A stretch of 64,000 nucleotides of DNA from Actinomucor elegans (lineage: Eukaryota; Mucoromycota; Mucoromycetes; Mucorales; Mucoraceae): positions 310,001 to 374,000 of the forward strand of contig JAMSLZ010000003.1 in NCBI GenBank assembly GCA_026027325.1, read 5' to 3'. Positions 1 through 64,000 of the stretch are shown here, one piece after another. The notes under the pieces were generated by a model. The model was not told the origin of the DNA and ran no database searches. It worked only from the letters and a program-made list of their open reading frames with translations. The first letter of the stretch is position 1; every line of letters starts with the position of its first letter. Made by a program: the position numbers and the translations under genes.

Positions 1-511
1 GCAGGATCGCCAGAATACTCTGCATCCAAAGCTGCGTAGGTTATATTATGGACTGGTACAAGTAAGAATCTAACCCTTCCTTCTCAATAGTGTCATTAAT
101 TTATGTCAAACTTCTTCTTTCCAATATGCTGGTACTAATATACGCGTCAATGCCATTTGTCCTGTAAGATTAGAATTTTTTTTTAAAAAAAAAAAGATGC
201 ATGTTATTGACAATGAATATGATAGGGGCTTATTGAGACAGGTATGACCAAGTCCACATTTGATTATGCTCGTCAAAAGGGTTCTTCACACAAGATTGGT
301 CAACTGAACCCTACCAAGCGGTATGGTGTTTCATCCGAGGTAAGTGAATAATATTTGTAGCTAGAAATACCATTATTAAAATTAAACAATAGATTGCTCA
401 CGTTGTTGCATTTTGGCTTCTGACGAAGCTTCTTATCTTAATGGTCAGGCTATTGCTGTGGACGGTGGTCTTTCTGCTAGCCATCCTATTGTTCCTGGCC
501 GATTCCATTAA
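1..511 (+). CDS. Short-chain dehydrogenase/reductase, C-terminal part, with a 1-nt frameshift
   Basis: NAD(P)-dependent oxidoreductase of the classical SDR family, open at the left edge. Exon 1 (1-35) holds the catalytic YSASK motif (YxxxK). An intron 36-90 (GTAGGT...AATAG), exon 91-163 with the [10 protein letters not shown] motif, an intron 164-225, exon 226-339, an intron 340-392 and a last exon from 393 follow. The last exon carries the usual SDR tail ([14 protein letters not shown]) and ends at TAA 509-511. Within the TTTT run near 411-414 one base is missing: the frame before it reads IAHVVAF and the frame after it reads LASDEASYL. The copy is therefore either a recent pseudogene or carries an assembly error in a homopolymer. 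The substrate cannot be told from this fragment. Confidence 0.75.
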
Positions 512-527
512 GTTTGTTATGTATTTA

Positions 528-2066
528 TTAAAGATCAAGTTGTGTGGTATCGATAAAATGTTGAATAATGGCTTGACCGCCATCCGTAGTAAAGCGCTTT
601 TGTCTGCACACTATACTACCGTGCGCATTAAACGCTCTCAAGTAAGCCCAGACTCTTTCCCATTCTAAAAGCCTTAAATTGTCGTGAATGCGTCTGGTTG
701 TATCATCAAAATTTAAGGGTTTACTTTGAGCAAGTAGTGTTTTGGCAGGCTCTACTTTATAGTAATAGTCATCATATGCTGGATCGGGCTTTTTTGCTTG
801 TTCGCTTGAATGTTTTAATGGAGGCGTGTCTTGTTCTCCTGGTAGGTTCATAGCATCCAATGCACCAGCTAATATTTCTCCATTGACATATCGATCGCCT
901 TCACTGGATCGACGAGGCAACGTCTCTTGGCTGCAATTGTTTGTGACTAATAGTTGCTTATGTAGTAATCGAGAGACGCGGTGTCGACTGACTAGTCCTT
1001 GAACGCCAATATAAGACATGGCAAGGACAAAGAAGACAGGAAATAGCACAGGCAAAAGGCAATAAAAGACATATTTGAGTATGATAGGTTTCAGAGGGCG
1101 TTTGTCTTTCTTGTTTTGCAGTGCTTTACTGCCTGGAATACGCATATCAAATCCTGTAACAACTGACATGTACTTTTCGTCTAGCGTGCTAGATTATCTT
1201 GTAAGTAACGGAGATTGTTCATATGCAATGATACTTACAAGTCTATCTTTCCTTTGCTATCATAGAAGTAATCCATTATTTCTATGCCTGCAGTCCAATA
1301 AGGCACTGTACGATCATTAGCTACGTTGGCATAGGCTCTTCTATGCTTAAACTTGCTGAGATATTTAAAATAAATCTGATCTGGATCTGATAAAACCTCT
1401 AAAATGGTCTTGTTTTGTGCTTTATCAAACGTATCTAGTAATTGGAGTTGTTCTCCGGACCTTGATACCATCCTTCCACTGATCAATTTAAAAAAATATG
1501 AAAACACTGAAGTGCTAGGCAGCTTGACACCCATATGTGGTGTAGCAAATGTAACAAAGTACTAAAACAGATATGTGAGTTGAGCTTGGCAAAAAGCTTC
1601 TTTCAAAGTGTAATTCTTACGTCAGGTTCAATGGTGCTAAAGAAGCCTTTTTTACCCAAGATACCAACGGCATATCGTACAATTAACCCACCCAATGAAT
1701 AGCCAATCAAACTGATCTTCTTTACCTTCTTCCCTTTCCTACTGAGTCGTACAACAGTGGATTCAATCTAAATGTGCTTTAGTAAGTATTGATAATTGCT
1801 AGAGCATGATATCAGGACTTACATCTTGAACAAGTCTTTCTCCACAGATATCAATACCATCATACGAGTATTTTGCTTCATTCACGCTTGAATTCAACTA
1901 TGTATTGTAAGGCCATTAAAAGAATGTTTTGACATTTCCAATAAAAACCTACAATGTGAATAGTTTCGCCATACTTTTTCATGAGTTCTCTTTCAATGTA
2001 GCTCATGTGGCCTTTGACACCCCATAGGCCATGAGATAGAACCACCAAAGATATATCTTGCGTCAT
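528..2066 (-). CDS. DUF676 alpha/beta-hydrolase lipase (ROG1/LPL1-like), 5 exons
   Basis: Predicted serine lipase/phospholipase of the DUF676 family (yeast Rog1 and Lpl1), which acts on membrane or lipid-droplet lipids. Exons on the minus strand: 2066-1953, 1897-1823, 1767-1621, 1561-1239, 1188-528. The phases agree and give 439 aa. Near the N-terminus is the family motif LVVLSHGLWG. The nucleophile elbow GYSLGG lies at about residues 80-85, and FATPHMG follows in exon 4. NDRTVPYWTAGIE holds the probable catalytic Asp region. A hydrophobic segment in the last exon (after RPLKPIILKYVFYC) is a likely membrane anchor. The start at 2066 is preferred to the in-frame ATG at 2099 because family members begin just before the HGLWG strand. 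Confidence 0.85.
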
Positions 2067-2416
2067 GTAATAAAAAGAAAGACAAAGAAGCGAACGCAAA
2101 GCTCAATTTATATCTGATTTGAATGATAGGCTTGGATTCATTCGGCCAAGGTTTTTGAGTAGCGTTTGATGAAACTTAATTTTAAACGACTCTTTATCAA
2201 AACGTATTGCAATGCTTGAATATAGAGTTATGGTTTCTTTTCTTTTTCTCGGCTTATTCATTATAGATGATCTATTTAGACAATTACATGCAATAAATGC
2301 GTTCTTTTGTCTCTTAAACATTCAGTTTATTTCATGTGCAGTTTGGATGAAAGGGCAAACGATTTTACCGAGTTGCTTGTTATGGTAAGACGTACACGTA
2401 AGTCCATTTTTTTTTT
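2067..2416. other. Intergenic stretch, lipase promoter side
   Basis: This stretch lies between the lipase start and the 3' end of the nonaspanin gene. I see only a short open frame (2103-2321, minus) with no recognisable family, and a T-run at 2408-2418. No gene is supported. Confidence 0.5.
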
Positions 2417-4501
2417 TTAATCCACTTTGATACTTGCAAATATCTTTCTTAAAAAGTAAAGGCATGACAAATACCCAATTGAACCTATTAGCATATGATT
2501 AGCCAATCTATTCAGTACTATATATGTCTCTACTTTACCTGTCATGATAGATACCAGTATACTGATAATAGAAGAATAGCCAAAATAAAGCACAGTACTA
2601 GTAAATGAGTTGATATTCAATTTGGTAAAATAATACAAGAAGGAATAAACGTAGACATAGAACCCAGTGGCACCCGCAGTCAAGAATGCACGCCAAGACC
2701 AATGATAATCTTCGTTGCACATGTGGAAGTAACACATCAACACTGCAATCTGTGAACAGGTCATGATCAAGATACCAAACACCAAAAACAAGAAACCAAT
2801 ACCGTAATAGATACGATTGAACCAGATTGAGTTCATGACAAAGTATAGTTCAATAAAAATAGCACCAAAAGGCAGGATACCGCCCATAAAGATGGATGGA
2901 ATAGCTTGCATATAAAGAGGCTGATCAGGAATTTGGCGAGGAATCTGGTTGGTACGTACAGGGTTTTCAATACGAGGTTTGCGAAGACCAATATAAGAAC
3001 CACCGATGCTCAAAGGAAACGAGATCAAAAGCCAGAGACCAGCAATGGCTAACATGGTGCTGAATGGGACTGCACCAGAAGCGTTCGAGTATATCAAGAA
3101 AAAGTTGAGAGCCAACAACCCACCAATTAATGTACTATCAAACAAGTTAGTAGATGAAACAATGTCTTTGATAGCTTTTGTTACCCTGGCAAAAGTGTTG
3201 CTGTCATAATGATATTGGCCTTCCACATCTCACCGCCATTCATCTTGTAAATACGAGCAGAAGTATAGCCAGAAGCACAACTAAAGATCATGAAAAAAAG
3301 GATCATCATAGTACCAAGTGAGCCACGATTCGATGGACTCAAGAAACCAAAGACTGCAAAAACAAGCGTAACGCCTGTCATTGCAATCAACTGAACACCG
3401 CTACCAGTCAATACAGAAAGCAACATAGGTCGGCCTGGAGGTCTAAATACATCACCATGGACCAATTTCCAACCATAATCCTCTTGCACATCTTCTTGAG
3501 CTTCTACAGCGTTGTAGCGAGAGATATCCTTATGAAGAGCACGCAATAAGATCATGGAAACCATGCCAGTTAGAAACAATACAATAATGACAGAGTTGAT
3601 GAGCGAAAACCAATGAATAGAAGGATCCAAGATGTGAAGATAGCCATCCCATCTTGTAGCCCAAACAGTATCCGAAGACTACACAGAGTGTTAACACATA
3701 CGTATATACTATCAAAATATGACTTACGATCCAAGTGACAGAGTATGTGTAGATGACACTCGATTTACCATCTTCTTCAAGATGAAATCGGCTCAATTTT
3801 TCACTGCATTGCTTATCAGACTGTGTATCTCTACTAGAAGGTTCGACTGCAACACCTACAACGCGAGATAAGCCTCGGGTAGTGACATGATAATGAATCT
3901 TGATATCATAATGGTTATTCAAATAAGTGACATCGTTGTAGACTAAACCCATGTTGAAGCCAATCTTGTAGTACTTTTCATTTGTATGTAAATCCACAAC
4001 TTCGTTAGCAGCTGGTAGGCCATCCACAGCCCAATTATGAGCATATCCTTCCTTGATACGCTCATTGATAAACTGAGCATCTTTTGCAGGGATATCCTTT
4101 GCTTCACAAAGAAACTTACACGTTTCATTCACTTGCATTTTTAACTACATACATTATTAGTCATTTGTCGCTATCCTATTGTTATCCACCCGTTTTTTTT
4201 TTTTTTTTTTTACCTCGAAAGGCGAGTTGAAAATTCTATCACCAAATAAGACCGAACCAATACTTTCAGCTTGTTCTTGTACACCTTTGGAAGGCTTACA
4301 GAAATGAAATTGCTCATTGTAGAAGTCAAATGAGATAACTGAACTCACAAACTGGTTACTTGTAGGAGTAAGCGAGTTGACGTTGAGAGTAACCGCTTCG
4401 CCTGCTTGATAGTCGTGAGGCGCGACACCTGGTAAATAAAACGCTTGCGTGAACGGTAGTGCTAAAGACAAGATGCAAGTCTTGATGAGCACCTTGTTCA
4501 T
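2417..4501 (-). CDS. Nonaspanin, TM9 superfamily (EMP70/TM9SF-like), 4 exons
   Basis: Nine-transmembrane endosome/Golgi protein of the EMP70 family, involved in membrane-protein sorting and copper homeostasis in yeast. Exons on the minus strand: 4501-4214, 4144-3728, 3678-3185, 3134-2417; introns are 49-69 nt and the joined frame is 638 aa, normal for the family. A cleavable signal peptide is visible (ILSLALPFTQA) followed by FYLPGVAPHDYQAGE, the family N-terminus. The lumenal domain contains CKFLC. The membrane half carries the hallmark NPVRTNQIPRQIP and a final run of hydrophobic helices. The C-terminus is KVD, the KxD-type Golgi/COPI retention signal described for TM9 proteins. The ATG at 4501 is chosen because it directly precedes the signal peptide. 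Confidence 0.93.
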
Positions 4502-6587
4502 TTTAAAGAAAAATAAAAATAAAAGGCTAATATAATTAAAACAGGCACAAGGCAATAAACTAAAAATCCTTTCTTGGCGGAGAGTTGCTTAGGCTCTTTT
4601 TTTTCTTTTTTCTTTTTTTTTAGGATGGTGGGTGACGATCTGTGTCCCCATATTATACATATTTGTACTGCTAACGGATCAGGATTGAATCAAGGTTCTT
4701 CGAGAATGCTACACAAAGATTAAGCTTCTTCTTCTCTGTATAGGTAGTTGCAAACGCGTTTATTGAAGTCTTTGGATGAAGTTTCAGTCGAGAATGTTCA
4801 GAGAGTCAGCCTACCAACATAAATGGTCTAGTCCATTTCATAGATCGAAAATCCAAATATTGATATATCATTAGAAACCATAGCCGCCACAGTTATAACA
4901 TGCATCTTCATAGTAATCCATGCCTGATAAAAATGGCTCTATTACCCCTAGTCGCGTAAGGAAGAAGTTGATGAAAATAAGGAAATCATATATTATTGTT
5001 TCTTTTAATAAAGATTTTCGATTAGGTTGATCAGTAGTTGGGTAATAGAAAAGCCTTTTTTTATAGAAATGTATTTTCACATCTTAGTTCAAACGCCACA
5101 AACTTAAAAAGAGTTAATGAACAGCACCATAAAGGCGAGTGAATTATACTCTTAATTATTTTTTATGTTCTTCATGAACGCTCCTAATGAGCTAATAGAT
5201 ACAATAGCTCAAACTGAGCTTAGACTATTATTTAGGTGTAATCTGTTGACCATAAAATCTAGATCATATAAAAAGCATGCTTTTTTACAGTGAGTCGCTA
5301 AACCTAATAGATGCATTAAACTGCAGTAAAACAATAGTTCTAGTAGATTCAAATATTCATTCTGAACATGGAATAGACAACAAATACGACTTAATTAGAA
5401 TCGTTTGAGAAATGTAAAAATGTCAACGATAGTTTTTTTTTTTTTTTTTTTTTTTTTTGGTAATCCAGATCTATAGATCTATCGATCTTTCAACTGATCC
5501 CAGTCAAATGCTGCATCTGTTAGTATTTTTATTTAATTGAAACACAAATTTTCGAGAGTTATTAGTAGTAAATTCAAGTACTTCATAACACAGCATAATA
5601 GGCCTTGGTTTCTGCTACTATCTCATATATTACTCGCGTTCTATTGGCTTGTCCGTGATTTACTGGTATCACGAACCCTACTCATACGAAAAAGCACAAA
5701 TTTCGTTATTAACTTGTGTTACAGGAAATCAGCAGTCTGATAATGTAAAGTTGACTGTTCAAAAAGTCACAATTCAGAGCTTTTCTTCTTCTGTTATGTT
5801 TCAGATGGCGCCACCCAATCTAGTATAGTGGATTATGTCGGCTTGTTATAAAATAAAAAAAGTTTGCATTAATGGAAGTTTCCGCCAACTAACTGTAATC
5901 ATTTTACGATAATCCAATAGGTGGATCATTACTGCCGAATAGGAACCAACCTCTACCCATTTACTTTTTTCTTTTCGCTCGTCCAGCTGTCATCATGCAT
6001 GCTGGAATTATGCACTAAAAAAACTCATGCTTTTATGGTGAATGTATTTTATTTAATAAATTACGTTTCAGTTGATTGCAGTAGCTAGGAATGATTACTT
6101 TTACTTGTCTAATCAATGTACACTAGAAAGCTCAGTACCAGATATTTATTACCAAAGCATTTAACGTGTGCAATGACGGCTTTGTCTTCCTCCGATTCTG
6201 GTGCATCAACTTGGAATATCAACTGTATAGGTGACACGCTATGCATATTCTTTGCTCAGATTTTTTTTTTGGGCGCGTTTCTCGAAACATTTCATATAGG
6301 AACATGATATTATAAAAATAACGAGTTTTGTTACACTTGTACACTGTGGTAATATGCACTCTTGTAAAAAGACTTATCAAAAAGAAAGATAATATTTACA
6401 ACTGATTTTTTTAATCTATCAGTTTTTGAAGTATCCCACGCAGTGTACAAGGCTAAGAACAAGGTTTTATTATCGTTGTCTTCTGATGTTTGTTTTGGCC
6501 TAGTGTTTAGTTATGATTTTAGCAATATATATATTAAAGGGGATTGTCGCGTTTTAGCATTTCTTTTCCTTTCTTGTTCAAATCATT
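4502..6587. other. Gene-poor intergenic region with T-tracts
   Basis: About 2.1 kb without a gene I can support. The part next to 4501 is the T-rich nonaspanin promoter. Further on there is a T26 tract at 5433-5458, followed by a perfect palindrome AGATCTATAGATCT near 5468. Short open frames (4871-5080 minus, 5537-5740 plus, 6116-6307 plus) have no family resemblance and no splice-consistent extension. Confidence 0.5.
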
Positions 6588-7983
6588 ATGACAAACTTGC
6601 CAGTAACTCAAGAAGAGAGCTTCTTAAGAGGTGCATCTTCCTCTTTCAAGCCACGTGTTTTTCATCGTCCAGCCCAACCACCACCCTCTTCAAATAACAA
6701 GCAAGCCAGACCAAATAATACGCACCATCAGCAGCAGCAGCAGCAGCAGCAGCAGCCAGCAACAGACACAAAAGAAGAATTTTCGGCCGCTATTTCGTGG
6801 CCTATTATATTAGCCATTATCCCTACATTAGGCGCGTTCATTGCTGGCAGTGCTGAAGTGTGGAGCGACTTTATTATGATACTACTCATATTGTATTATG
6901 TATATAAATGGATAACAGGTAAGTAATGCGCGAGTGATAAGGCACCAATTTACATGGTTTATACGAATAGTGCCCTGGTCTTATTACGAAAGTGCCAGAT
7001 CACGCCGTATGATCCATCAATATGCTACCCATCATCCTCGTCAGCAAGATGCTGTATTACGCAAAACATCGGTTCAAGAAGAGCTTAGGAGGCACGAACT
7101 AATAGGACTTGCCTGGGTGGTGTTGTCGCCTGCCATTGCTGGTTACACGCTTCAATACAGTCGATATTTTCTAAGCAACTATGACAAGTACATGAGTACA
7201 TTTAATGTTACTGTTTTTGTACTAGCTGCCACATTGAAACCCTTGTTCCATGTTATGGCGTTATTGCGCGAACGTACCTTGTTCTTACAGAGTGAGATGC
7301 AAGTAGATGGAAGTGAGATAGAACTGCTACAGAAGAAAATGGAGATGATGGAAGATGAATTGGATGGGCTGAGAAAAGCCTTTGCAACCAAAAGAGATCT
7401 GGGCCAGGTAATTCAAGACCACTATTCCGATAATAATGCATATGCTGATATGAGTTCATAGGTGACTCAAGGTATAAATCCGACTATCCAGCAACTGACA
7501 AAGGCAATGAAGAAGTTTGAGAAAAAGGAAACTGCGCTTCGCTCTTGGTCAGAAGAACAATTTACAGAGATTAATCAAAAGGTGCAGGGCTTCGACCAGT
7601 TCATTTGCTATAGTATCGAACAAGATCAACGTAAATCAGCACAACGAGTATTAGTCACACTGATGTTTCTACCCATGAATTTAATTTTGTGGGCAGCAAA
7701 GAGAATGACAGGCCTTTTACCGATCCCCAGAGCATTATTAAATTTGACAGGCACCAGATCACCTGCCACAATTCGAGCTGTTCCTAGTTCTTTCAATAGA
7801 CCTTCAAAACATTTGACACATACCTCTGAAGCAGCCTCACTGCCAACAAATACAGCAACAAGGCAGCAATTTCGGGGTAATACGAACACAACTATCAATG
7901 ATCCATCTGAAGTAAGCTACTCGGGTGAAGAAACGACTCCTATCGAGGTTGGTGCTTTTGTTGGTCATAGCTCTCGCTCTTGA
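6588..7983 (+). CDS. Conserved fungal membrane protein with coiled coil, function unknown
   Basis: Three exons, 6588-6918, 6971-7407 and 7462-7983, join in phase to 429 aa. The N-terminal ~65 residues are polar, with a CAG-encoded run of nine Gln after HH. A hydrophobic pair of segments follows in exon 1 (IILAIIPTLGAFIAG, then IMILLILYYVYKWI). Exon 2 has further hydrophobic segments (LIGLAWVVLSPAIAGYTL; TVFVLAATLKPLFHVMALL) and then a charged heptad-rich coiled coil (about residues 215-255). Exon 3 has one more hydrophobic segment (LVTLMFLPMNLILWAA) and a Ser/Thr-rich tail. The pattern of a membrane domain followed by LAATLKPLxHxxxLxxxRTLxLQ resembles uncharacterised conserved proteins in many fungi. 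I cannot name a function. Location is probably an internal membrane (inference). Confidence 0.75.
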
Positions 7984-8796
7984 TATTTTGATTGTCGTTA
8001 CATACAATAAAGCATTTTATTAAGTCGCTAACACTCCAAATGGATCGACCACTTTATCTATATTCACATCAATTTCTAAGCCATAAAAGTACATTTATAA
8101 CCAATGTCAATTTCGCACACCATTATGCAATTTACTTAAAAGTACTCAAATTTGTTCATTATGATCGCTTATCCATTCAACAGACGCACATTAGTAACGA
8201 TCTTTTGCGATGCCTGAAACCAAAAGAACTTGAAAAAGTGAGCAGTTTACAAATCTGATACACGTATCAACCATCTTTCATCATCGGCGCACTAAAACTA
8301 TTTATGTTACTTAAAGGGGAGGAAACTGTAAAAATATACTGGTTTCTTTAATGATTGAAAGATAATGCATCAAACACACACATGGTTATAAAAATATATA
8401 CACATATTGGCCGCCTTTAACTAATGGAGGCATACAGTTTGCTTTTCTAATGAAAAAAAAAAAAAGCAGTAAATGGAGTGGCTAAAGCCTACTGCTTTAC
8501 TCACAAATAGAATAGACTTGCTGTATTTATTTCTTAGAGAAATATGTCTCATAATTATAGTTAACAGAAATCCCCTTTCTTTAGCTGCAGTTAGATACCT
8601 AATATCATTCTAGAGATGTGTTTCATTATATATGGGGATCCTACTACTCAAGTATCTGTTGTAGATGCTCGGAAAGCCAATAAACTGAAACCTCAAAAAG
8701 TGACGGTTTGCATTTCTGTCGATCATTCATGGTAAATAATAATTTTTTCGGTTTCTTTATTTTTCTTTTTTTTTTGACATTTAGACATTACGTATC
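7984..8796. other. Intergenic, no gene seen
   Basis: AT-rich spacer between two plus-strand genes. Only a short uninformative open frame (7992-8258) is present. A T-rich stretch at 8741-8776 directly upstream of the next start is probably its promoter or 5' UTR. Confidence 0.5.
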
Positions 8797-10982
8797 ATGA
8801 AGAAGAAAGAAAAGAGAGATATACTATATGACTGTGCCTTATGGCTATTCAATATCATGCTTGATATATTTTTCAGAGAAATAAGACCGAGAGGTTCACA
8901 TAAAATACCCAAAGAAGGTCCACTAATCTTCGTTGCTGCCCCACACGCGAATCAGGTAAATATGAAAGCGTTTTTTAAACCAACATTCTTGCCTCATAAT
9001 GTCGGTACTAGTTTGTTGATCCTTTGATTGTCATGCGAGAATGCAACAGAAGAGTCTCGTTTCTTATTGCAGCCAAGTCTATGAAGCAAAAAGCGATTGG
9101 TTTCCTTGCTAACCTAGTTCACCCGAGTAAATATCCAATAGTTCTCTTTTGTATACACACACACTAACTATTGACCTAGTTCCTGTCATGCGTCCACAGG
9201 ATTTAGCTGAGGCTGGTAAAGGTCGTATCCACCTACTCAACCCAAAATCCGACCCACTCAAAATTCTCGGTTTCGATACCAAATTCACTTCCCAACTACG
9301 CCCTTTAGATAGCATCATTTTACCACGCAACGCTGGCAAACTCCAAGTAGCACAGATCATATCTGATACGGAGCTTGTGCTTCAAACTGAAGTCAAAGAT
9401 AAACGCGCGTTAGAACACCTTGCTAAACACGACGGCACTGCCTATAAATGCTTGCCTCATATTGACCAAGATGCTGTCTATGATCGCGTATATGAAGAAC
9501 TCAACAATGGTCGCTGTATTACTATTTTCCCAGAGGGCGGTAGCCATGATCGTGCCGAGATGCTGCCCTTCAAAGCTGGTGTTACCATTATGGCTTTGGG
9601 TGCTATGGCTAAGTACCCTGGTTTAGATGTCAAGATCGTCCCTTGCGGTCTGAACTATTTTCATGCCCATCGTTTTCGATCGCGTGCCGTCATTGAGTTT
9701 GGTAATCCTATCACTATTCCTGCCGAGTTGGTCAATCAATTCAAGCAAGGTGGGCAGCAAAAACGCGATGCTTGTTCAAATTTATTGGATACTATATTTT
9801 ACGCTCTCAAATCAGTTACTGTAAATGCAGCCAATGATCAAACATTGATGGTGATTCAAGCAGCAAGGCGTCTTTATAAACCTGCTCATCGGAGATTGCA
9901 TATTGCTCAAGTGGTTGACTTGAATAGACGTTTTGTTATTGGGTATAACTTGTACAAGGATGATCCACGCGTTATTGACTTGCAGCAAAAGGTATTGGCA
10001 TATAACCAGTTACTGAAATACCATGGATTGAGAGATCACCAAGTTCCAGAGATCAATTTGAGAGGATGGAGAACTTTCTTTTTGTTATGGTACCGTGTTG
10101 GCGTGTTGATTGTTTGGGGCCTCTTATCGTTTCCAGGGTAAGAGAAATGTTACTTACTGATTGAATTACCTGTATTAACAATCAATTAGATCCATATTAA
10201 ACCTGCCAATTGTCATCACAGCTAAAGCATTAAGCGCAAAGAAAGCTAAAGAAGCACTAGCTTCTTCGTCTGTCAAGATTGCTGGAAGAGATGTATTGGC
10301 AACATGGAAGTTTTTGGTGGGCATGGTTTTGATACCGACGCTATATGGTTTATACACCATCATTATACTGTGGATTTGTCTCAAATCAGATTTAGACTGG
10401 TTTCAAACTATTTTATATCCTCTCATGACATGGACCATGCTGCCTTTTGTCAGTTATGCCTCAATGCGTTTTGCTGAAAATGGGGTGGACGTATTCAAGT
10501 AAGTTTGATTGTATCTGGAGGGTTTACAACTTGTAAACTAATACTAGAAAAGGTCACTCCGGCCTTTATACGTTTCACTTGTGGATCCAGATAGTACAGC
10601 CAATTTGCGTCAATTACGAGAAAAATTGTCTCAAGACATCACCAAGGTGATCAACGAAATTGGTCCTAGTGTATTCAGCGACTTTGATCCTGAAAATGTG
10701 TTTAGAAGCGATAACACAAGCCAAGAATCCGTCTCTGAGTTAGCTGAAGGTGGAAGAACATTTTCACAAATCGCCAATGAGTTCTTGACAGGTACAGCCA
10801 AGGCTGTAATGGATGACAGCAAGATATTCAACTGGACAAAGCAAGAAGAAGAGTCTGATTCATCGGACGATATGTTATACTTTTTAGACAGAACAGCTTA
10901 TAATACCTCTGCCTCTGCAAGTGATGCAGAGTTCACGAACGTAAGAAAAAGAGCAACCACTGCTGCATCACCTTTAAAATAG
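8797..10982 (+). CDS. Glycerol-3-phosphate/dihydroxyacetone-phosphate acyltransferase (GPT2/SCT1-like)
   Basis: Endoplasmic-reticulum enzyme that transfers an acyl chain to sn-1 of glycerol-3-phosphate, the first step of phospholipid and triacylglycerol synthesis. Five exons: 8797-8955, 9012-9126, 9180-10137, 10190-10498, 10553-10982; the joined frame is 656 aa. The acyltransferase motif I is split by intron 1 and reads PHANQFVDP once spliced (HxxxxD). Motif III is FPEGGSHDR, and CGLNYFHAHRFRS follows as in fungal Gpt2. Hydrophobic segments appear at about 440-460 and in exon 4. The tail is Ser/Asp-rich (EEESDSSDD), like the phosphorylated C-termini of yeast Gpt2/Sct1. The last acceptor is CTAGAAAAG/TC (exon from 10553), since the upstream CTAG breaks the frame. 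Confidence 0.93.
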
Positions 10983-11264
10983 ACAAATAACAAAAAAACG
11001 CTTGTATATAAAAACCTCATTCACGAATCAAAATAATAAAGATAGCTTTACATATTCATAGCATTGGTGTTACCATTTGAACCTTGTATTGGTCGAATAA
11101 CGTCATATGTCATAATGAAATACCCTATGAAGTAAAAAAAAAAAAAAAAAAAAAAAAAAGGGAATAAAAAGTGAGTAAATCAGTTAGAACCGTTTTATGG
11201 TGTTTTATTGATTTAAAGTGGGTTAGCTATTATAGTTAGCTTGCATCTTATGCATTTATACTTT
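10983..11264. other. Intergenic with an A-tract
   Basis: 3' flank of the acyltransferase gene. It holds a poly-A tract of about 27 nt near 11133-11159 and otherwise AT-rich sequence with no gene. Confidence 0.45.
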
Positions 11265-11967
11265 TGTTATATCCAGTACTAAAGATGAAGGATATAATTT
11301 AAATTAAATAAAATAAAAGAATAGACATTGTGGTAAAAATAGATAAAAACAGGTAATAAAGTCAATCATAACTTGGTTATAGTTTATTCAACTTAAAATT
11401 GATTTATTCTTTCTAACTAGTTTTTCTAGCTTGTATTTATGCTCGTTGGATTGTGACTGAAGGTTATTTACTTGTGTTCATATAAGAAGTATAAGAAGAA
11501 CATATCTCTGTTTAAGGACAGTATTGCTGTATAATAAGGTAATCAATGATGCTTTAGAATATATGTGCTACAGCTAGGGAACACAGGCCTCTAGTCTATC
11601 TATACTTCAATTATGTGGTTATCTCACCACAGAAAGTAAATGGAACCATCTATCCTGGCATTAAAAGTTATTCTAATCTTTATTCACAAGCCAAAATAAA
11701 GTCTTCTTTATATACATTTCATTAGAGATTAATAGTGTAGCATTCAATCTATCAGTACACATGGCCGTACAACGAAGTCCAATCCCACCAGTCATTAATA
11801 AGCCTTTCAACCACGCATTATTTGATATTCAGGTCTTATCTTGAGATACACTCGATACTACTCGATAGTATGATGCCGCGTGTTTCTTGTAATGATTATT
11901 GGCTAATAGTTCTAAGGATGACACATCGCTTGTATTTATGCTAGAAAATAGTAGGTGGAATACAACA
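11265..11967. repeat. Degenerate A-family LTR carrying a 308-bp insertion
   Basis: The sequence starts TGTTATATCC and ends GGAATACAACA like the chromovirus A LTRs at 29434 and 35433. It matches them along its length with many substitutions and small deletions. The LTR is interrupted at 11328-11635 by unrelated sequence whose ends are inverted (TTGTGGT at the left, ACCACAG at the right). No target duplication remains, so this is an old solo LTR. Confidence 0.8.
11328..11635. mobile_element. Possible MITE inside the relic LTR
   Basis: About 308 bp that are absent from the other A-family LTR copies at the homologous position (between GAATAGACA and GTAAATGG). The ends contain TGTGGT and ACCACA in inverted orientation. 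There is no open reading frame. Family unknown. Confidence 0.4.
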
Positions 11968-11969
11968 CT

Positions 11970-12043
11970 GGATAATAATGCCCAATACACTTTTGCAGCC
12001 ATATATAGCATTCTTTTATTATATAATCATAAGGGTTTACAAC
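11970..12043. repeat. Fragment of a B-family LTR end
   Basis: The stretch aligns, with deletions, to the last ~120 bp of the B-family LTR (TAATAATGC..., CTTTTGCAGC.ATATATA, ATAATCATAAG.GTTTACAACA). It directly follows the relic A LTR. The rest of the element is missing. Confidence 0.65.
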
Positions 12044-12131
12044 AACGTACTTGACTAATTACGACATCTCAGCCTTCAAAACTACGTGATTAAATAAAAT
12101 ATCATTTGATCAAATAACATAAAGAGTAGAG

Positions 12132-12168
12132 GTGTCAGGTACACACAGACTTGCGTGTTACTTTCAAT
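12132..12168. repeat. 37-bp repeat shared with 47312-47348
   Basis: 35 of 37 positions match the stretch at 47312, including GGTACACACAGACTTGCGTG. Both copies lie just downstream of a tRNA gene (tRNA-Tyr here, tRNA-Val there). It may be the end of another LTR family, but I cannot delimit the element. Confidence 0.6.
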
Positions 12169-12269
12169 TAGTTATAAATATCAAATGAAAGGGAAAACAA
12201 TAAAAGACATCTTTTTATCTCTGCACACGACAACTACACACACTACATAGAGGGCAATGGAGTAAAAAA

Positions 12270-12351
12270 TCCGGCTTACCTGATTCGAACAGGTGACCTA
12301 AAGATGTCTTTTCACTACAGTCTTCCGCTCTACCAACTGAGCTAAAGCCGG
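12270..12351 (-). tRNA. tRNA-Tyr (GTA) with a 9-nt intron
   Basis: Read on the minus strand, a 7-bp acceptor stem (CCGGCTT/AAGCCGG), a D-arm (TAGCTCAGTTGGTAGAGC), an anticodon arm GAAGA-CTGTAG...A-TCTTT and a T-arm (ACCTGTTCGAATCAGGT) form a complete cloverleaf with anticodon GTA. The 9-nt intron (12306-12314) sits at the canonical 37/38 position, as in other eukaryotic tRNA-Tyr genes. A run of six T (minus strand, 12264-12269) follows as pol III terminator. Confidence 0.95.
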
Positions 12352-12415
12352 GATTTATATTTGTAAAAGCCAATATTAGTCAACTCTCAGTGGTTACTAA
12401 TATATTTTTTTTTAA

Positions 12416-12720
12416 CACTGCAACTAATACCTACTTTTACGGCCGTAATATATTGGTATTATTATGTAATATTACCGTACTTTTACCAAAATATTCCGGC
12501 CGTAACAGTTCAACTATTACCGCGGTATGTGTTCGCCTGTTACCATCCTTTTACGGCCGGACAAGTTCAACTAGTACTGTTGGTAAAAGTATGGTAAAAG
12601 TTCGTCTGTTCCATTGGTAAAAGGCCGTAAAAGTTCAACTATTTCCATGAAAATGACCGTAAAACAGTCCTCCTTTTACCGTCTTTTTACATATATTACG
12701 GTCCTTTTACATTAAATTGA
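12416..12720. repeat. Cluster of TTACGGCCGTAA-type palindromes
   Basis: At least five copies or near copies of the motif (TTTTACGGCCGTAA, CCGGCCGTAACAG, TTTTACGGCCGG, AAGGCCGTAAAAG, GACCGTAAAAC) in 300 bp, several followed by GTTCAACTA. The same motif recurs near 25390-25440 at the right inverted end. These look like subterminal transposase-binding repeats (inference). Confidence 0.6.
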
Positions 12721-12901
12721 ACCAATAATAATTGATATTTTATAATTATACACATTTTACATCTTTTACTATAATTTTGGTTTATACACATTTTTATTGA
12801 ATAAAAATATTGTATATTCATTGCTAAATAATAATCCACCAGAAAGAGTACCAGATATAATAGCCATAAATAATTAACTTCAGCAAACCAGTATTGTCGT
12901 A

Positions 12902-13122
12902 GAAGAACATTTAGTATTACAGAAATATGTTCAAAATAGTACAATATATAAAAAAATTAGGAAATAATAGATTTTTTTGAATACAAATAATAATATAAAT
13001 AAATTTTATTCTAAAATAGAACAAGTAACCAACATTTTATTTATGGATAAAAAGGCAACATTATATTTATGCCTTGATTTTTTAGGAAAGTTAAAAATAT
13101 TAAGTAGTTGTAAATGTTTATC
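12902..13122 (+). repeat. Left direct terminal repeat of C1
   Basis: 221 bp, same orientation and practically same sequence as 23678-23898, 44440-44660, 46723-46943 and the solo copy 27912-28132. Each unit begins GAAGAACATTTA and ends TAAATGTTTATC, an imperfect ~12-bp inverted pair. Confidence 0.9.
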
Positions 13123-13356
13123 TTGTCCTATTTTTAGACTTCCATTGCGTTTAATCACATTGAGAAATCTAAAAACAACTTCCTTGGCATCTAATTCTTG
13201 GCATGATATTTTGGAAAATATAAAAGTATCTATAATATTTGAGAATTATTTTTAAAATAACATCAATATTATATTTAATGGAAAAAATCTATTATTATGC
13301 TGTGGTTTTAACTCTAAATCCTGAAAAAAAAGATGTCAAGAATAAATCATCCGAAA

Positions 13357-13862
13357 TGTTGTAAAGGTGGTAGATAAAGATTTTGGAAGATAGAAATACT
13401 TTTAAAACTGTGGATAGTTTTTTATTAGAGATCAAGAATTGATTAACTGGTCAAAAGGTGATAAAACGCATCTCTTATATACTTTTTCTCGGTCGGTACT
13501 TGATTCTAAATTCATATTACGATTTGCCAGGAACAAGGTTGGACTGCGTATAAAGAAGACCAGGGATAATAACCAAATGAGCGGACCAAGATTAGCGGCG
13601 AGGAGTGTCGGGATCAATATATCCAAAGGTAATAGTATTGAATGTAATATTTGGTGTGAGAGATAGTATTTATCAATTAGCGTCTACTTGCTCAGAGTGA
13701 TATATAAATAAAGATATTTTAACATAATCAAATACAGTCATTTACATTCTGGTTCTTGGTAATAATGCTTTATACACTTCTGCAGCTATATATAAGGATA
13801 TCTATACGATTTTCTATCTGTACAGTATTCTCTTATTAATATAATTATGAGCGTTTACAACA
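13357..13862 (-). repeat. B1 LTR (3' LTR of the minus-strand element)
   Basis: 506 bp, TG...CA ends extended to a 9-bp inverted pair (TGTTGTAAA/TTTACAACA). An open frame of 75 codons inside (13439-13666 plus) recurs in all four B LTRs and is a by-product of their identity. Confidence 0.95.
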
Positions 13863-14045
13863 TTATCCTCCACCAGAATCAAACAAACTTGTATTGATTC
13901 GGCAAGTGCGTCAGTTCCACCAAATAGTACATTCATGCGGCTGAGTTTTGATTAACACGCTCAGGTATACCTCCTTTTACGCACCAATTCAGGGTCTTTT
14001 CTTGCATCGTGGCTTTTCTTGGTTCTTGTTTCATAACTTGCCTAC

Positions 14046-17000
14046 TTATTCTATCTTTCTTTTCTTGTTTGAACGTCTATTCAGTATTCTCTCTTCTCTA
14101 CTCGTAGTGGCTGCAATATTTGCTCTTTTGTTTTTCGACATCTCGATCGCTACATTTGACATCTCATTCCCATTGCATTTAGGAATCTTGGAAGTTCCAA
14201 CTTTTTTGCGTCTGTTAGGTTCAGAGTTTTGAATTGACTGTTCGACTCTAGTTTGCTCTAAACGTCGTAATTCTCTTTGCTTATTCCAGTACCGTTGAAT
14301 GATAGTTGGATCGGTGAAATCACTTGCTTTTTGCCAAGTATTTTCTTTCTCAGAATAACCTTTCCACTTAATCAAGTATTCTCGATGACCTTCTTCACCT
14401 CGATGATCACGGATACCTTCGACTTCGTAGTATTCTTCTTCGATACTAGACTCATCCAGGGTAACGACTTTCAATTCTGACGGTACATAGTTTCGGGATA
14501 ATAATTCATTCTGTTCATCCTTTAGTTCATACGATCCACCAGTATTTCTTCGAACAACAGTGTAAGGTCCCTCATAAATCGGAGCTAACTTACTAGATCG
14601 ATTCTGTAATCTGATCATGACATGCGTTCCAACTGGAATGTCGACAAGAACACTCTTTTGATTGAACTTTTTGTTGTATTCCTCATTTATCTTCTGAGTT
14701 CTTTCGAGGATGGCTGGGAATACGATCTTATCCATGTAATCTACGCGTTCTTCCAACTCTCGCATGGTCATAGACTCGATGGGTAGTTTGAACTTCTTCT
14801 CGTTACCGTAGTCATCAGGTAAGTTGACTCTACGTGCAAACATCAAGGAGAAGGGAGAACTCATAGTTTTTGCTTTAATGTGTCGGTTCATGCAGAGCTG
14901 TATGATAGGAAGATAATACGCCCAACTATGACTGTCTGACTTCATCATTTTTCTTAACGTGTTAGTTGCGGTACGAACTGCATTTTCCGCTGCTCCATTT
15001 GCTCGAGGATGATATGGCGTAGTATATCTTCTATCAATTCCTAGGTTCTTCGAAATACTGTTCATCACAGCATTCTTGAACTCTAGACCATTATCAGACT
15101 GGCAAATACGTGGAACACCAAAATCACCATAGACTCTGACCAACTCTTTTGCAACAGTATCGGATTGTTTGTTCTTCAGAGGTCTGAGAATAACGAATTT
15201 CGAACAAATATCTGTTATAACCAACATGTAAACATATCCTTCTTCAGTTACGTCAAAAGGTCCAGCCAAGTCGATAGCAATATGATCAAATGGTCGGTTG
15301 GCTACAACATTAGATAATGGGTGATAACCTCTCTTACTGATGTTGTGCTTTTGACATTCAACACACGAACTAACAATGTCTTTTGCTTCTGCGTAGATAT
15401 TCGCCCAATGGAGACCTTGTGAATGTAAATCTCGCACAATTGCTTGCGATCCAAAGTGTCCAAATGCATGCGCTTCTTTCAACAGAGCATCTCTCTCTTC
15501 TTCAGGAGGAGTCATATAGTCAGTCAGCTCATCTTTTCTTTCAACTAGTTTAGTCGCGAGTACGTTAATCGTTTTATCTCGGCTAAATCGCTTTTTTCTA
15601 ATGATGGCTTTCTTTTTAGGGCTTCGTCTGATGATTTTGCTCGTAACACTATCCTCCACCAGTTTGTTTTCATCTTCTAAAGGTGAATACAAACGGCTCA
15701 GAATATCAGGCAATTTGTTCAATATACCGGGGATGTGCACTACATCAAAATCAAAATCCAGAAGAGTCTCGATCCATCCAATTAACATGGGATTTGCGAT
15801 CTTTTGCGTATGTAAGTATACTAGTGCCTTGTGATCTGTAAATACAGTGAACTTTTTGCCCCATATATACTTGCGAAACTTCAGTAATGCTAACACGACT
15901 GCATACAATTCTCTTTTAGTAGTGCTCCAACGGCGTTGTGAAGGTGACAAGGAGCTCGATACAAATCCTATGTAAAGATCTTGGCCGGCCTCATTCTTTT
16001 GAAACAACACTGCCGCGACACCATAAAGTGATGCGTCTGTAGCTACGTAAAACTGTTTTGACAAATCCGGATAATGCAGCATCATCTTCGACTGCAAAAT
16101 CTCTTTGATAGTTTCAAAGCTCTTAGTGTGACGATCGGTCCACAGCTCTTCCACATTCTCTGCATTCACTAAACTGGTGAGTGGTTCTGCTACTCTGGAA
16201 ATCATCGGAACGAATTCTCTCAGGTAATTGACCAAACCCATAAATTGCTGGATGTGTTTCTTATTTTTATTTGGAAGTGGCCACTTTGAAACATTGGTAA
16301 GTTTTGATTGATCCACACGAACTCCTGAAGCGTCCACTACAAATCCCAACATACGAACTGAATGTTGAAACCATGAACACTTGGATTCTTTCAGGATTAA
16401 ATTTGCGGAATTTAATCTGTCAATCACAAACTTTACATCTTTTGCATGCTGTTCGATACTTTCACTGGCAACAATACAGTCATCCACGAAGTTCTGAACG
16501 CAATCAATACCTTCAAACAAGGTTGCCATGACCTTTTGAAATTGCGAGGTTAGCATTTTCACTCCAAAGCACGCTTTTTGAAAGGAAAAGCCATTGCCAT
16601 TATAAGTAAACGATAGCTTGTGTACATCCTCGGGTGCCACTTTGAATCGATGATATGCATTCGACAAATCCAAAGTTGTAAACACTTTTTTACCGGCCAA
16701 GTTATCAAAGATATCCTTAACCAAAGGTACGGGAAAATTGAATGTTGGAGGTAGAATTTGATTCAACGATCTCACATCTAAACACGCTCTATGGCTCACA
16801 ATCTCACCATCTTTGTTACGTTTAGGAACAAGCAGTAATGGGCTGTTGAATGACGTGTTTACTCGGGATCGAATGATTGTGCCTGTTTCCAACCATTCTT
16901 TTATTTGCTTATCGAGAACTGGTCTTAATGCATAAGGGATGGGGTATTGACGTCTATACGCCGTTGCACCCTCTTTCGTAGGTAATCGAACAATGGATTC

Positions 17001-18389
17001 AGGCAAAGGACATGAAGATGTTATAGGTATGCTCTGATTAATCTCTAGTGATTCTTTAATTATACTCATGAACTCTGCTCTTTGCTCAGGCGTACCAGCA
17101 GGCGAATTGTCAGGTTCATGTTTTCTTTCACGTTCAATGTTCAAGTTTTCAAAAATAGCTTCATCACTCAAGGCAGCGTCAGAATGTGCATGATCATCTT
17201 TGATGCGAAAAGCCACTCCAGTTAATCCGATATTCATTTTGGGAAGAATATCTGTGCCAAGAAGAATATCAAACTCGAATCCGTCGTTAAAGTTCATTAC
17301 TTCAAATGAGTGTTTGAACTTAATGCCATTTGCATACTTTATTTCCAAAGGATCGGTGATACCAATTCTCTTTGCAGTATTTTGATGAGACAAGAAATTA
17401 TAAGAACCAGGTAATTTATGTACTTTATTTATATGAAGTTTATTCTTCAAAGAAGACAAACTAACAAAGCTACAACTACTTCCTGTATCTACGCGTCCCA
17501 GGAGACGTTCAGACTCTACAATCAACGGTGTACATAAATTAAATGCGTCATTAGCCTTTAATTTGTCACTCTTCTTGTTCTCATTCAGGTACTTACATTG
17601 ATAGCTCTGATTCTCAATCTCGGAGTCGGCCATCTCCAAGTCCTCTTGAACTTGCTGCTCAATTGACTTCTCACTCGAGGAAGCCGCAGGCATCACAGCC
17701 AAGACAGTACTGCTACTACTGCTTTCAGCAGCACCACAACGATGACCAGGACGCCATGGAGACACACCACAAGTCCAACACTCTTTACCCTTCGCCTTCT
17801 TCACAGAAGGAGGGCGTTCAGCTCTTCTCTTAGCGAGAAAACAATCCTTGGTGTCATGGGTCGCATTGTTACCATGATGGATGCACGAAAAGGGTTTCGC
17901 CACCTTACTCGCCTTTTGCACCCGACGAGCTGCATTCTTGTGATGATGGTGATAGGGGGCCTTTTCTTTGCGTCGCTCAACAACAGGCGCACCAGGAAGA
18001 AGAGAAACAGCCTCATTATACGACGTATGGTCGTCACCAAGAATATCACGACCAATCTGTGCGATTTGATCGACAGTGTATTCAGCATTCTCACCAGAAG
18101 ATCCAGCCTTCACTGAATTCATTGCAACTCTGATCAGCGTCTGAACAGGTTTGGTCAGCGAGGCCAAAAAACGATCAGCTACTCTAGGACACTCTCTAGG
18201 TAGGCCTGCATCAAACATTGCTGTTTGAAAACGCTTAGCATAGTCGCCCACCGACTCATTGTTTTCCATTACCATGGTAAACACAAGGTCAGTATATCTT
18301 CTCAACACAAGGGAAGAACCGTGCTGCTTCTTAAACTCTCTACGAGCATCTGCCCATAGGGTACAACCTCTACTCAGCTCATCTTTCAC
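14046..18389 (-). pseudogene. B1 pol part of gag-pol (frameshifted off gag)
   Basis: 1,447-codon frame with, in order: late gag, a Cys/His knuckle (CWTCG...GHRC), aspartic protease (VDTGSS), reverse transcriptase (NFVDDCIVAS active site), RNase H (VATDASLYG), zinc-binding HHCC and integrase core (IAIDLAGPF, CQSDNGLEF, NGAAENAV), and a C-terminal chromodomain (YLIKWKGYSEKENTW). In B2 the same protein is fused to the N-terminal gag in one 1,641-aa frame. Here a 2-nt insertion near 18393 separates them, so this copy should not make the fusion protein unless a frameshift restores it. Confidence 0.9.
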
Positions 18390-18973
18390 CCAGATGCTTT
18401 ATCGCCATGGGGAAGGCAAAGGGGTAAGAAGTTCTTCCACACCTCATCAATGGACATGGAAGAAGACTCAACTACATCCTCAAATTCTCTCAAAAAATGC
18501 TCAACAGACTCGAAGGCTTCGTAACCTGGAAAAGGTTTGACAGCCGAGGTCAAGAGTTGGAACTTGGGCAAGTCGCGACGATTCAATGTCAAACCAGTAG
18601 GTGGCTTAACACGATCAACCTCACCGATCAATGAACTGCACTCTTGGATCTCACGGAGCATCCTCTTGGAGCGTTCAAGGGCCAACAAGGCTTCATCAGC
18701 CGCTACGTCATCTCTGACTACACGAGCACGACTAAACGCTTGAAGGTATCGGGTAATATCTGCACGGAGCCCGGCGATATTTGTGTCAATCAGTTGTGGG
18801 TCAGTCATGTCAGCAACAGCATGCTCAGCCGACTCAGACAACAAAGAACTAGCACCAGGAGACTTGATAAACTCATCAAGGTTGCTTGACAAGGTCGATT
18901 CATCAAACATGGGGGTGTCAGGGTTAACACCACAGTTGGCAGAAGAAGAACCAGAAACGTTGTTGGAAGCCAT
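18386..18973 (-). pseudogene. B1 gag N-terminal fragment (195 codons)
   Basis: Starts MASNNVSGSSS at 18973 and matches B2 residues 1 to about 193. It ends prematurely at 18386 because the run CACCCATGC of B2 reads CACCCAGATGC here (two extra bases). The protein is the capsid-like Gag start; the remaining Gag is in the other frame. Confidence 0.9.
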
Positions 18974-19017
18974 ATCGATAAAAGTAAGGAAATAGGACAG
19001 TAATTAAAAGTAAAAAA

Positions 19018-19523
19018 TGTTGTAAAGGTGGTAGATAAAGATTTTGGAAGATAGAAATACTTTTAAAACTGTGGATAGTTTTTTATTAGAGATCAAGAAT
19101 TGATTAACTGGTCAAAAGGTGATAAAACGCATCTCTTATATACTTTTTCTCGGTCGGTACTTGATTCTAAATTCATATTACGATTTGCCAGGAACAAGGT
19201 TGGACTGCGTATAAAGAAGACCAGGGATAATAACCAAATGAGCGGACCAAGATTAGCGGCGAGGAGTGTCGGGATCAATATATCCAAAGGTAATAGTATT
19301 GAATGTAATATTTGGTGTGAGAGATAGTATTTATCAATTAGCGTCTACTTGCTCAGAGTGATATATAAATAAAGATATTTTAACATAATCAAATACAGTC
19401 ATTTACATTCTGGTTCTTGGTAATAATGCTTTATACACTTCTGCAGCTATATATAAGGATATCTATACGATTTTCTATCTGTACAGTATTCTCTTATTAA
19501 TATAATTATGAGCGTTTACAACA
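19018..19523 (-). repeat. B1 LTR (5' LTR of the minus-strand element)
   Basis: 506 bp, same as 13357-13862. On the minus strand it is followed by TTTTTTACTTTTAATTACTG and then the gag start. Confidence 0.95.
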
Positions 19524-19829
19524 CGAAATATTAAACAAGAAAATACTGCAATGGGTTGGAAATATAAAAAATATTGATAAAATTTTATATAGTGGTCCTT
19601 TCTATGATGTTGGTGAAAACAATACAAATATCCATGCCAATTTAGTGATAAAAACAATTTTAGATGATAACGAAAAAGTTAGAAATGAATATTTCAAATC
19701 CTGGTGTTTAAGAAAAGGATATGTTAGTATTAAAGAAATTTATAATTTTAAATCATGGTTAGATTATGCAAAAAGAAATCATAAGTTCTTGGAAAATATA
19801 GAAAATATTAAAAATTGAATTTTCATATA

Positions 19830-20117
19830 GAGGAATAGTTATTATCTTTAATATATTTTAATAATTCTAAAGATATATAAAACATATTATAAAATATAAA
19901 GTTTTTGTTTTTTTATATCAATTTAAAATCTTTCATAATAATAATTTATTGTATCATTATAAAAGTTACTGTATCGCTAAATATAAAAAATGGTCAGTGA
20001 GGGAGTCTGACGTGTGAAGGTAAGCAAAGTGCAACCTTCTGGACTGTGTGTGTGGTATCATGATATTCAGAGGTTGTGAATATGCTTGATACGTGATAGT
20101 GGAGCAGATAGTTCCTC
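19830..20117 (+). repeat. Left direct terminal repeat of F
   Basis: 288 bp, same orientation as 21860-22147 with no difference I can see. The first half is very AT-rich. The second half is less so and contains two hairpins: GAAGGT...ACCTTC, and a longer one at 20055-20092. Confidence 0.9.
20055..20092 (+). other. Hairpin in the F terminal repeat
   Basis: GTATCATGATATTC pairs with GAATATGCTTGATAC around a 7-nt loop region (one bulge or mismatch), about 14 bp of stem, 25 bp from the repeat end. An identical hairpin is in the right repeat at 22085-22122. It could be a recognition or nicking site (inference). Confidence 0.6.
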
Positions 20118-20166
20118 TTATTAAAATTTCCTAAAAATTGAATTTTACTATTAGAATAAAAGTATC

Positions 20167-20541
20167 ATGGAAATAAACTATAATTTTTATTATTCTGTAG
20201 TTTTAACTATAGGACCTGATAAAAAAGATATCAAAGGAAAAAGTGAGGAGTATATTCTTGGAAAATTATTGGATTGGGCAAATAGAATAAAGGATATAAA
20301 TGAAATATTAAATAAAGGACCATATTTGGATATAGGTGGAAATGGAAATTTACATGTAAATATGACACTATGTTCAAATAATATAAATAATGTAGAAGAA
20401 ATAAGAAAAAAACATTTTATGTCATGGATAAGAACCAAAGGTTTTGTTGAAATTTCCCATACTAGAGATTTAGTAAAGTGGAATGAATATGCAGAAAGAA
20501 ATCATTATGATTTGTTAATAAAAAATATGATGAATAAATAA
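20167..20541 (+). CDS. Rep-like (HUH-like) companion protein of element F, 124 aa
   Basis: Small basic protein conserved between F and C. Seen: a hydrophobic strand SVVLTIGP (residues 10-17), GNLHVNMTL (60-68) and NEYAERNH (106-113). Known: CRESS-type Rep HUH endonucleases have motif I (FTLNNP), motif II (HLQ) and motif III (YxxK) at similar spacing, about 45 residues apart. The C homologue reads VVLTLNP, NIHANL and DYAKRNH. Inferred: a Rep-like domain with HxN instead of HUQ and with the Lys of YxxK replaced or shifted, so activity is uncertain. It lies 42 nt upstream of the transposase on the same strand. PIF/Harbinger elements also carry a second DNA-binding ORF, which is the main alternative role. 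Confidence 0.6.
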   Translation: MEINYNFYYSVVLTIGPDKKDIKGKSEEYILGKLLDWANRIKDINEILNKGPYLDIGGNGNLHVNMTLCSNNINNVEEIRKKHFMSWIRTKGFVEISHTRDLVKWNEYAERNHYDLLIKNMMNK

Positions 20542-20583
20542 ATTTTATAAATATGCAAAAATTGAATTTCCATTATATATAAA

Positions 20584-21852
20584 ATGAATGAAGTAATATT
20601 ACAAGAAAAAATAAATATAGAAATTGATAAAATTATATATGAACATTGGGCTTTTTTAGATAAATCTTACAATAAAGTTAAAAAAAAATACTATCATAGA
20701 ACAGAATTAAAAGATATAACAGGAATTGATCTCATTAAAAGTCAAATATATGACAGGTTGGGATATGCTCCTGTATTTTTCTTTTTAAATGAATTATTCT
20801 GTGATAGAGATTATAAAGGTGGTGCTTATAGGCTTGCCGAAAAAGGATTACTGCTTTTGTATCAGATTTTATACGGAAAGTCTTTAAGAGATATGGGTAG
20901 TATTATACCATATTCTAGCTATTATGAAATTTACAAAGATTTTTGGTTAAGTGAAAATGCAAATACATTAAATAAAAAAATAGATTATATGTTAGAAAAT
21001 ATGTTTTCAAATATTAAAGTTAGAATATTAAGCTCAAAATTATATAATCCTAATCCATTTAAACATGTGACTTTGTTATTAGATGGCCATGACTCAAGAA
21101 TTGAATATCAAAATATAAATATTCATAAAAAAGAATTATATTCATATAAGTTTAAAAAACCTGGTGTTAGAACACAAGTTTTAACTGATATTAATGATAT
21201 GATTATAAGTATATCAAATAGTAAATATTGTAAAAATAATGTAGATGGAGAAATGTTTTTAAAAATGAAGATAGAAAATATTATTGAAAAAGAGGATTGT
21301 ATTGCTTTTGATGGTGGATATTATTATTATATTGACAGATTTATAGAAAATTTCACAGATTATAATTACCAAAATTTTACATATCCTTATAGAAAAAGCA
21401 AAAACATTGAAATGACAAATGAGAAATTAGAATTTAACAAAATGTTTGGTTCATACAGATCAAAAATTGAAACTGTTTTTGCTGATGTGGGAAATAAATT
21501 TAATAAATTTGATAACACAAAATCAGTCACAAAAACTACTAATATTAAAAGTTTTACCCTACAATTTAAAGTAGCTTGTTTACTGACAAATATAAAACGA
21601 TTTTTAGAAAAATATAATTTAGAAATAAATGAACATGTAAAATTATGGCAAAATATCAAATTTGATTATGTTTATAGAGATAATTCTGATAATAATAATG
21701 AAAATGTAGATTTTGAAGAAATATATTATAATGAAAATTATAAAGATATTATAGAAATACAAAATAATTTATTGGATTTAAATATTGATAAAAATAAAAA
21801 ATTTAAAAAATTACAACCCAAAATAGTTATAGAGTCTATGGAAGAATTATAG
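20584..21852 (+). CDS. DDE transposase of element F, 422 aa (Harbinger/DDE_Tnp_4-like)
   Basis: Single-exon transposase. The N-terminal ~160 residues are probably DNA-binding. The catalytic part has LLLDGHDSR (D167), TDINDM (about 202-205), NNVDGEM (D221), IAFDGGY (D243) and SYRSKIETVF (E296). The R-x-x-IE near the last catalytic Glu and the DG-x-H start match DDE_Tnp_4 endonucleases of the IS5/Harbinger group. The element's 3-bp target duplication also fits that superfamily. Which of D221 or D243 is the second catalytic Asp cannot be decided by eye. It ends KIVIESMEEL, without the chromodomain found in element C. Confidence 0.8.
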   Translation: MNEVILQEKINIEIDKIIYEHWAFLDKSYNKVKKKYYHRTELKDITGIDLIKSQIYDRLGYAPVFFFLNELFCDRDYKGGAYRLAEKGLLLLYQILYGKSLRDMGSIIPYSSYYEIYKDFWLSENANTLNKKIDYMLENMFSNIKVRILSSKLYNPNPFKHVTLLLDGHDSRIEYQNINIHKKELYSYKFKKPGVRTQVLTDINDMIISISNSKYCKNNVDGEMFLKMKIENIIEKEDCIAFDGGYYYYIDRFIENFTDYNYQNFTYPYRKSKNIEMTNEKLEFNKMFGSYRSKIETVFADVGNKFNKFDNTKSVTKTTNIKSFTLQFKVACLLTNIKRFLEKYNLEINEHVKLWQNIKFDYVYRDNSDNNNENVDFEEIYYNENYKDIIEIQNNLLDLNIDKNKKFKKLQPKIVIESMEEL

Positions 21853-21859
21853 TAAATAA

Positions 21860-22147
21860 GAGGAATAGTTATTATCTTTAATATATTTTAATAATTCTAA
21901 AGATATATAAAACATATTATAAAATATAAAGTTTTTGTTTTTTTATATCAATTTAAAATCTTTCATAATAATAATTTATTGTATCATTATAAAAGTTACT
22001 GTATCGCTAAATATAAAAAATGGTCAGTGAGGGAGTCTGACGTGTGAAGGTAAGCAAAGTGCAACCTTCTGGACTGTGTGTGTGGTATCATGATATTCAG
22101 AGGTTGTGAATATGCTTGATACGTGATAGTGGAGCAGATAGTTCCTC
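21860..22147 (+). repeat. Right direct terminal repeat of F
   Basis: 288 bp, matches 19830-20117. It starts eight bases after the transposase stop codon (21852), so it probably also serves as 3' UTR. Hairpin at 22085-22122. Confidence 0.9.
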
Positions 22148-22229
22148 ATATAAATAAAAGTTTATTAAATATAGAAAATATTAAAAATTGAATTTCTCTT
22201 TATATAAAAATACATCATTTTATTTGTTT

Positions 22230-23666
22230 ATGAACACTCATATAGACTTATTAATTGAAAATGAATACAGAAATATTTACAATAGGTATTGGAAATTTAT
22301 GAAAAATGAATATATATATAAAGTTGAATTGAAATATCATAGATCTAAAATAACGAGTATACCAAATATTGATAGAATTAAAAAAAATATATATATTAAA
22401 TTAGGAAGTATTGCTCCATTTGTATTTTTGACAGATTTATGTAACAATATAAAACTACCAGGTCCATATATAACAGCAGATAAAGTATTGATATTATTAG
22501 AACATTTATTAAATGGAAAATCTATAAATGAAATGGAAATGTATATTCCATCTACTAGTTTTTATAAATTATATCAATCATTATATATAAATAATTATGA
22601 TTTATTGGAAAAATGGATAAATAATAAATTAGAAAAATGTTTTTCTACACATACATTGAGATTACTTTGTGCTAAGAAATTTAATCCAATGATGTTAGAT
22701 AATGTAACATTACTAATTGATGGTCACCATAATCGTATAACATATCAAGATATTAATCTAGATAAAAAAGAGTTATTCTCGTATAAATTAAAAAGAAATG
22801 GATTAAATACACAATTTATTATAGATATTAATAGAATATGTGTTTATATATCTGATTCCTTACCTTGTAGAAATAATACTGATGATAAAATGCTTTTAGA
22901 CATAAATATCAATAAGTTTTATAATGAAATAGATTGTATATGTTTTGATGGATTATATGAAAACACAGTAAAAGAATTTATAGAAAAATTTAGTAATATT
23001 GGATTTAATATATCCTTGAAAAATTTTTGCTATCCTATAAAAAAAGATAAAGGAGTTGAATTAACCATAGATGAAAAAAAATTCAATGAAGAATTAGGTG
23101 GATTAAGGTCAAAAATAGAAAAATATTTTGCAGAATTAGGTAGTATTTTTAAAAGATTTAGTGGACAAAATAAGATTAGAATAACAGATAATAAGACATA
23201 TAATATACAGCTAAAATTAGCAATAGTATTACTGAACATAAAATATTTTACAGAGTTATTTGGAATTGAAGAAAATGCCCATTACAACAAATGGCTAAAT
23301 GATAATTTTGATTATTATTATAAAAATAATATTGAAATGAATAAAGAAGTAACATTAAAAACACAATATAAAATAGAAAATATCGTTGATATAAAATCAT
23401 TACAAAATCAATTTTTAAATAATTTAAATATAAATGAAGTGAATATAGATATTATGGATCAAATGGAGGAAGATATCACTAGTAATAATGATCAAAATAT
23501 ATATGAAATACAATATATAATTAAACACAAAAAAGTAAAGAACTTATATGAATATTTTGTAAAATGGAAAAAGTATGGTAAAGAACATAATTCATGGGTA
23601 AAAGAAAAAGATTTTACATCACATGATACTATTTTGAATTATTGGAAATCAATAGAAAATAATTAA
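22230..23666 (+). CDS. Chromodomain DDE transposase of C1, 478 aa
   Basis: Same family as the F transposase: LLIDGHHNR (D164), FIIDINR, NNTDDKM, CFDGLY and LRSKIEKYF (E297). The start at ATG 22230 (MNTHIDLL) is used because the frame upstream has no ATG. Residues ~425-475 form a chromodomain-like segment (YEIQYIIKHKK, YFVKWKKYG, HNSWVKEKDF) ending in LNYWK. That closely parallels the chromodomain ends of chromoviruses A and B in this window. A chromodomain should direct the complex to methylated histone tails, favouring heterochromatin (inference). The frame is intact although the element around it is broken. Confidence 0.82.
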   Translation: MNTHIDLLIENEYRNIYNRYWKFMKNEYIYKVELKYHRSKITSIPNIDRIKKNIYIKLGSIAPFVFLTDLCNNIKLPGPYITADKVLILLEHLLNGKSINEMEMYIPSTSFYKLYQSLYINNYDLLEKWINNKLEKCFSTHTLRLLCAKKFNPMMLDNVTLLIDGHHNRITYQDINLDKKELFSYKLKRNGLNTQFIIDINRICVYISDSLPCRNNTDDKMLLDININKFYNEIDCICFDGLYENTVKEFIEKFSNIGFNISLKNFCYPIKKDKGVELTIDEKKFNEELGGLRSKIEKYFAELGSIFKRFSGQNKIRITDNKTYNIQLKLAIVLLNIKYFTELFGIEENAHYNKWLNDNFDYYYKNNIEMNKEVTLKTQYKIENIVDIKSLQNQFLNNLNINEVNIDIMDQMEEDITSNNDQNIYEIQYIIKHKKVKNLYEYFVKWKKYGKEHNSWVKEKDFTSHDTILNYWKSIENN

Positions 23667-23677
23667 TCAATTAATAA

Positions 23678-23898
23678 GAAGAACATTTAGTATTACAGAA
23701 ATATGTTCAAAATAGTACAATATATAAAAAAATTAGGAAATAATAGATTTTTTTGAATACAAATAATAATATAAATAAATTTTATTCTAAAATAGAACAA
23801 GTAACCAACATTTTATTTATGGATAAAAAGGCAACATTATATTTATGCCTTGATTTTTTAGGAAAGTTAAAAATATTAAGTAGTTGTAAATGTTTATC
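23678..23898 (+). repeat. Right direct terminal repeat of C1
   Basis: 221 bp, matches 12902-13122. The C transposase stop lies 11 bases before it. The target duplication GTA follows at 23899. Confidence 0.9.
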
Positions 23899-24088
23899 GT
23901 AGTAAAACGCGCCATTTTTTAGAGAAGCAATCAGAGTAAAGAAAGCACAACCGAAAAGGCATTATATTAAGAAACGATCCAAAAGAAAAGCCACTTCAAC
24001 CAAGAGGATAATTTAATTAGCAAAATCTAAACATCAAAAAGAGAGGTGAATAACGTGTTTATAATTCCAGTCAGAAGTTAAACATACC

Positions 24089-24591
24089 TGTTATATCCGG
24101 TGCTAAAGATGAAGGATATAATTTAAAATACAATAATAAAAGAATAGACAGTAAATGGAATCAGCTATCCTGATAGTCAAAGTTATTCCAATCTTTATTC
24201 ACAATTCAAAATCAAGTCTTCTTTATATACATTTCATCAGAGCTTAATAGTGTAGCATTCAATATCTATCAGCACGCATGGCCGTACAACGGAGTCCAAT
24301 CCCAGCAGCCACTAATAAGCCTTTCAACCACGCATTGTTGTAATTGTATAACCCACGCGTTATTCGATATTCAGGTCTTATCTTGAGATACACTCGATAC
24401 TACTCGATAGTATGATGCCGCGTGTTTCTTGTAAGGATTATTGGCTAATAGTTCTAAGGATGACACATCGCTTGTATTTATGCAGGCCTCGTTAATCTGA
24501 TTGGGTTATCAGATAGAGTCCGTGTATGACATAAATGAACAGTTGATTCCTTACTATTATGTCGATGCAAAATAGTAGGTGGAATACAACA
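24089..24591 (-). repeat. Solo A-family LTR
   Basis: 503 bp from TGTTATATCC to GGAATACAACA, a few substitutions away from the LTRs of element A. The flanks (ATACC left, CATAT right) are not a 5-bp duplication. This suggests recombination between two different elements or later change. Confidence 0.88.
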
Positions 24592-25499
24592 CATATACTT
24601 CAATTAAAAAAAAAGTAAGGATTACAGTGAAAAGAAAACACGAGAAGAGCGAAAAAATTTTATTAAAATAAAAGCCTCAAAGATGACGTATCAAAAAAGT
24701 AGTAATTATTAAGTAGTAGCAAGGCGAGATAAAAAATAATATTATACTTTTATTGGCTATTGTTGCTTCAATAACTGGAAGAAAGAATCATTTTTTGGGG
24801 GTTTCAAAAATTCAACAAAAATTCGTTAAATGAAGTTATTTAAGCGATTTTTGCAAGTAAAATATTGCAAAGCCACAAATAATTGCTTAGCAAAAGTTAT
24901 AGAGAATTTAATTGTGCATCTAAACATATATATATGGCACATACAGAACTTTAGTTGTTAGACGAAGTTATTCTTTTATAAGACGTTTTTTGTCATTTTT
25001 TTTTATTAATTCAACCATACAATTCTCAAAAAACGCAAACAATTTTCATGTGTACATATTATTCTCATAATCATTCTTTAACCATAGAGTATTATCTTTA
25101 ATGGGTAATAGCAGAGTGATACAAACTCATTTATTATAATTTAAAAGCAAAGTTAGACCTTACACGAACCCCATTTGTACAGTCCGCTTATAAGTCGATG
25201 TTTTAAGTTGGACTTTAAAGAAACATAAATATGAAAATAGATATTTTCTTCAATATCTCCACAACCATTATAGATACAAACTTAAAAAAAAATGGTAACC
25301 GCAATAAAAAATTATGCTTATTACGATTATATCATAAAAAGTGAAAAAATCCTAGTATTGGCCTTTATGTGGTAATAGTTGGAGTGTTACAGCCGTAACA
25401 GTCGGACTATTACCATGCTGTTACGGCCGTAAAAGGAGGTTTTATTTGCAGTGAGAGAACTGATTCTACAGACATCCATTGAAAGATACAGAACTGACA
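24592..25499. other. AT-rich remainder of the outer element
   Basis: No gene. It contains A/T tracts and, at 25380-25453, the right inverted end with TTACGGCCGTAA palindromes. A 46-bp spacer then leads to the 25-bp LINE target duplication at 25500. Confidence 0.5.
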
Positions 25500-25524
25500 A
25501 AAGAGAAGTGGTTTCTTGGTGTAG
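25500..25524 (+). repeat. LINE target duplication, left copy, with truncated tRNA-Val 5' end
   Basis: 25 bases identical to 47190-47214 (AAAGAGAAGTG then GTTTCTTGGTGTAG). The last 15 are the first 15 nt of tRNA-Val, cut off from the rest of the gene. The original 5' flank of the tRNA should therefore be the sequence left of 25500. Confidence 0.88.
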
Positions 25525-27911
25525 ACAAAGATTTATTTAAATAATAGATTATAATAGACTGATCCCTGTTATAAAAAATATATAAAAACGTTATAAGAAT
25601 ACAATTAAAATCCTTCTAATGGTTTATTGTGTAGAAAGGTAAAAGATGATTCTTAGTTAACTGAACTTCTTTAGATATAAAATCAGGCTCTATATATATT
25701 ATTGTCGGGTATATAATTAGTAGTATATACAAAGACCTCGGATGCAGAATTATATTGTTTGTACAAGACGGTTGCTGAGATATATTTGTTAATGGAGTAC
25801 ATTATGATGATGATTATGTTTTAAGACGGAACTTATTATGTGCGAGATCTTAGTTCAGCACAATCCCTTTGGGGCAAATGTCTAATCTAAAAATTCAAGC
25901 GTGTTTACAGACGGCAAACACGATAGTTGGAATAAAAAAACTATAACTACAGTGAAATGTAATGGTGAATATAAAAATAAAAGTAGAGATAGGGAAAAAA
26001 AGACTTAATCAGTAACTACAATTAGTTAAAAGCGTTCAGACTTATGTTAGACATAGTTGTATAGAGAAGAATTAATCGCCGGAGCAACCGGTAGATAGTA
26101 TATAGGCAATAACCATTCTAGAAATGTAGAACCGGAGGAATCGCAAGCTAGTCCAGAGAATTCTTCTCCAGGGAGGCATATCATATCCATTTCAACCATA
26201 ATAGAGCACAGGACTGGCCACCAATTAGACCATCGAACTAAAGATTTGGCATATCGTTGGTCATTGAAAGAGGGAGCTTCTTTTAGTACAGGTAGTTGGT
26301 TGATCACATAGTCCAAAGGATTTGGTTTAGTGTCGGCAGATATACCTAGCCTATTTGCAACCGATAGGCATGCTATCAGGTGGTTTCGAGATGCATGTGA
26401 GGCACCACACCGACTACAAGCAACAGGACGAGCAGGAAGCCAACCCATACGCCATCTTAATAGACGACTACGTTCGAAGACGGTCATTGGCAATGTCAGT
26501 ATTGGATCAATTCCTAGTACAGGGCGACAAGCACGTAGCAGAACAGGAGCATCGACTTTGGCTAGAGTATCACGAAGATTCATTTGTCGATACTGGAAGA
26601 TGATCTTGGATATTTTGACATCACCAGAAGAAGAGATCCAATGTTCAATAGTCCGATATACTGGGATGGGAGGTGCACCAGCAGGGAAACAGAGCATATG
26701 CCATATCTTATTAGACTTGATCAATGCAGGCCAACGAAACCGAGATTGAACTGGGGAAGTTTTGAGATGGGGAAGCAGTGAACCAATTAGGGTATCAGCA
26801 GGTAGATGATTCATGCGAACCAGCATCTTGAAGCCAAGGGTTTCAATACGTTCACGCATCGATGGTAAACCAGTCATGTGTTTGAATACCATGGTAGAAG
26901 CTTTAGAATGGCCACCAAAACAGAGACGGAGGCATTGATCTTGAGCTTTCTCAATCACCTTATGATCCTTAACCAGAAATGTCGAGATAGCGAGACCATA
27001 TTCTAATTTTGGGCGGATGAATGTAGTGTAAATCCGAGCAGATGTTAGTCTTGAAAAACTAGGCGAGTGGAAACCAAATGGTTGGATACCAGAGCGCATA
27101 GCCACCAGTGTTGACCGTGCATTTCGTTGGACCAGTAGAGAAGTATCTAATTGACCTTTAGTGTTAAAAGGGAGACCCAAATAAATAAAGGAATCGGCAG
27201 TCGGAAGATTTGAGCCATAAAGCCTAAGAGGCGTTGCCCGACCAGTATACAATGGTGCATTGACAACCACAGACTTGAGAGGGTTCCACCTATAACCAAG
27301 AGTTAGGGAATGTTCTTCTGCTTTCTTGAGCAATCTAGGCATGGTTTCAGCAGTGCCAATCAGGACTACATCGTCTGCGTACAAAAGTGAGTTAATCCAG
27401 AGGCCATTATACTTGCGTTGTGGCATAGTACCAAAAACTCGAGAGGAGGGCATAGATATAGATCTAAGAGCAGCAGGTAACGAGTTGATATATACAGAGT
27501 ATAAAAATGGTGAGAGGATAGATCCTTGTAGTACTCCCGTTCCAGGCCAAAAAGTAGGAGAGCGAGCACCAGATACCAAAGCTTCAATTCGAACATTGTC
27601 AAAGAGGCATTGTAGAATACCAAGTAGAGCATCAGGTACATGTGTTTCAAGAGCACGCCAAATGATATTACGATCAACACTATCATAGGCTTGTTTGATG
27701 TCCAGAAAGCATAGTACAGGAGGTTCCCCCATATGATCTATTGTATGTTGACGACAGATCTCATGTAGAGCTAAAGCTTGATCCAATGTACCGCGATTTG
27801 CACGAAATCCACCTTGTACAATATCATGTGTAGGAGCAGAATCTAGTAGACCAGGATATAGGCATAGTTCCATAACCTTACGCATGACTGATGTCAAACT
27901 AATGGGTCTAT

Positions 27912-28132
27912 GAAGAACATTTAGTATTACAGAAATATGTTCAAAATAGTACAATATATAAAAAAATTAGGAAATAATAGATTTTTTTGAATACAAATAA
28001 TAATATAAATAAATTTTATTCTAAAATAGAACAAGTAACCAACATTTTATTTATGGATAAAAAGGCAACATTATATTTATGCCTTGATTTTTTAGGAAAG
28101 TTAAAAATATTAAGTAGTTGTAAATGTTTATC
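27912..28132 (+). repeat. Solo terminal repeat of element C in the LINE
   Basis: 221 bp identical in extent to the C terminal repeats, flanked by the 3-bp duplication TAT (27909-27911, 28133-28135). It interrupts LINE ORF2 between ANYR and PISLTS. It contains no complete gene. Either it is a recombination product of a full element, like a solo LTR, or the repeat moves by itself as a MITE using its own inverted ends. Confidence 0.9.
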
Positions 28133-28411
28133 TATAGTTAGCAGCGTCTAGTGGATCACCTTTCTTGAAGATAGGGATCACCTGGGCAGTACACCAAGTT
28201 TTAGGAACCCGAGACCAGATCCAACACAGAGAAAAGAGCAGCACCAACACTGGGGCCAAATCATTCAAGATTGGTAGTAGCATTTCAGTACGAATGTGGT
28301 CAACACCAGGCGCTTTGCGACGTGCTAATCTCTTGATTATTACCAAGGTAACCAATTCCACTGAGAATGGGCAATCAGAATCTGATATATTATCCATGAG
28401 TTCACTCTTAT

Positions 28412-28915
28412 TGTTGTATTCCACCTACTATTTTGCATCGACATAATAGTAAGGAATCAACTGTTCATTTATGTCATACACGGACTCTATCTGATAACCC
28501 AATCAGATTAACGAGGCCTGCATAAATACAAGCGATGTGCCATCCTTAGAACTATTAGCCAATAATCATTACAAGAAACACGCGGCATCATACTATCGAG
28601 TAGTATCGAGTGTATCTCAAGATAAGACCTGAATATCGAATAACGCGTGGGTTATACAATTACAACAATGCGTGGTTGAAAGGCTTATTAGTGGCTGCTG
28701 GGATTAGACTCCGTTGTACGGCCATGCGTGCTGATAGATATTGAATGCTACACTATTAAGCTCTGATGAAATGTATATAAAGAAGACTTGATTTTGAATT
28801 GTGAATAAAACATTAGAATAACTTTTACTATCAGGATAGCTGATTCCATTTACTGTCTATTCTTTTATTATTGTATTTTAAATTATATCCTTCGTCTTTA
28901 GCACCGGATATAACA
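28412..28915 (+). repeat. Solo A-family LTR in the LINE (opposite orientation)
   Basis: 504 bp, TGTTGTATTCC...GGATATAACA, inverted relative to the LTRs of element A. Target duplication CTTAT at 28407-28411 and 28916-28920. It interrupts LINE ORF2 after HPIDK. Confidence 0.93.
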
Positions 28916-29433
28916 CTTATCAATAGGGTGGCTAACCAAGCTATCAACAGTAATATCAAAAGTTGAGCAGAGATATAGGATATCATGACGTGTAAGACAA
29001 GGGCCATTCGGTAGAGGAGGAGCAGAAGGTCGAAGATCAGGAAGCTGATCACCAGCAAAGACTGAACGAAGATGACTTGACATCACAGTAGCAGCAGTAG
29101 CAGGACCTTCAGGGTGCGAAAACCCAGGAGACATCGTACGATTACGGCGCATACGCTTGATAATAGTGGTCGTCTCAGCAAAATCACCATTGGATAGCTT
29201 ATCACAGAACTGTTTCCAAGTCTCACGACGCCGGCGTTTCAGTTCACAGGTAAAAGCATCACATGCAGCCACATATTCTTTCCAGAATACAGCTTTACCA
29301 ACACCATCAGGCGCTCGTTTCCAAGCCCTTCTGGTATCCTCACGAGAATCAACCAAAGATTGAAGACGATCAGTCCAGAACCGAGCATTGCCAGGTGGAC
29401 GAGGGGGCTTCTTTCTACCGACAGAGTGGTCCA

Positions 29434-29936
29434 TGTTATATCCGGTGCTAAAGACGAAGGATATAATTTAAATACAATAATAAAAGAATAGACAGTAAAT
29501 GGAATCAGCTATCCTGATAGTAAAAGTTATTCTAATGTTCTATTCACAATTCAAAATCAAGTCTTCTTTATATACATTTCATCAGAGCTTAATAGTGTAG
29601 CATTCAATATCTATCAGCACGCATGGCCGTACAACGGAGTCCAATCCCAGCAGCCACTAATAAGCCTTTCAACCACGCATTGTTGTAATTGTATAACCCA
29701 CGCGTTATTCGATATTCAGGTCTTATCTTGAGATACACTCGATACTACTCGATAGTATGATGCCGCGTGTTTCTTGTAAGGATTATTGGCTAATAGTTCT
29801 AAGGATGACACATCGCTTGTATTTATGCAGGCCTCGTTAATCTGATTGGGTTATCAGATAGAGTCCGTGTATGACATAAATGAACAGTTGATTCCTTACT
29901 ATTATGTCGATGCAAAATAGTAGGTGGAATACAACA
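29434..29936 (-). repeat. Element A LTR (3' LTR)
   Basis: 503 bp, TGTTATATCC...GGAATACAACA on the plus strand. Confidence 0.95.
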
Positions 29937-30149
29937 TTGCCCCCTTCCAGATGAGGTCATCACCTTAGAAGTATCTTTGTATTAAAGATGTAATAATCAT
30001 AAGAACGAAAGGATAGGATGTAAGCATTGTGTTAGATGTAAGATCGTGTGTAATGTAAACTGTCATAAAAAACCTTGTAAAAAACCATTATAGGAAAAAA
30101 GTAACATAAGGGAAAAGACAATTACACTTGCAGAGTGCAATTAAGCAAC

Positions 30150-33100
30150 TCAAGATCTTGTATTATATGCTTTAGGTACAAACGATCTGCTGTGTTTATT
30201 ACGAGCAGGTATTCTTCGCTTGTTGATAGTATTAGGCAGGGATCTACCTGTTGTGCTTGCAATGGTTGCTTGACGACGTGTCCAATATTCTTGAATAGGT
30301 TTCTTCGAATCGAAGGTATCAACCGTCTGCCAAGTATTGTATTTTTCTTGGTCATCGTATCCAACCCAATGCACGTAATACTCGTATTCACCGTCTGGCA
30401 AGAGTCGATGGTTTACAATTGCTTGTACCTCATAATGTTTCTCGTTAAGTTCGCTTTCAGATCGTTGATCTCCTGATTGAATCAGTCTTATCTGATGCGT
30501 AGGTACATCACGAGATAATAAAGAGCCAGTGAGATCTTCTAAAATGTAACTACCATGCTTGGTGTAGCCTTTAATGATAAAAGGACCTAACCATCTGGGT
30601 TGCAGTTTAGATGATTTGAGTACGTTCACGATCATAACTTTAGAATTAAGAGGGTACTTTGTTTCAATGATCTTGTTATTCTTTTGGAATTTTAAATGAT
30701 CGTTTAATTGTGTCTCTTTAATGCGTTTAGCAATAGAAGGAATAATGATATCTTTGACATATTTCAGCTTCTTATCAATGAGTTTACTATCAGATTTCTC
30801 GATATTGATGGTAGGTTTTACATCCGTGTAGTCGATAAAGTCATTAGGCTGTCTATTGAACATAACCGCAAAAGGACGAGATTTATGCAATCGCGAATAC
30901 TGACAATTGACAGAGTATTGGATCACGTCTAAATACAAATCCCAAGATTCAGGTTCAACAGCATTAGCAGTTAACGCTTTGATGATACTACGTTTACAGA
31001 TGCCAACATAGCTTTCTACTACACTGTTTCCAGTAGGAGTATAGGGCAAGCTAAGCCGTCTATCCATGCCACTCATTTGTATAAATTGTTTAACCACTTC
31101 ATTCACAAATTCCATACCATTGTCATGCGTGATGATCCGAGGGAATCCGAACTGACAGCATATGTGAAGTAATTCTTTTGCTACACTGTAACTACTCTTG
31201 TCAGGGAGTGCACGTAGAATTGTAAATCGACTAAAGTAATCTACTACAACTAACATAAAGTTATTACCACGAGATGATGTAGTATTGAAATCACCGAGAT
31301 CTATACAGATATGATCGAAGACACCGTCAGGCAACACGCTTCTAGGAGGGTGATAACCAACTCGATAGATACCATGTGCTTGGCAAGCTTCACAATCATT
31401 GATAACTCGTTGAATGTCTTGTCGCAAATTAGTCCAATGTAATTTGTAATCATTGTGAATAGTTTTCTCAATTGCATTTACGCCAAAATGGCCAAGCAAG
31501 TGTGCTTTCATAATAATAGAAACGCGATCCTTTTCAGGCGGTGTCATATAATCAGCATACTGCATTGCGCGAGAAATAAGAGGTGTCTTATTGTAACTAT
31601 CGAACGATGTAGTATTGGATGAGTCAATGTGGTTGGATGATGTATTGGTATTATCATCGTAGTTTGTAGAAACTGTTGGGAAAGATGAAAAGGCGTAATT
31701 TCCTTTTGTTTTATTTTCAGTCCCGTTTCTAGCAGATAGTATTCTTTTGCGTGACTTGTTTTTATCTGTAGGATACCGTATTTGCAGTTTACGTTCAGAA
31801 CGCGTGGTATTATATCTTTTCTTATGGTTCTCAAATATGTTTTGATGGTTAACAATATTTCCACCCTCCTCCAGACTGTTGGGTTCGTCATCAGAAAACA
31901 GTCGACTAAGAGTATCGGGAATGATGTTCTTAATTCCAGGAATATGAACAACATCGAACGTAAAAGAAAAAATAGTGTCCCACCAAGTCAGCATCAAGGT
32001 GTTGGGGGTGCTTTGATCATGTAAAAAGATAAGGCTTTTATGATCAGTATGCAAAGTGAATTTAATACCAAATAACCATTTATGATACTTAGTCAACATG
32101 TAGACAATAGCAAGTAATTCTCGTTTTGTTGTACTGTAATTCATTTCGGAGGTAGATAGCTTGCGAGAAGCCATAGTCACATAATGAACCGTATCATTTT
32201 TGATATAGTAAATGACTCCACCAATACCAGTTTTAGACGCGTCAGTTGCGACATGGAAACGGTAGCGAAAGTCAGGAGGAGATAACACGAGAGCAGACGA
32301 CAAGGCTGCTTGCAAGTTGCGAAAAGCTTGCGTGTGTTTGTCAGACCATATAGCTGCAAGTGATTTACTACTGCGTAACTCATCAAGTGGAGCTGCTAAA
32401 CGACTGTATCCAGGAATCGCAGAACGAAAGTAATTGAAGTAACCCAAGTATCGCATAATGTCTTTACCCGTCTGAGGAAGAGGCCAGGTGTGTACATTTG
32501 ATACTTTTCTTGGATCAGGCATCAATTTACCATCTACAATTGACCAACCCAAAATGTGAATACTTTTCTGAGCAAGTACAATCTTTTCTGGAGAAAGTTG
32601 AAGATTTGCGTTTGTGAGGCGACGGATAACTTCGGCTACACAATCAGTATGATGTGCTAGAGAATCATTGGTACTGATGCAAATGTCATCGATATAGATC
32701 GTTACGTAAGGAAGGTCACTGAACAAGTTAGTTAAGGTCCTTTGTACCAAATTAGCAATAAAGGACACACCGAAACATACTTTGCGAAAAGTATATTGCA
32801 AGTTAGTAAAAGGACACATAAAGTTTAACTTGCTTTTGTGAGCAGGGTCAACGAGGAAGCTAGTGAAGCAAGAATGGATATCGATACTAGTAATGATTTT
32901 GGCATTACTTAAGCGTTCATGGATGTCCGAAATGAGAGGTATATTGTACTTATCCGTACTAATAAGAATCGAGTTTAACTCACGAACGTCAGCTACTACT
33001 CTAGGTTTCTTAAACGAATAGATACCATCAGCATTTTTCTTACTAACACATAGAAGGGGAGAATTAAAGCCGGTGTGACTTTGTGCAATTTCTATTACAC

Positions 33101-35387
33101 CTTCATTTTTCCAAGTTTCAATTTGATCTAATACGGATTGCTTGTAGGCAATAGGAATTGGGTATGGCTTACGGTAAGCTACTTTACCGGGTTGCGTTTC
33201 CAATTGTACTATTGCGCCAGGCAAATTGCAGTAGGTATTCTTCAAATCGATATTAGCGTTTGCAGCTAACAGTGGTTTAAGTTTAGATTGCATCAATTGG
33301 CGTTCATCAGCAGTACCAAAAGGACTATTATTAGGTTTGATATCTTCAGGATCGATTGGTGATGGCAATGCAGGACCAGTATGATCATCCCAAGTTGATA
33401 CCAACCCAGTGATAGCGATGTTAAGAAGAGGCATAATGTCAAGACCAAATAAAATAGGCGCACTATCGTCCTCTGTATAGAAATCAAACAATTCAAATTT
33501 ATGCTTCAATTGTATTTTATTGTACAAAATGTTCAAAGAAGTATAACCAATCCTAGGTTGTTGCGTGTTAACATGACCAAGCTGAACCGTACCAGATGAA
33601 GGCGTAAAGCCAACACCAAGAGAACGAAAGAAGCGAGGAGAACATATGCTGAACGTACAGCCTGTATCCAAGTATGCGTAGACGCGAATGTTCTGCACAA
33701 CAATAGGTAAAAGAATCGCATTAGATCTTTGTTTGGGTAAATTTGAAAATATGTTTGACTTACAAAGTTGTGCCTGGACGGCTGCGTGTTCATCGATATT
33801 CATGTGTTCCTGAACAGGAACAGCAGAAGATGAAGAGCTAACTTCGGAATTGAAAGGAGTTGCTGCGGGAGCAACTGTTGATAAGTTCGAGGCCGGAGCC
33901 AACGAAGCAGAAGATGATGCAATAGCACCAGAAGAACCAAAGGCACGAGAAGCAGCACCTGCAATACTCATCATCCCAAAACGATGAGTTGGTCCTTGAT
34001 TGGGATCGTTACGCACAGCAGTATTGCAACGATGCTGGCGTGTCCAACCAGGAGCTCCACACGAATGACAAGTACGATTGTTAATGGGAACTTGACTTGA
34101 AGAAGGCAAAGAACCGGAAGCAGCAGCAAGAGGTTGCTGGTTAGCAATAACAGATGACGCACGAGAGATAGCCTTACAATTGGCAGTATCATGGGTATTG
34201 ACTTTGTGAAAAGAACAATATTTCCCAGTGGAAGCAGTAGAGGAAGAACGTTTGGCAACCTTACCAATAGACATGGCAGAAGAGGCAACACCAAGAGAAG
34301 AAGGAACAGCGTGACGAGACTTGTCACTTTCACGGTGCACATAGTTGGCAGCAGAAGGTATGTTTGACACACGCGAAGAAGAACCAGAAGCAGAAGAAAC
34401 AGAAGCAGAGACACCAGGAAGACCTTTCTCTTTGTACAAGTCATTGTACAGTTCACGAGCAAGACGCATCACTACATCCACATTCGACTTTTGATCCTTT
34501 GGTAAGGAAAGACGCGAAGTAATGACCTTGTCAGCAAATTCAGTGGGCAAAGCGTGTAAAAACTTATCCACAAGAATGGAGGCAGGTAAGCACTGGTCAA
34601 CAGCACGACGACGGAGATCATTGAAGCGATCAATGAAAGCAAAAAGAGATTCACCTTTGGCTAACTTGATGTCAACAAGAGAGCGAGCACAGGCAGCACG
34701 ATCTTCATCAACGGTTGTACCAAACCGAGAGAGGAACTCATTCTTGAACATGAGCCACGTAGGAGAAGCAATACCAGCGGCACGAGCGTTCTGATGGAAC
34801 TCAACTTCATACCAGGTAAGTTGAGCTTGCGACATTTGAGACAACACTAATCGTTCATAGTTGGTGTCGAAGTCCAAACGATGAGCATACATTACGTTTT
34901 GAAAACGTGTCAAACAAGCAGCAGCATCGATAAAAATATGAGCACTAGGCTCATGAACTTCACCAACCCATTGAAGATAAGGCATGTTGTTGGGACACAC
35001 ACTAGAAACCTTGATGGGTGCCTTGGGATCAACAACAGCGCGAGCATATTTGACAGAGTCAGCATTGGATTTCTCAATGAGGGCTTTGGTAGCAATGACA
35101 GCCTTGAGAACACTATCCTTTTGTAAGTATTCAGCCTGGAAATCATCGAGATTATCACCAGACAAAGGAGACGAGAGACGAGCAGCAAGAATGGTTAACT
35201 CAATAGTGAGTTGATTGATAGTATCTTGCATACTACGGAGAGATTCTTCAGCTTGTACTTGTCGATCAACAAAAGGAGCAGCAGAACCAGAAGATTCTTC
35301 CATGGATGTATCAAGACTAGGTAAGTTGGCTTGAGCAACAGAAACAGTAGGTTCACCAGAGTGAATGGAGGCAGCAGGAGAAGACAT
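30150..35387 (-). CDS. Element A gag-pol polyprotein, 1,745 aa
   Basis: Single uninterrupted frame from MSSPAASIHSG. In order: Gag with two Cys/His motifs (YCSFHKVNTHDTANC and CHSCGAPGW...RC, about 390-460), protease (YLDTGCTFS, Asp about 574), reverse transcriptase (TIYIDDICIST, about 899), RNase H (VATDASKTG), zinc-binding domain and integrase (CIDLGDF near 1361, THDNGMEF, NSVVESYV), and a chromodomain (YYVHWVGYDDQ...NTW, about 1650-1700). The order RT-RNaseH-INT defines Ty3/Gypsy and the chromodomain places it in chromoviruses. Gag and Pol are fused without frameshift, so the Gag excess must come from processing or another mechanism, as in yeast Tf1 (known). Confidence 0.95.
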   Translation of the reverse strand: MSSPAASIHSGEPTVSVAQANLPSLDTSMEESSGSAAPFVDRQVQAEESLRSMQDTINQLTIELTILAARLSSPLSGDNLDDFQAEYLQKDSVLKAVIATKALIEKSNADSVKYARAVVDPKAPIKVSSVCPNNMPYLQWVGEVHEPSAHIFIDAAACLTRFQNVMYAHRLDFDTNYERLVLSQMSQAQLTWYEVEFHQNARAAGIASPTWLMFKNEFLSRFGTTVDEDRAACARSLVDIKLAKGESLFAFIDRFNDLRRRAVDQCLPASILVDKFLHALPTEFADKVITSRLSLPKDQKSNVDVVMRLARELYNDLYKEKGLPGVSASVSSASGSSSRVSNIPSAANYVHRESDKSRHAVPSSLGVASSAMSIGKVAKRSSSTASTGKYCSFHKVNTHDTANCKAISRASSVIANQQPLAAASGSLPSSSQVPINNRTCHSCGAPGWTRQHRCNTAVRNDPNQGPTHRFGMMSIAGAASRAFGSSGAIASSSASLAPASNLSTVAPAATPFNSEVSSSSSAVPVQEHMNIDEHAAVQAQLCKSNIFSNLPKQRSNAILLPIVVQNIRVYAYLDTGCTFSICSPRFFRSLGVGFTPSSGTVQLGHVNTQQPRIGYTSLNILYNKIQLKHKFELFDFYTEDDSAPILFGLDIMPLLNIAITGLVSTWDDHTGPALPSPIDPEDIKPNNSPFGTADERQLMQSKLKPLLAANANIDLKNTYCNLPGAIVQLETQPGKVAYRKPYPIPIAYKQSVLDQIETWKNEGVIEIAQSHTGFNSPLLCVSKKNADGIYSFKKPRVVADVRELNSILISTDKYNIPLISDIHERLSNAKIITSIDIHSCFTSFLVDPAHKSKLNFMCPFTNLQYTFRKVCFGVSFIANLVQRTLTNLFSDLPYVTIYIDDICISTNDSLAHHTDCVAEVIRRLTNANLQLSPEKIVLAQKSIHILGWSIVDGKLMPDPRKVSNVHTWPLPQTGKDIMRYLGYFNYFRSAIPGYSRLAAPLDELRSSKSLAAIWSDKHTQAFRNLQAALSSALVLSPPDFRYRFHVATDASKTGIGGVIYYIKNDTVHYVTMASRKLSTSEMNYSTTKRELLAIVYMLTKYHKWLFGIKFTLHTDHKSLIFLHDQSTPNTLMLTWWDTIFSFTFDVVHIPGIKNIIPDTLSRLFSDDEPNSLEEGGNIVNHQNIFENHKKRYNTTRSERKLQIRYPTDKNKSRKRILSARNGTENKTKGNYAFSSFPTVSTNYDDNTNTSSNHIDSSNTTSFDSYNKTPLISRAMQYADYMTPPEKDRVSIIMKAHLLGHFGVNAIEKTIHNDYKLHWTNLRQDIQRVINDCEACQAHGIYRVGYHPPRSVLPDGVFDHICIDLGDFNTTSSRGNNFMLVVVDYFSRFTILRALPDKSSYSVAKELLHICCQFGFPRIITHDNGMEFVNEVVKQFIQMSGMDRRLSLPYTPTGNSVVESYVGICKRSIIKALTANAVEPESWDLYLDVIQYSVNCQYSRLHKSRPFAVMFNRQPNDFIDYTDVKPTINIEKSDSKLIDKKLKYVKDIIIPSIAKRIKETQLNDHLKFQKNNKIIETKYPLNSKVMIVNVLKSSKLQPRWLGPFIIKGYTKHGSYILEDLTGSLLSRDVPTHQIRLIQSGDQRSESELNEKHYEVQAIVNHRLLPDGEYEYYVHWVGYDDQEKYNTWQTVDTFDSKKPIQEYWTRRQATIASTTGRSLPNTINKRRIPARNKHSRSFVPKAYNTRS

Positions 35388-35432
35388 TGGTAATAAGATT
35401 GTAATTGTTGGAAAAAGCTTGATTCAAAAAAA

Positions 35433-35935
35433 TGTTATATCCGGTGCTAAAGACGAAGGATATAATTTAAATACAATAATAAAAGAATAGACAGTAAATG
35501 GAATCAGCTATCCTGATAGTAAAAGTTATTCTAATGTTCTATTCACAATTCAAAATCAAGTCTTCTTTATATACATTTCATCAGAGCTTAATAGTGTAGC
35601 ATTCAATATCTATCAGCACGCATGGCCGTACAACGGAGTCCAATCCCAGCAGCCACTAATAAGCCTTTCAACCACGCATTGTTGTAATTGTATAACCCAC
35701 GCGTTATTCGATATTCAGGTCTTATCTTGAGATACACTCGATACTACTCGATAGTATGATGCCGCGTGTTTCTTGTAAGGATTATTGGCTAATAGTTCTA
35801 AGGATGACACATCGCTTGTATTTATGCAGGCCTCGTTAATCTGATTGGGTTATCAGATAGAGTCCGTGTATGACATAAATGAACAGTTGATTCCTTACTA
35901 TTATGTCGATGCAAAATAGTAGGTGGAATACAACA
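35433..35935 (-). repeat. Element A LTR (5' LTR)
   Basis: 503 bp, no difference seen from 29434-29936. Confidence 0.95.
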
Positions 35936-36816
35936 GTCCAGACAGTAGTGGATGATCTCAGTGAGTCTATCAGCTAGCCTATCAACATCAGGAGGTTCTC
36001 TATTATGTTGAAAAGGAATAGCGTGAGTAGAGGTGCGACTGTTATTGCGTGCATATAGTTCTAGTGAATACTTAACTTCTGCCAAGAGTGCATTTTTGAT
36101 TGGTGAAACCTTCACCCGAAAAAGAGACTTATAAAGCTCAGCACTCTTGTGTTCATCTAACACAGACATTTTCCAAAGAACACGAGGATGAGCCACTGGA
36201 GGTGGAGGAGCATCTTGTAAAGAACACGTCAAGGTGACAGGGACATGATCAGAGCCAAGGCTATTCTCGCGAATCACCAGGGAAGTATTTACCAAATCAG
36301 AGTAGCTAATGAACAAGTCAATAACACTGTTCCAAGAGGTATGACCAGGTTGAGAGTTTGCTAAACGACTTTGAGAACTGAGAGTAGGTACACCTCTAGC
36401 TAACAGAGCATTCCAGCAAAAGAGACCAGCTTCTTCGATCCACTCACCAAGACGGCTGCCACGCGTGTTGGTACGAGTATCACCAAGAAGAGATACACTG
36501 CGCGCATTCAGATCACCACAAAGAATAGCATTTTTCTGAGAGGGATGAGTTTGCATAGGTAGTGCGGTAATGAGAGACATAAATTCGTCATCGGTCAGGG
36601 AAGGAGGAGCATAGACACAATGAATCAGGAGAGAAGAGACTTGGCAAGAGAAGACATAGGGAGAACCCGAGGGGATAGGAATTACAGGGTATGGACACGA
36701 GGGATTGACCAATAATGTAATACCCATCTTACCTCTATAAGAACCAGCGACTTTTTCACCATAAGTATGGAATTGTTGCCAGCTGGTAGGGAATCGTAAA
36801 GGAGGGAGAAGCCAGG

Positions 36817-37322
36817 TGTTGTAAAGGTGGTAGATAAAGATTTTGGAAGATAGAAATACTTTTAAAACTGTGGATAGTTTTTTATTAGAGATCAAGAATT
36901 GATTAACTGGTCAAAAGGTGATAAAACGCATCTCTTATATACTTTTTCTCGGTCGGTACTTGATTCTAAATTCATATTACGATTTGCCAGGAACAAGGTT
37001 GGACTGCGTATAAAGAAGACCAGGGATAATAACCAAATGAGCGGACCAAGATTAGCGGCGAGGAGTGTCGGGATCAATATATCCAAAGGTAATAGTATTG
37101 AATGTAATATTTGGTGTGAGAGATAGTATTTATCAATTAGCGTCTACTTGCTCAGAGTGATATATAAATAAAGATATTTTAACATAATCAAATACAGTCA
37201 TTTACATTCTGGTTCTTGGTAATAATGCTTTATACACTTCTGCAGCTATATATAAGGATATCTATACGATTTTCTATCTGTACAGTATTCTCTTATTAAT
37301 ATAATTATGAGCGTTTACAACA
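36817..37322 (-). repeat. B2 LTR (3' LTR)
   Basis: 506 bp; same as the B1 LTRs by eye. Confidence 0.95.
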
Positions 37323-37505
37323 TTATCCTCCACCAGAATCAAACAAACTTGTATTGATTCGGCAAGTGCGTCAGTTCCACCAAATAGTACATTCATGCGG
37401 CTGAGTTTTGATTAACACGCTCAGGTATACCTCCTTTTACGCACCAATTCAGGGTCTTTTCTTGCATCGTGGCTTTTCTTGGTTCTTGTTTCATAACTTG
37501 CCTAC

Positions 37506-40500
37506 TTATTCTATCTTTCTTTTCTTGTTTGAACGTCTATTCAGTATTCTCTCTTCTCTACTCGTAGTGGCTGCAATATTTGCTCTTTTGTTTTTCGACA
37601 TCTCGATCGCTACATTTGACATCTCATTCCCATTGCATTTAGGAATCTTGGAAGTTCCAACTTTTTTGCGTCTGTTAGGTTCAGAGTTTTGAATTGACTG
37701 TTCGACTCTAGTTTGCTCTAAACGTCGTAATTCTCTTTGCTTATTCCAGTACCGTTGAATGATAGTTGGATCGGTGAAATCACTTGCTTTTTGCCAAGTA
37801 TTTTCTTTCTCAGAATAACCTTTCCACTTAATCAAGTATTCTCGATGACCTTCTTCACCTCGATGATCACGGATACCTTCGACTTCGTAGTATTCTTCTT
37901 CGATACTAGACTCATCCAGGGTAACTACTTTCAATTCCGACGGTACATAGTTTCGGGATAATAATTCATTCTGTTCATCCTTTAGTTCATACGATCCACC
38001 AGTATTTCTTCGAACAACAGTGTAAGGTCCCTCATAAATCGGAGCTAACTTACTAGATCGATTCTGTAATCTGATCATGACATGCGTTCCAACTGGAATG
38101 TCGACAAGAACACTCTTTTGATTGAACTTTTTGTTATATTCCTCATTTATCTTCTGAGTTCTTTCGAGGATGGCTGGGAATACGATCTTATCCATGTAAT
38201 CTACGCGTTCTTCCAACTCTCGCATGGTCATAGACTCAATGGGTAGTTTGAACTTCTTCTCGTTCCCGTAGTCATCAGGTAAGTTGACTCTACGTGCAAA
38301 CATCAAGGAGAAGGGAGAACTCATAGTTTTTGCTTTAATGTGTCGGTTCATGCAGAGCTGTATGATAGGAAGATAATACGCCCAACTATGACTGTCTGAC
38401 TTCATCATTTTTCTTAACGTGTTAGTTGCGGTACGAACTGCATTTTCCGCTGCTCCATTTGCTCGAGGATGATATGGCGTAGTGTATCTTCTATCAATTC
38501 CTAGGTTCTTCGAAATACTGTTCATCACAGCATTCTTGAACTCTAGACCATTATCAGACTGGCAAATACGTGGAACACCAAAATCACCATAGACTTTGAC
38601 CAACTCTTTTGCAACAGTATCGGATTGTTTGTTCTTCAGAGGTCTGAGAATAACGAATTTCGAACAAATATCTGTTATAACCAACATGTAAACATATCCT
38701 TCTTCAGTTACGTCAAAAGGTCCAGCCAAGTCGATAGCAATATGATCAAATGGTCGGTTGGCTACAACATTAGATAATGGGTGATAACCTCTCTTACTGA
38801 TGTTGTGCTTTTGACATTCAACACACGAACTAACAATGTCTTTTGCTTCTGCGTAGATATTCGCCCAATGGAGACCTTGTGAATGTAAATCTCGCACAAT
38901 TGCTTGCGATCCAAAGTGTCCAAATGCATGCGCTTCTTTCAACAGAGCATCTCTCTCTTCTTCAGGAGGAGTCATATAGTCAGTCAGCTCATCTTTTCTT
39001 TCAACTAGTTTAGTCGCGAGTACGTTAATCGTTTTATCTCGGCTAAATCGCTTTTTTCTAATGATGGCTTTCTTTTTAGGGCTTCGTCTGATGATTTTGC
39101 TCGTAACACTATCCTCCACCAGTTTGTTTTCATCTTCTAAAGGTGAATACAAACGGCTCAGAATATCAGGCAATTTGTTCAATATACCGGGGATGTGCAC
39201 TACATCAAAATCAAAATCCAGAAGAGTCTCGATCCATCCAATTAACATGGGATTTGCGATCTTTTGCGTATGTAAGTATACTAGTGCCTTGTGATCTGTA
39301 AATACAGTGAACTTTTTGCCCCATATATACTTGCGAAACTTCAGTAATGCTAACACGACTGCATACAATTCTCTTTTAGTAGTGCTCCAACGGCGTTGTG
39401 AAGGTGACAAGGAGCTCGATACAAATCCTATGTAAAGATCTTGGCCGGCCTCATTCTTTTGAAACAACACTGCCGCGACACCATAAAGTGATGCGTCTGT
39501 AGCTACGTAAAACTGTTTTGACAAATCCGGATAATGCAGCATCATCTTCGACTGCAAAATCTCTTTGATAGTTTCAAAGCTCTTAGTGTGACGATCGGTC
39601 CACAGCTCTTCCACATTCTCTGCATTCACTAAACTGGTGAGTGGTTCTGCTACTCTGGAAATCATCGGAACGAATTCTCTCAGGTAATTGACCAAACCCA
39701 TAAATTGCTGGATGTGTTTCTTATTTTTATTTGGAAGTGGCCACTTTGAAACATTGGTAAGTTTTGATTGATCCACACGAACTCCTGAAGCGTCCACTAC
39801 AAATCCCAACATACGAACTGAATGTTGAAACCATGAACACTTGGATTCTTTCAGGATTAAATTTGCGGAATTTAATCTGTCAATCACAAACTTTACATCT
39901 TTTGCATGCTGTTCGATACTTTCACTGGCAACAATACAGTCATCCACGAAGTTCTGAACGCAATCAATACCTTCAAACAAGGTTGCCATGACCTTTTGAA
40001 ATTGCGAGGTTAGCATTTTCACTCCAAAGCACGCTTTTTGAAAGGAAAAGCCATTGCCATTATAAGTAAACGATAACTTGTGTACATCCTCGGGTGCCAC
40101 TTTGAATCGATGATATGCATTCGACAAATCCAAAGTTGTAAACACTTTTTTACCGGCCAAGTTATCAAAGATATCCTTAACCAAAGGTACGGGAAAATTG
40201 AATGTTGGAGGTAGAATTTGATTCAACGATCTCACATCTAAACACGCTCTATGGCTCACAATCTCACCATCTTTGTTACGTTTAGGAACAAGCAGTAATG
40301 GACTGTTGAATGACGTGTTTACTCGGGATCGAATGATTGTACCTGTTTCCAACCATTCTTTTATTTGCTTATCGAGAACTGGTCTTAATGCATAAGGGAT
40401 GGGGTATTGACGTCTATACGCCGTTGCACCCTCTTTCGTAGGTAATCGAACAATGGATTCAGGCAAAGGACATGAAGATGTTATGGGTATGCTCTGATTA

Positions 40501-42431
40501 ATCTCTAGTGATTCTTTAATTATACTCATGAACTCTGCTCTTTGCTCAGGCGTACCAGCAGGCGAATTGTCAGGTTCATGTTTTCTTTCACGTTCAATGT
40601 TCAAGTTTTCAAAAATAGCTTCATCACTCAAGGCAGCGTCAGAATGTGCATGATCATCTTTGATGCGAAAAGCCACTCCAGTTAATCCGATATTCATTTT
40701 GGGAAGAATATCTGTGCCAAGAAGAATATCAAACTCGAATCCGTCGTTAAAGTTCATTACTTCAAATGAGTGTTTGAACTTAATGCCATTTGCATACTTT
40801 ATTTCCAAAGGATCGGTGATACCAATTCTCTTTGCAGTATTTTGATGAGACAAGAAATTATAAGAACCAGGTAATTTATGTACTTTATTTATATGAAGTT
40901 TATTCTTCAAAGAAGACAAACTAACAAAGCTACAACTACTTCCTGTATCTACGCGTCCCAGGAGACGTTCAGACTCTACAATCAACGGTGTACATAAATT
41001 AAATGCGTCATTAGCCTTTAATTTGTCACTCTTCTTGTTCTCATTCAGGTACTTACATTGATAGCTCTGATTCTCAATCTCGGAGTCGGCCATCTCCAAG
41101 TCCTCTTGAACTTGCTGCTCAATTGACTTCTCACTCGAGGAAGCCGCAGGCATCACAGCCAAGACAGTACTGCTACTACTGCTTTCAGCAGCACCACAAC
41201 GATGACCAGGACGCCATGGAGACACACCACAAGTCCAACACTCTTTACCCTTCGCCTTCTTCACAGAAGGAGGGCGTTCAGCTCTTCTCTTAGCGAGAAA
41301 ACAATCCTTGGTGTCATGGGTCGCATTGTTACCATGATGGATGCACGAAAAGGGTTTCGCCACCTTACTCGCCTTTTGCACCCGACGAGCTGCATTCTTG
41401 TGATGATGGTGATAGGGGGCCTTTTCTTTGCGTCGCTCAACAACAGGCGCACCAGGAAGAAGAGAAACAGCCTCATTATACGACGTATGGTCGTCACCAA
41501 GAATATCACGACCAATCTGTGCGATTTGATCGACAGTGTATTCAGCATTCTCACCAGAAGATCCAGCCTTCACTGAATTCATTGCAACTCTGATCAGCGT
41601 CTGAACAGGTTTAGTCAGCGAGGCCAAAAAACGATCAGCTACTCTAGGACACTCTCTAGGTAGGCCTGCATCAAACATTGCTGTTTGAAAACGCTTAGCA
41701 TAGTCGCCCACCGACTCATTGTTTTCCATTACCATGGTAAACACAAGGTCAGTATATCTTCTCAACACAAGGGAAGAACCGTGCTGCTTCTTAAACTCTC
41801 TACGAGCATCTGCCCATAGGGTACAACCTCTACTCAGCTCATCTTTCACCCATGCTTTATCGCCATGGGGAAGGCAAAGGGGTAAGAAGTTCTTCCACAC
41901 CTCATCAATGGACATGGAAGAAGACTCAACTACATCCTCAAATTCTCTCAAAAAATGCTCAACAGACTCGAAGGCTTCGTAACCTGGAAAAGGTTTGACA
42001 GCCGAGGTCAAGAGTTGGAACTTGGGCAAGTCGCGACGATTCAATGTCAAACCAGTAGGTGGCTTAACACGATCAACCTCACCGATCAATGAACTGCACT
42101 CTTGGATCTCACGGAGCATCCTCTTGGAGCGTTCAAGGGCCAACAAGGCTTCATCAGCCGCTACGTCATCTCTGACTACACGAGCACGACTAAACGCTTG
42201 AAGGTATCGGGTAATATCTGCACGGAGCCCGGCGATATTTGTGTCAATCAGTTGTGGGTCAGTCATGTCAGCAACAGCATGCTCAGCCGACTCAGACAAC
42301 AAAGAACTAGCACCAGGAGACTTGATAAACTCATCAAGGTTGCTTGACAAGGTCGATTCATCAAACATGGGGGTGTCAGGGTTAACACCACAGTTGGCAG
42401 AAGAAGAACCAGAAACGTTGTTGGAAGCCAT
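37506..42431 (-). CDS. Element B2 gag-pol polyprotein, 1,641 aa
   Basis: One open frame from MASNNVSGSSS. Gag ends with Cys/His motifs (CIHHGNNATHDTKDC and CWTCG...GHRC). Protease VDTGSSCS has its Asp at 495. The RT active site is FVDD at 828-831 (Phe-Val instead of the usual Tyr-Ile/Val). RNase H VATDASLYG lies near 977, the integrase DDE near 1234, 1289 and 1329, and the chromodomain at about 1512-1570 (YLIKWKGYSEKENTW). The tail after it is basic (NKKRKIE), possibly a nuclear signal. Intact and a candidate autonomous copy. It shares its target choice (other transposons near tRNA genes) with element A. Confidence 0.95.
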   Translation of the reverse strand: MASNNVSGSSSANCGVNPDTPMFDESTLSSNLDEFIKSPGASSLLSESAEHAVADMTDPQLIDTNIAGLRADITRYLQAFSRARVVRDDVAADEALLALERSKRMLREIQECSSLIGEVDRVKPPTGLTLNRRDLPKFQLLTSAVKPFPGYEAFESVEHFLREFEDVVESSSMSIDEVWKNFLPLCLPHGDKAWVKDELSRGCTLWADARREFKKQHGSSLVLRRYTDLVFTMVMENNESVGDYAKRFQTAMFDAGLPRECPRVADRFLASLTKPVQTLIRVAMNSVKAGSSGENAEYTVDQIAQIGRDILGDDHTSYNEAVSLLPGAPVVERRKEKAPYHHHHKNAARRVQKASKVAKPFSCIHHGNNATHDTKDCFLAKRRAERPPSVKKAKGKECWTCGVSPWRPGHRCGAAESSSSSTVLAVMPAASSSEKSIEQQVQEDLEMADSEIENQSYQCKYLNENKKSDKLKANDAFNLCTPLIVESERLLGRVDTGSSCSFVSLSSLKNKLHINKVHKLPGSYNFLSHQNTAKRIGITDPLEIKYANGIKFKHSFEVMNFNDGFEFDILLGTDILPKMNIGLTGVAFRIKDDHAHSDAALSDEAIFENLNIERERKHEPDNSPAGTPEQRAEFMSIIKESLEINQSIPITSSCPLPESIVRLPTKEGATAYRRQYPIPYALRPVLDKQIKEWLETGTIIRSRVNTSFNSPLLLVPKRNKDGEIVSHRACLDVRSLNQILPPTFNFPVPLVKDIFDNLAGKKVFTTLDLSNAYHRFKVAPEDVHKLSFTYNGNGFSFQKACFGVKMLTSQFQKVMATLFEGIDCVQNFVDDCIVASESIEQHAKDVKFVIDRLNSANLILKESKCSWFQHSVRMLGFVVDASGVRVDQSKLTNVSKWPLPNKNKKHIQQFMGLVNYLREFVPMISRVAEPLTSLVNAENVEELWTDRHTKSFETIKEILQSKMMLHYPDLSKQFYVATDASLYGVAAVLFQKNEAGQDLYIGFVSSSLSPSQRRWSTTKRELYAVVLALLKFRKYIWGKKFTVFTDHKALVYLHTQKIANPMLIGWIETLLDFDFDVVHIPGILNKLPDILSRLYSPLEDENKLVEDSVTSKIIRRSPKKKAIIRKKRFSRDKTINVLATKLVERKDELTDYMTPPEEERDALLKEAHAFGHFGSQAIVRDLHSQGLHWANIYAEAKDIVSSCVECQKHNISKRGYHPLSNVVANRPFDHIAIDLAGPFDVTEEGYVYMLVITDICSKFVILRPLKNKQSDTVAKELVKVYGDFGVPRICQSDNGLEFKNAVMNSISKNLGIDRRYTTPYHPRANGAAENAVRTATNTLRKMMKSDSHSWAYYLPIIQLCMNRHIKAKTMSSPFSLMFARRVNLPDDYGNEKKFKLPIESMTMRELEERVDYMDKIVFPAILERTQKINEEYNKKFNQKSVLVDIPVGTHVMIRLQNRSSKLAPIYEGPYTVVRRNTGGSYELKDEQNELLSRNYVPSELKVVTLDESSIEEEYYEVEGIRDHRGEEGHREYLIKWKGYSEKENTWQKASDFTDPTIIQRYWNKQRELRRLEQTRVEQSIQNSEPNRRKKVGTSKIPKCNGNEMSNVAIEMSKNKRANIAATTSREERILNRRSNKKRKIE

Positions 42432-42476
42432 ATCGATAAAAGTAAGGAAAATAGGACAGTAATTAAAAGTAAAAAA

Positions 42477-42982
42477 TGTTGTAAAGGTGGTAGATAAAGA
42501 TTTTGGAAGATAGAAATACTTTTAAAACTGTGGATAGTTTTTTATTAGAGATCAAGAATTGATTAACTGGTCAAAAGGTGATAAAACGCATCTCTTATAT
42601 ACTTTTTCTCGGTCGGTACTTGATTCTAAATTCATATTACGATTTGCCAGGAACAAGGTTGGACTGCGTATAAAGAAGACCAGGGATAATAACCAAATGA
42701 GCGGACCAAGATTAGCGGCGAGGAGTGTCGGGATCAATATATCCAAAGGTAATAGTATTGAATGTAATATTTGGTGTGAGAGATAGTATTTATCAATTAG
42801 CGTCTACTTGCTCAGAGTGATATATAAATAAAGATATTTTAACATAATCAAATACAGTCATTTACATTCTGGTTCTTGGTAATAATGCTTTATACACTTC
42901 TGCAGCTATATATAAGGATATCTATACGATTTTCTATCTGTACAGTATTCTCTTATTAATATAATTATGAGCGTTTACAACA
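42477..42982 (-). repeat. B2 LTR (5' LTR)
   Basis: 506 bp, ends TGTTGTAAA/TTTACAACA. On the minus strand TTTTTTACTTTTAATTACTG follows it. Confidence 0.95.
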
Positions 42983-44439
42983 CCAGGTTTCGGTAATAAA
43001 AATGAGTGAAGAGTCATAGAGGTAATCGGTAACTGTAGAAATGGCTTGACGAGCCATACCATTAGCGTTCCATATGGTTAAGGAGAGAGAGTTGGCGCAA
43101 GGAGTAAAAGGAGCGGAATGGGTTTCATAAGAGCGGTCATCCAGTGACTCACTCATTATTCAATGTTAACTGGTTCACCACCACCAGTTAAGGGCATAGA
43201 TCCAAGAGAAGAAGCAATGTCATCACCTTCTGACATAGCGTCATCTTCGTTGGGGACATCCTCCAGGGAACCACCAGCCAAAAGTACCTTCACCTGTTCA
43301 AGAGTCAAGAAACCTTGAAGCACAAAATCATGTGCTATCGAACCTCGTACATGTGAACGGATGTATTTGAGACCTCGAGCAAGACGGGCTTGTTGGAGCT
43401 CACGAGCCTTTTCCACACGTGCTTGGTTGTCAAGGGATGCATACGTAGGGTTATCCACATTGGTAGCAGCGAATTGGTCAAAGTCGGTAACCACCATGAT
43501 TTGTTCTTTTTTCAGGATGTCATGAACTTCCTGGGAATAGCCTCTATGGATCAAGAAAGCAGCAACACCACGGGCAGGATAGTGAACATCCAATACACGA
43601 CCACTATCAATATTAATGCGGCGTAACTTGGCACGAAACTTGGAGATACGCTCACGGTATTTGCTTGGTACATAAACATATTCGTACTGTGGTTCCTCTG
43701 GTGAACCAGGTGTAGGCAAAGCACGAGGTGATTCAAAATATCTTTTGACTGACTGTAGCGAAATCTTCTTTTTGCCTTTCTTTGCTGGAACCTTGATTGC
43801 CGCAACTTGTGAAAAGGTAAGCTTAGAACTTGGAGTACCAGTCTTGATACCAGTAGGGGCCCACTTGGATGCTTCAGTGCCTCCACAAGATGGCAACGAA
43901 AGTTGAGAATTACCTGGTAATGTAAATGAGAAATCGCCAGGTTCGCGAATTGAATCAGTCCCTTTACCACCCCAAGATGGGGAAGGGGAGATGTTTGAGG
44001 AAACTTGGCGTTTTAGTTCGGCGATTTCAGCGCGTGCTGCAGCAAGATCCTTCTTAAGCGTTGCATTTTCAGCAACCAATGATTCTAGCTGGTTGAACCG
44101 TTGATCATATCCGCGAAATTTTCTTTCCATGAATGTAAAAAGATCCGTTGTACTAGTAGAAGGACCCACCTCAAGGTCAGATGCATTAGTAAAGTTCATA
44201 TCTATATCCCTTGTTAGGGTTGGAAGTTCGATACCAAGTGCAGGCAGGTCAGTTTTTTGGCTATTGACACCACGGCTAGGCTTACCACTGGCAGGGGGAC
44301 CACGTAATAGTTTTTTCGTTCTACTGGTCATAGAAGAAGAAGGTGTCAAAACTGTTATAGGACGTTTAGAAGATGTTCTATAGTTCACTTCAAGTGGTTT
44401 GTTATCGCCAGGAGTATCGTTGTTCAAAGTTTCAGCTTT

Positions 44440-44660
44440 GAAGAACATTTAGTATTACAGAAATATGTTCAAAATAGTACAATATATAAAAAAATTAGGA
44501 AATAATAGATTTTTTTGAATACAAATAATAATATAAATAAATTTTATTCTAAAATAGAACAAGTAACCAACATTTTATTTATGGATAAAAAGGCAACATT
44601 ATATTTATGCCTTGATTTTTTAGGAAAGTTAAAAATATTAAGTAGTTGTAAATGTTTATC
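44440..44660 (+). repeat. Left direct terminal repeat of C2
   Basis: 221 bp, GAAGAACATTTA...TAAATGTTTATC. Confidence 0.9.
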
Positions 44661-44815
44661 TTGTCCTATTTTTAGACTTCCATTGCGTTTAATCACATTG
44701 AGAAATCTAAAAACAACTTCCTTGGCATCTAATTCTTGGCATGATATTTTGGAAAATATAAAAGTATCTATAATATTTGAGAATTATTTTTAAAATAACA
44801 TCAATATTATATTTA

Positions 44816-45184
44816 ATGGAAAAAATCTATTATTATGCTGTGGTTTTAACTCTAAATCCTGAAAAAAAAGATGTCAAGAATAAATCATCCGAAATATTAA
44901 ACAAGAAAATACTGCAATGGGTTGGAAATATAAAAAATATTGATAAAATTTTATATAGTGGTCCTTTCTATGATGTTGGTGAAAACAATACAAATATCCA
45001 TGCCAATTTAGTGATAAAAACAATTTTAGATGATAACGAAAAAGTTAGAAATGAATATTTCAAATCCTGGTGTTTAAGAAAAGGATATGTTAGTATTAAA
45101 GAAATTTATAATTTTAAATCATGGTTAGATTATGCAAAAAGAAATCATAAGTTCTTGGAAAATATAGAAAATATTAAAAATTGA
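44816..45184 (+). CDS. Rep-like (HUH-like) companion protein of element C, 122 aa
   Basis: Homologue of the 124-aa protein of element F, clearly alignable over its whole length. Motif-like blocks: YYYAVVLTLNPEKKD near the N-terminus (compare CRESS motif I FTLNNP), GPFYDVGENNTNIHANLVI in the middle (motif II region, His followed by x-Asn), and SWLDYAKRNHKF near the end (motif III Tyr region). The start at ATG 44816 is chosen since the open frame upstream has no ATG and the F homologue starts at the same relative point. The transposase ORF follows 90 nt later. The HUH assignment is my inference from motif order and spacing. Confidence 0.6.
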   Translation: MEKIYYYAVVLTLNPEKKDVKNKSSEILNKKILQWVGNIKNIDKILYSGPFYDVGENNTNIHANLVIKTILDDNEKVRNEYFKSWCLRKGYVSIKEIYNFKSWLDYAKRNHKFLENIENIKN

Positions 45185-45274
45185 ATTTTCATATATAAAT
45201 AAAAGTTTATTAAATATAGAAAATATTAAAAATTGAATTTCTCTTTATATAAAAATACATCATTTTATTTGTTT

Positions 45275-46711
45275 ATGAACACTCATATAGACTTATTAAT
45301 TGAAAATGAATACAGAAATATTTACAATAGGTATTGGAAATTTATGAAAAATGAATATATATATAAAGTTGAATTGAAATATCATAGATCTAAAATAACG
45401 AGTATACCAAATATTGATAGAATTAAAAAAAATATATATATTAAATTAGGAAGTATTGCTCCATTTGTATTTTTGACAGATTTATGTAACAATATAAAAC
45501 TACCAGGTCCATATATAACAGCAGATAAAGTATTGATATTATTAGAACATTTATTAAATGGAAAATCTATAAATGAAATGGAAATGTATATTCCATCTAC
45601 TAGTTTTTATAAATTATATCAATCATTATATATAAATAATTATGATTTATTGGAAAAATGGATAAATAATAAATTAGAAAAATGTTTTTCTACACATACA
45701 TTGAGATTACTTTGTGCTAAGAAATTTAATCCAATGATGTTAGATAATGTAACATTACTAATTGATGGTCACCATAATCGTATAACATATCAAGATATTA
45801 ATCTAGATAAAAAAGAGTTATTCTCGTATAAATTAAAAAGAAATGGATTAAATACACAATTTATTATAGATATTAATAGAATATGTGTTTATATATCTGA
45901 TTCCTTACCTTGTAGAAATAATACTGATGATAAAATGCTTTTAGACATAAATATCAATAAGTTTTATAATGAAATAGATTGTATATGTTTTGATGGATTA
46001 TATGAAAACACAGTAAAAGAATTTATAGAAAAATTTAGTAATATTGGATTTAATATATCCTTGAAAAATTTTTGCTATCCTATAAAAAAAGATAAAGGAG
46101 TTGAATTAACCATAGATGAAAAAAAATTCAATGAAGAATTAGGTGGATTAAGGTCAAAAATAGAAAAATATTTTGCAGAATTAGGTAGTATTTTTAAAAG
46201 ATTTAGTGGACAAAATAAGATTAGAATAACAGATAATAAGACATATAATATACAGCTAAAATTAGCAATAGTATTACTGAACATAAAATATTTTACAGAG
46301 TTATTTGGAATTGAAGAAAATGCCCATTACAACAAATGGCTAAATGATAATTTTGATTATTATTATAAAAATAATATTGAAATGAATAAAGAAGTAACAT
46401 TAAAAACACAATATAAAATAGAAAATATCGTTGATATAAAATCATTACAAAATCAATTTTTAAATAATTTAAATATAAATGAAGTGAATATAGATATTAT
46501 GGATCAAATGGAGGAAGATATCACTAGTAATAATGATCAAAATATATATGAAATACAATATATAATTAAACACAAAAAAGTAAAGAACTTATATGAATAT
46601 TTTGTAAAATGGAAAAAGTATGGTAAAGAACATAATTCATGGGTAAAAGAAAAAGATTTTACATCACATGATACTATTTTGAATTATTGGAAATCAATAG
46701 AAAATAATTAA
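45275..46711 (+). CDS. Chromodomain DDE transposase of C2, 478 aa
   Basis: Same protein as in C1 (22230-23666), with no amino-acid difference I can find. Catalytic candidates are D164, the Asp residues in NNTDDKM or CFDGLY, and E297. Chromodomain at residues ~425-475. The presence of two identical full-length frames in independent insertions (GTA and TTT target sites) indicates recent transposition of this family. Confidence 0.83.
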   Translation: MNTHIDLLIENEYRNIYNRYWKFMKNEYIYKVELKYHRSKITSIPNIDRIKKNIYIKLGSIAPFVFLTDLCNNIKLPGPYITADKVLILLEHLLNGKSINEMEMYIPSTSFYKLYQSLYINNYDLLEKWINNKLEKCFSTHTLRLLCAKKFNPMMLDNVTLLIDGHHNRITYQDINLDKKELFSYKLKRNGLNTQFIIDINRICVYISDSLPCRNNTDDKMLLDININKFYNEIDCICFDGLYENTVKEFIEKFSNIGFNISLKNFCYPIKKDKGVELTIDEKKFNEELGGLRSKIEKYFAELGSIFKRFSGQNKIRITDNKTYNIQLKLAIVLLNIKYFTELFGIEENAHYNKWLNDNFDYYYKNNIEMNKEVTLKTQYKIENIVDIKSLQNQFLNNLNINEVNIDIMDQMEEDITSNNDQNIYEIQYIIKHKKVKNLYEYFVKWKKYGKEHNSWVKEKDFTSHDTILNYWKSIENN

Positions 46712-46722
46712 TCAATTAATAA

Positions 46723-46943
46723 GAAGAACATTTAGTATTACAGAAATATGTTCAAAATAGTACAATATATAAAAAAATTAGGAAATAATAGATTTTTTTG
46801 AATACAAATAATAATATAAATAAATTTTATTCTAAAATAGAACAAGTAACCAACATTTTATTTATGGATAAAAAGGCAACATTATATTTATGCCTTGATT
46901 TTTTAGGAAAGTTAAAAATATTAAGTAGTTGTAAATGTTTATC
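46723..46943 (+). repeat. Right direct terminal repeat of C2
   Basis: 221 bp, as the left repeat; it starts 11 bases after the transposase stop. Confidence 0.9.
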
Positions 46944-47189
46944 TTTGTTTTGCAGTTCAATGTTCCCAGATGAACTAATTGTTGGAGATTGCGAGATGAG
47001 TTTTGTAAAATCTGGCGTAATTGCGTTCGAGTTTGACGAAATTTTGTCCAAATGATTCGAGAGTGGTATCAAAATGTCCGGAAGAGTTTGTTTTATCGTT
47101 TTATATAGGTGAAAGTGTAGGTTATTATTGCAGTTCTTGAGCTTTTTACGTTTTCGGAGTTTGAAACCGAAAAAAGTGATCAAGAAGTG

Positions 47190-47214
47190 AAAGAGAAGTG
47201 GTTTCTTGGTGTAG
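47190..47214 (+). repeat. LINE target duplication, right copy
   Basis: 25 bp identical to 25500-25524; overlaps the first 15 nt of the intact tRNA-Val. Confidence 0.88.
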
Positions 47215-47273
47215 TCGGTTATCACGTCTGCTTAACACGCAGACGGTCGGCGGTTCAAGTCCGCCAGAAATCA
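47200..47273 (+). tRNA. tRNA-Val (AAC)
   Basis: 74-nt cloverleaf: acceptor GGTTTCT/AGAAATC, D-arm with TGTAGTCGGTTATCAC, anticodon stem TCTGC/GCAGA with loop TTAACAC (anticodon AAC), T-arm GGCGGTTCAAGTCCGCC. A T5 run at 47276-47280 terminates it. The gene is complete, although its natural 5' flank now lies beyond the LINE; box A and box B are internal and preserved. Confidence 0.95.
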
Positions 47274-47311
47274 TATTTTTAATACTTCTTTATAATATAG
47301 TGCATGTAGTT

Positions 47312-47348
47312 GTATCAGGTACACACAGACTTGCGTGTTACCTTCAAT
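47312..47348. repeat. 37-bp repeat shared with 12132-12168
   Basis: Second copy of the repeat found beyond tRNA-Tyr; here 39 bp downstream of tRNA-Val. Confidence 0.6.
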
Positions 47349-50300
47349 CTGCTCTAAAAGATACTCTTTATTATTCTAAGGTATACAACACCGAAGTTGA
47401 CGAGACGAAGACAGTAAATGTGTGATACATACTCTCCGAGCGGCAGTTTATTTTCCATTCAATATTGTTGTGTATGTAGGTAGAAAGAAGATTATTGTTG
47501 AATCCGAAGTAGCTAAAGACCAAAGATTCACGTAATAATTATAATAAGAAGACTTGTATATGTAATCAGATTACTGATTGGTAATAAGATAGTCGTTGTT
47601 CTTTATTTCGATCATAAAATGAAGGTGTATTTATATTAGTTAAAGGTCTTATGTTTAACCGTTTGACAGGTACTGCTGAGAATGAATGAATGAAACAATA
47701 GTTCATGTTTAGCCGGTTACTTGTGTAGAAAATTGTTATAAAACTAGTAAATATCTTCAAAATGCTCTATGGATGATGTTTATTCAAAATAGAGTAAAGT
47801 CCTTTTAGATGTCTCTAATTCGACATCTTTTATATACTTTCTATTCTATTCTATTATTTCCAGCTTTGTTTGATATTGTTATCATTACTATTATGTGGCC
47901 AGCTTAGGTGTCACACAGGACATAAAACAGACTACTATTCGTATGCCTATGTAGATAGATGGTCTATATTTACCATTACTTGCAAGCTACAGTAAAATTA
48001 GAGTTTATACAAGTAAACGTACTGTTATTGTATTGGTTCTTGTATTATTGATGAGTAGTGTTAATGACAAGTGATGAAGAATCGATCTAGAAGAAGCTTA
48101 ATTGATTATGCATGATTGCTTGATTGGTGAAACCTATTTGACAGGTCAATCAGTTACACAGTTAGATAGCTTTAATTCAGGCATGTCGTATGTATAGCCT
48201 ATGAATATAAATATATTTACGACAGTAAGCATTTTATCTAGGCATAACACTCAATTAGAAATTCTGTCTTTTACTGCTATTCTTGTCTTATAATAAAGAC
48301 ATAACAACTATACAGTTGTTCATATTCTGGATTTGCGCAATAATGAGTTACGTCTTCAAGCTATTCATAAAGATGGACATATGGCTATATCCATGCTTAT
48401 ACAACCTTTTCTTTACTGATATAATTATGAGCGATTACTACAACCATCAAGGATAGGTGTACAGGACCATTTCGGTATCTGGAATACTGATGACCTTATA
48501 CTACTTGCCAGCGGGCTCGCCTTGAAGAGCGCTACTTTTTTTGGTTTCACTGCAAATAAAGAAAATTATTCTTGGAAAATCTATACTATAAAATAAATTT
48601 TTATACGTGAAAATAAGTGACTACTTGGGCCAATTAATTTTGGAATTAAGAATGAGAAATAGTATTAGAGTTATAGTATAAAATGATAGCTATAGCAGTA
48701 TTGTAAGGTCTTGGCTCGTCTAATGAACCTCAGAAGAGTTTAAAGCAACCCTGATTGTTGTTCATAAATGGATAAGAGGTGGTGAGACGACTGCATAACA
48801 TTAAAAAATTAGAACTGTGAATTTACCTATCATTTCGCGTAGAAACTTTTTATCAAATTGATGGACAATGGATATGTCTGTTACATATGGATTATGTAAA
48901 CAAGAAAAACTTCAGTAAGACTAGATCTATAAGACAATAGAATCAATCATCCTAACGACAGGGATTTGTTTTTTATTATTAAGGAATTCTGCTGTATTCT
49001 TTTCATTTAGAATCAACTTTTTAGCTTAACACGCCATAACACAACGTGTCTTAACTATACTTGATCATGATTTTGCATAGCTCAGAAAATGATATCAACT
49101 GTTTAAACATAGTCATATCAGTGAGGATCCTTGTAGGAGACTTTTCCATACACAGAACATATTTCCTTTACAAAAACATCTTCATTCGTAACGCATTGCT
49201 CTTGTTCCTTGATGGGGTTTACCATGAGTTACATTACTATCTCAAAAACCTTGACAACTTTTAGTAAACGAAAAGAGCAGATATTTAACAGGTAAAATTT
49301 ATAAATCAAAATATAAACTGATTATTTTGCGTAATGGACGTAACGGAGTAGATATGATAAACTACTAAATCTAACAATTTATGCTAGGCATGAGTTGCTA
49401 ATCAGGTGTATTATTAAACGGAGTTCAGTTGATATTGCATGCATCAAATAAAACTACTATAATATTACCACCTTGACTATCGACTGCTGATGCATATGGT
49501 ACATGTTTTAAATTATAGCACTGATACTTGTCCAATGATTGTATACATAAAAATTTTAGGCCAACCATTTCTCAACAAGTGCCGTTGATATATTATTATG
49601 ATACAAAAAAAGGTATCATCATCAGAACAGGGTGTGTGTGTTCTAACTGGTGTAGTTAATTAAATGTGCGTTGATAAACCTCAATCCGAACTGACAGACA
49701 TGTAAGTACACCTATTTCTTTATCAAGAAAACCGTTTCATGTATTTAATAAAGATGATCCCAATTCCAATTTCTTGGTCAATTTCTCTTAATCTATTAAT
49801 TATCACCACATTTTGAGGCTCAAAATTGTACCAGAAAATTGTTTCAAAGGATAGAAGATGAATGATACAAAATTAACTTTTATATACTTAATATAATCTT
49901 TTGAATGACTTAGGTTGCATTAAAAAGTAGGATGAAAAACGCGCGTTAAAATATAAAAACATAATATAGTCAGAGTATAACAGTATGTTCACATTTTATT
50001 CTACTAGTATTAAAATTGAGGCATTTGCTTCTAAAGGACTCTAATAATAATAATAATAATAGAATGGAGCAGATGGGTCTCCCTTGCAAAAAAAAGCATT
50101 TAAAAGGGATTGTGTTGTATTATATACTGCTCAAGAGCTGAAGGTTTATCAAAGTCTTATATGGAGACAGAAGCCGTTGTATTTTTTGAAGATTTTTGTC
50201 GATGGTATCATGATGAATTTCCAATTTAATCACAGAAGATTAAATGTGAACGTTAAGATATTGGTAACGTAAATTAATAACGCAATAAACAAAACATGAA

Positions 50301-50496
50301 TATATCATTATATACCGATATATATATAGGCTACAGAGACGAATCAATTGACTGATAGGTCAGTGTATATACACAATACCTAGGTATTATTCTTACTATT
50401 ACTAATCTTCTAATAAAGCAGTTTTATTATATTTTGATAATGATATTACACATGGTTATAATAGATGGCAAAGATATGAATATATATAAAATACAA
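47349..50496. other. Gene-poor region with LTR relics
   Basis: About 3 kb without a supportable gene. The stretch 48313-48443 (CATATTCTGGATTTG..., ATAATTATGAGCGATTACTACAAC) is an eroded relative of the B-family LTR end. CACTGCAAATAAA at about 48551 repeats the terminal sequence of the outer inverted-repeat element. Short frames (49061-49264, 50084-50272 plus) look fortuitous. The last part is the 3' flank of the transporter gene. Confidence 0.5.
48313..48443. repeat. Eroded B-family LTR end
   Basis: It aligns to the last ~130 bp of the B LTR with many differences, including the almost conserved ATATAATTATGAGCG. No partner LTR and no target duplication are seen. Confidence 0.5.
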
Positions 50497-52044
50497 TTAT
50501 TTCTTTAAACCTTCGAAATCAGCCTTCAAAGCTTCTATAGCAGAGATGGTACCAAAGATCAAACCAACAACACCTAACAGTACGACAAAAAAGCAGAGGA
50601 TCAACTCGGCCCAACGCTTGTTGCGGAAACCAGTTAATTTCAAATAGAAAATGACAGGGAAGATCAAGATCAGGGCACAGTTAGAAAAGGCGCCCAATAG
50701 GGACATGAAATCACCAAAGAAAGGTACGTAAATGGCAACTACTGCAATCACAATCACCATGACCATGCGCAGTGTAAAACGAAGCAAGTTTTCAACAAGA
50801 GGAGAATGATTGAAGCTAGAAATGCCCCACATTTTCTCGAGATCAAGGGCCATTCCTGTCATCAAGATAGGTGCAGCCATCAAGACGTGAATCGTGATAA
50901 TGACAGCTGAAGCTACTTTGGCGGCTCCCTCAGGGATATTATTATAAATAGGTGATTCAGCCTTGTCACCGTAGATCAAGTAACCGGGAACAGCAGTTAA
51001 AAAGTAGAGGCCGACGCAAGTACTGAGAGCAGCAAAGATAACTTTGTTCCAATCTTGAGGACGACGCATGCCTGCTTCCACATGAGCATAAACGGGATTA
51101 CCACCTATCAATGTCAACGTGAGTCATCATCCTATTAAGGTAATTATATTGGTTTACCGAAACTGAAAACAATGGAACTAAGAGCAATAGGGAACTGATC
51201 CCAAATGACGCTGTCGTGGTGGACGTCAACATGGTTGGGTTTATCCTTGATTGCCATAGCAAGCACAATAAAAACGACAATGATAGTAGCAAGCATACCA
51301 AAGGCACTTAAGAAGCCTACTTCTTTCATGTTTTTGAAAAAGATAAAGGGGATAGTGACAATAGCAGCACTGATTATGACCCAGATGGGAAAAGTCAATT
51401 CACCAGCGGTGCCTTTGCAAATAGAATGCAAATTTTGACCCGATAACAAGATAAAAAGTATAGGTACACCTAGTAATGTAATGGCAGTGAAGAAAAAGGA
51501 AATCCAACCACCAATCTTGCCAAAAGCTGCTTCAGCCACTTCTTGGTAAGAAGATAGACGCGTATGACCATTGTAATATAAACAACGGATCAATACAATA
51601 CCAGAGTCTATCAAATTACATTAGAATTTGTTCAATTGAACTAGCTTAAATATGCATTTACATGTAGAAAATAACCAACTAAGGCCGAGAATAAAGAGAC
51701 CTATGAACAAGGTGAGTTGATACTGTCAAGTGGAAACAATATGATCCCTACCAATCCAGCCACCTTGTCTCAATGCGTAAGGTAAACTCAATGCACCTGT
51801 ACCAGCTACAACGCAAACGATATTGAAATAGGCAAGAAAACCGGATCCACCTTCTGATTCTCGGTCTATACCGTGACTGAAGTTGATATTTTCATGTTCA
51901 ACTTCACCTATACCATATTTCGATATCAGTTTGACTAGTATACAATGAAGTAACAAATTATTTACCAATAGTAGTATCGGTGATCTTTTCTAATGTTGGT
52001 TGCGAAGAGAATCCCTTCTCATTCTTTAGATCATGTAGTTCCAT
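50497..52044 (-). CDS. Amino acid transporter, AAAP/AVT-like family, 443 aa
   Basis: Proton-coupled amino-acid permease of the amino acid/auxin permease family (yeast Avt1-7, vacuolar). Exons on the minus strand: 52044-51966, 51907-51752, 51700-51662, 51607-51158, 51104-50497; all junctions are in phase. The hydrophilic N-terminus (~50 aa) is followed by the family signature in the first helix, VAGTGALSLPYALRQGGWIG, then about ten further hydrophobic helices. Exon 3 is only 39 nt and encodes part of helix 2 (LFILGLSWLFST). LSSYQEVAEAAFG and GGNPVYAHVEAGM correspond to the conserved loops. The C-terminus is short (EGLKK). Vacuolar or plasma-membrane location cannot be decided. Confidence 0.9.
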
Positions 52045-52309
52045 TTTACCGAATTAAAAGAAAGAAAAGGAGAAGCGGGAATAAAACGGACAGTTTTATA
52101 CTAAAACCAATATCCATTGAGCGGAGAAATCGATAATAGATCTTCTTTAAACTAATGATGATCCGTTTTTTCTCATAGTTTGGGCCGTGAGAAATAGTAA
52201 TAGACCTGTTAAAGTGTACCACCTCCATCCCTCGGCTTTGATCCTTTACTTAAATCCTTAGGGTCTTTATCCTTAGATAATCCACAGTTCAATGTCCGCT
52301 TTCCCGAGG

Positions 52310-52342
<33 letters not shown>

Positions 52343-52419
52343 TTTCGGAAAACTCACAATTAATCACCCTACCCTTGTGTAGAGGTATCAGCCTACAAAA
52401 TTTTCGTTCTTTTATACTA
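52045..52419. promoter_or_regulatory. Shared divergent promoter region
   Basis: The 375 bp between the start codons of the transporter (minus) and the copper-fist factor (plus). It contains a poly-A tract of about 28 nt at 52311-52338, a nucleosome-excluding type of element. No TATA box stands out. Confidence 0.5.
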
Positions 52420-53554
52420 ATGTTGATTAATGGAGAAAAATGGGCTTGTGGTAAGTAACTTAGAAGATCTGAATACCAAATACTAATCTCTCATTATCAT
52501 AGAAACCTGTATTAAAGTAAGAAATGCTTTCCTTAGCAATTAGGTTTTCATAGTTATCAACCTTTTTTTTTTTATATATATATGATAGGGCCACCGAGCA
52601 ACACACTGTAATCATACAGACCGAAAGCTCATTTTAATAAAAAAGAAAGGTAGACCTTCGACACAATGCAAACGATGTCGAGAATTAAGAGTAGTTCGAC
52701 AGCTTCATGTGAAATGCGATTGTGATGATCAAAGTAATGAAATCTTGGTTACTGAGTTCTTTTTATTCTAATTCTGTGTAATTTCAGGTCTTCGTAATAC
52801 AAAAAAGAGCAATAACGCGAGTACAACGACTATACCAACAGGTAAATCGTATCTTGAATCAGTATGACTACTCGTTTATTGAACAGTGATCATAGCACAA
52901 AAAAAGAAAAAGAAGCTCAAATCATTACGGCCACTGGCACCAAAAAAAGACCCAGCTACACCACCGCTGCTACCACCACCACCACCACCATCATCATCAT
53001 CAGCAGCAGTCAGTTCTTGCTGCAGTAAACCATCATCTACCACTACATCATCTATTAGTACACCACCGCCTCTCTATACTTCAACACCGCCGCTTGCCAG
53101 TAGTAGTAGTGGTGGTGGTGGTGGTGGCTGTTGTGGAAGTAATAAATCAAATAAATTATCATCACCTCCACTACCACGAATAATGGAGCCTGCACCATTA
53201 CCCATTATCCCACCACCTTCCAGTTGCTGTGGTCCACCTTCTAAGAACCAGCAAGGCCAAATGATTCGCGTCGTAACCTGTCGATGTGGTGATGATTGTG
53301 CATGTATTGGTTGTGATGCACATCCTTCACGCGCCATGAAAGAAGGAAAGAACGATGTGTATGTTGGATTTGATAGTACCAATAATATGAACAAACGACG
53401 GCTATCAATTGCAGCTATTACAACCTCCAACTTGGTAGATCACCCCACCTCGATACTCTCAGAAGGCGGTGTTGTATTGTGCGGATGTGGATGTTCAAGA
53501 ACTTTTGAAGATTGCTCCAACTGTTTTCGAGAGTTATGTCAAGACTATTACTAA
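52420..53554 (+). CDS. Copper-fist transcription factor (Cuf1/Mac1/Ace1-type), 303 aa
   Basis: DNA-binding regulator of copper homeostasis. Exons 52420-52450, 52503-52516 (only 14 nt), 52589-52733, 52788-52841 and 52887-53554 join in phase. The spliced N-terminus reads MLINGEKWACETCIKGHR, followed by THCNHTDR and the family hallmark KKKGRPSTQCKRCREL, then CDC, a complete copper fist of about 60 residues. The middle is Pro/Ser/Gly-rich (poly-P, a GGT-encoded Gly run). The C-terminal half has a copper-binding cluster TCRCGDDCACIGCDAHP, as in Cuf1-type sensors, and a second Cys-rich end (VLCGCGCSRTFEDCSNC). Under copper excess or lack the C-terminal cluster would control activity (family knowledge). 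The last intron (52842-52886) uses acceptor AACAG. Confidence 0.9.
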
Positions 53555-53605
53555 GGCTTTATATTTATTATTATAATTACTTGACATTATGAATAAAGTA
53601 ATACA

Positions 53606-54692
53606 TTATTTATTAACATGACTATTACGATAACTAGCAAAACTAGGCGAAGGTGATCTTCTATGAGGTGAAGGAGAACGACTAGGTGATTTTGATCTAC
53701 TACTATTATGATGATGGCTGTGAGGATCAAGATATCCGCCCACTGCCAAAGTACTTGCTGGTCTTGTATTCTTGTGCATTCTCTTTTGTTGTTGCTGAAG
53801 TTGTTGGAAGCTAATATTATGCGAGCCAGGTTCAGGTATATTGCCTAGTAATCCTTCTATCTTGACTTTGGATGTATCCAACTTGGGCTTGACGCGCTTT
53901 AGGTCTGCTTTTTCTTGTTCTAATTGTTTCAGTAAATCCATGCCAGACATGCTCTTATTTTGATGCTGGTATAAAGGCTTTTGATGCTGGTATCTATTGT
54001 TGTGTTGATTTGGATGCAATTGCTGAAGATATTGAAATTGAGCTAATTGAGCTTGATGCTGCTGTTGCTTCTTTTGAAGCTGTTGAAGATGGCTACCTTC
54101 TACCAAGGTTAATACTGGTCCTGCATTAGGGTTTGGCACAAGGGCTCTATCATCATCATCCTCTTCATACTGTTGCTGCATTGGATTATAACCTTGTTCA
54201 TATCCATACATTACATTTGCTGCTGCTCCTTCATGATAATAGCCCACCTCCTCATTATAATAGCTGGGCCTTTGCTCTAATAGATTACATTAATACATAG
54301 TTAGAATGAATGGTATACGGTTATTACCTTGTTTTTCATTTTCTTCATCAGAATCCTCATCATCACTTGGTAACTGTTTCTTGATCTTTTTGGGTGTTGG
54401 AGCTGGCTTTTTATTCAATCTCAGAGCACGAGGTTCTCGACCCTCATCCGAATCATCCCTGTCTTCATCCTCCTCCTCCTCCTCCTCCTCTTCGTCTTCA
54501 TCTTCATCATCACTTGGTATACATTGCCTATTACGGCTTTTGGCACGAACTGTAGAATTGTGAGTTATTTAGAAGATCTACAGTAATATGAAACAAACCT
54601 TGAGTGGGAGGCTGTTGTGCTACCAACCTGTCGTTATTGGGTAAATCAAAAGAAATATGACTAAAATCGATTGTTAAATTATCAAGAGACAT
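53606..54692 (-). CDS. Disordered acidic, Gln-rich, SR-like protein, function unknown
   Basis: Three exons on the minus strand, 54692-54599, 54549-54328 and 54276-53606, give 328 aa. The N-terminus (MSLDNLTIDFSHISFDLPNN) is the only part that looks folded or motif-like. It is followed by a run of Asp/Glu (GAG/GAT repeats, about residues 45-60), a basic KKPAPTPKKIKK stretch and a second acidic stretch. After that come Gln/His-rich sequence (about 160-210) and a coiled-coil-like LLKQLEQEKADLKRVKPKL. It ends with an arginine-serine tail (SRSKSPSRSPSPHRRSPSPS). Such tails occur in splicing and mRNA-metabolism proteins, but no domain allows an assignment. It converges on the copper-fist gene with ~50 bp between stop codons. 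Confidence 0.7.
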
Positions 54693-55112
54693 TGTTAAAA
54701 GATAAAGAAAAGAAGAAAAAAAGTTCAAGACTATTGAAACAAATATAAAACAAAGATCATCGCTATTAATAACATATAGGAGTCATGAAGGAGTTGATAT
54801 TGCGTAGTACAGCCACTATTAATAAGTCTGATAGTATGCCTGTTTTATGCAGGCTACAGCGTGTCTCTTGGTCTGTCTAGATCCTTGTAATACCTTTCAG
54901 CAGATTTGTTTGCAATCCACATATCCGAATAAAGCCCTCCATCCGGTTGAATAATAGATACCAACAGCGCTTATTATAGAGCACAATTGTCTATCGGATG
55001 GTATTATATTTTCTGTAAAATTGTGGAGCATTCACTATTCAAACATTATTAATAAATATTCTTTTCTTTGGTTCTATTCTAATAAACCAAGTTTTTCATA
55101 CATCAAAAAATG

Positions 55113-55148
<36 letters not shown>

Positions 55149-56517
55149 TCTATTTTGAAAACTTATCAATAAAGTTGTATTATAAACTAGGCTTTGAAAA
55201 AAATGCTTTCAATATAGTCAGAAACCAACGTACTGACATCCTACTAATATAAAACTTTAATTGATCATCGGCAATTGAAAAGTACTCTGCTGCTGCTACT
55301 GTTTGCCGTTGTTGCCGTCTATCACCAGAACCTCATTTGAGTAACTTTGAGTCTTACTTTTGATAATAAAATGTTCATAACCACAAAATAACTTGTAACT
55401 CACTGTTTTTTTTTCAGTGAATAGTCAAACTTCCTGAATTTTTGAATATAGTCATAATTTCCGTTTTTTCATGACAAAAAAAATACAAAAAACAGTGAAT
55501 GTGTAGCTTAATACACAGCAGACTTACGATGTTAATAGACCAAACCTTGAAAAAACCATCACCATGATTCAAAAAAAATCGGAAAAATCGAGTCCAGGTT
55601 TATTGAGATCTACCTTTCTCGAGCGACTCTGGCTTAATCTTACAATTAATGCCTAGTACATACTGATAAAGAACTACAGCATCCTGTAGAACCATCATTT
55701 GAGTAATGCATGCTGAATTTACCACGCATTAATGGCTAGCTGAAAACTTCTTTCATCTCTCGATTTAGATCTAATAGTAGTAGTAGCAGTAATCCATAGA
55801 TCTTGATCAATCATAGTTTAATGTCTTGTATGAAGACTGGTAGACACTCAAAATAAACCAATGCGATTACCAGAACCTTCATTCAATAGATTACAATGCG
55901 TATTTTACATTGCTCATAGTAAATCATAATAATTTCATACAGAAATAGTCATTCATTTCTAGATTTCGTAACCAACCTTGGTCAAATACCGCATCTGATT
56001 AGTCTATGTTCATAATGAACTATTGTGTGTATTGGAACCATTACTTAATGAAAATATAATGAGTATAATACTATAATAATTGACGATCAATTACATAAAC
56101 TTGTTTCACACCATGCTTCATTTCTAAATCTCTCAGTTCATCTTTATCAAATGTCACATTTGATTAATAGGTTTTTTTTTATAATGAGCTATTCAATCAA
56201 TCAAATTTTTCTTTATTTAACTGCAGTATGATACACTGTATAGTTTTAGCCAATAATGTAGCAAACAATGGTACACTATTGCCTTTATTTTCAGGTTACG
56301 CAGATGGACTCTTTTCCTCGAGACGTATCCCCGCTACAATCCCTAATAGCGCCCGTTTTTCCAGAGTTTCAAATATTACAGTAAGCACAATCTATTCTTT
56401 CCCCTTCTTTATTTCACTTTTTTACGAAAACCAACGTAGGTTTTTCAAACAAAAAAAGACGCGTTCGATACAATGGTACTCATATGTTAATTTAGACTAG
56501 TTTAAGTTTTATAACCA
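54693..56517. other. Intergenic, gene-poor, with TA microsatellite
   Basis: About 1.8 kb without a gene I can support. A (TA)15 tract lies at 55117-55146. The right part (after ~56100) is the promoter and 5' UTR side of VMA3; a pyrimidine-rich stretch at 56396-56425 lies ~100 bp before the start codon. Confidence 0.5.
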
Positions 56518-57308
56518 ATGTCTGAATACTGGTAAATTAGAAAAGGCTCAAAAGCCTAGATGTTAATTGCTTATTTTTGTTTTGTTTTTCTTTCTAGTCC
56601 TGTCTATGCACCTTTCTTTGGCACCATGGGTTGTGCTGCTGCCATCGTCTTTAGTTGTAAGTAATTTACAAGATTGCGCGTTCTCTTTTTTCTTCTTTGG
56701 TTGCTTACTTATTTCATAAAAGGTTTGGGCGCTGCTTACGGTACAGCCAAGTCTGGTGTAGGTCTTTCTGCTATGGGTGTCTTGCGTCCTGATTTGGTAT
56801 TGAAGTGTATTGTGCCTGTTGTCATGGCTGGTATCTTGGGTATTTACGGTGTTGTTGTTTCTGTCCTTTTATCTGGTGGACGTAAAGTATCTTGCTTGTC
56901 TGACGCGTTCGTTCCACTAATGTATTATTGTAGTTGCTATGAAGCAAACCTTGTTCAGTGGTTTTATTCAAATGGCTGCTGGTCTTAGTGTTGGTCTTTC
57001 ATGTCTTGCAGGTAAGAACTTCCTAACCATTTTTATATGTTCTTGATAATAACATATCTGAAAAGCTGGTATTGCTATTGGTATTACTGGCGATGCTGGT
57101 GTCCGTGCTACTGCTCAACAGCCCAGAATGTTCGTTGGCATGGTAAGCAAATTGGTTAATAGAAAGTAAAGATACAGTTGCTCATCGTTTGTTGTATTAC
57201 TGCTAGATTTTGATTTTGATTTTCGCTGAAGTCTTGGGTCTTTATGGTCTTATTGTCGCTTTGATTCTCAACACCAAGGCTTCTGGACAAGAAAATGTTT
57301 GTAACTAA
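56518..57308 (+). CDS. VMA3: V-ATPase proteolipid subunit c, 162 aa, 6 exons
   Basis: Membrane subunit of the vacuolar proton pump; the c-ring carries protons across the membrane. Exons: 56518-56531 (14 nt), 56598-56656, 56723-56881, 56934-57011, 57066-57142, 57207-57308; all phases fit. The first exon encodes only MSEYC and splices onto CPVYAPFFG, the canonical start of subunit c. Four hydrophobic helices follow. The proton-binding glutamate is E137 in [11 protein letters not shown], the same position as in yeast Vma3. [17 protein letters not shown] and GDAGVR are the family blocks. The [13 protein letters not shown] start and the GFIQ loop favour subunit c over c' (Vma11). Confidence 0.95.
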
Positions 57309-57874
57309 AGAAATATGTTTTAAATATCCCAAGATACCTTTCTCTTCCAAGTCGAATAAATTTAAATGTAATCATCAAGATTTATAACTTAGCATCGTTA
57401 CAGCATATCTGCGTGGATTTCATTCCGTGATGGGATTTGAAAAAATGATGATGATACTCTACAACCTCCCCCCCCCCCCTTCAATCATCTATCTATCTTG
57501 CAACAAAGTGACATATGTACTTTTAACTTGGGACATATATAGAACACATCAATCCTTTTCTGGTAGATATTTTTCGTAATTATACAGTGAAGTAAAGATA
57601 CGCTAGACAGCTCTGAAAATATGACGTTTTTAGACTGTAGTATTCGTAAGAGAGTTAAGTTCTATATCTCATCTTACATGCCCAAACTAATATATATATG
57701 TGCCGTTTTTCTTTTTCTTTTTCTTCTTTTTATTATTATTATTATTTGGTAGTTGTCTGAACCTATTTCTATACATTACCAAGTTTAGAAAAACTAACAT
57801 GATGCATTAAATCAGACCTTTTAGTCGATCTCGGTCTTTTATCGCGTTTTAGAAAAAGACTCATTGTTTATTAA
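57309..57874. other. Spacer between convergent genes
   Basis: 3' flanks of VMA3 (plus) and the ubiquitin hydrolase (minus). It contains a C-tract at 57468-57478 and T-rich sequence; no gene is seen. Confidence 0.5.
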
Positions 57875-60800
57875 CTATTTTACAGTAGATCTAACATAAA
57901 ACAAATTATACGCAGCTCGACTCTATGAAAAAAAAATCAATCAATATGTATTTCAAAACCATTTTATGATAAAACTCTTACCATCACTTTTGAAGGTTCG
58001 CAGACCGAGAAACGAGAGTCATCAAAGTTGTGCCACTCATTCTTGTATCCATTACGCACACAGGCTGTATAATGACCGCCTGTTAAGGATCCAAAGTGAT
58101 TCTATTTAACAGTAATGTAAATTTGCAACCGTTTAATTTAAATTTTTTTTTTTCTTACCGAAACAGCATACAAATCATAGTTGAAGGCAGATCTTTCTGG
58201 CGGTTGATCTGCTGGAAACATGGTTTGAGGTACATATCTAGATAGATCAAGGCCGCTAAATAACTTGGTTAATATAACACGACAATCAATGAATAAAAAT
58301 TAAAAACTCACGTCATGGGCGAATCCACAAAGGTTTCCAACTTGTTTTTAAAAGGTCCATCAAACGAGAACCGTTTGAGATGAATCAATAATACATCAGG
58401 CAACTTGGATAATGTAAGGGCTTTACTGGCACGACGCAAAGTCTTGCACCGAGGACAATGCCAAGCATCATCGTTTTCTAATACCTCTTCTTGCACAAAA
58501 TAATCCAGGCATTGATAGAGCGATACGTTATCCGTGCGTTTTTTTGCAGGAATAGGTAAAGACAATGACATGAACGAATTGTATGTAGTGGAAGTCTATC
58601 ACATAAATAATCAGTAATGCAAAATTCGTTTTGCAAGTGAGTCACTTACAGCACGACATGTCAAACATGTTAATCGACTTTTATATTGTCCTTGAAACAA
58701 ACTCACTACGATACTCGAGTTTCTTTCCAAGTATCGCTCCCAAGCCAATGCACTTGCTTGCCAATCTTCTAATTTTTCAAACCTAGCCTCTTCTTCAGCC
58801 GTCTCTGGTGGAGGACTTGGTCGCTTCACTACCAAATTACAATCTTCATGAATGCCATCCAACAAGAAATTCAAAAACTCTTGAGAATCGTGCTGTTCAG
58901 AACCTCGAAATTGAGGCGCAAACTGGATCAAAGCTTGACGGAACAAGATGGGCGAAACAAAGTTGCAGTTTTCACTCCACATGCTACGCAATAAGGTAGC
59001 AAAGCTTTCAGCAAGCACACCTCCTGTACCCAAGAAATTGCCCTTGTTGATATGTTGACGAAACACACCACTGAGAAAATAACGTGCAAAAGGTATGGTG
59101 CCACTGAGACATTGGATGATCGAATTCATAAAACAAGTATTGCCGAGGTTCTTGAGACCTGCGGTGCCGATCATGACATTGCCCATTTGAGAGAGCGCAT
59201 TGTCTGAGACAGGCGCAGTACGGTACCCGTCACTTGCAGGTGGTGATGAAGCCATGGCTAGTTTAGGTGGTAGTGGAGGAGCTGAAGGCGTGCCATCGAT
59301 ATGGGGTTTGGGAGGTAATGGAGGTACATCAAATTGCTTATTGGAGGTAGATGTAAAACCATGAAACGGGTTATCAATAAAAGTCTTTTTACGCGTTAAT
59401 CCTGAAGAAGAATTAGGTCGGATTTCAGGGTATTTGGTAGTAAATGTTTCTGTTGTAACCGTAGGGCTACTGATTGGTTGGGGTATAGGCATCGATGGAA
59501 AGGCGTCATTGGAAGGTTGATACAATGTGTTTGCAAATACTCCACGAAGAGGAGGTGCTTCGGTTCTTGGGGTATATCTGCTCATAGATTCCTTGGAAGT
59601 GTTACTTGATCCAGTATGGCTAAACTATTGTATTTATGAGTCTCTTGCTGTTGTCTATGTTTATCACTTACATAATCGTAAATTGTATTATGTACTTTGA
59701 CAGGCGAGAAATGCGTGCTTTGCTCTGATCCTTTTCCTACTACATCCTGCAACCAATGGGGCACTCGTTGGTTAGATCGTTCAACAGGAGAATCGTTATT
59801 GTATTTGTAAATGCCTCTATCACCAATCATTTGTTTCCAGGCTTCAAAGCCACCAGCCAACATGACAGGCGGACGCTGCAATAACTTTCCATATTCATGT
59901 ATGTAAATAGCTTCCCTCAAATGATTCAATACTAAATGCTCGCTTTGTGAATTCTGATCGTAATACACAACAATATCAAACTGATTTCGGCCTGCAAACA
60001 TAATTTGCTCAGGTTCAGGATTTAAGAGCATGGATTCTTCGATTTTTGTAGATGTAATACTGTTAAAAGAATAATAAGATTAATCAATGCGTTTACCATA
60101 AAACTCAACTATTTTTTGTTTTACTCTCGTTTCAATACCAAAGGCTCAATCTGAGCGACCCATCTATGTTTGATAAAGCCTTGATCAAAAGCTTGACGAG
60201 GTCGAACATCTAAGATCAAGACACTAGGCTGTGGTGTATTTTGTCTTTTGGCAATCCAAGAGGCAAGCTGTGAAGGATCTATAATGTTCATAGGTGGTAA
60301 AGGAAAATTGGAAGGTGTTGGAAGTTGGATTCCTAGTGATTGTTGCTGTGGTTGTTGAGGCAAAGGTGGTATATTGGCTAATGGTTCCGGCATCTTCATA
60401 TATCCTTGAGGCGGAGCTGCAGTAGTAGTTGTAGTAGTAGCAGCGGGTGGTGTCTGCGGTGTCTGCGGTGTCTGCGGTGAACTGCGGGCTTTTTGAGGCA
60501 TATGTTTGGGAACTGAAGGTAGATCATCTAATAAACTGCCGCCATCACTATACGGCGAACTAGGTAAAGAGTCCAGTACATCAACAGGTGGATATTTGCT
60601 CATTACTTCTTGTACAGAAGCATCATCGTGCTGTCCTGAAGCTAATGCGTCATTTTCTACTAATTGTATTCTAATCTTCTCTAACAAGTCAAGAATATCA
60701 TCGCTTGTACGCTATTTCAAAGAAAGCACGTTAATATATAGAGAAACTCGTATGAAATACAGCAATTACCATCATCAGTTGATTGTACATGGGGTCCCTT

Positions 60801-61188
60801 TTTGCTTCTTTGACATTCTGATGCTTGGCAATGACTTCAACCATAATACTTCAAATAGCTCTTGCGTAAGTTTCCTCAGTATGCACGAATTCTCTTTGCT
60901 TACCTGCATCCTTTCATATAATACACATAAGCGTTATCAAGACAATGTCTACGGTACTCAAAGTCACCCTATACCATACTAAAATCAGTGGGCTGATACG
61001 AGCTAGTAATAGCTTGGCGTTTTTTTTTCTTTTTTCTTTACCTCATTGTATAGTTTTCCAACCGAAGCTATCAAGGATTTAATTGAATATTTAGACATGT
61101 CTGTTTTATCCACTGTGGCTCTTTTCAATAGGGCAGCTATGGAGGGCGGCGGCGTGTCTTGTAAATTGGTCGAATTTGGAACTGTCAT
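57875..61188 (-). CDS. Ubiquitin carboxyl-terminal hydrolase, Doa4/USP8-like, 929 aa
   Basis: Cysteine protease removing ubiquitin from cargo at endosomes (yeast Doa4/Ubp4, animal USP8). Ten exons on the minus strand: 61188-61042, 60968-60904, 60848-60770, 60711-60125, 60059-59672, 59624-58650, 58595-58312, 58255-58159, 58101-57982, 57922-57875. The N-terminal ~110 residues resemble the USP8 dimerisation/MIT-like helical domain (IKSLIASVGKLYNE, LDNAYVYYMKG). A Pro/Gln/Thr-rich linker follows. A rhodanese-like domain (SVLILDVRPRQAFDQGFI ... WKQM) has YYDQN where an active rhodanese has its catalytic Cys, as in other Ubps. The catalytic domain has the Cys box (LKNLGNTCFMNSIIQCL), a zinc-type CxxC pair twice and the His box (LTGGHYTACVRNG). 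The final 16-codon exon ends YNLFYVRSTVK. Confidence 0.93.
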
Positions 61189-61931
61189 TGAGTATAATAA
61201 GTAAAGAAACAAAGCCAGGAATTCAAGCAAATGAAGCTTGAAAGCCTATTTCAAACGCAGTCTGATGTCTTTTAGACCCATTTTTAAATACCGAATCACT
61301 TTCTGGTGCATAAGGACCACACTTTTAAACCATGGTTCCTAAGCAACATATATTGACCATATAGAACGAAATACATAGTTACTTTTATATTGAATTTTAA
61401 TAAATGCTAAATGCTCTATTTATTATCATATACCTAAAGATTGGAAAATTCAATGTTTTCATCAAATAAAACCGAATAAAATTCGTAACCATAAATCTTG
61501 TATAAACTTCACTACTGGTTATTTTACTTGGATGTAATTATTAACAATATCTGCGCATCGATCCTCAAACCAGAGTAGGAAATTACATTAAATGACTTTC
61601 CTCTCTTATTTCCACTCTTTACATTTTCTCCCTTGACATCCAAAAGGAATTTTTTTTAGTTCATATCGATTCTCTTCGATCTAACTTGAGCAAAAAAAAA
61701 AAAAAAAAAAAAAAAGGGTGAAATGAACCACCATGCGCACGCTATAGTCTTAATAGTTTTTATTTATTTATATTCCTAATATCTACAGTAGACTTGGTAA
61801 ATCAATAGCCGTCCAATCGAGTTGCACATATTGACAGCGGTGATTGAATTGTGAACGCTGATCAAAAATGCAGCCAAACTTTTCCTTTTCTTTCCCTCTC
61901 TTTCATCTTTTCTTTTAGTCAAAATAATAAT
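61189..61931. other. Divergent promoter region, no gene
   Basis: It lies between the start codons of the ubiquitin hydrolase (minus) and the glycosylase (plus). A poly-A tract of about 24 nt starts near 61691; pyrimidine-rich sequence precedes the glycosylase start. Confidence 0.5.
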
Positions 61932-63129
61932 ATGTCGAGCGTCTTGCGTAAAAGTGGAAGGTTGTCTACCAAAACAACCATTGTATACACCGAAAAGAAA
62001 ATACCCAAGACTAAGAAAGCGTAAGCATATAGGAGTATGTCCATCCTATAGTTTCTGATTTTTTTTTTTTTTTTTTTTGCGCAGTAAAATAACAAAAAAA
62101 GTATATCTGAAAGACACATATTGATGAATTGCATTGACTGATGCATTGTATAGAAAGAAAAGATAGATGTTATTCCCATCAAAATAGAAAAGAAAGTCAA
62201 GATCAAAACTATATCCGCAACAGAAATTGTAAGTGTTTCTTTTTTTTATGCAATTGTATCATTTCCATTGACATCCAATGGCTAGTCCAACAAGCCCTCA
62301 AAAGTCTTTGATATCCTTCATGAAATGCACTTGGAAAACGCAATCAAGCACATTAAAGAACATGATCCCAAGCTAGGTGCATATTTAGACGAAGCAGCAG
62401 TCAGCGATTTCAAAGCAAGACTGAGTAGAGCAAATGGATCCAACCCTTTCATGTTGGTATTAAGCTAAAAAAAAGTAGCCAAAGTATCTCAAGATTTTTT
62501 TTTCTTTTTTGGGTAGGTCTCTCACTCGATCTATTGTATACCAACAGATCCATGGTAAGGCTGCTGCTTCCATCTATGACCGATTTTTGAAACTGTTCAT
62601 TGAAGAACAAGACCCTCTCAATACAAACTGGTTCCCAACACCAGACCAAGTGCTGGCCAAAAGTGTTGAAGAGCTTCGTTCAGCCGGACTCTCGGGAAGA
62701 AAGGTTGAATATATACAAAACTTGGCTTCCAAGTTTAAAGACAAGAGCATTACGCCCGAGCATTTTAATACAATGACGGATGAAGAGATTTCAGCGCAAC
62801 TTTGTGCTGTCAAAGGCATTGGACAGGTAAGATAAACTGATAGTTCAGCAATAATAAACACATATGCTCATCTTTCTCATTATTAGTGGACTGTAGACAT
62901 GTTTCTCATGCTGGATTTACACCATCCAGACGTATTGCCCTTGGGCGATCTTGCTGTCCGTAAAGGCGTTGCCAATCATTTTGGTCTACCTACACCGTCT
63001 GACAAAAAGAAGATCTTTCCTTTACCTCATCATATGACTCAATTGACTGAAGTATGGAGGCCCTATCGATCCTTGGGTTCGTGGCTCATGTGGCGAATCT
63101 CCAATATCAAAGTAGTAGGTGACGAATAA
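61932..63129 (+). CDS. MAG1: DNA-3-methyladenine glycosylase (AlkA/Mag1 type)
   Basis: Base-excision repair enzyme that removes alkylated purines. The well-supported exons are 62286 (or 62305)-62452, 62517-62826 and 62887-63129. They give LTRSIVYQQIHGKAA, the helix-hairpin-helix with GIGQWTVDMFLM and the catalytic Asp in LPLGDLAVRKG. WRPYRSLGSWLMWR follows as in the family. The N-terminus is less sure: an exon 61932-62020 (MSSVLRKSGRLSTK) and a small exon near 62188-62228 are plausible and would give a basic N-terminus, but the phases allow more than one solution. The intron at 62453 would use a weak GTTGGT donor. Its stop codon is only 7 bp from that of the kinesin. Confidence 0.88.
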
Positions 63130-63136
63130 AGACACT

Positions 63137-64000
63137 TTATTGAAAAAGAGAAAGGTCATTTTTTTCATTGACCAAGAGTTGAGTGACCTGGAGTTCTGCA
63201 CGCGTCATGTTGAGTTCTGCTTCTAATTGAGCAATCTTTTCATCAGGTAGTTCTGTTACAGACTTGAGATGGTCTGTAGGTTGACGCAACTGAGTGATCA
63301 TTTTCCATGGATCATCATCATCATCGTGATAAATATTATTGAGACGCGGTGGATTGTTTAACAGTGATTGCGATGATAATATAAGCCGGGATTTGTTATG
63401 TAGCCTTTGCTCAAGCACAAACTTGATATTCGATAGATCCTTTGTGATTTGGCCTTGTTCTTTGTCGAGTTTATCCAACTTGGTAGTTAGAAAGGCCACG
63501 TCGTTTGCATACTTTACCAGTAAAGATTTATCCTCAGATATCTAATGATAGTTGGGTCAAATCATGTTGTGTATTTTCCATTTACTTCTATCATTTACCT
63601 CACATGTCTTGGGCGATATAGGAATACGTTTAATGCGAGACGCAAAGTTGAAGGTATCTAAGGTGGGTATTTCATCCTGTATCGCAGACTCCATATCCAC
63701 AGTGCATATAGATACGACATTGTGATGTCCTGTAAAGATGGGCTGCAGTAGACGCGTCAGTTTGGAATCATGATATGGAGGAAGTGGATGACCAGCACTA
63801 ATAAGGATCTTCATTCAGTATATATTTATACATTTTGTATGTAGCATACCTTTTTCCAGTTTCTGATAGGTTATGTACAATGGCTTCAAGCGCTAAACAG
63901 CTTTTATTGATAGGACTTTTAAGAGATTGGTATATAGATTTATCATTGCTTGCTAAATCAATGAGATACTGAGAGAAAATATTAGTAAAATAATGCACCT
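63137..64000 (-). CDS. Kinesin motor protein, 3' part (5' part beyond the window)
   Basis: Microtubule motor. Exons on the minus strand: 63968-63850, 63797-63599, 63541-63137; an acceptor at 63969-63970 implies more exons to the right. Seen motor blocks: YLIDLASND (switch II, normally DLAGSE, here ASND), INKSCLALEAIVHNLSE (INKSLLALG helix), LPPYHDSKLTRLLQPIF (microtubule-binding helix with DSKLTRLL) and LDTFNFASRIKRI (motor end). A short ~135-residue tail follows with a coiled coil. The divergent switch II would reduce or alter ATPase activity (inference). The subfamily cannot be given. Confidence 0.85.

Follow-up and report, generated by a model that had tools for sequence, protein, structure and literature searches.

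Long terminal direct repeats around a Harbinger-like DDE transposase in the fungus Actinomucor elegans: a probable second case of the KolobokP architecture

The closest described system to the elements reported here is KolobokP, a group of the Kolobok superfamily found in animals. In the accessible text of Kojima and Bao (2022; PMC9587614), KolobokP elements have the plan LTDR-INT-LTDR, with a long terminal direct repeat (LTDR) on either side of INT, occur also as solo repeats and multimers, and make target site duplications (TSDs) of 3-5 bp. Some families appear not to encode the His-Me finger endonuclease, and one family shows LTDR-INT or INT-LTDR forms. The same text calls KolobokP unlike any other DNA transposon in its repeat architecture and leaves open how two long identical repeats are maintained in a DNA transposon (PMC9587614). 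Among the records listed by our literature searches there was no second case of this plan beyond KolobokP. Kolobok-superfamily transposases carry a C/DxxH motif and zinc fingers, and PIF/Harbinger elements have TWA TSDs and a Myb/SANT-like second protein. A preliminary description of the present locus had stated that no described superfamily combines its features; this was too broad, since the available account of KolobokP already includes the LTDR-INT-LTDR plan, the solos and the multimers.

The window analysed here is a stretch of 64,000 nucleotides, bases 310001-374000 of contig C21, from an A. elegans genome of 36.5 Mb in 27 contigs. A complete copy of the element that we call C (L083; 2,504 bp) occupies 44440..46943 on the + strand, with the TSD TTT at 44437-44439 and 46944-46946. 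Its plan is LTDR-INT-LTDR: the left repeat, LTDR1 (44440..44660, +), and the right repeat, LTDR2 (46723..46943, +), are identical over 221 bp, and each has its own inverted ends (GAAGAACATTTA / rc GATAAACATTTA; rc, reverse complement), which are imperfect and about 10-12 bp long. Both genes lie inside INT. ORF1 (44816..45184, +) encodes a small protein of 122 aa, ferredoxin-like/HUH-like by prediction, with an invariant H-x-N and Tyr; ORF2 (45275..46711, +) encodes a 478-aa DDE_Tnp_4 transposase (D164, D240, E297) with a C-terminal chromodomain. These were the only open frames of at least 120 aa in INT, neither matched a reverse transcriptase, and no gag was found in C.

Two further insertions of family C lie in the window. 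Copy 1 (L080, L081; 12902..23898, +; TSD GTA) is split by an LTR retrotransposon and by a second element, F, and a solo LTDR (L082; 27912..28132, +; TSD TAT) has its empty site in loci L012 and L027. Element F is complete (2,318 bp; 19830..22147, +; TSD ATA) and ends in identical LTDRs of 288 and 288 bp (19830-20117 and 21860-22147) with inverted ends GAGGAA. Its ORF1 is a 128-aa open frame and its ORF2 a 428-aa open frame of the DDE_Tnp_4 type, in which Pfam gave no chromodomain match. Repeat comparison thus confirmed what had first been described for both elements: the identical direct repeats of 221 and 288 bp, the inverted ends of each repeat and the 3-bp TSDs TTT, GTA and ATA. A tRNA-Val (AAC) gene is located at window positions 47199-47274, about 256 bp downstream of the complete C insertion.

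For a genome-wide census, the left-end pattern of C was run on the whole genome with up to 2 mismatches allowed, and all 98 matches were fetched (59 regions). Left ends numbered 98 (97 exact, one with one mismatch) and right-end matches 96, while reversed control patterns gave 0 matches, showing that the ends of C are not chance occurrences. The left ends comprised 38 two-repeat loci, 15 solos, one interrupted copy (copy 1, in two regions) and 4 fragments. The lengths of the two-repeat loci were 2504 bp in 20, 2503 in nine, 2502 in four, 2501 in one and 2666 in one. The rest were a 4784-bp tandem dimer (L085) with the layout LTDR-INT-LTDR-INT-LTDR and two loci of 8675 bp that hold an LTR retrotransposon. 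Among 40 scored of 127 candidates, 36 matched at near-100% identity over all 2,504 bases. One copy (L071) has an extra 162 bp within the transposase gene, in a 547-aa open frame.

TSDs of 3 bp were present at 34 of the 38 two-repeat loci and at 13 of the 15 solos, extending to the genome what had been noted in the window. The two-repeat loci without a TSD were L046, L061, L074 and L075; the flanks of L074 are shared, one with L073 and one with L075, the pattern that recombination between copies would give. Identical 60 bases on either side mark L055/L065 and L089/L090 as duplicated segments, so independent insertions number slightly fewer than loci. Empty sites were sought with 357-base queries in which the flanks were joined with a single TSD copy. 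Matches of 99-100% identity that covered the query completely or almost completely were obtained for two-repeat loci L055, L056, L058, L060, L065, L073, L085 and L087 and for solos L045 and L082; for the remaining loci the sequence searched held no match or a partial one. Solo, monomer and dimer forms of C therefore all occur with TSDs and single-TSD empty sites, and the empty site of L085 indicates that the dimer occupies one target site. No precise LTDR-INT or INT-LTDR form was found among the 58 C insertions, with two left-end fragments (L048, L070) untraced.

Searches with the C and F transposases revealed many transposase families in the genome. Further families were sampled at five loci, one per family (L098, L099, L100, L101 and L102, the last selected because it carries ORF1). 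The LTDR plan was seen in L098 (49% identity to C, repeats of 402 and 401 bp), L100 (51%, 220 bp) and L101 (47%, 223 bp); all three elements have inverted ends that read GAGnnAC and are flanked by a direct duplication of at least 3 bp. Five families therefore have the plan (C, F, L098, L100 and L101; one element each read). Within an element the two LTDRs were identical in four families and one indel apart in the fifth. Between families, their global identity was 0.46-0.64, compared with 0.62 for one shuffled pair, and likeness was limited to the ends. Repeats that are identical within an element and unrelated between families imply that one LTDR is re-copied from the other.

A chance association of repeats was also considered. 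An LTDR carries inverted ends of its own and also occurs alone, as would be expected if the second repeat were an accidental neighbouring MITE. The copies of C and its sister families in this genome, together with their flanks, refute this reading, which we regard as extremely improbable: there are 38 two-repeat insertions of C with fixed internal junctions, 34 of them with the TSD on the outside, and the same plan recurs in four other families with unrelated LTDRs. The architecture is thus a property of a family of elements, as first proposed, and its presence in five families indicates inheritance of the plan. A midpoint-rooted tree built from 25 sequences separated F and L099 (35% identity to C) from C, L098, L100 and L101. 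The plan is accordingly likely to be old in the lineage, unless L099 lacks it and it arose twice.

Several observations concern other members of these families. F repeats with no F body were listed in the genome (G000) at C24:736, C10:737, C21:3609962 and C1:4977578 (288-296 bp, 100% reported identity); three of them are no more than about 1.1 kb from a contig end and the other is about 18 kb from one, which suggests a subtelomeric habit for F-type repeats. A foldback with 68-bp perfect arms and a 148-bp loop, present in either orientation, was found at L099:912-1352 and matched in several fetched loci.

ORF2 of C matched DDE_Tnp_4 (PF13359, E 1.9e-8) and the chromodomain (PF00385, E 8.7e-8), and PF13359 was above the gathering score in both C and F. 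The Harbinger-like transposase of the preliminary description was borne out in this way; the chromodomain is an addition to it. Both domains (DDE_Tnp_4 at E up to 0.01) were detected in 25/25 aligned ORF2 homologues, a set outside which F and L099 fall, and D164, D240 and E297 were invariant in 25 transposase sequences that include F and L099. Two Mucor flavus proteins were among the 70 transposase relatives.

In HUH proteins, a central strand bears paired polar residues and the catalytic Tyr lies in a later helix. The predicted model of ORF1 was ferredoxin-like (pLDDT 86, pTM 0.80), with elements E5-13, H25-37, E46-54, E61-69, E90-96 and H100-110, and H62, N64 and Y106 were invariant in 19 aligned ORF1 sequences. 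Against a viral structure library, four matches reached E 0.001, all without a name; the lower-ranked named matches included cressdna-, cruci- and microvirus replication proteins, and the Rep proteins were tied with other ferredoxin-like folds. Searches of Pfam, PHROGs and PDB sequences gave no Rep family match, and no Pfam family matched ORF1 at gathering score. At E up to 0.1, ORF1 had 24 relatives besides a near-identical one, none with a functional name. ORF1 may thus be called Rep-like only at the level of predicted fold and of the invariant HxN and Tyr.

ORF1 was not found in the loci of L098, L100 and L101, where repeats and transposase were present, i.e. in three of the five LTDR families. 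The two-gene cargo that was first described is accordingly true of C and F, and not of the copies of these three families that were read; its Rep-like character stands as fold and motif, not as sequence similarity to Rep. In this genome ORF1 occurred in C, in F and in a third family (L102; G000 C21:37500-38950) with 16 equal-score matches. The one L102 copy that was read has ORF1, ending just before the Tyr helix, and then an inverted transposase and chromodomain fragment; L102 is probably a rearranged, non-autonomous derivative.

Comparison with PIF/Harbinger places the C/F lineage close to that superfamily in its catalytic domain and TSD length: a DDE_Tnp_4 transposase with the triad D164/D240/E297, 3-bp TSDs and short inverted ends. 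Unlike PIF/Harbinger, it has long direct terminal repeats and a chromodomain, its TSD is rarely TWA (TAA or TTA at 4 of 47 TSD-bearing C loci), and ORF1 is not recognisable as a Myb-like partner (no Pfam match, ferredoxin-like predicted fold). By the features tested, the lineage appears Harbinger-like but not standard PIF/Harbinger.

As far as KolobokP is described in the accessible text (PMC9587614), the shared features are the LTDR-INT-LTDR plan with LTDRs that have their own short inverted ends (five families here), a DDE transposase and a small second protein in INT, the latter missing in some families of both, and solo LTDRs and (LTDR-INT)n-LTDR multimers with TSDs (here 15 solos, 13 with a TSD, and one dimer). 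Both also have short TSDs without strong target preference and ends in 5'-RR and YY-3'. The differences begin with the transposase, which here matches DDE_Tnp_4, a putative separation from Kolobok by Pfam match, and carries a C-terminal chromodomain in the C type. The second protein is Rep-like here and a His-Me homing endonuclease there; no Pfam match to a His-Me finger endonuclease was obtained with either ORF of C or F. LTDRs are 220-402 bp here and about 450 or 660 there, elements are 2.1-2.5 kb here and 4.0-4.7 kb there (autonomous, oyster), the host is a fungus and not an animal, and precise LTDR-INT or INT-LTDR forms were not found here. The lineage appears to work in the manner of KolobokP. 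With a different transposase family match and a different partner protein, the C/F lineage is probably a convergent second case of the KolobokP architecture. This suggests that the plan, seen in a seemingly separate DDE lineage, was not a one-off.

Differences among two-repeat copies of C consisted of A/T-run lengths, a few substitutions and larger insertions in single copies, and full-length, stop-free transposase coding was present at 26 places in the genome. C looks like a very recently active family. The 20 exact-length, near-identical copies in one genome offer young material for testing circles, solos and the inheritance of marked repeats. Counted by base, the 15 solo LTDRs had 6 substitutions and the 77 LTDRs from two-repeat loci had 2 (Fisher p 4e-4). 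Counted by locus, substitutions were present in 4 of 15 solos and 2 of 38 two-repeat loci (p 0.047); solos are thus older than monomers, marginally so at locus level. For L101, scoring covered the full set of 13 candidates. Four pairs lay 2,025 bp apart with 8/8 repeats 100% identical to the query, and unpaired repeats were three complete (100, 99 and 97%) and two partial (97 and 89%). For L098, with 40 of 108 candidates scored, there were at least 10 pairs; 20 other matches are not callable as solos, as their partners may be among the unscored.

The composite, KolobokP-like LTDR-INT-LTDR plan of C and its sisters is established by the copies. We lean tentatively, at close to an even chance, towards the reading that these autonomous DNA transposons, which belong to a Harbinger-like DDE lineage, move through a circle cycle. 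The transposase would recognise each LTDR as a unit, by its two inverted ends, as the ends themselves and the 3-bp TSDs around solos suggest. Recombination between LTDRs would yield a circle of INT with one LTDR and leave a solo LTDR with its TSD; such solos were observed. The transposase may then insert the circle through its single LTDR in a replicative, cointegrate-type reaction resembling that of IS26 translocatable units, a logic also raised for KolobokP in the accessible text of Kojima and Bao (PMC9587614), with Rep-like ORF1 perhaps assisting in some families. Copying of the LTDR would give a new insertion with two identical LTDRs and a 3-bp TSD. Tandem dimers, of which one was observed, could arise when a circle inserts into an LTDR already in place, or by unequal crossing-over. 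Release of a circle by repeat recombination and rebuilding of both repeats from a single one is most likely, though unproven.

The circle cycle would explain why repeats are identical within an element and unrelated between families, why solos and the dimer have TSDs, why monomers are young and solos older, and the sequences at the inner flanks described below. Against it, gene conversion or unequal crossing-over could equally hold LTDRs identical, Harbinger elements are taught as cut-and-paste, and TSDs are missing at 2/15 solos and 4/38 two-repeat loci. The circle is proposed from a single assembly, the inner-flank symmetry comes from five related families and the locus-level age difference is marginal. 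Bacterial IS26/IS6 translocatable units and pseudo-composite transposons likewise have direct repeats that bound a unit, a proposed one-repeat circle and solo and tandem forms; their transposase lies inside the repeat, whereas here it lies between repeats, and the likeness is one of architecture.

Reading outward from the inner LTDR ends, the two sides were TTG/TTA in C, TTA/TTA in F, TTA/TTA in L098, TAA/TAA in L100 and TAG/TAG in L101. T-W-R lay outward of 10/10 inner ends in the five families, with TWA at 7/10, in contrast to the TSDs at the outer ends of C (TWA at 4 of 47). The two sides agreed at 14 of 15 positions (binomial p 3e-6 against the 0.34 agreement measured over positions 4-43 as background), a statistic from five related, non-independent families. 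Re-pairing of families gave the same or higher agreement in 6 of 120 permutations (mean 10.4 of 15), which indicates that the signal is mostly the shared T-W-R consensus and not covariation. Relics of TSDs were considered and rejected, as a TSD would be direct and these flanks are mirrored. On a circle the transposase would encounter these inner flanks, which it would not do at the ends of a linear element; they may be part of the recognised end, under selection where an LTDR reacts with INT on both sides.

The main alternative is that the entire 2.5-kb element moves by cut-and-paste, using its outer ends, while gene conversion keeps the LTDRs identical and recombination or unequal crossing-over generates solos and dimers, as in LTR elements. 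We take this as a serious possibility, if a somewhat improbable one. The conserved T-W-R at all 10 inner ends is not predicted by it, and inner ends with the same recognition sequence should also give rise to LTDR-INT or INT-LTDR forms, of which the 58 insertions contained no precise example (two fragments untraced). It does accommodate the outer ends with their 3-bp TSDs and clean empty sites, the DDE_Tnp_4 transposase with its triad invariant in 25 sequences, and solos older than monomers, which fits slow recombination. In the accessible text, the KolobokP authors themselves propose canonical transposition with endonuclease-induced unequal crossover (PMC9587614).

ORF1 could instead be a working HUH Rep that replicates the INT and LTDR circle as a rolling circle, with the transposase cutting and integrating LTDR-(INT-LTDR)n, n = 0, 1 or 2, from concatemers. 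Solos, monomers and a dimer with TSDs are the expected series, and the ferredoxin-like model, the viral Rep structure matches and the invariant HxN and Tyr in 19 sequences agree with such a function. We nevertheless consider it unlikely: three of five LTDR families yielded no ORF1, its sequence matched no Rep family, and the units of dimer L085 differ slightly, in A-run lengths alone, which may be assembly errors.

Under the circle cycle, which we continue to favour tentatively, LTR-like architecture might have arisen in these elements for a second time, independently, among eukaryotic DNA transposons, with a circle carrying the transposase gene, optional HUH Rep-like amplification, replicative cointegrate integration, and identical repeats rebuilt at each jump without reverse transcription; we put this forward as conceivable but doubtful.

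Elements of the C type share identical direct terminal repeats, solo repeats and TSDs with LTR retrotransposons, and repeat-annotation programs could misfile them as such. They differ in the DDE_Tnp_4 transposase, in the inverted repeat ends of C, and in that no reverse transcriptase or gag was found. True LTR retrotransposons are also present in the window, one nested in C copy 1 (13357-19523, TSD CGAAA) and another at 36817-42982. The two are 6,167 bp long with 506-bp LTRs and 99.8% alike; reverse transcriptase, integrase and chromodomain were read in the first copy, which is Ty3-type by domain order. The same retrotransposon also splits C copies L074 and L084.
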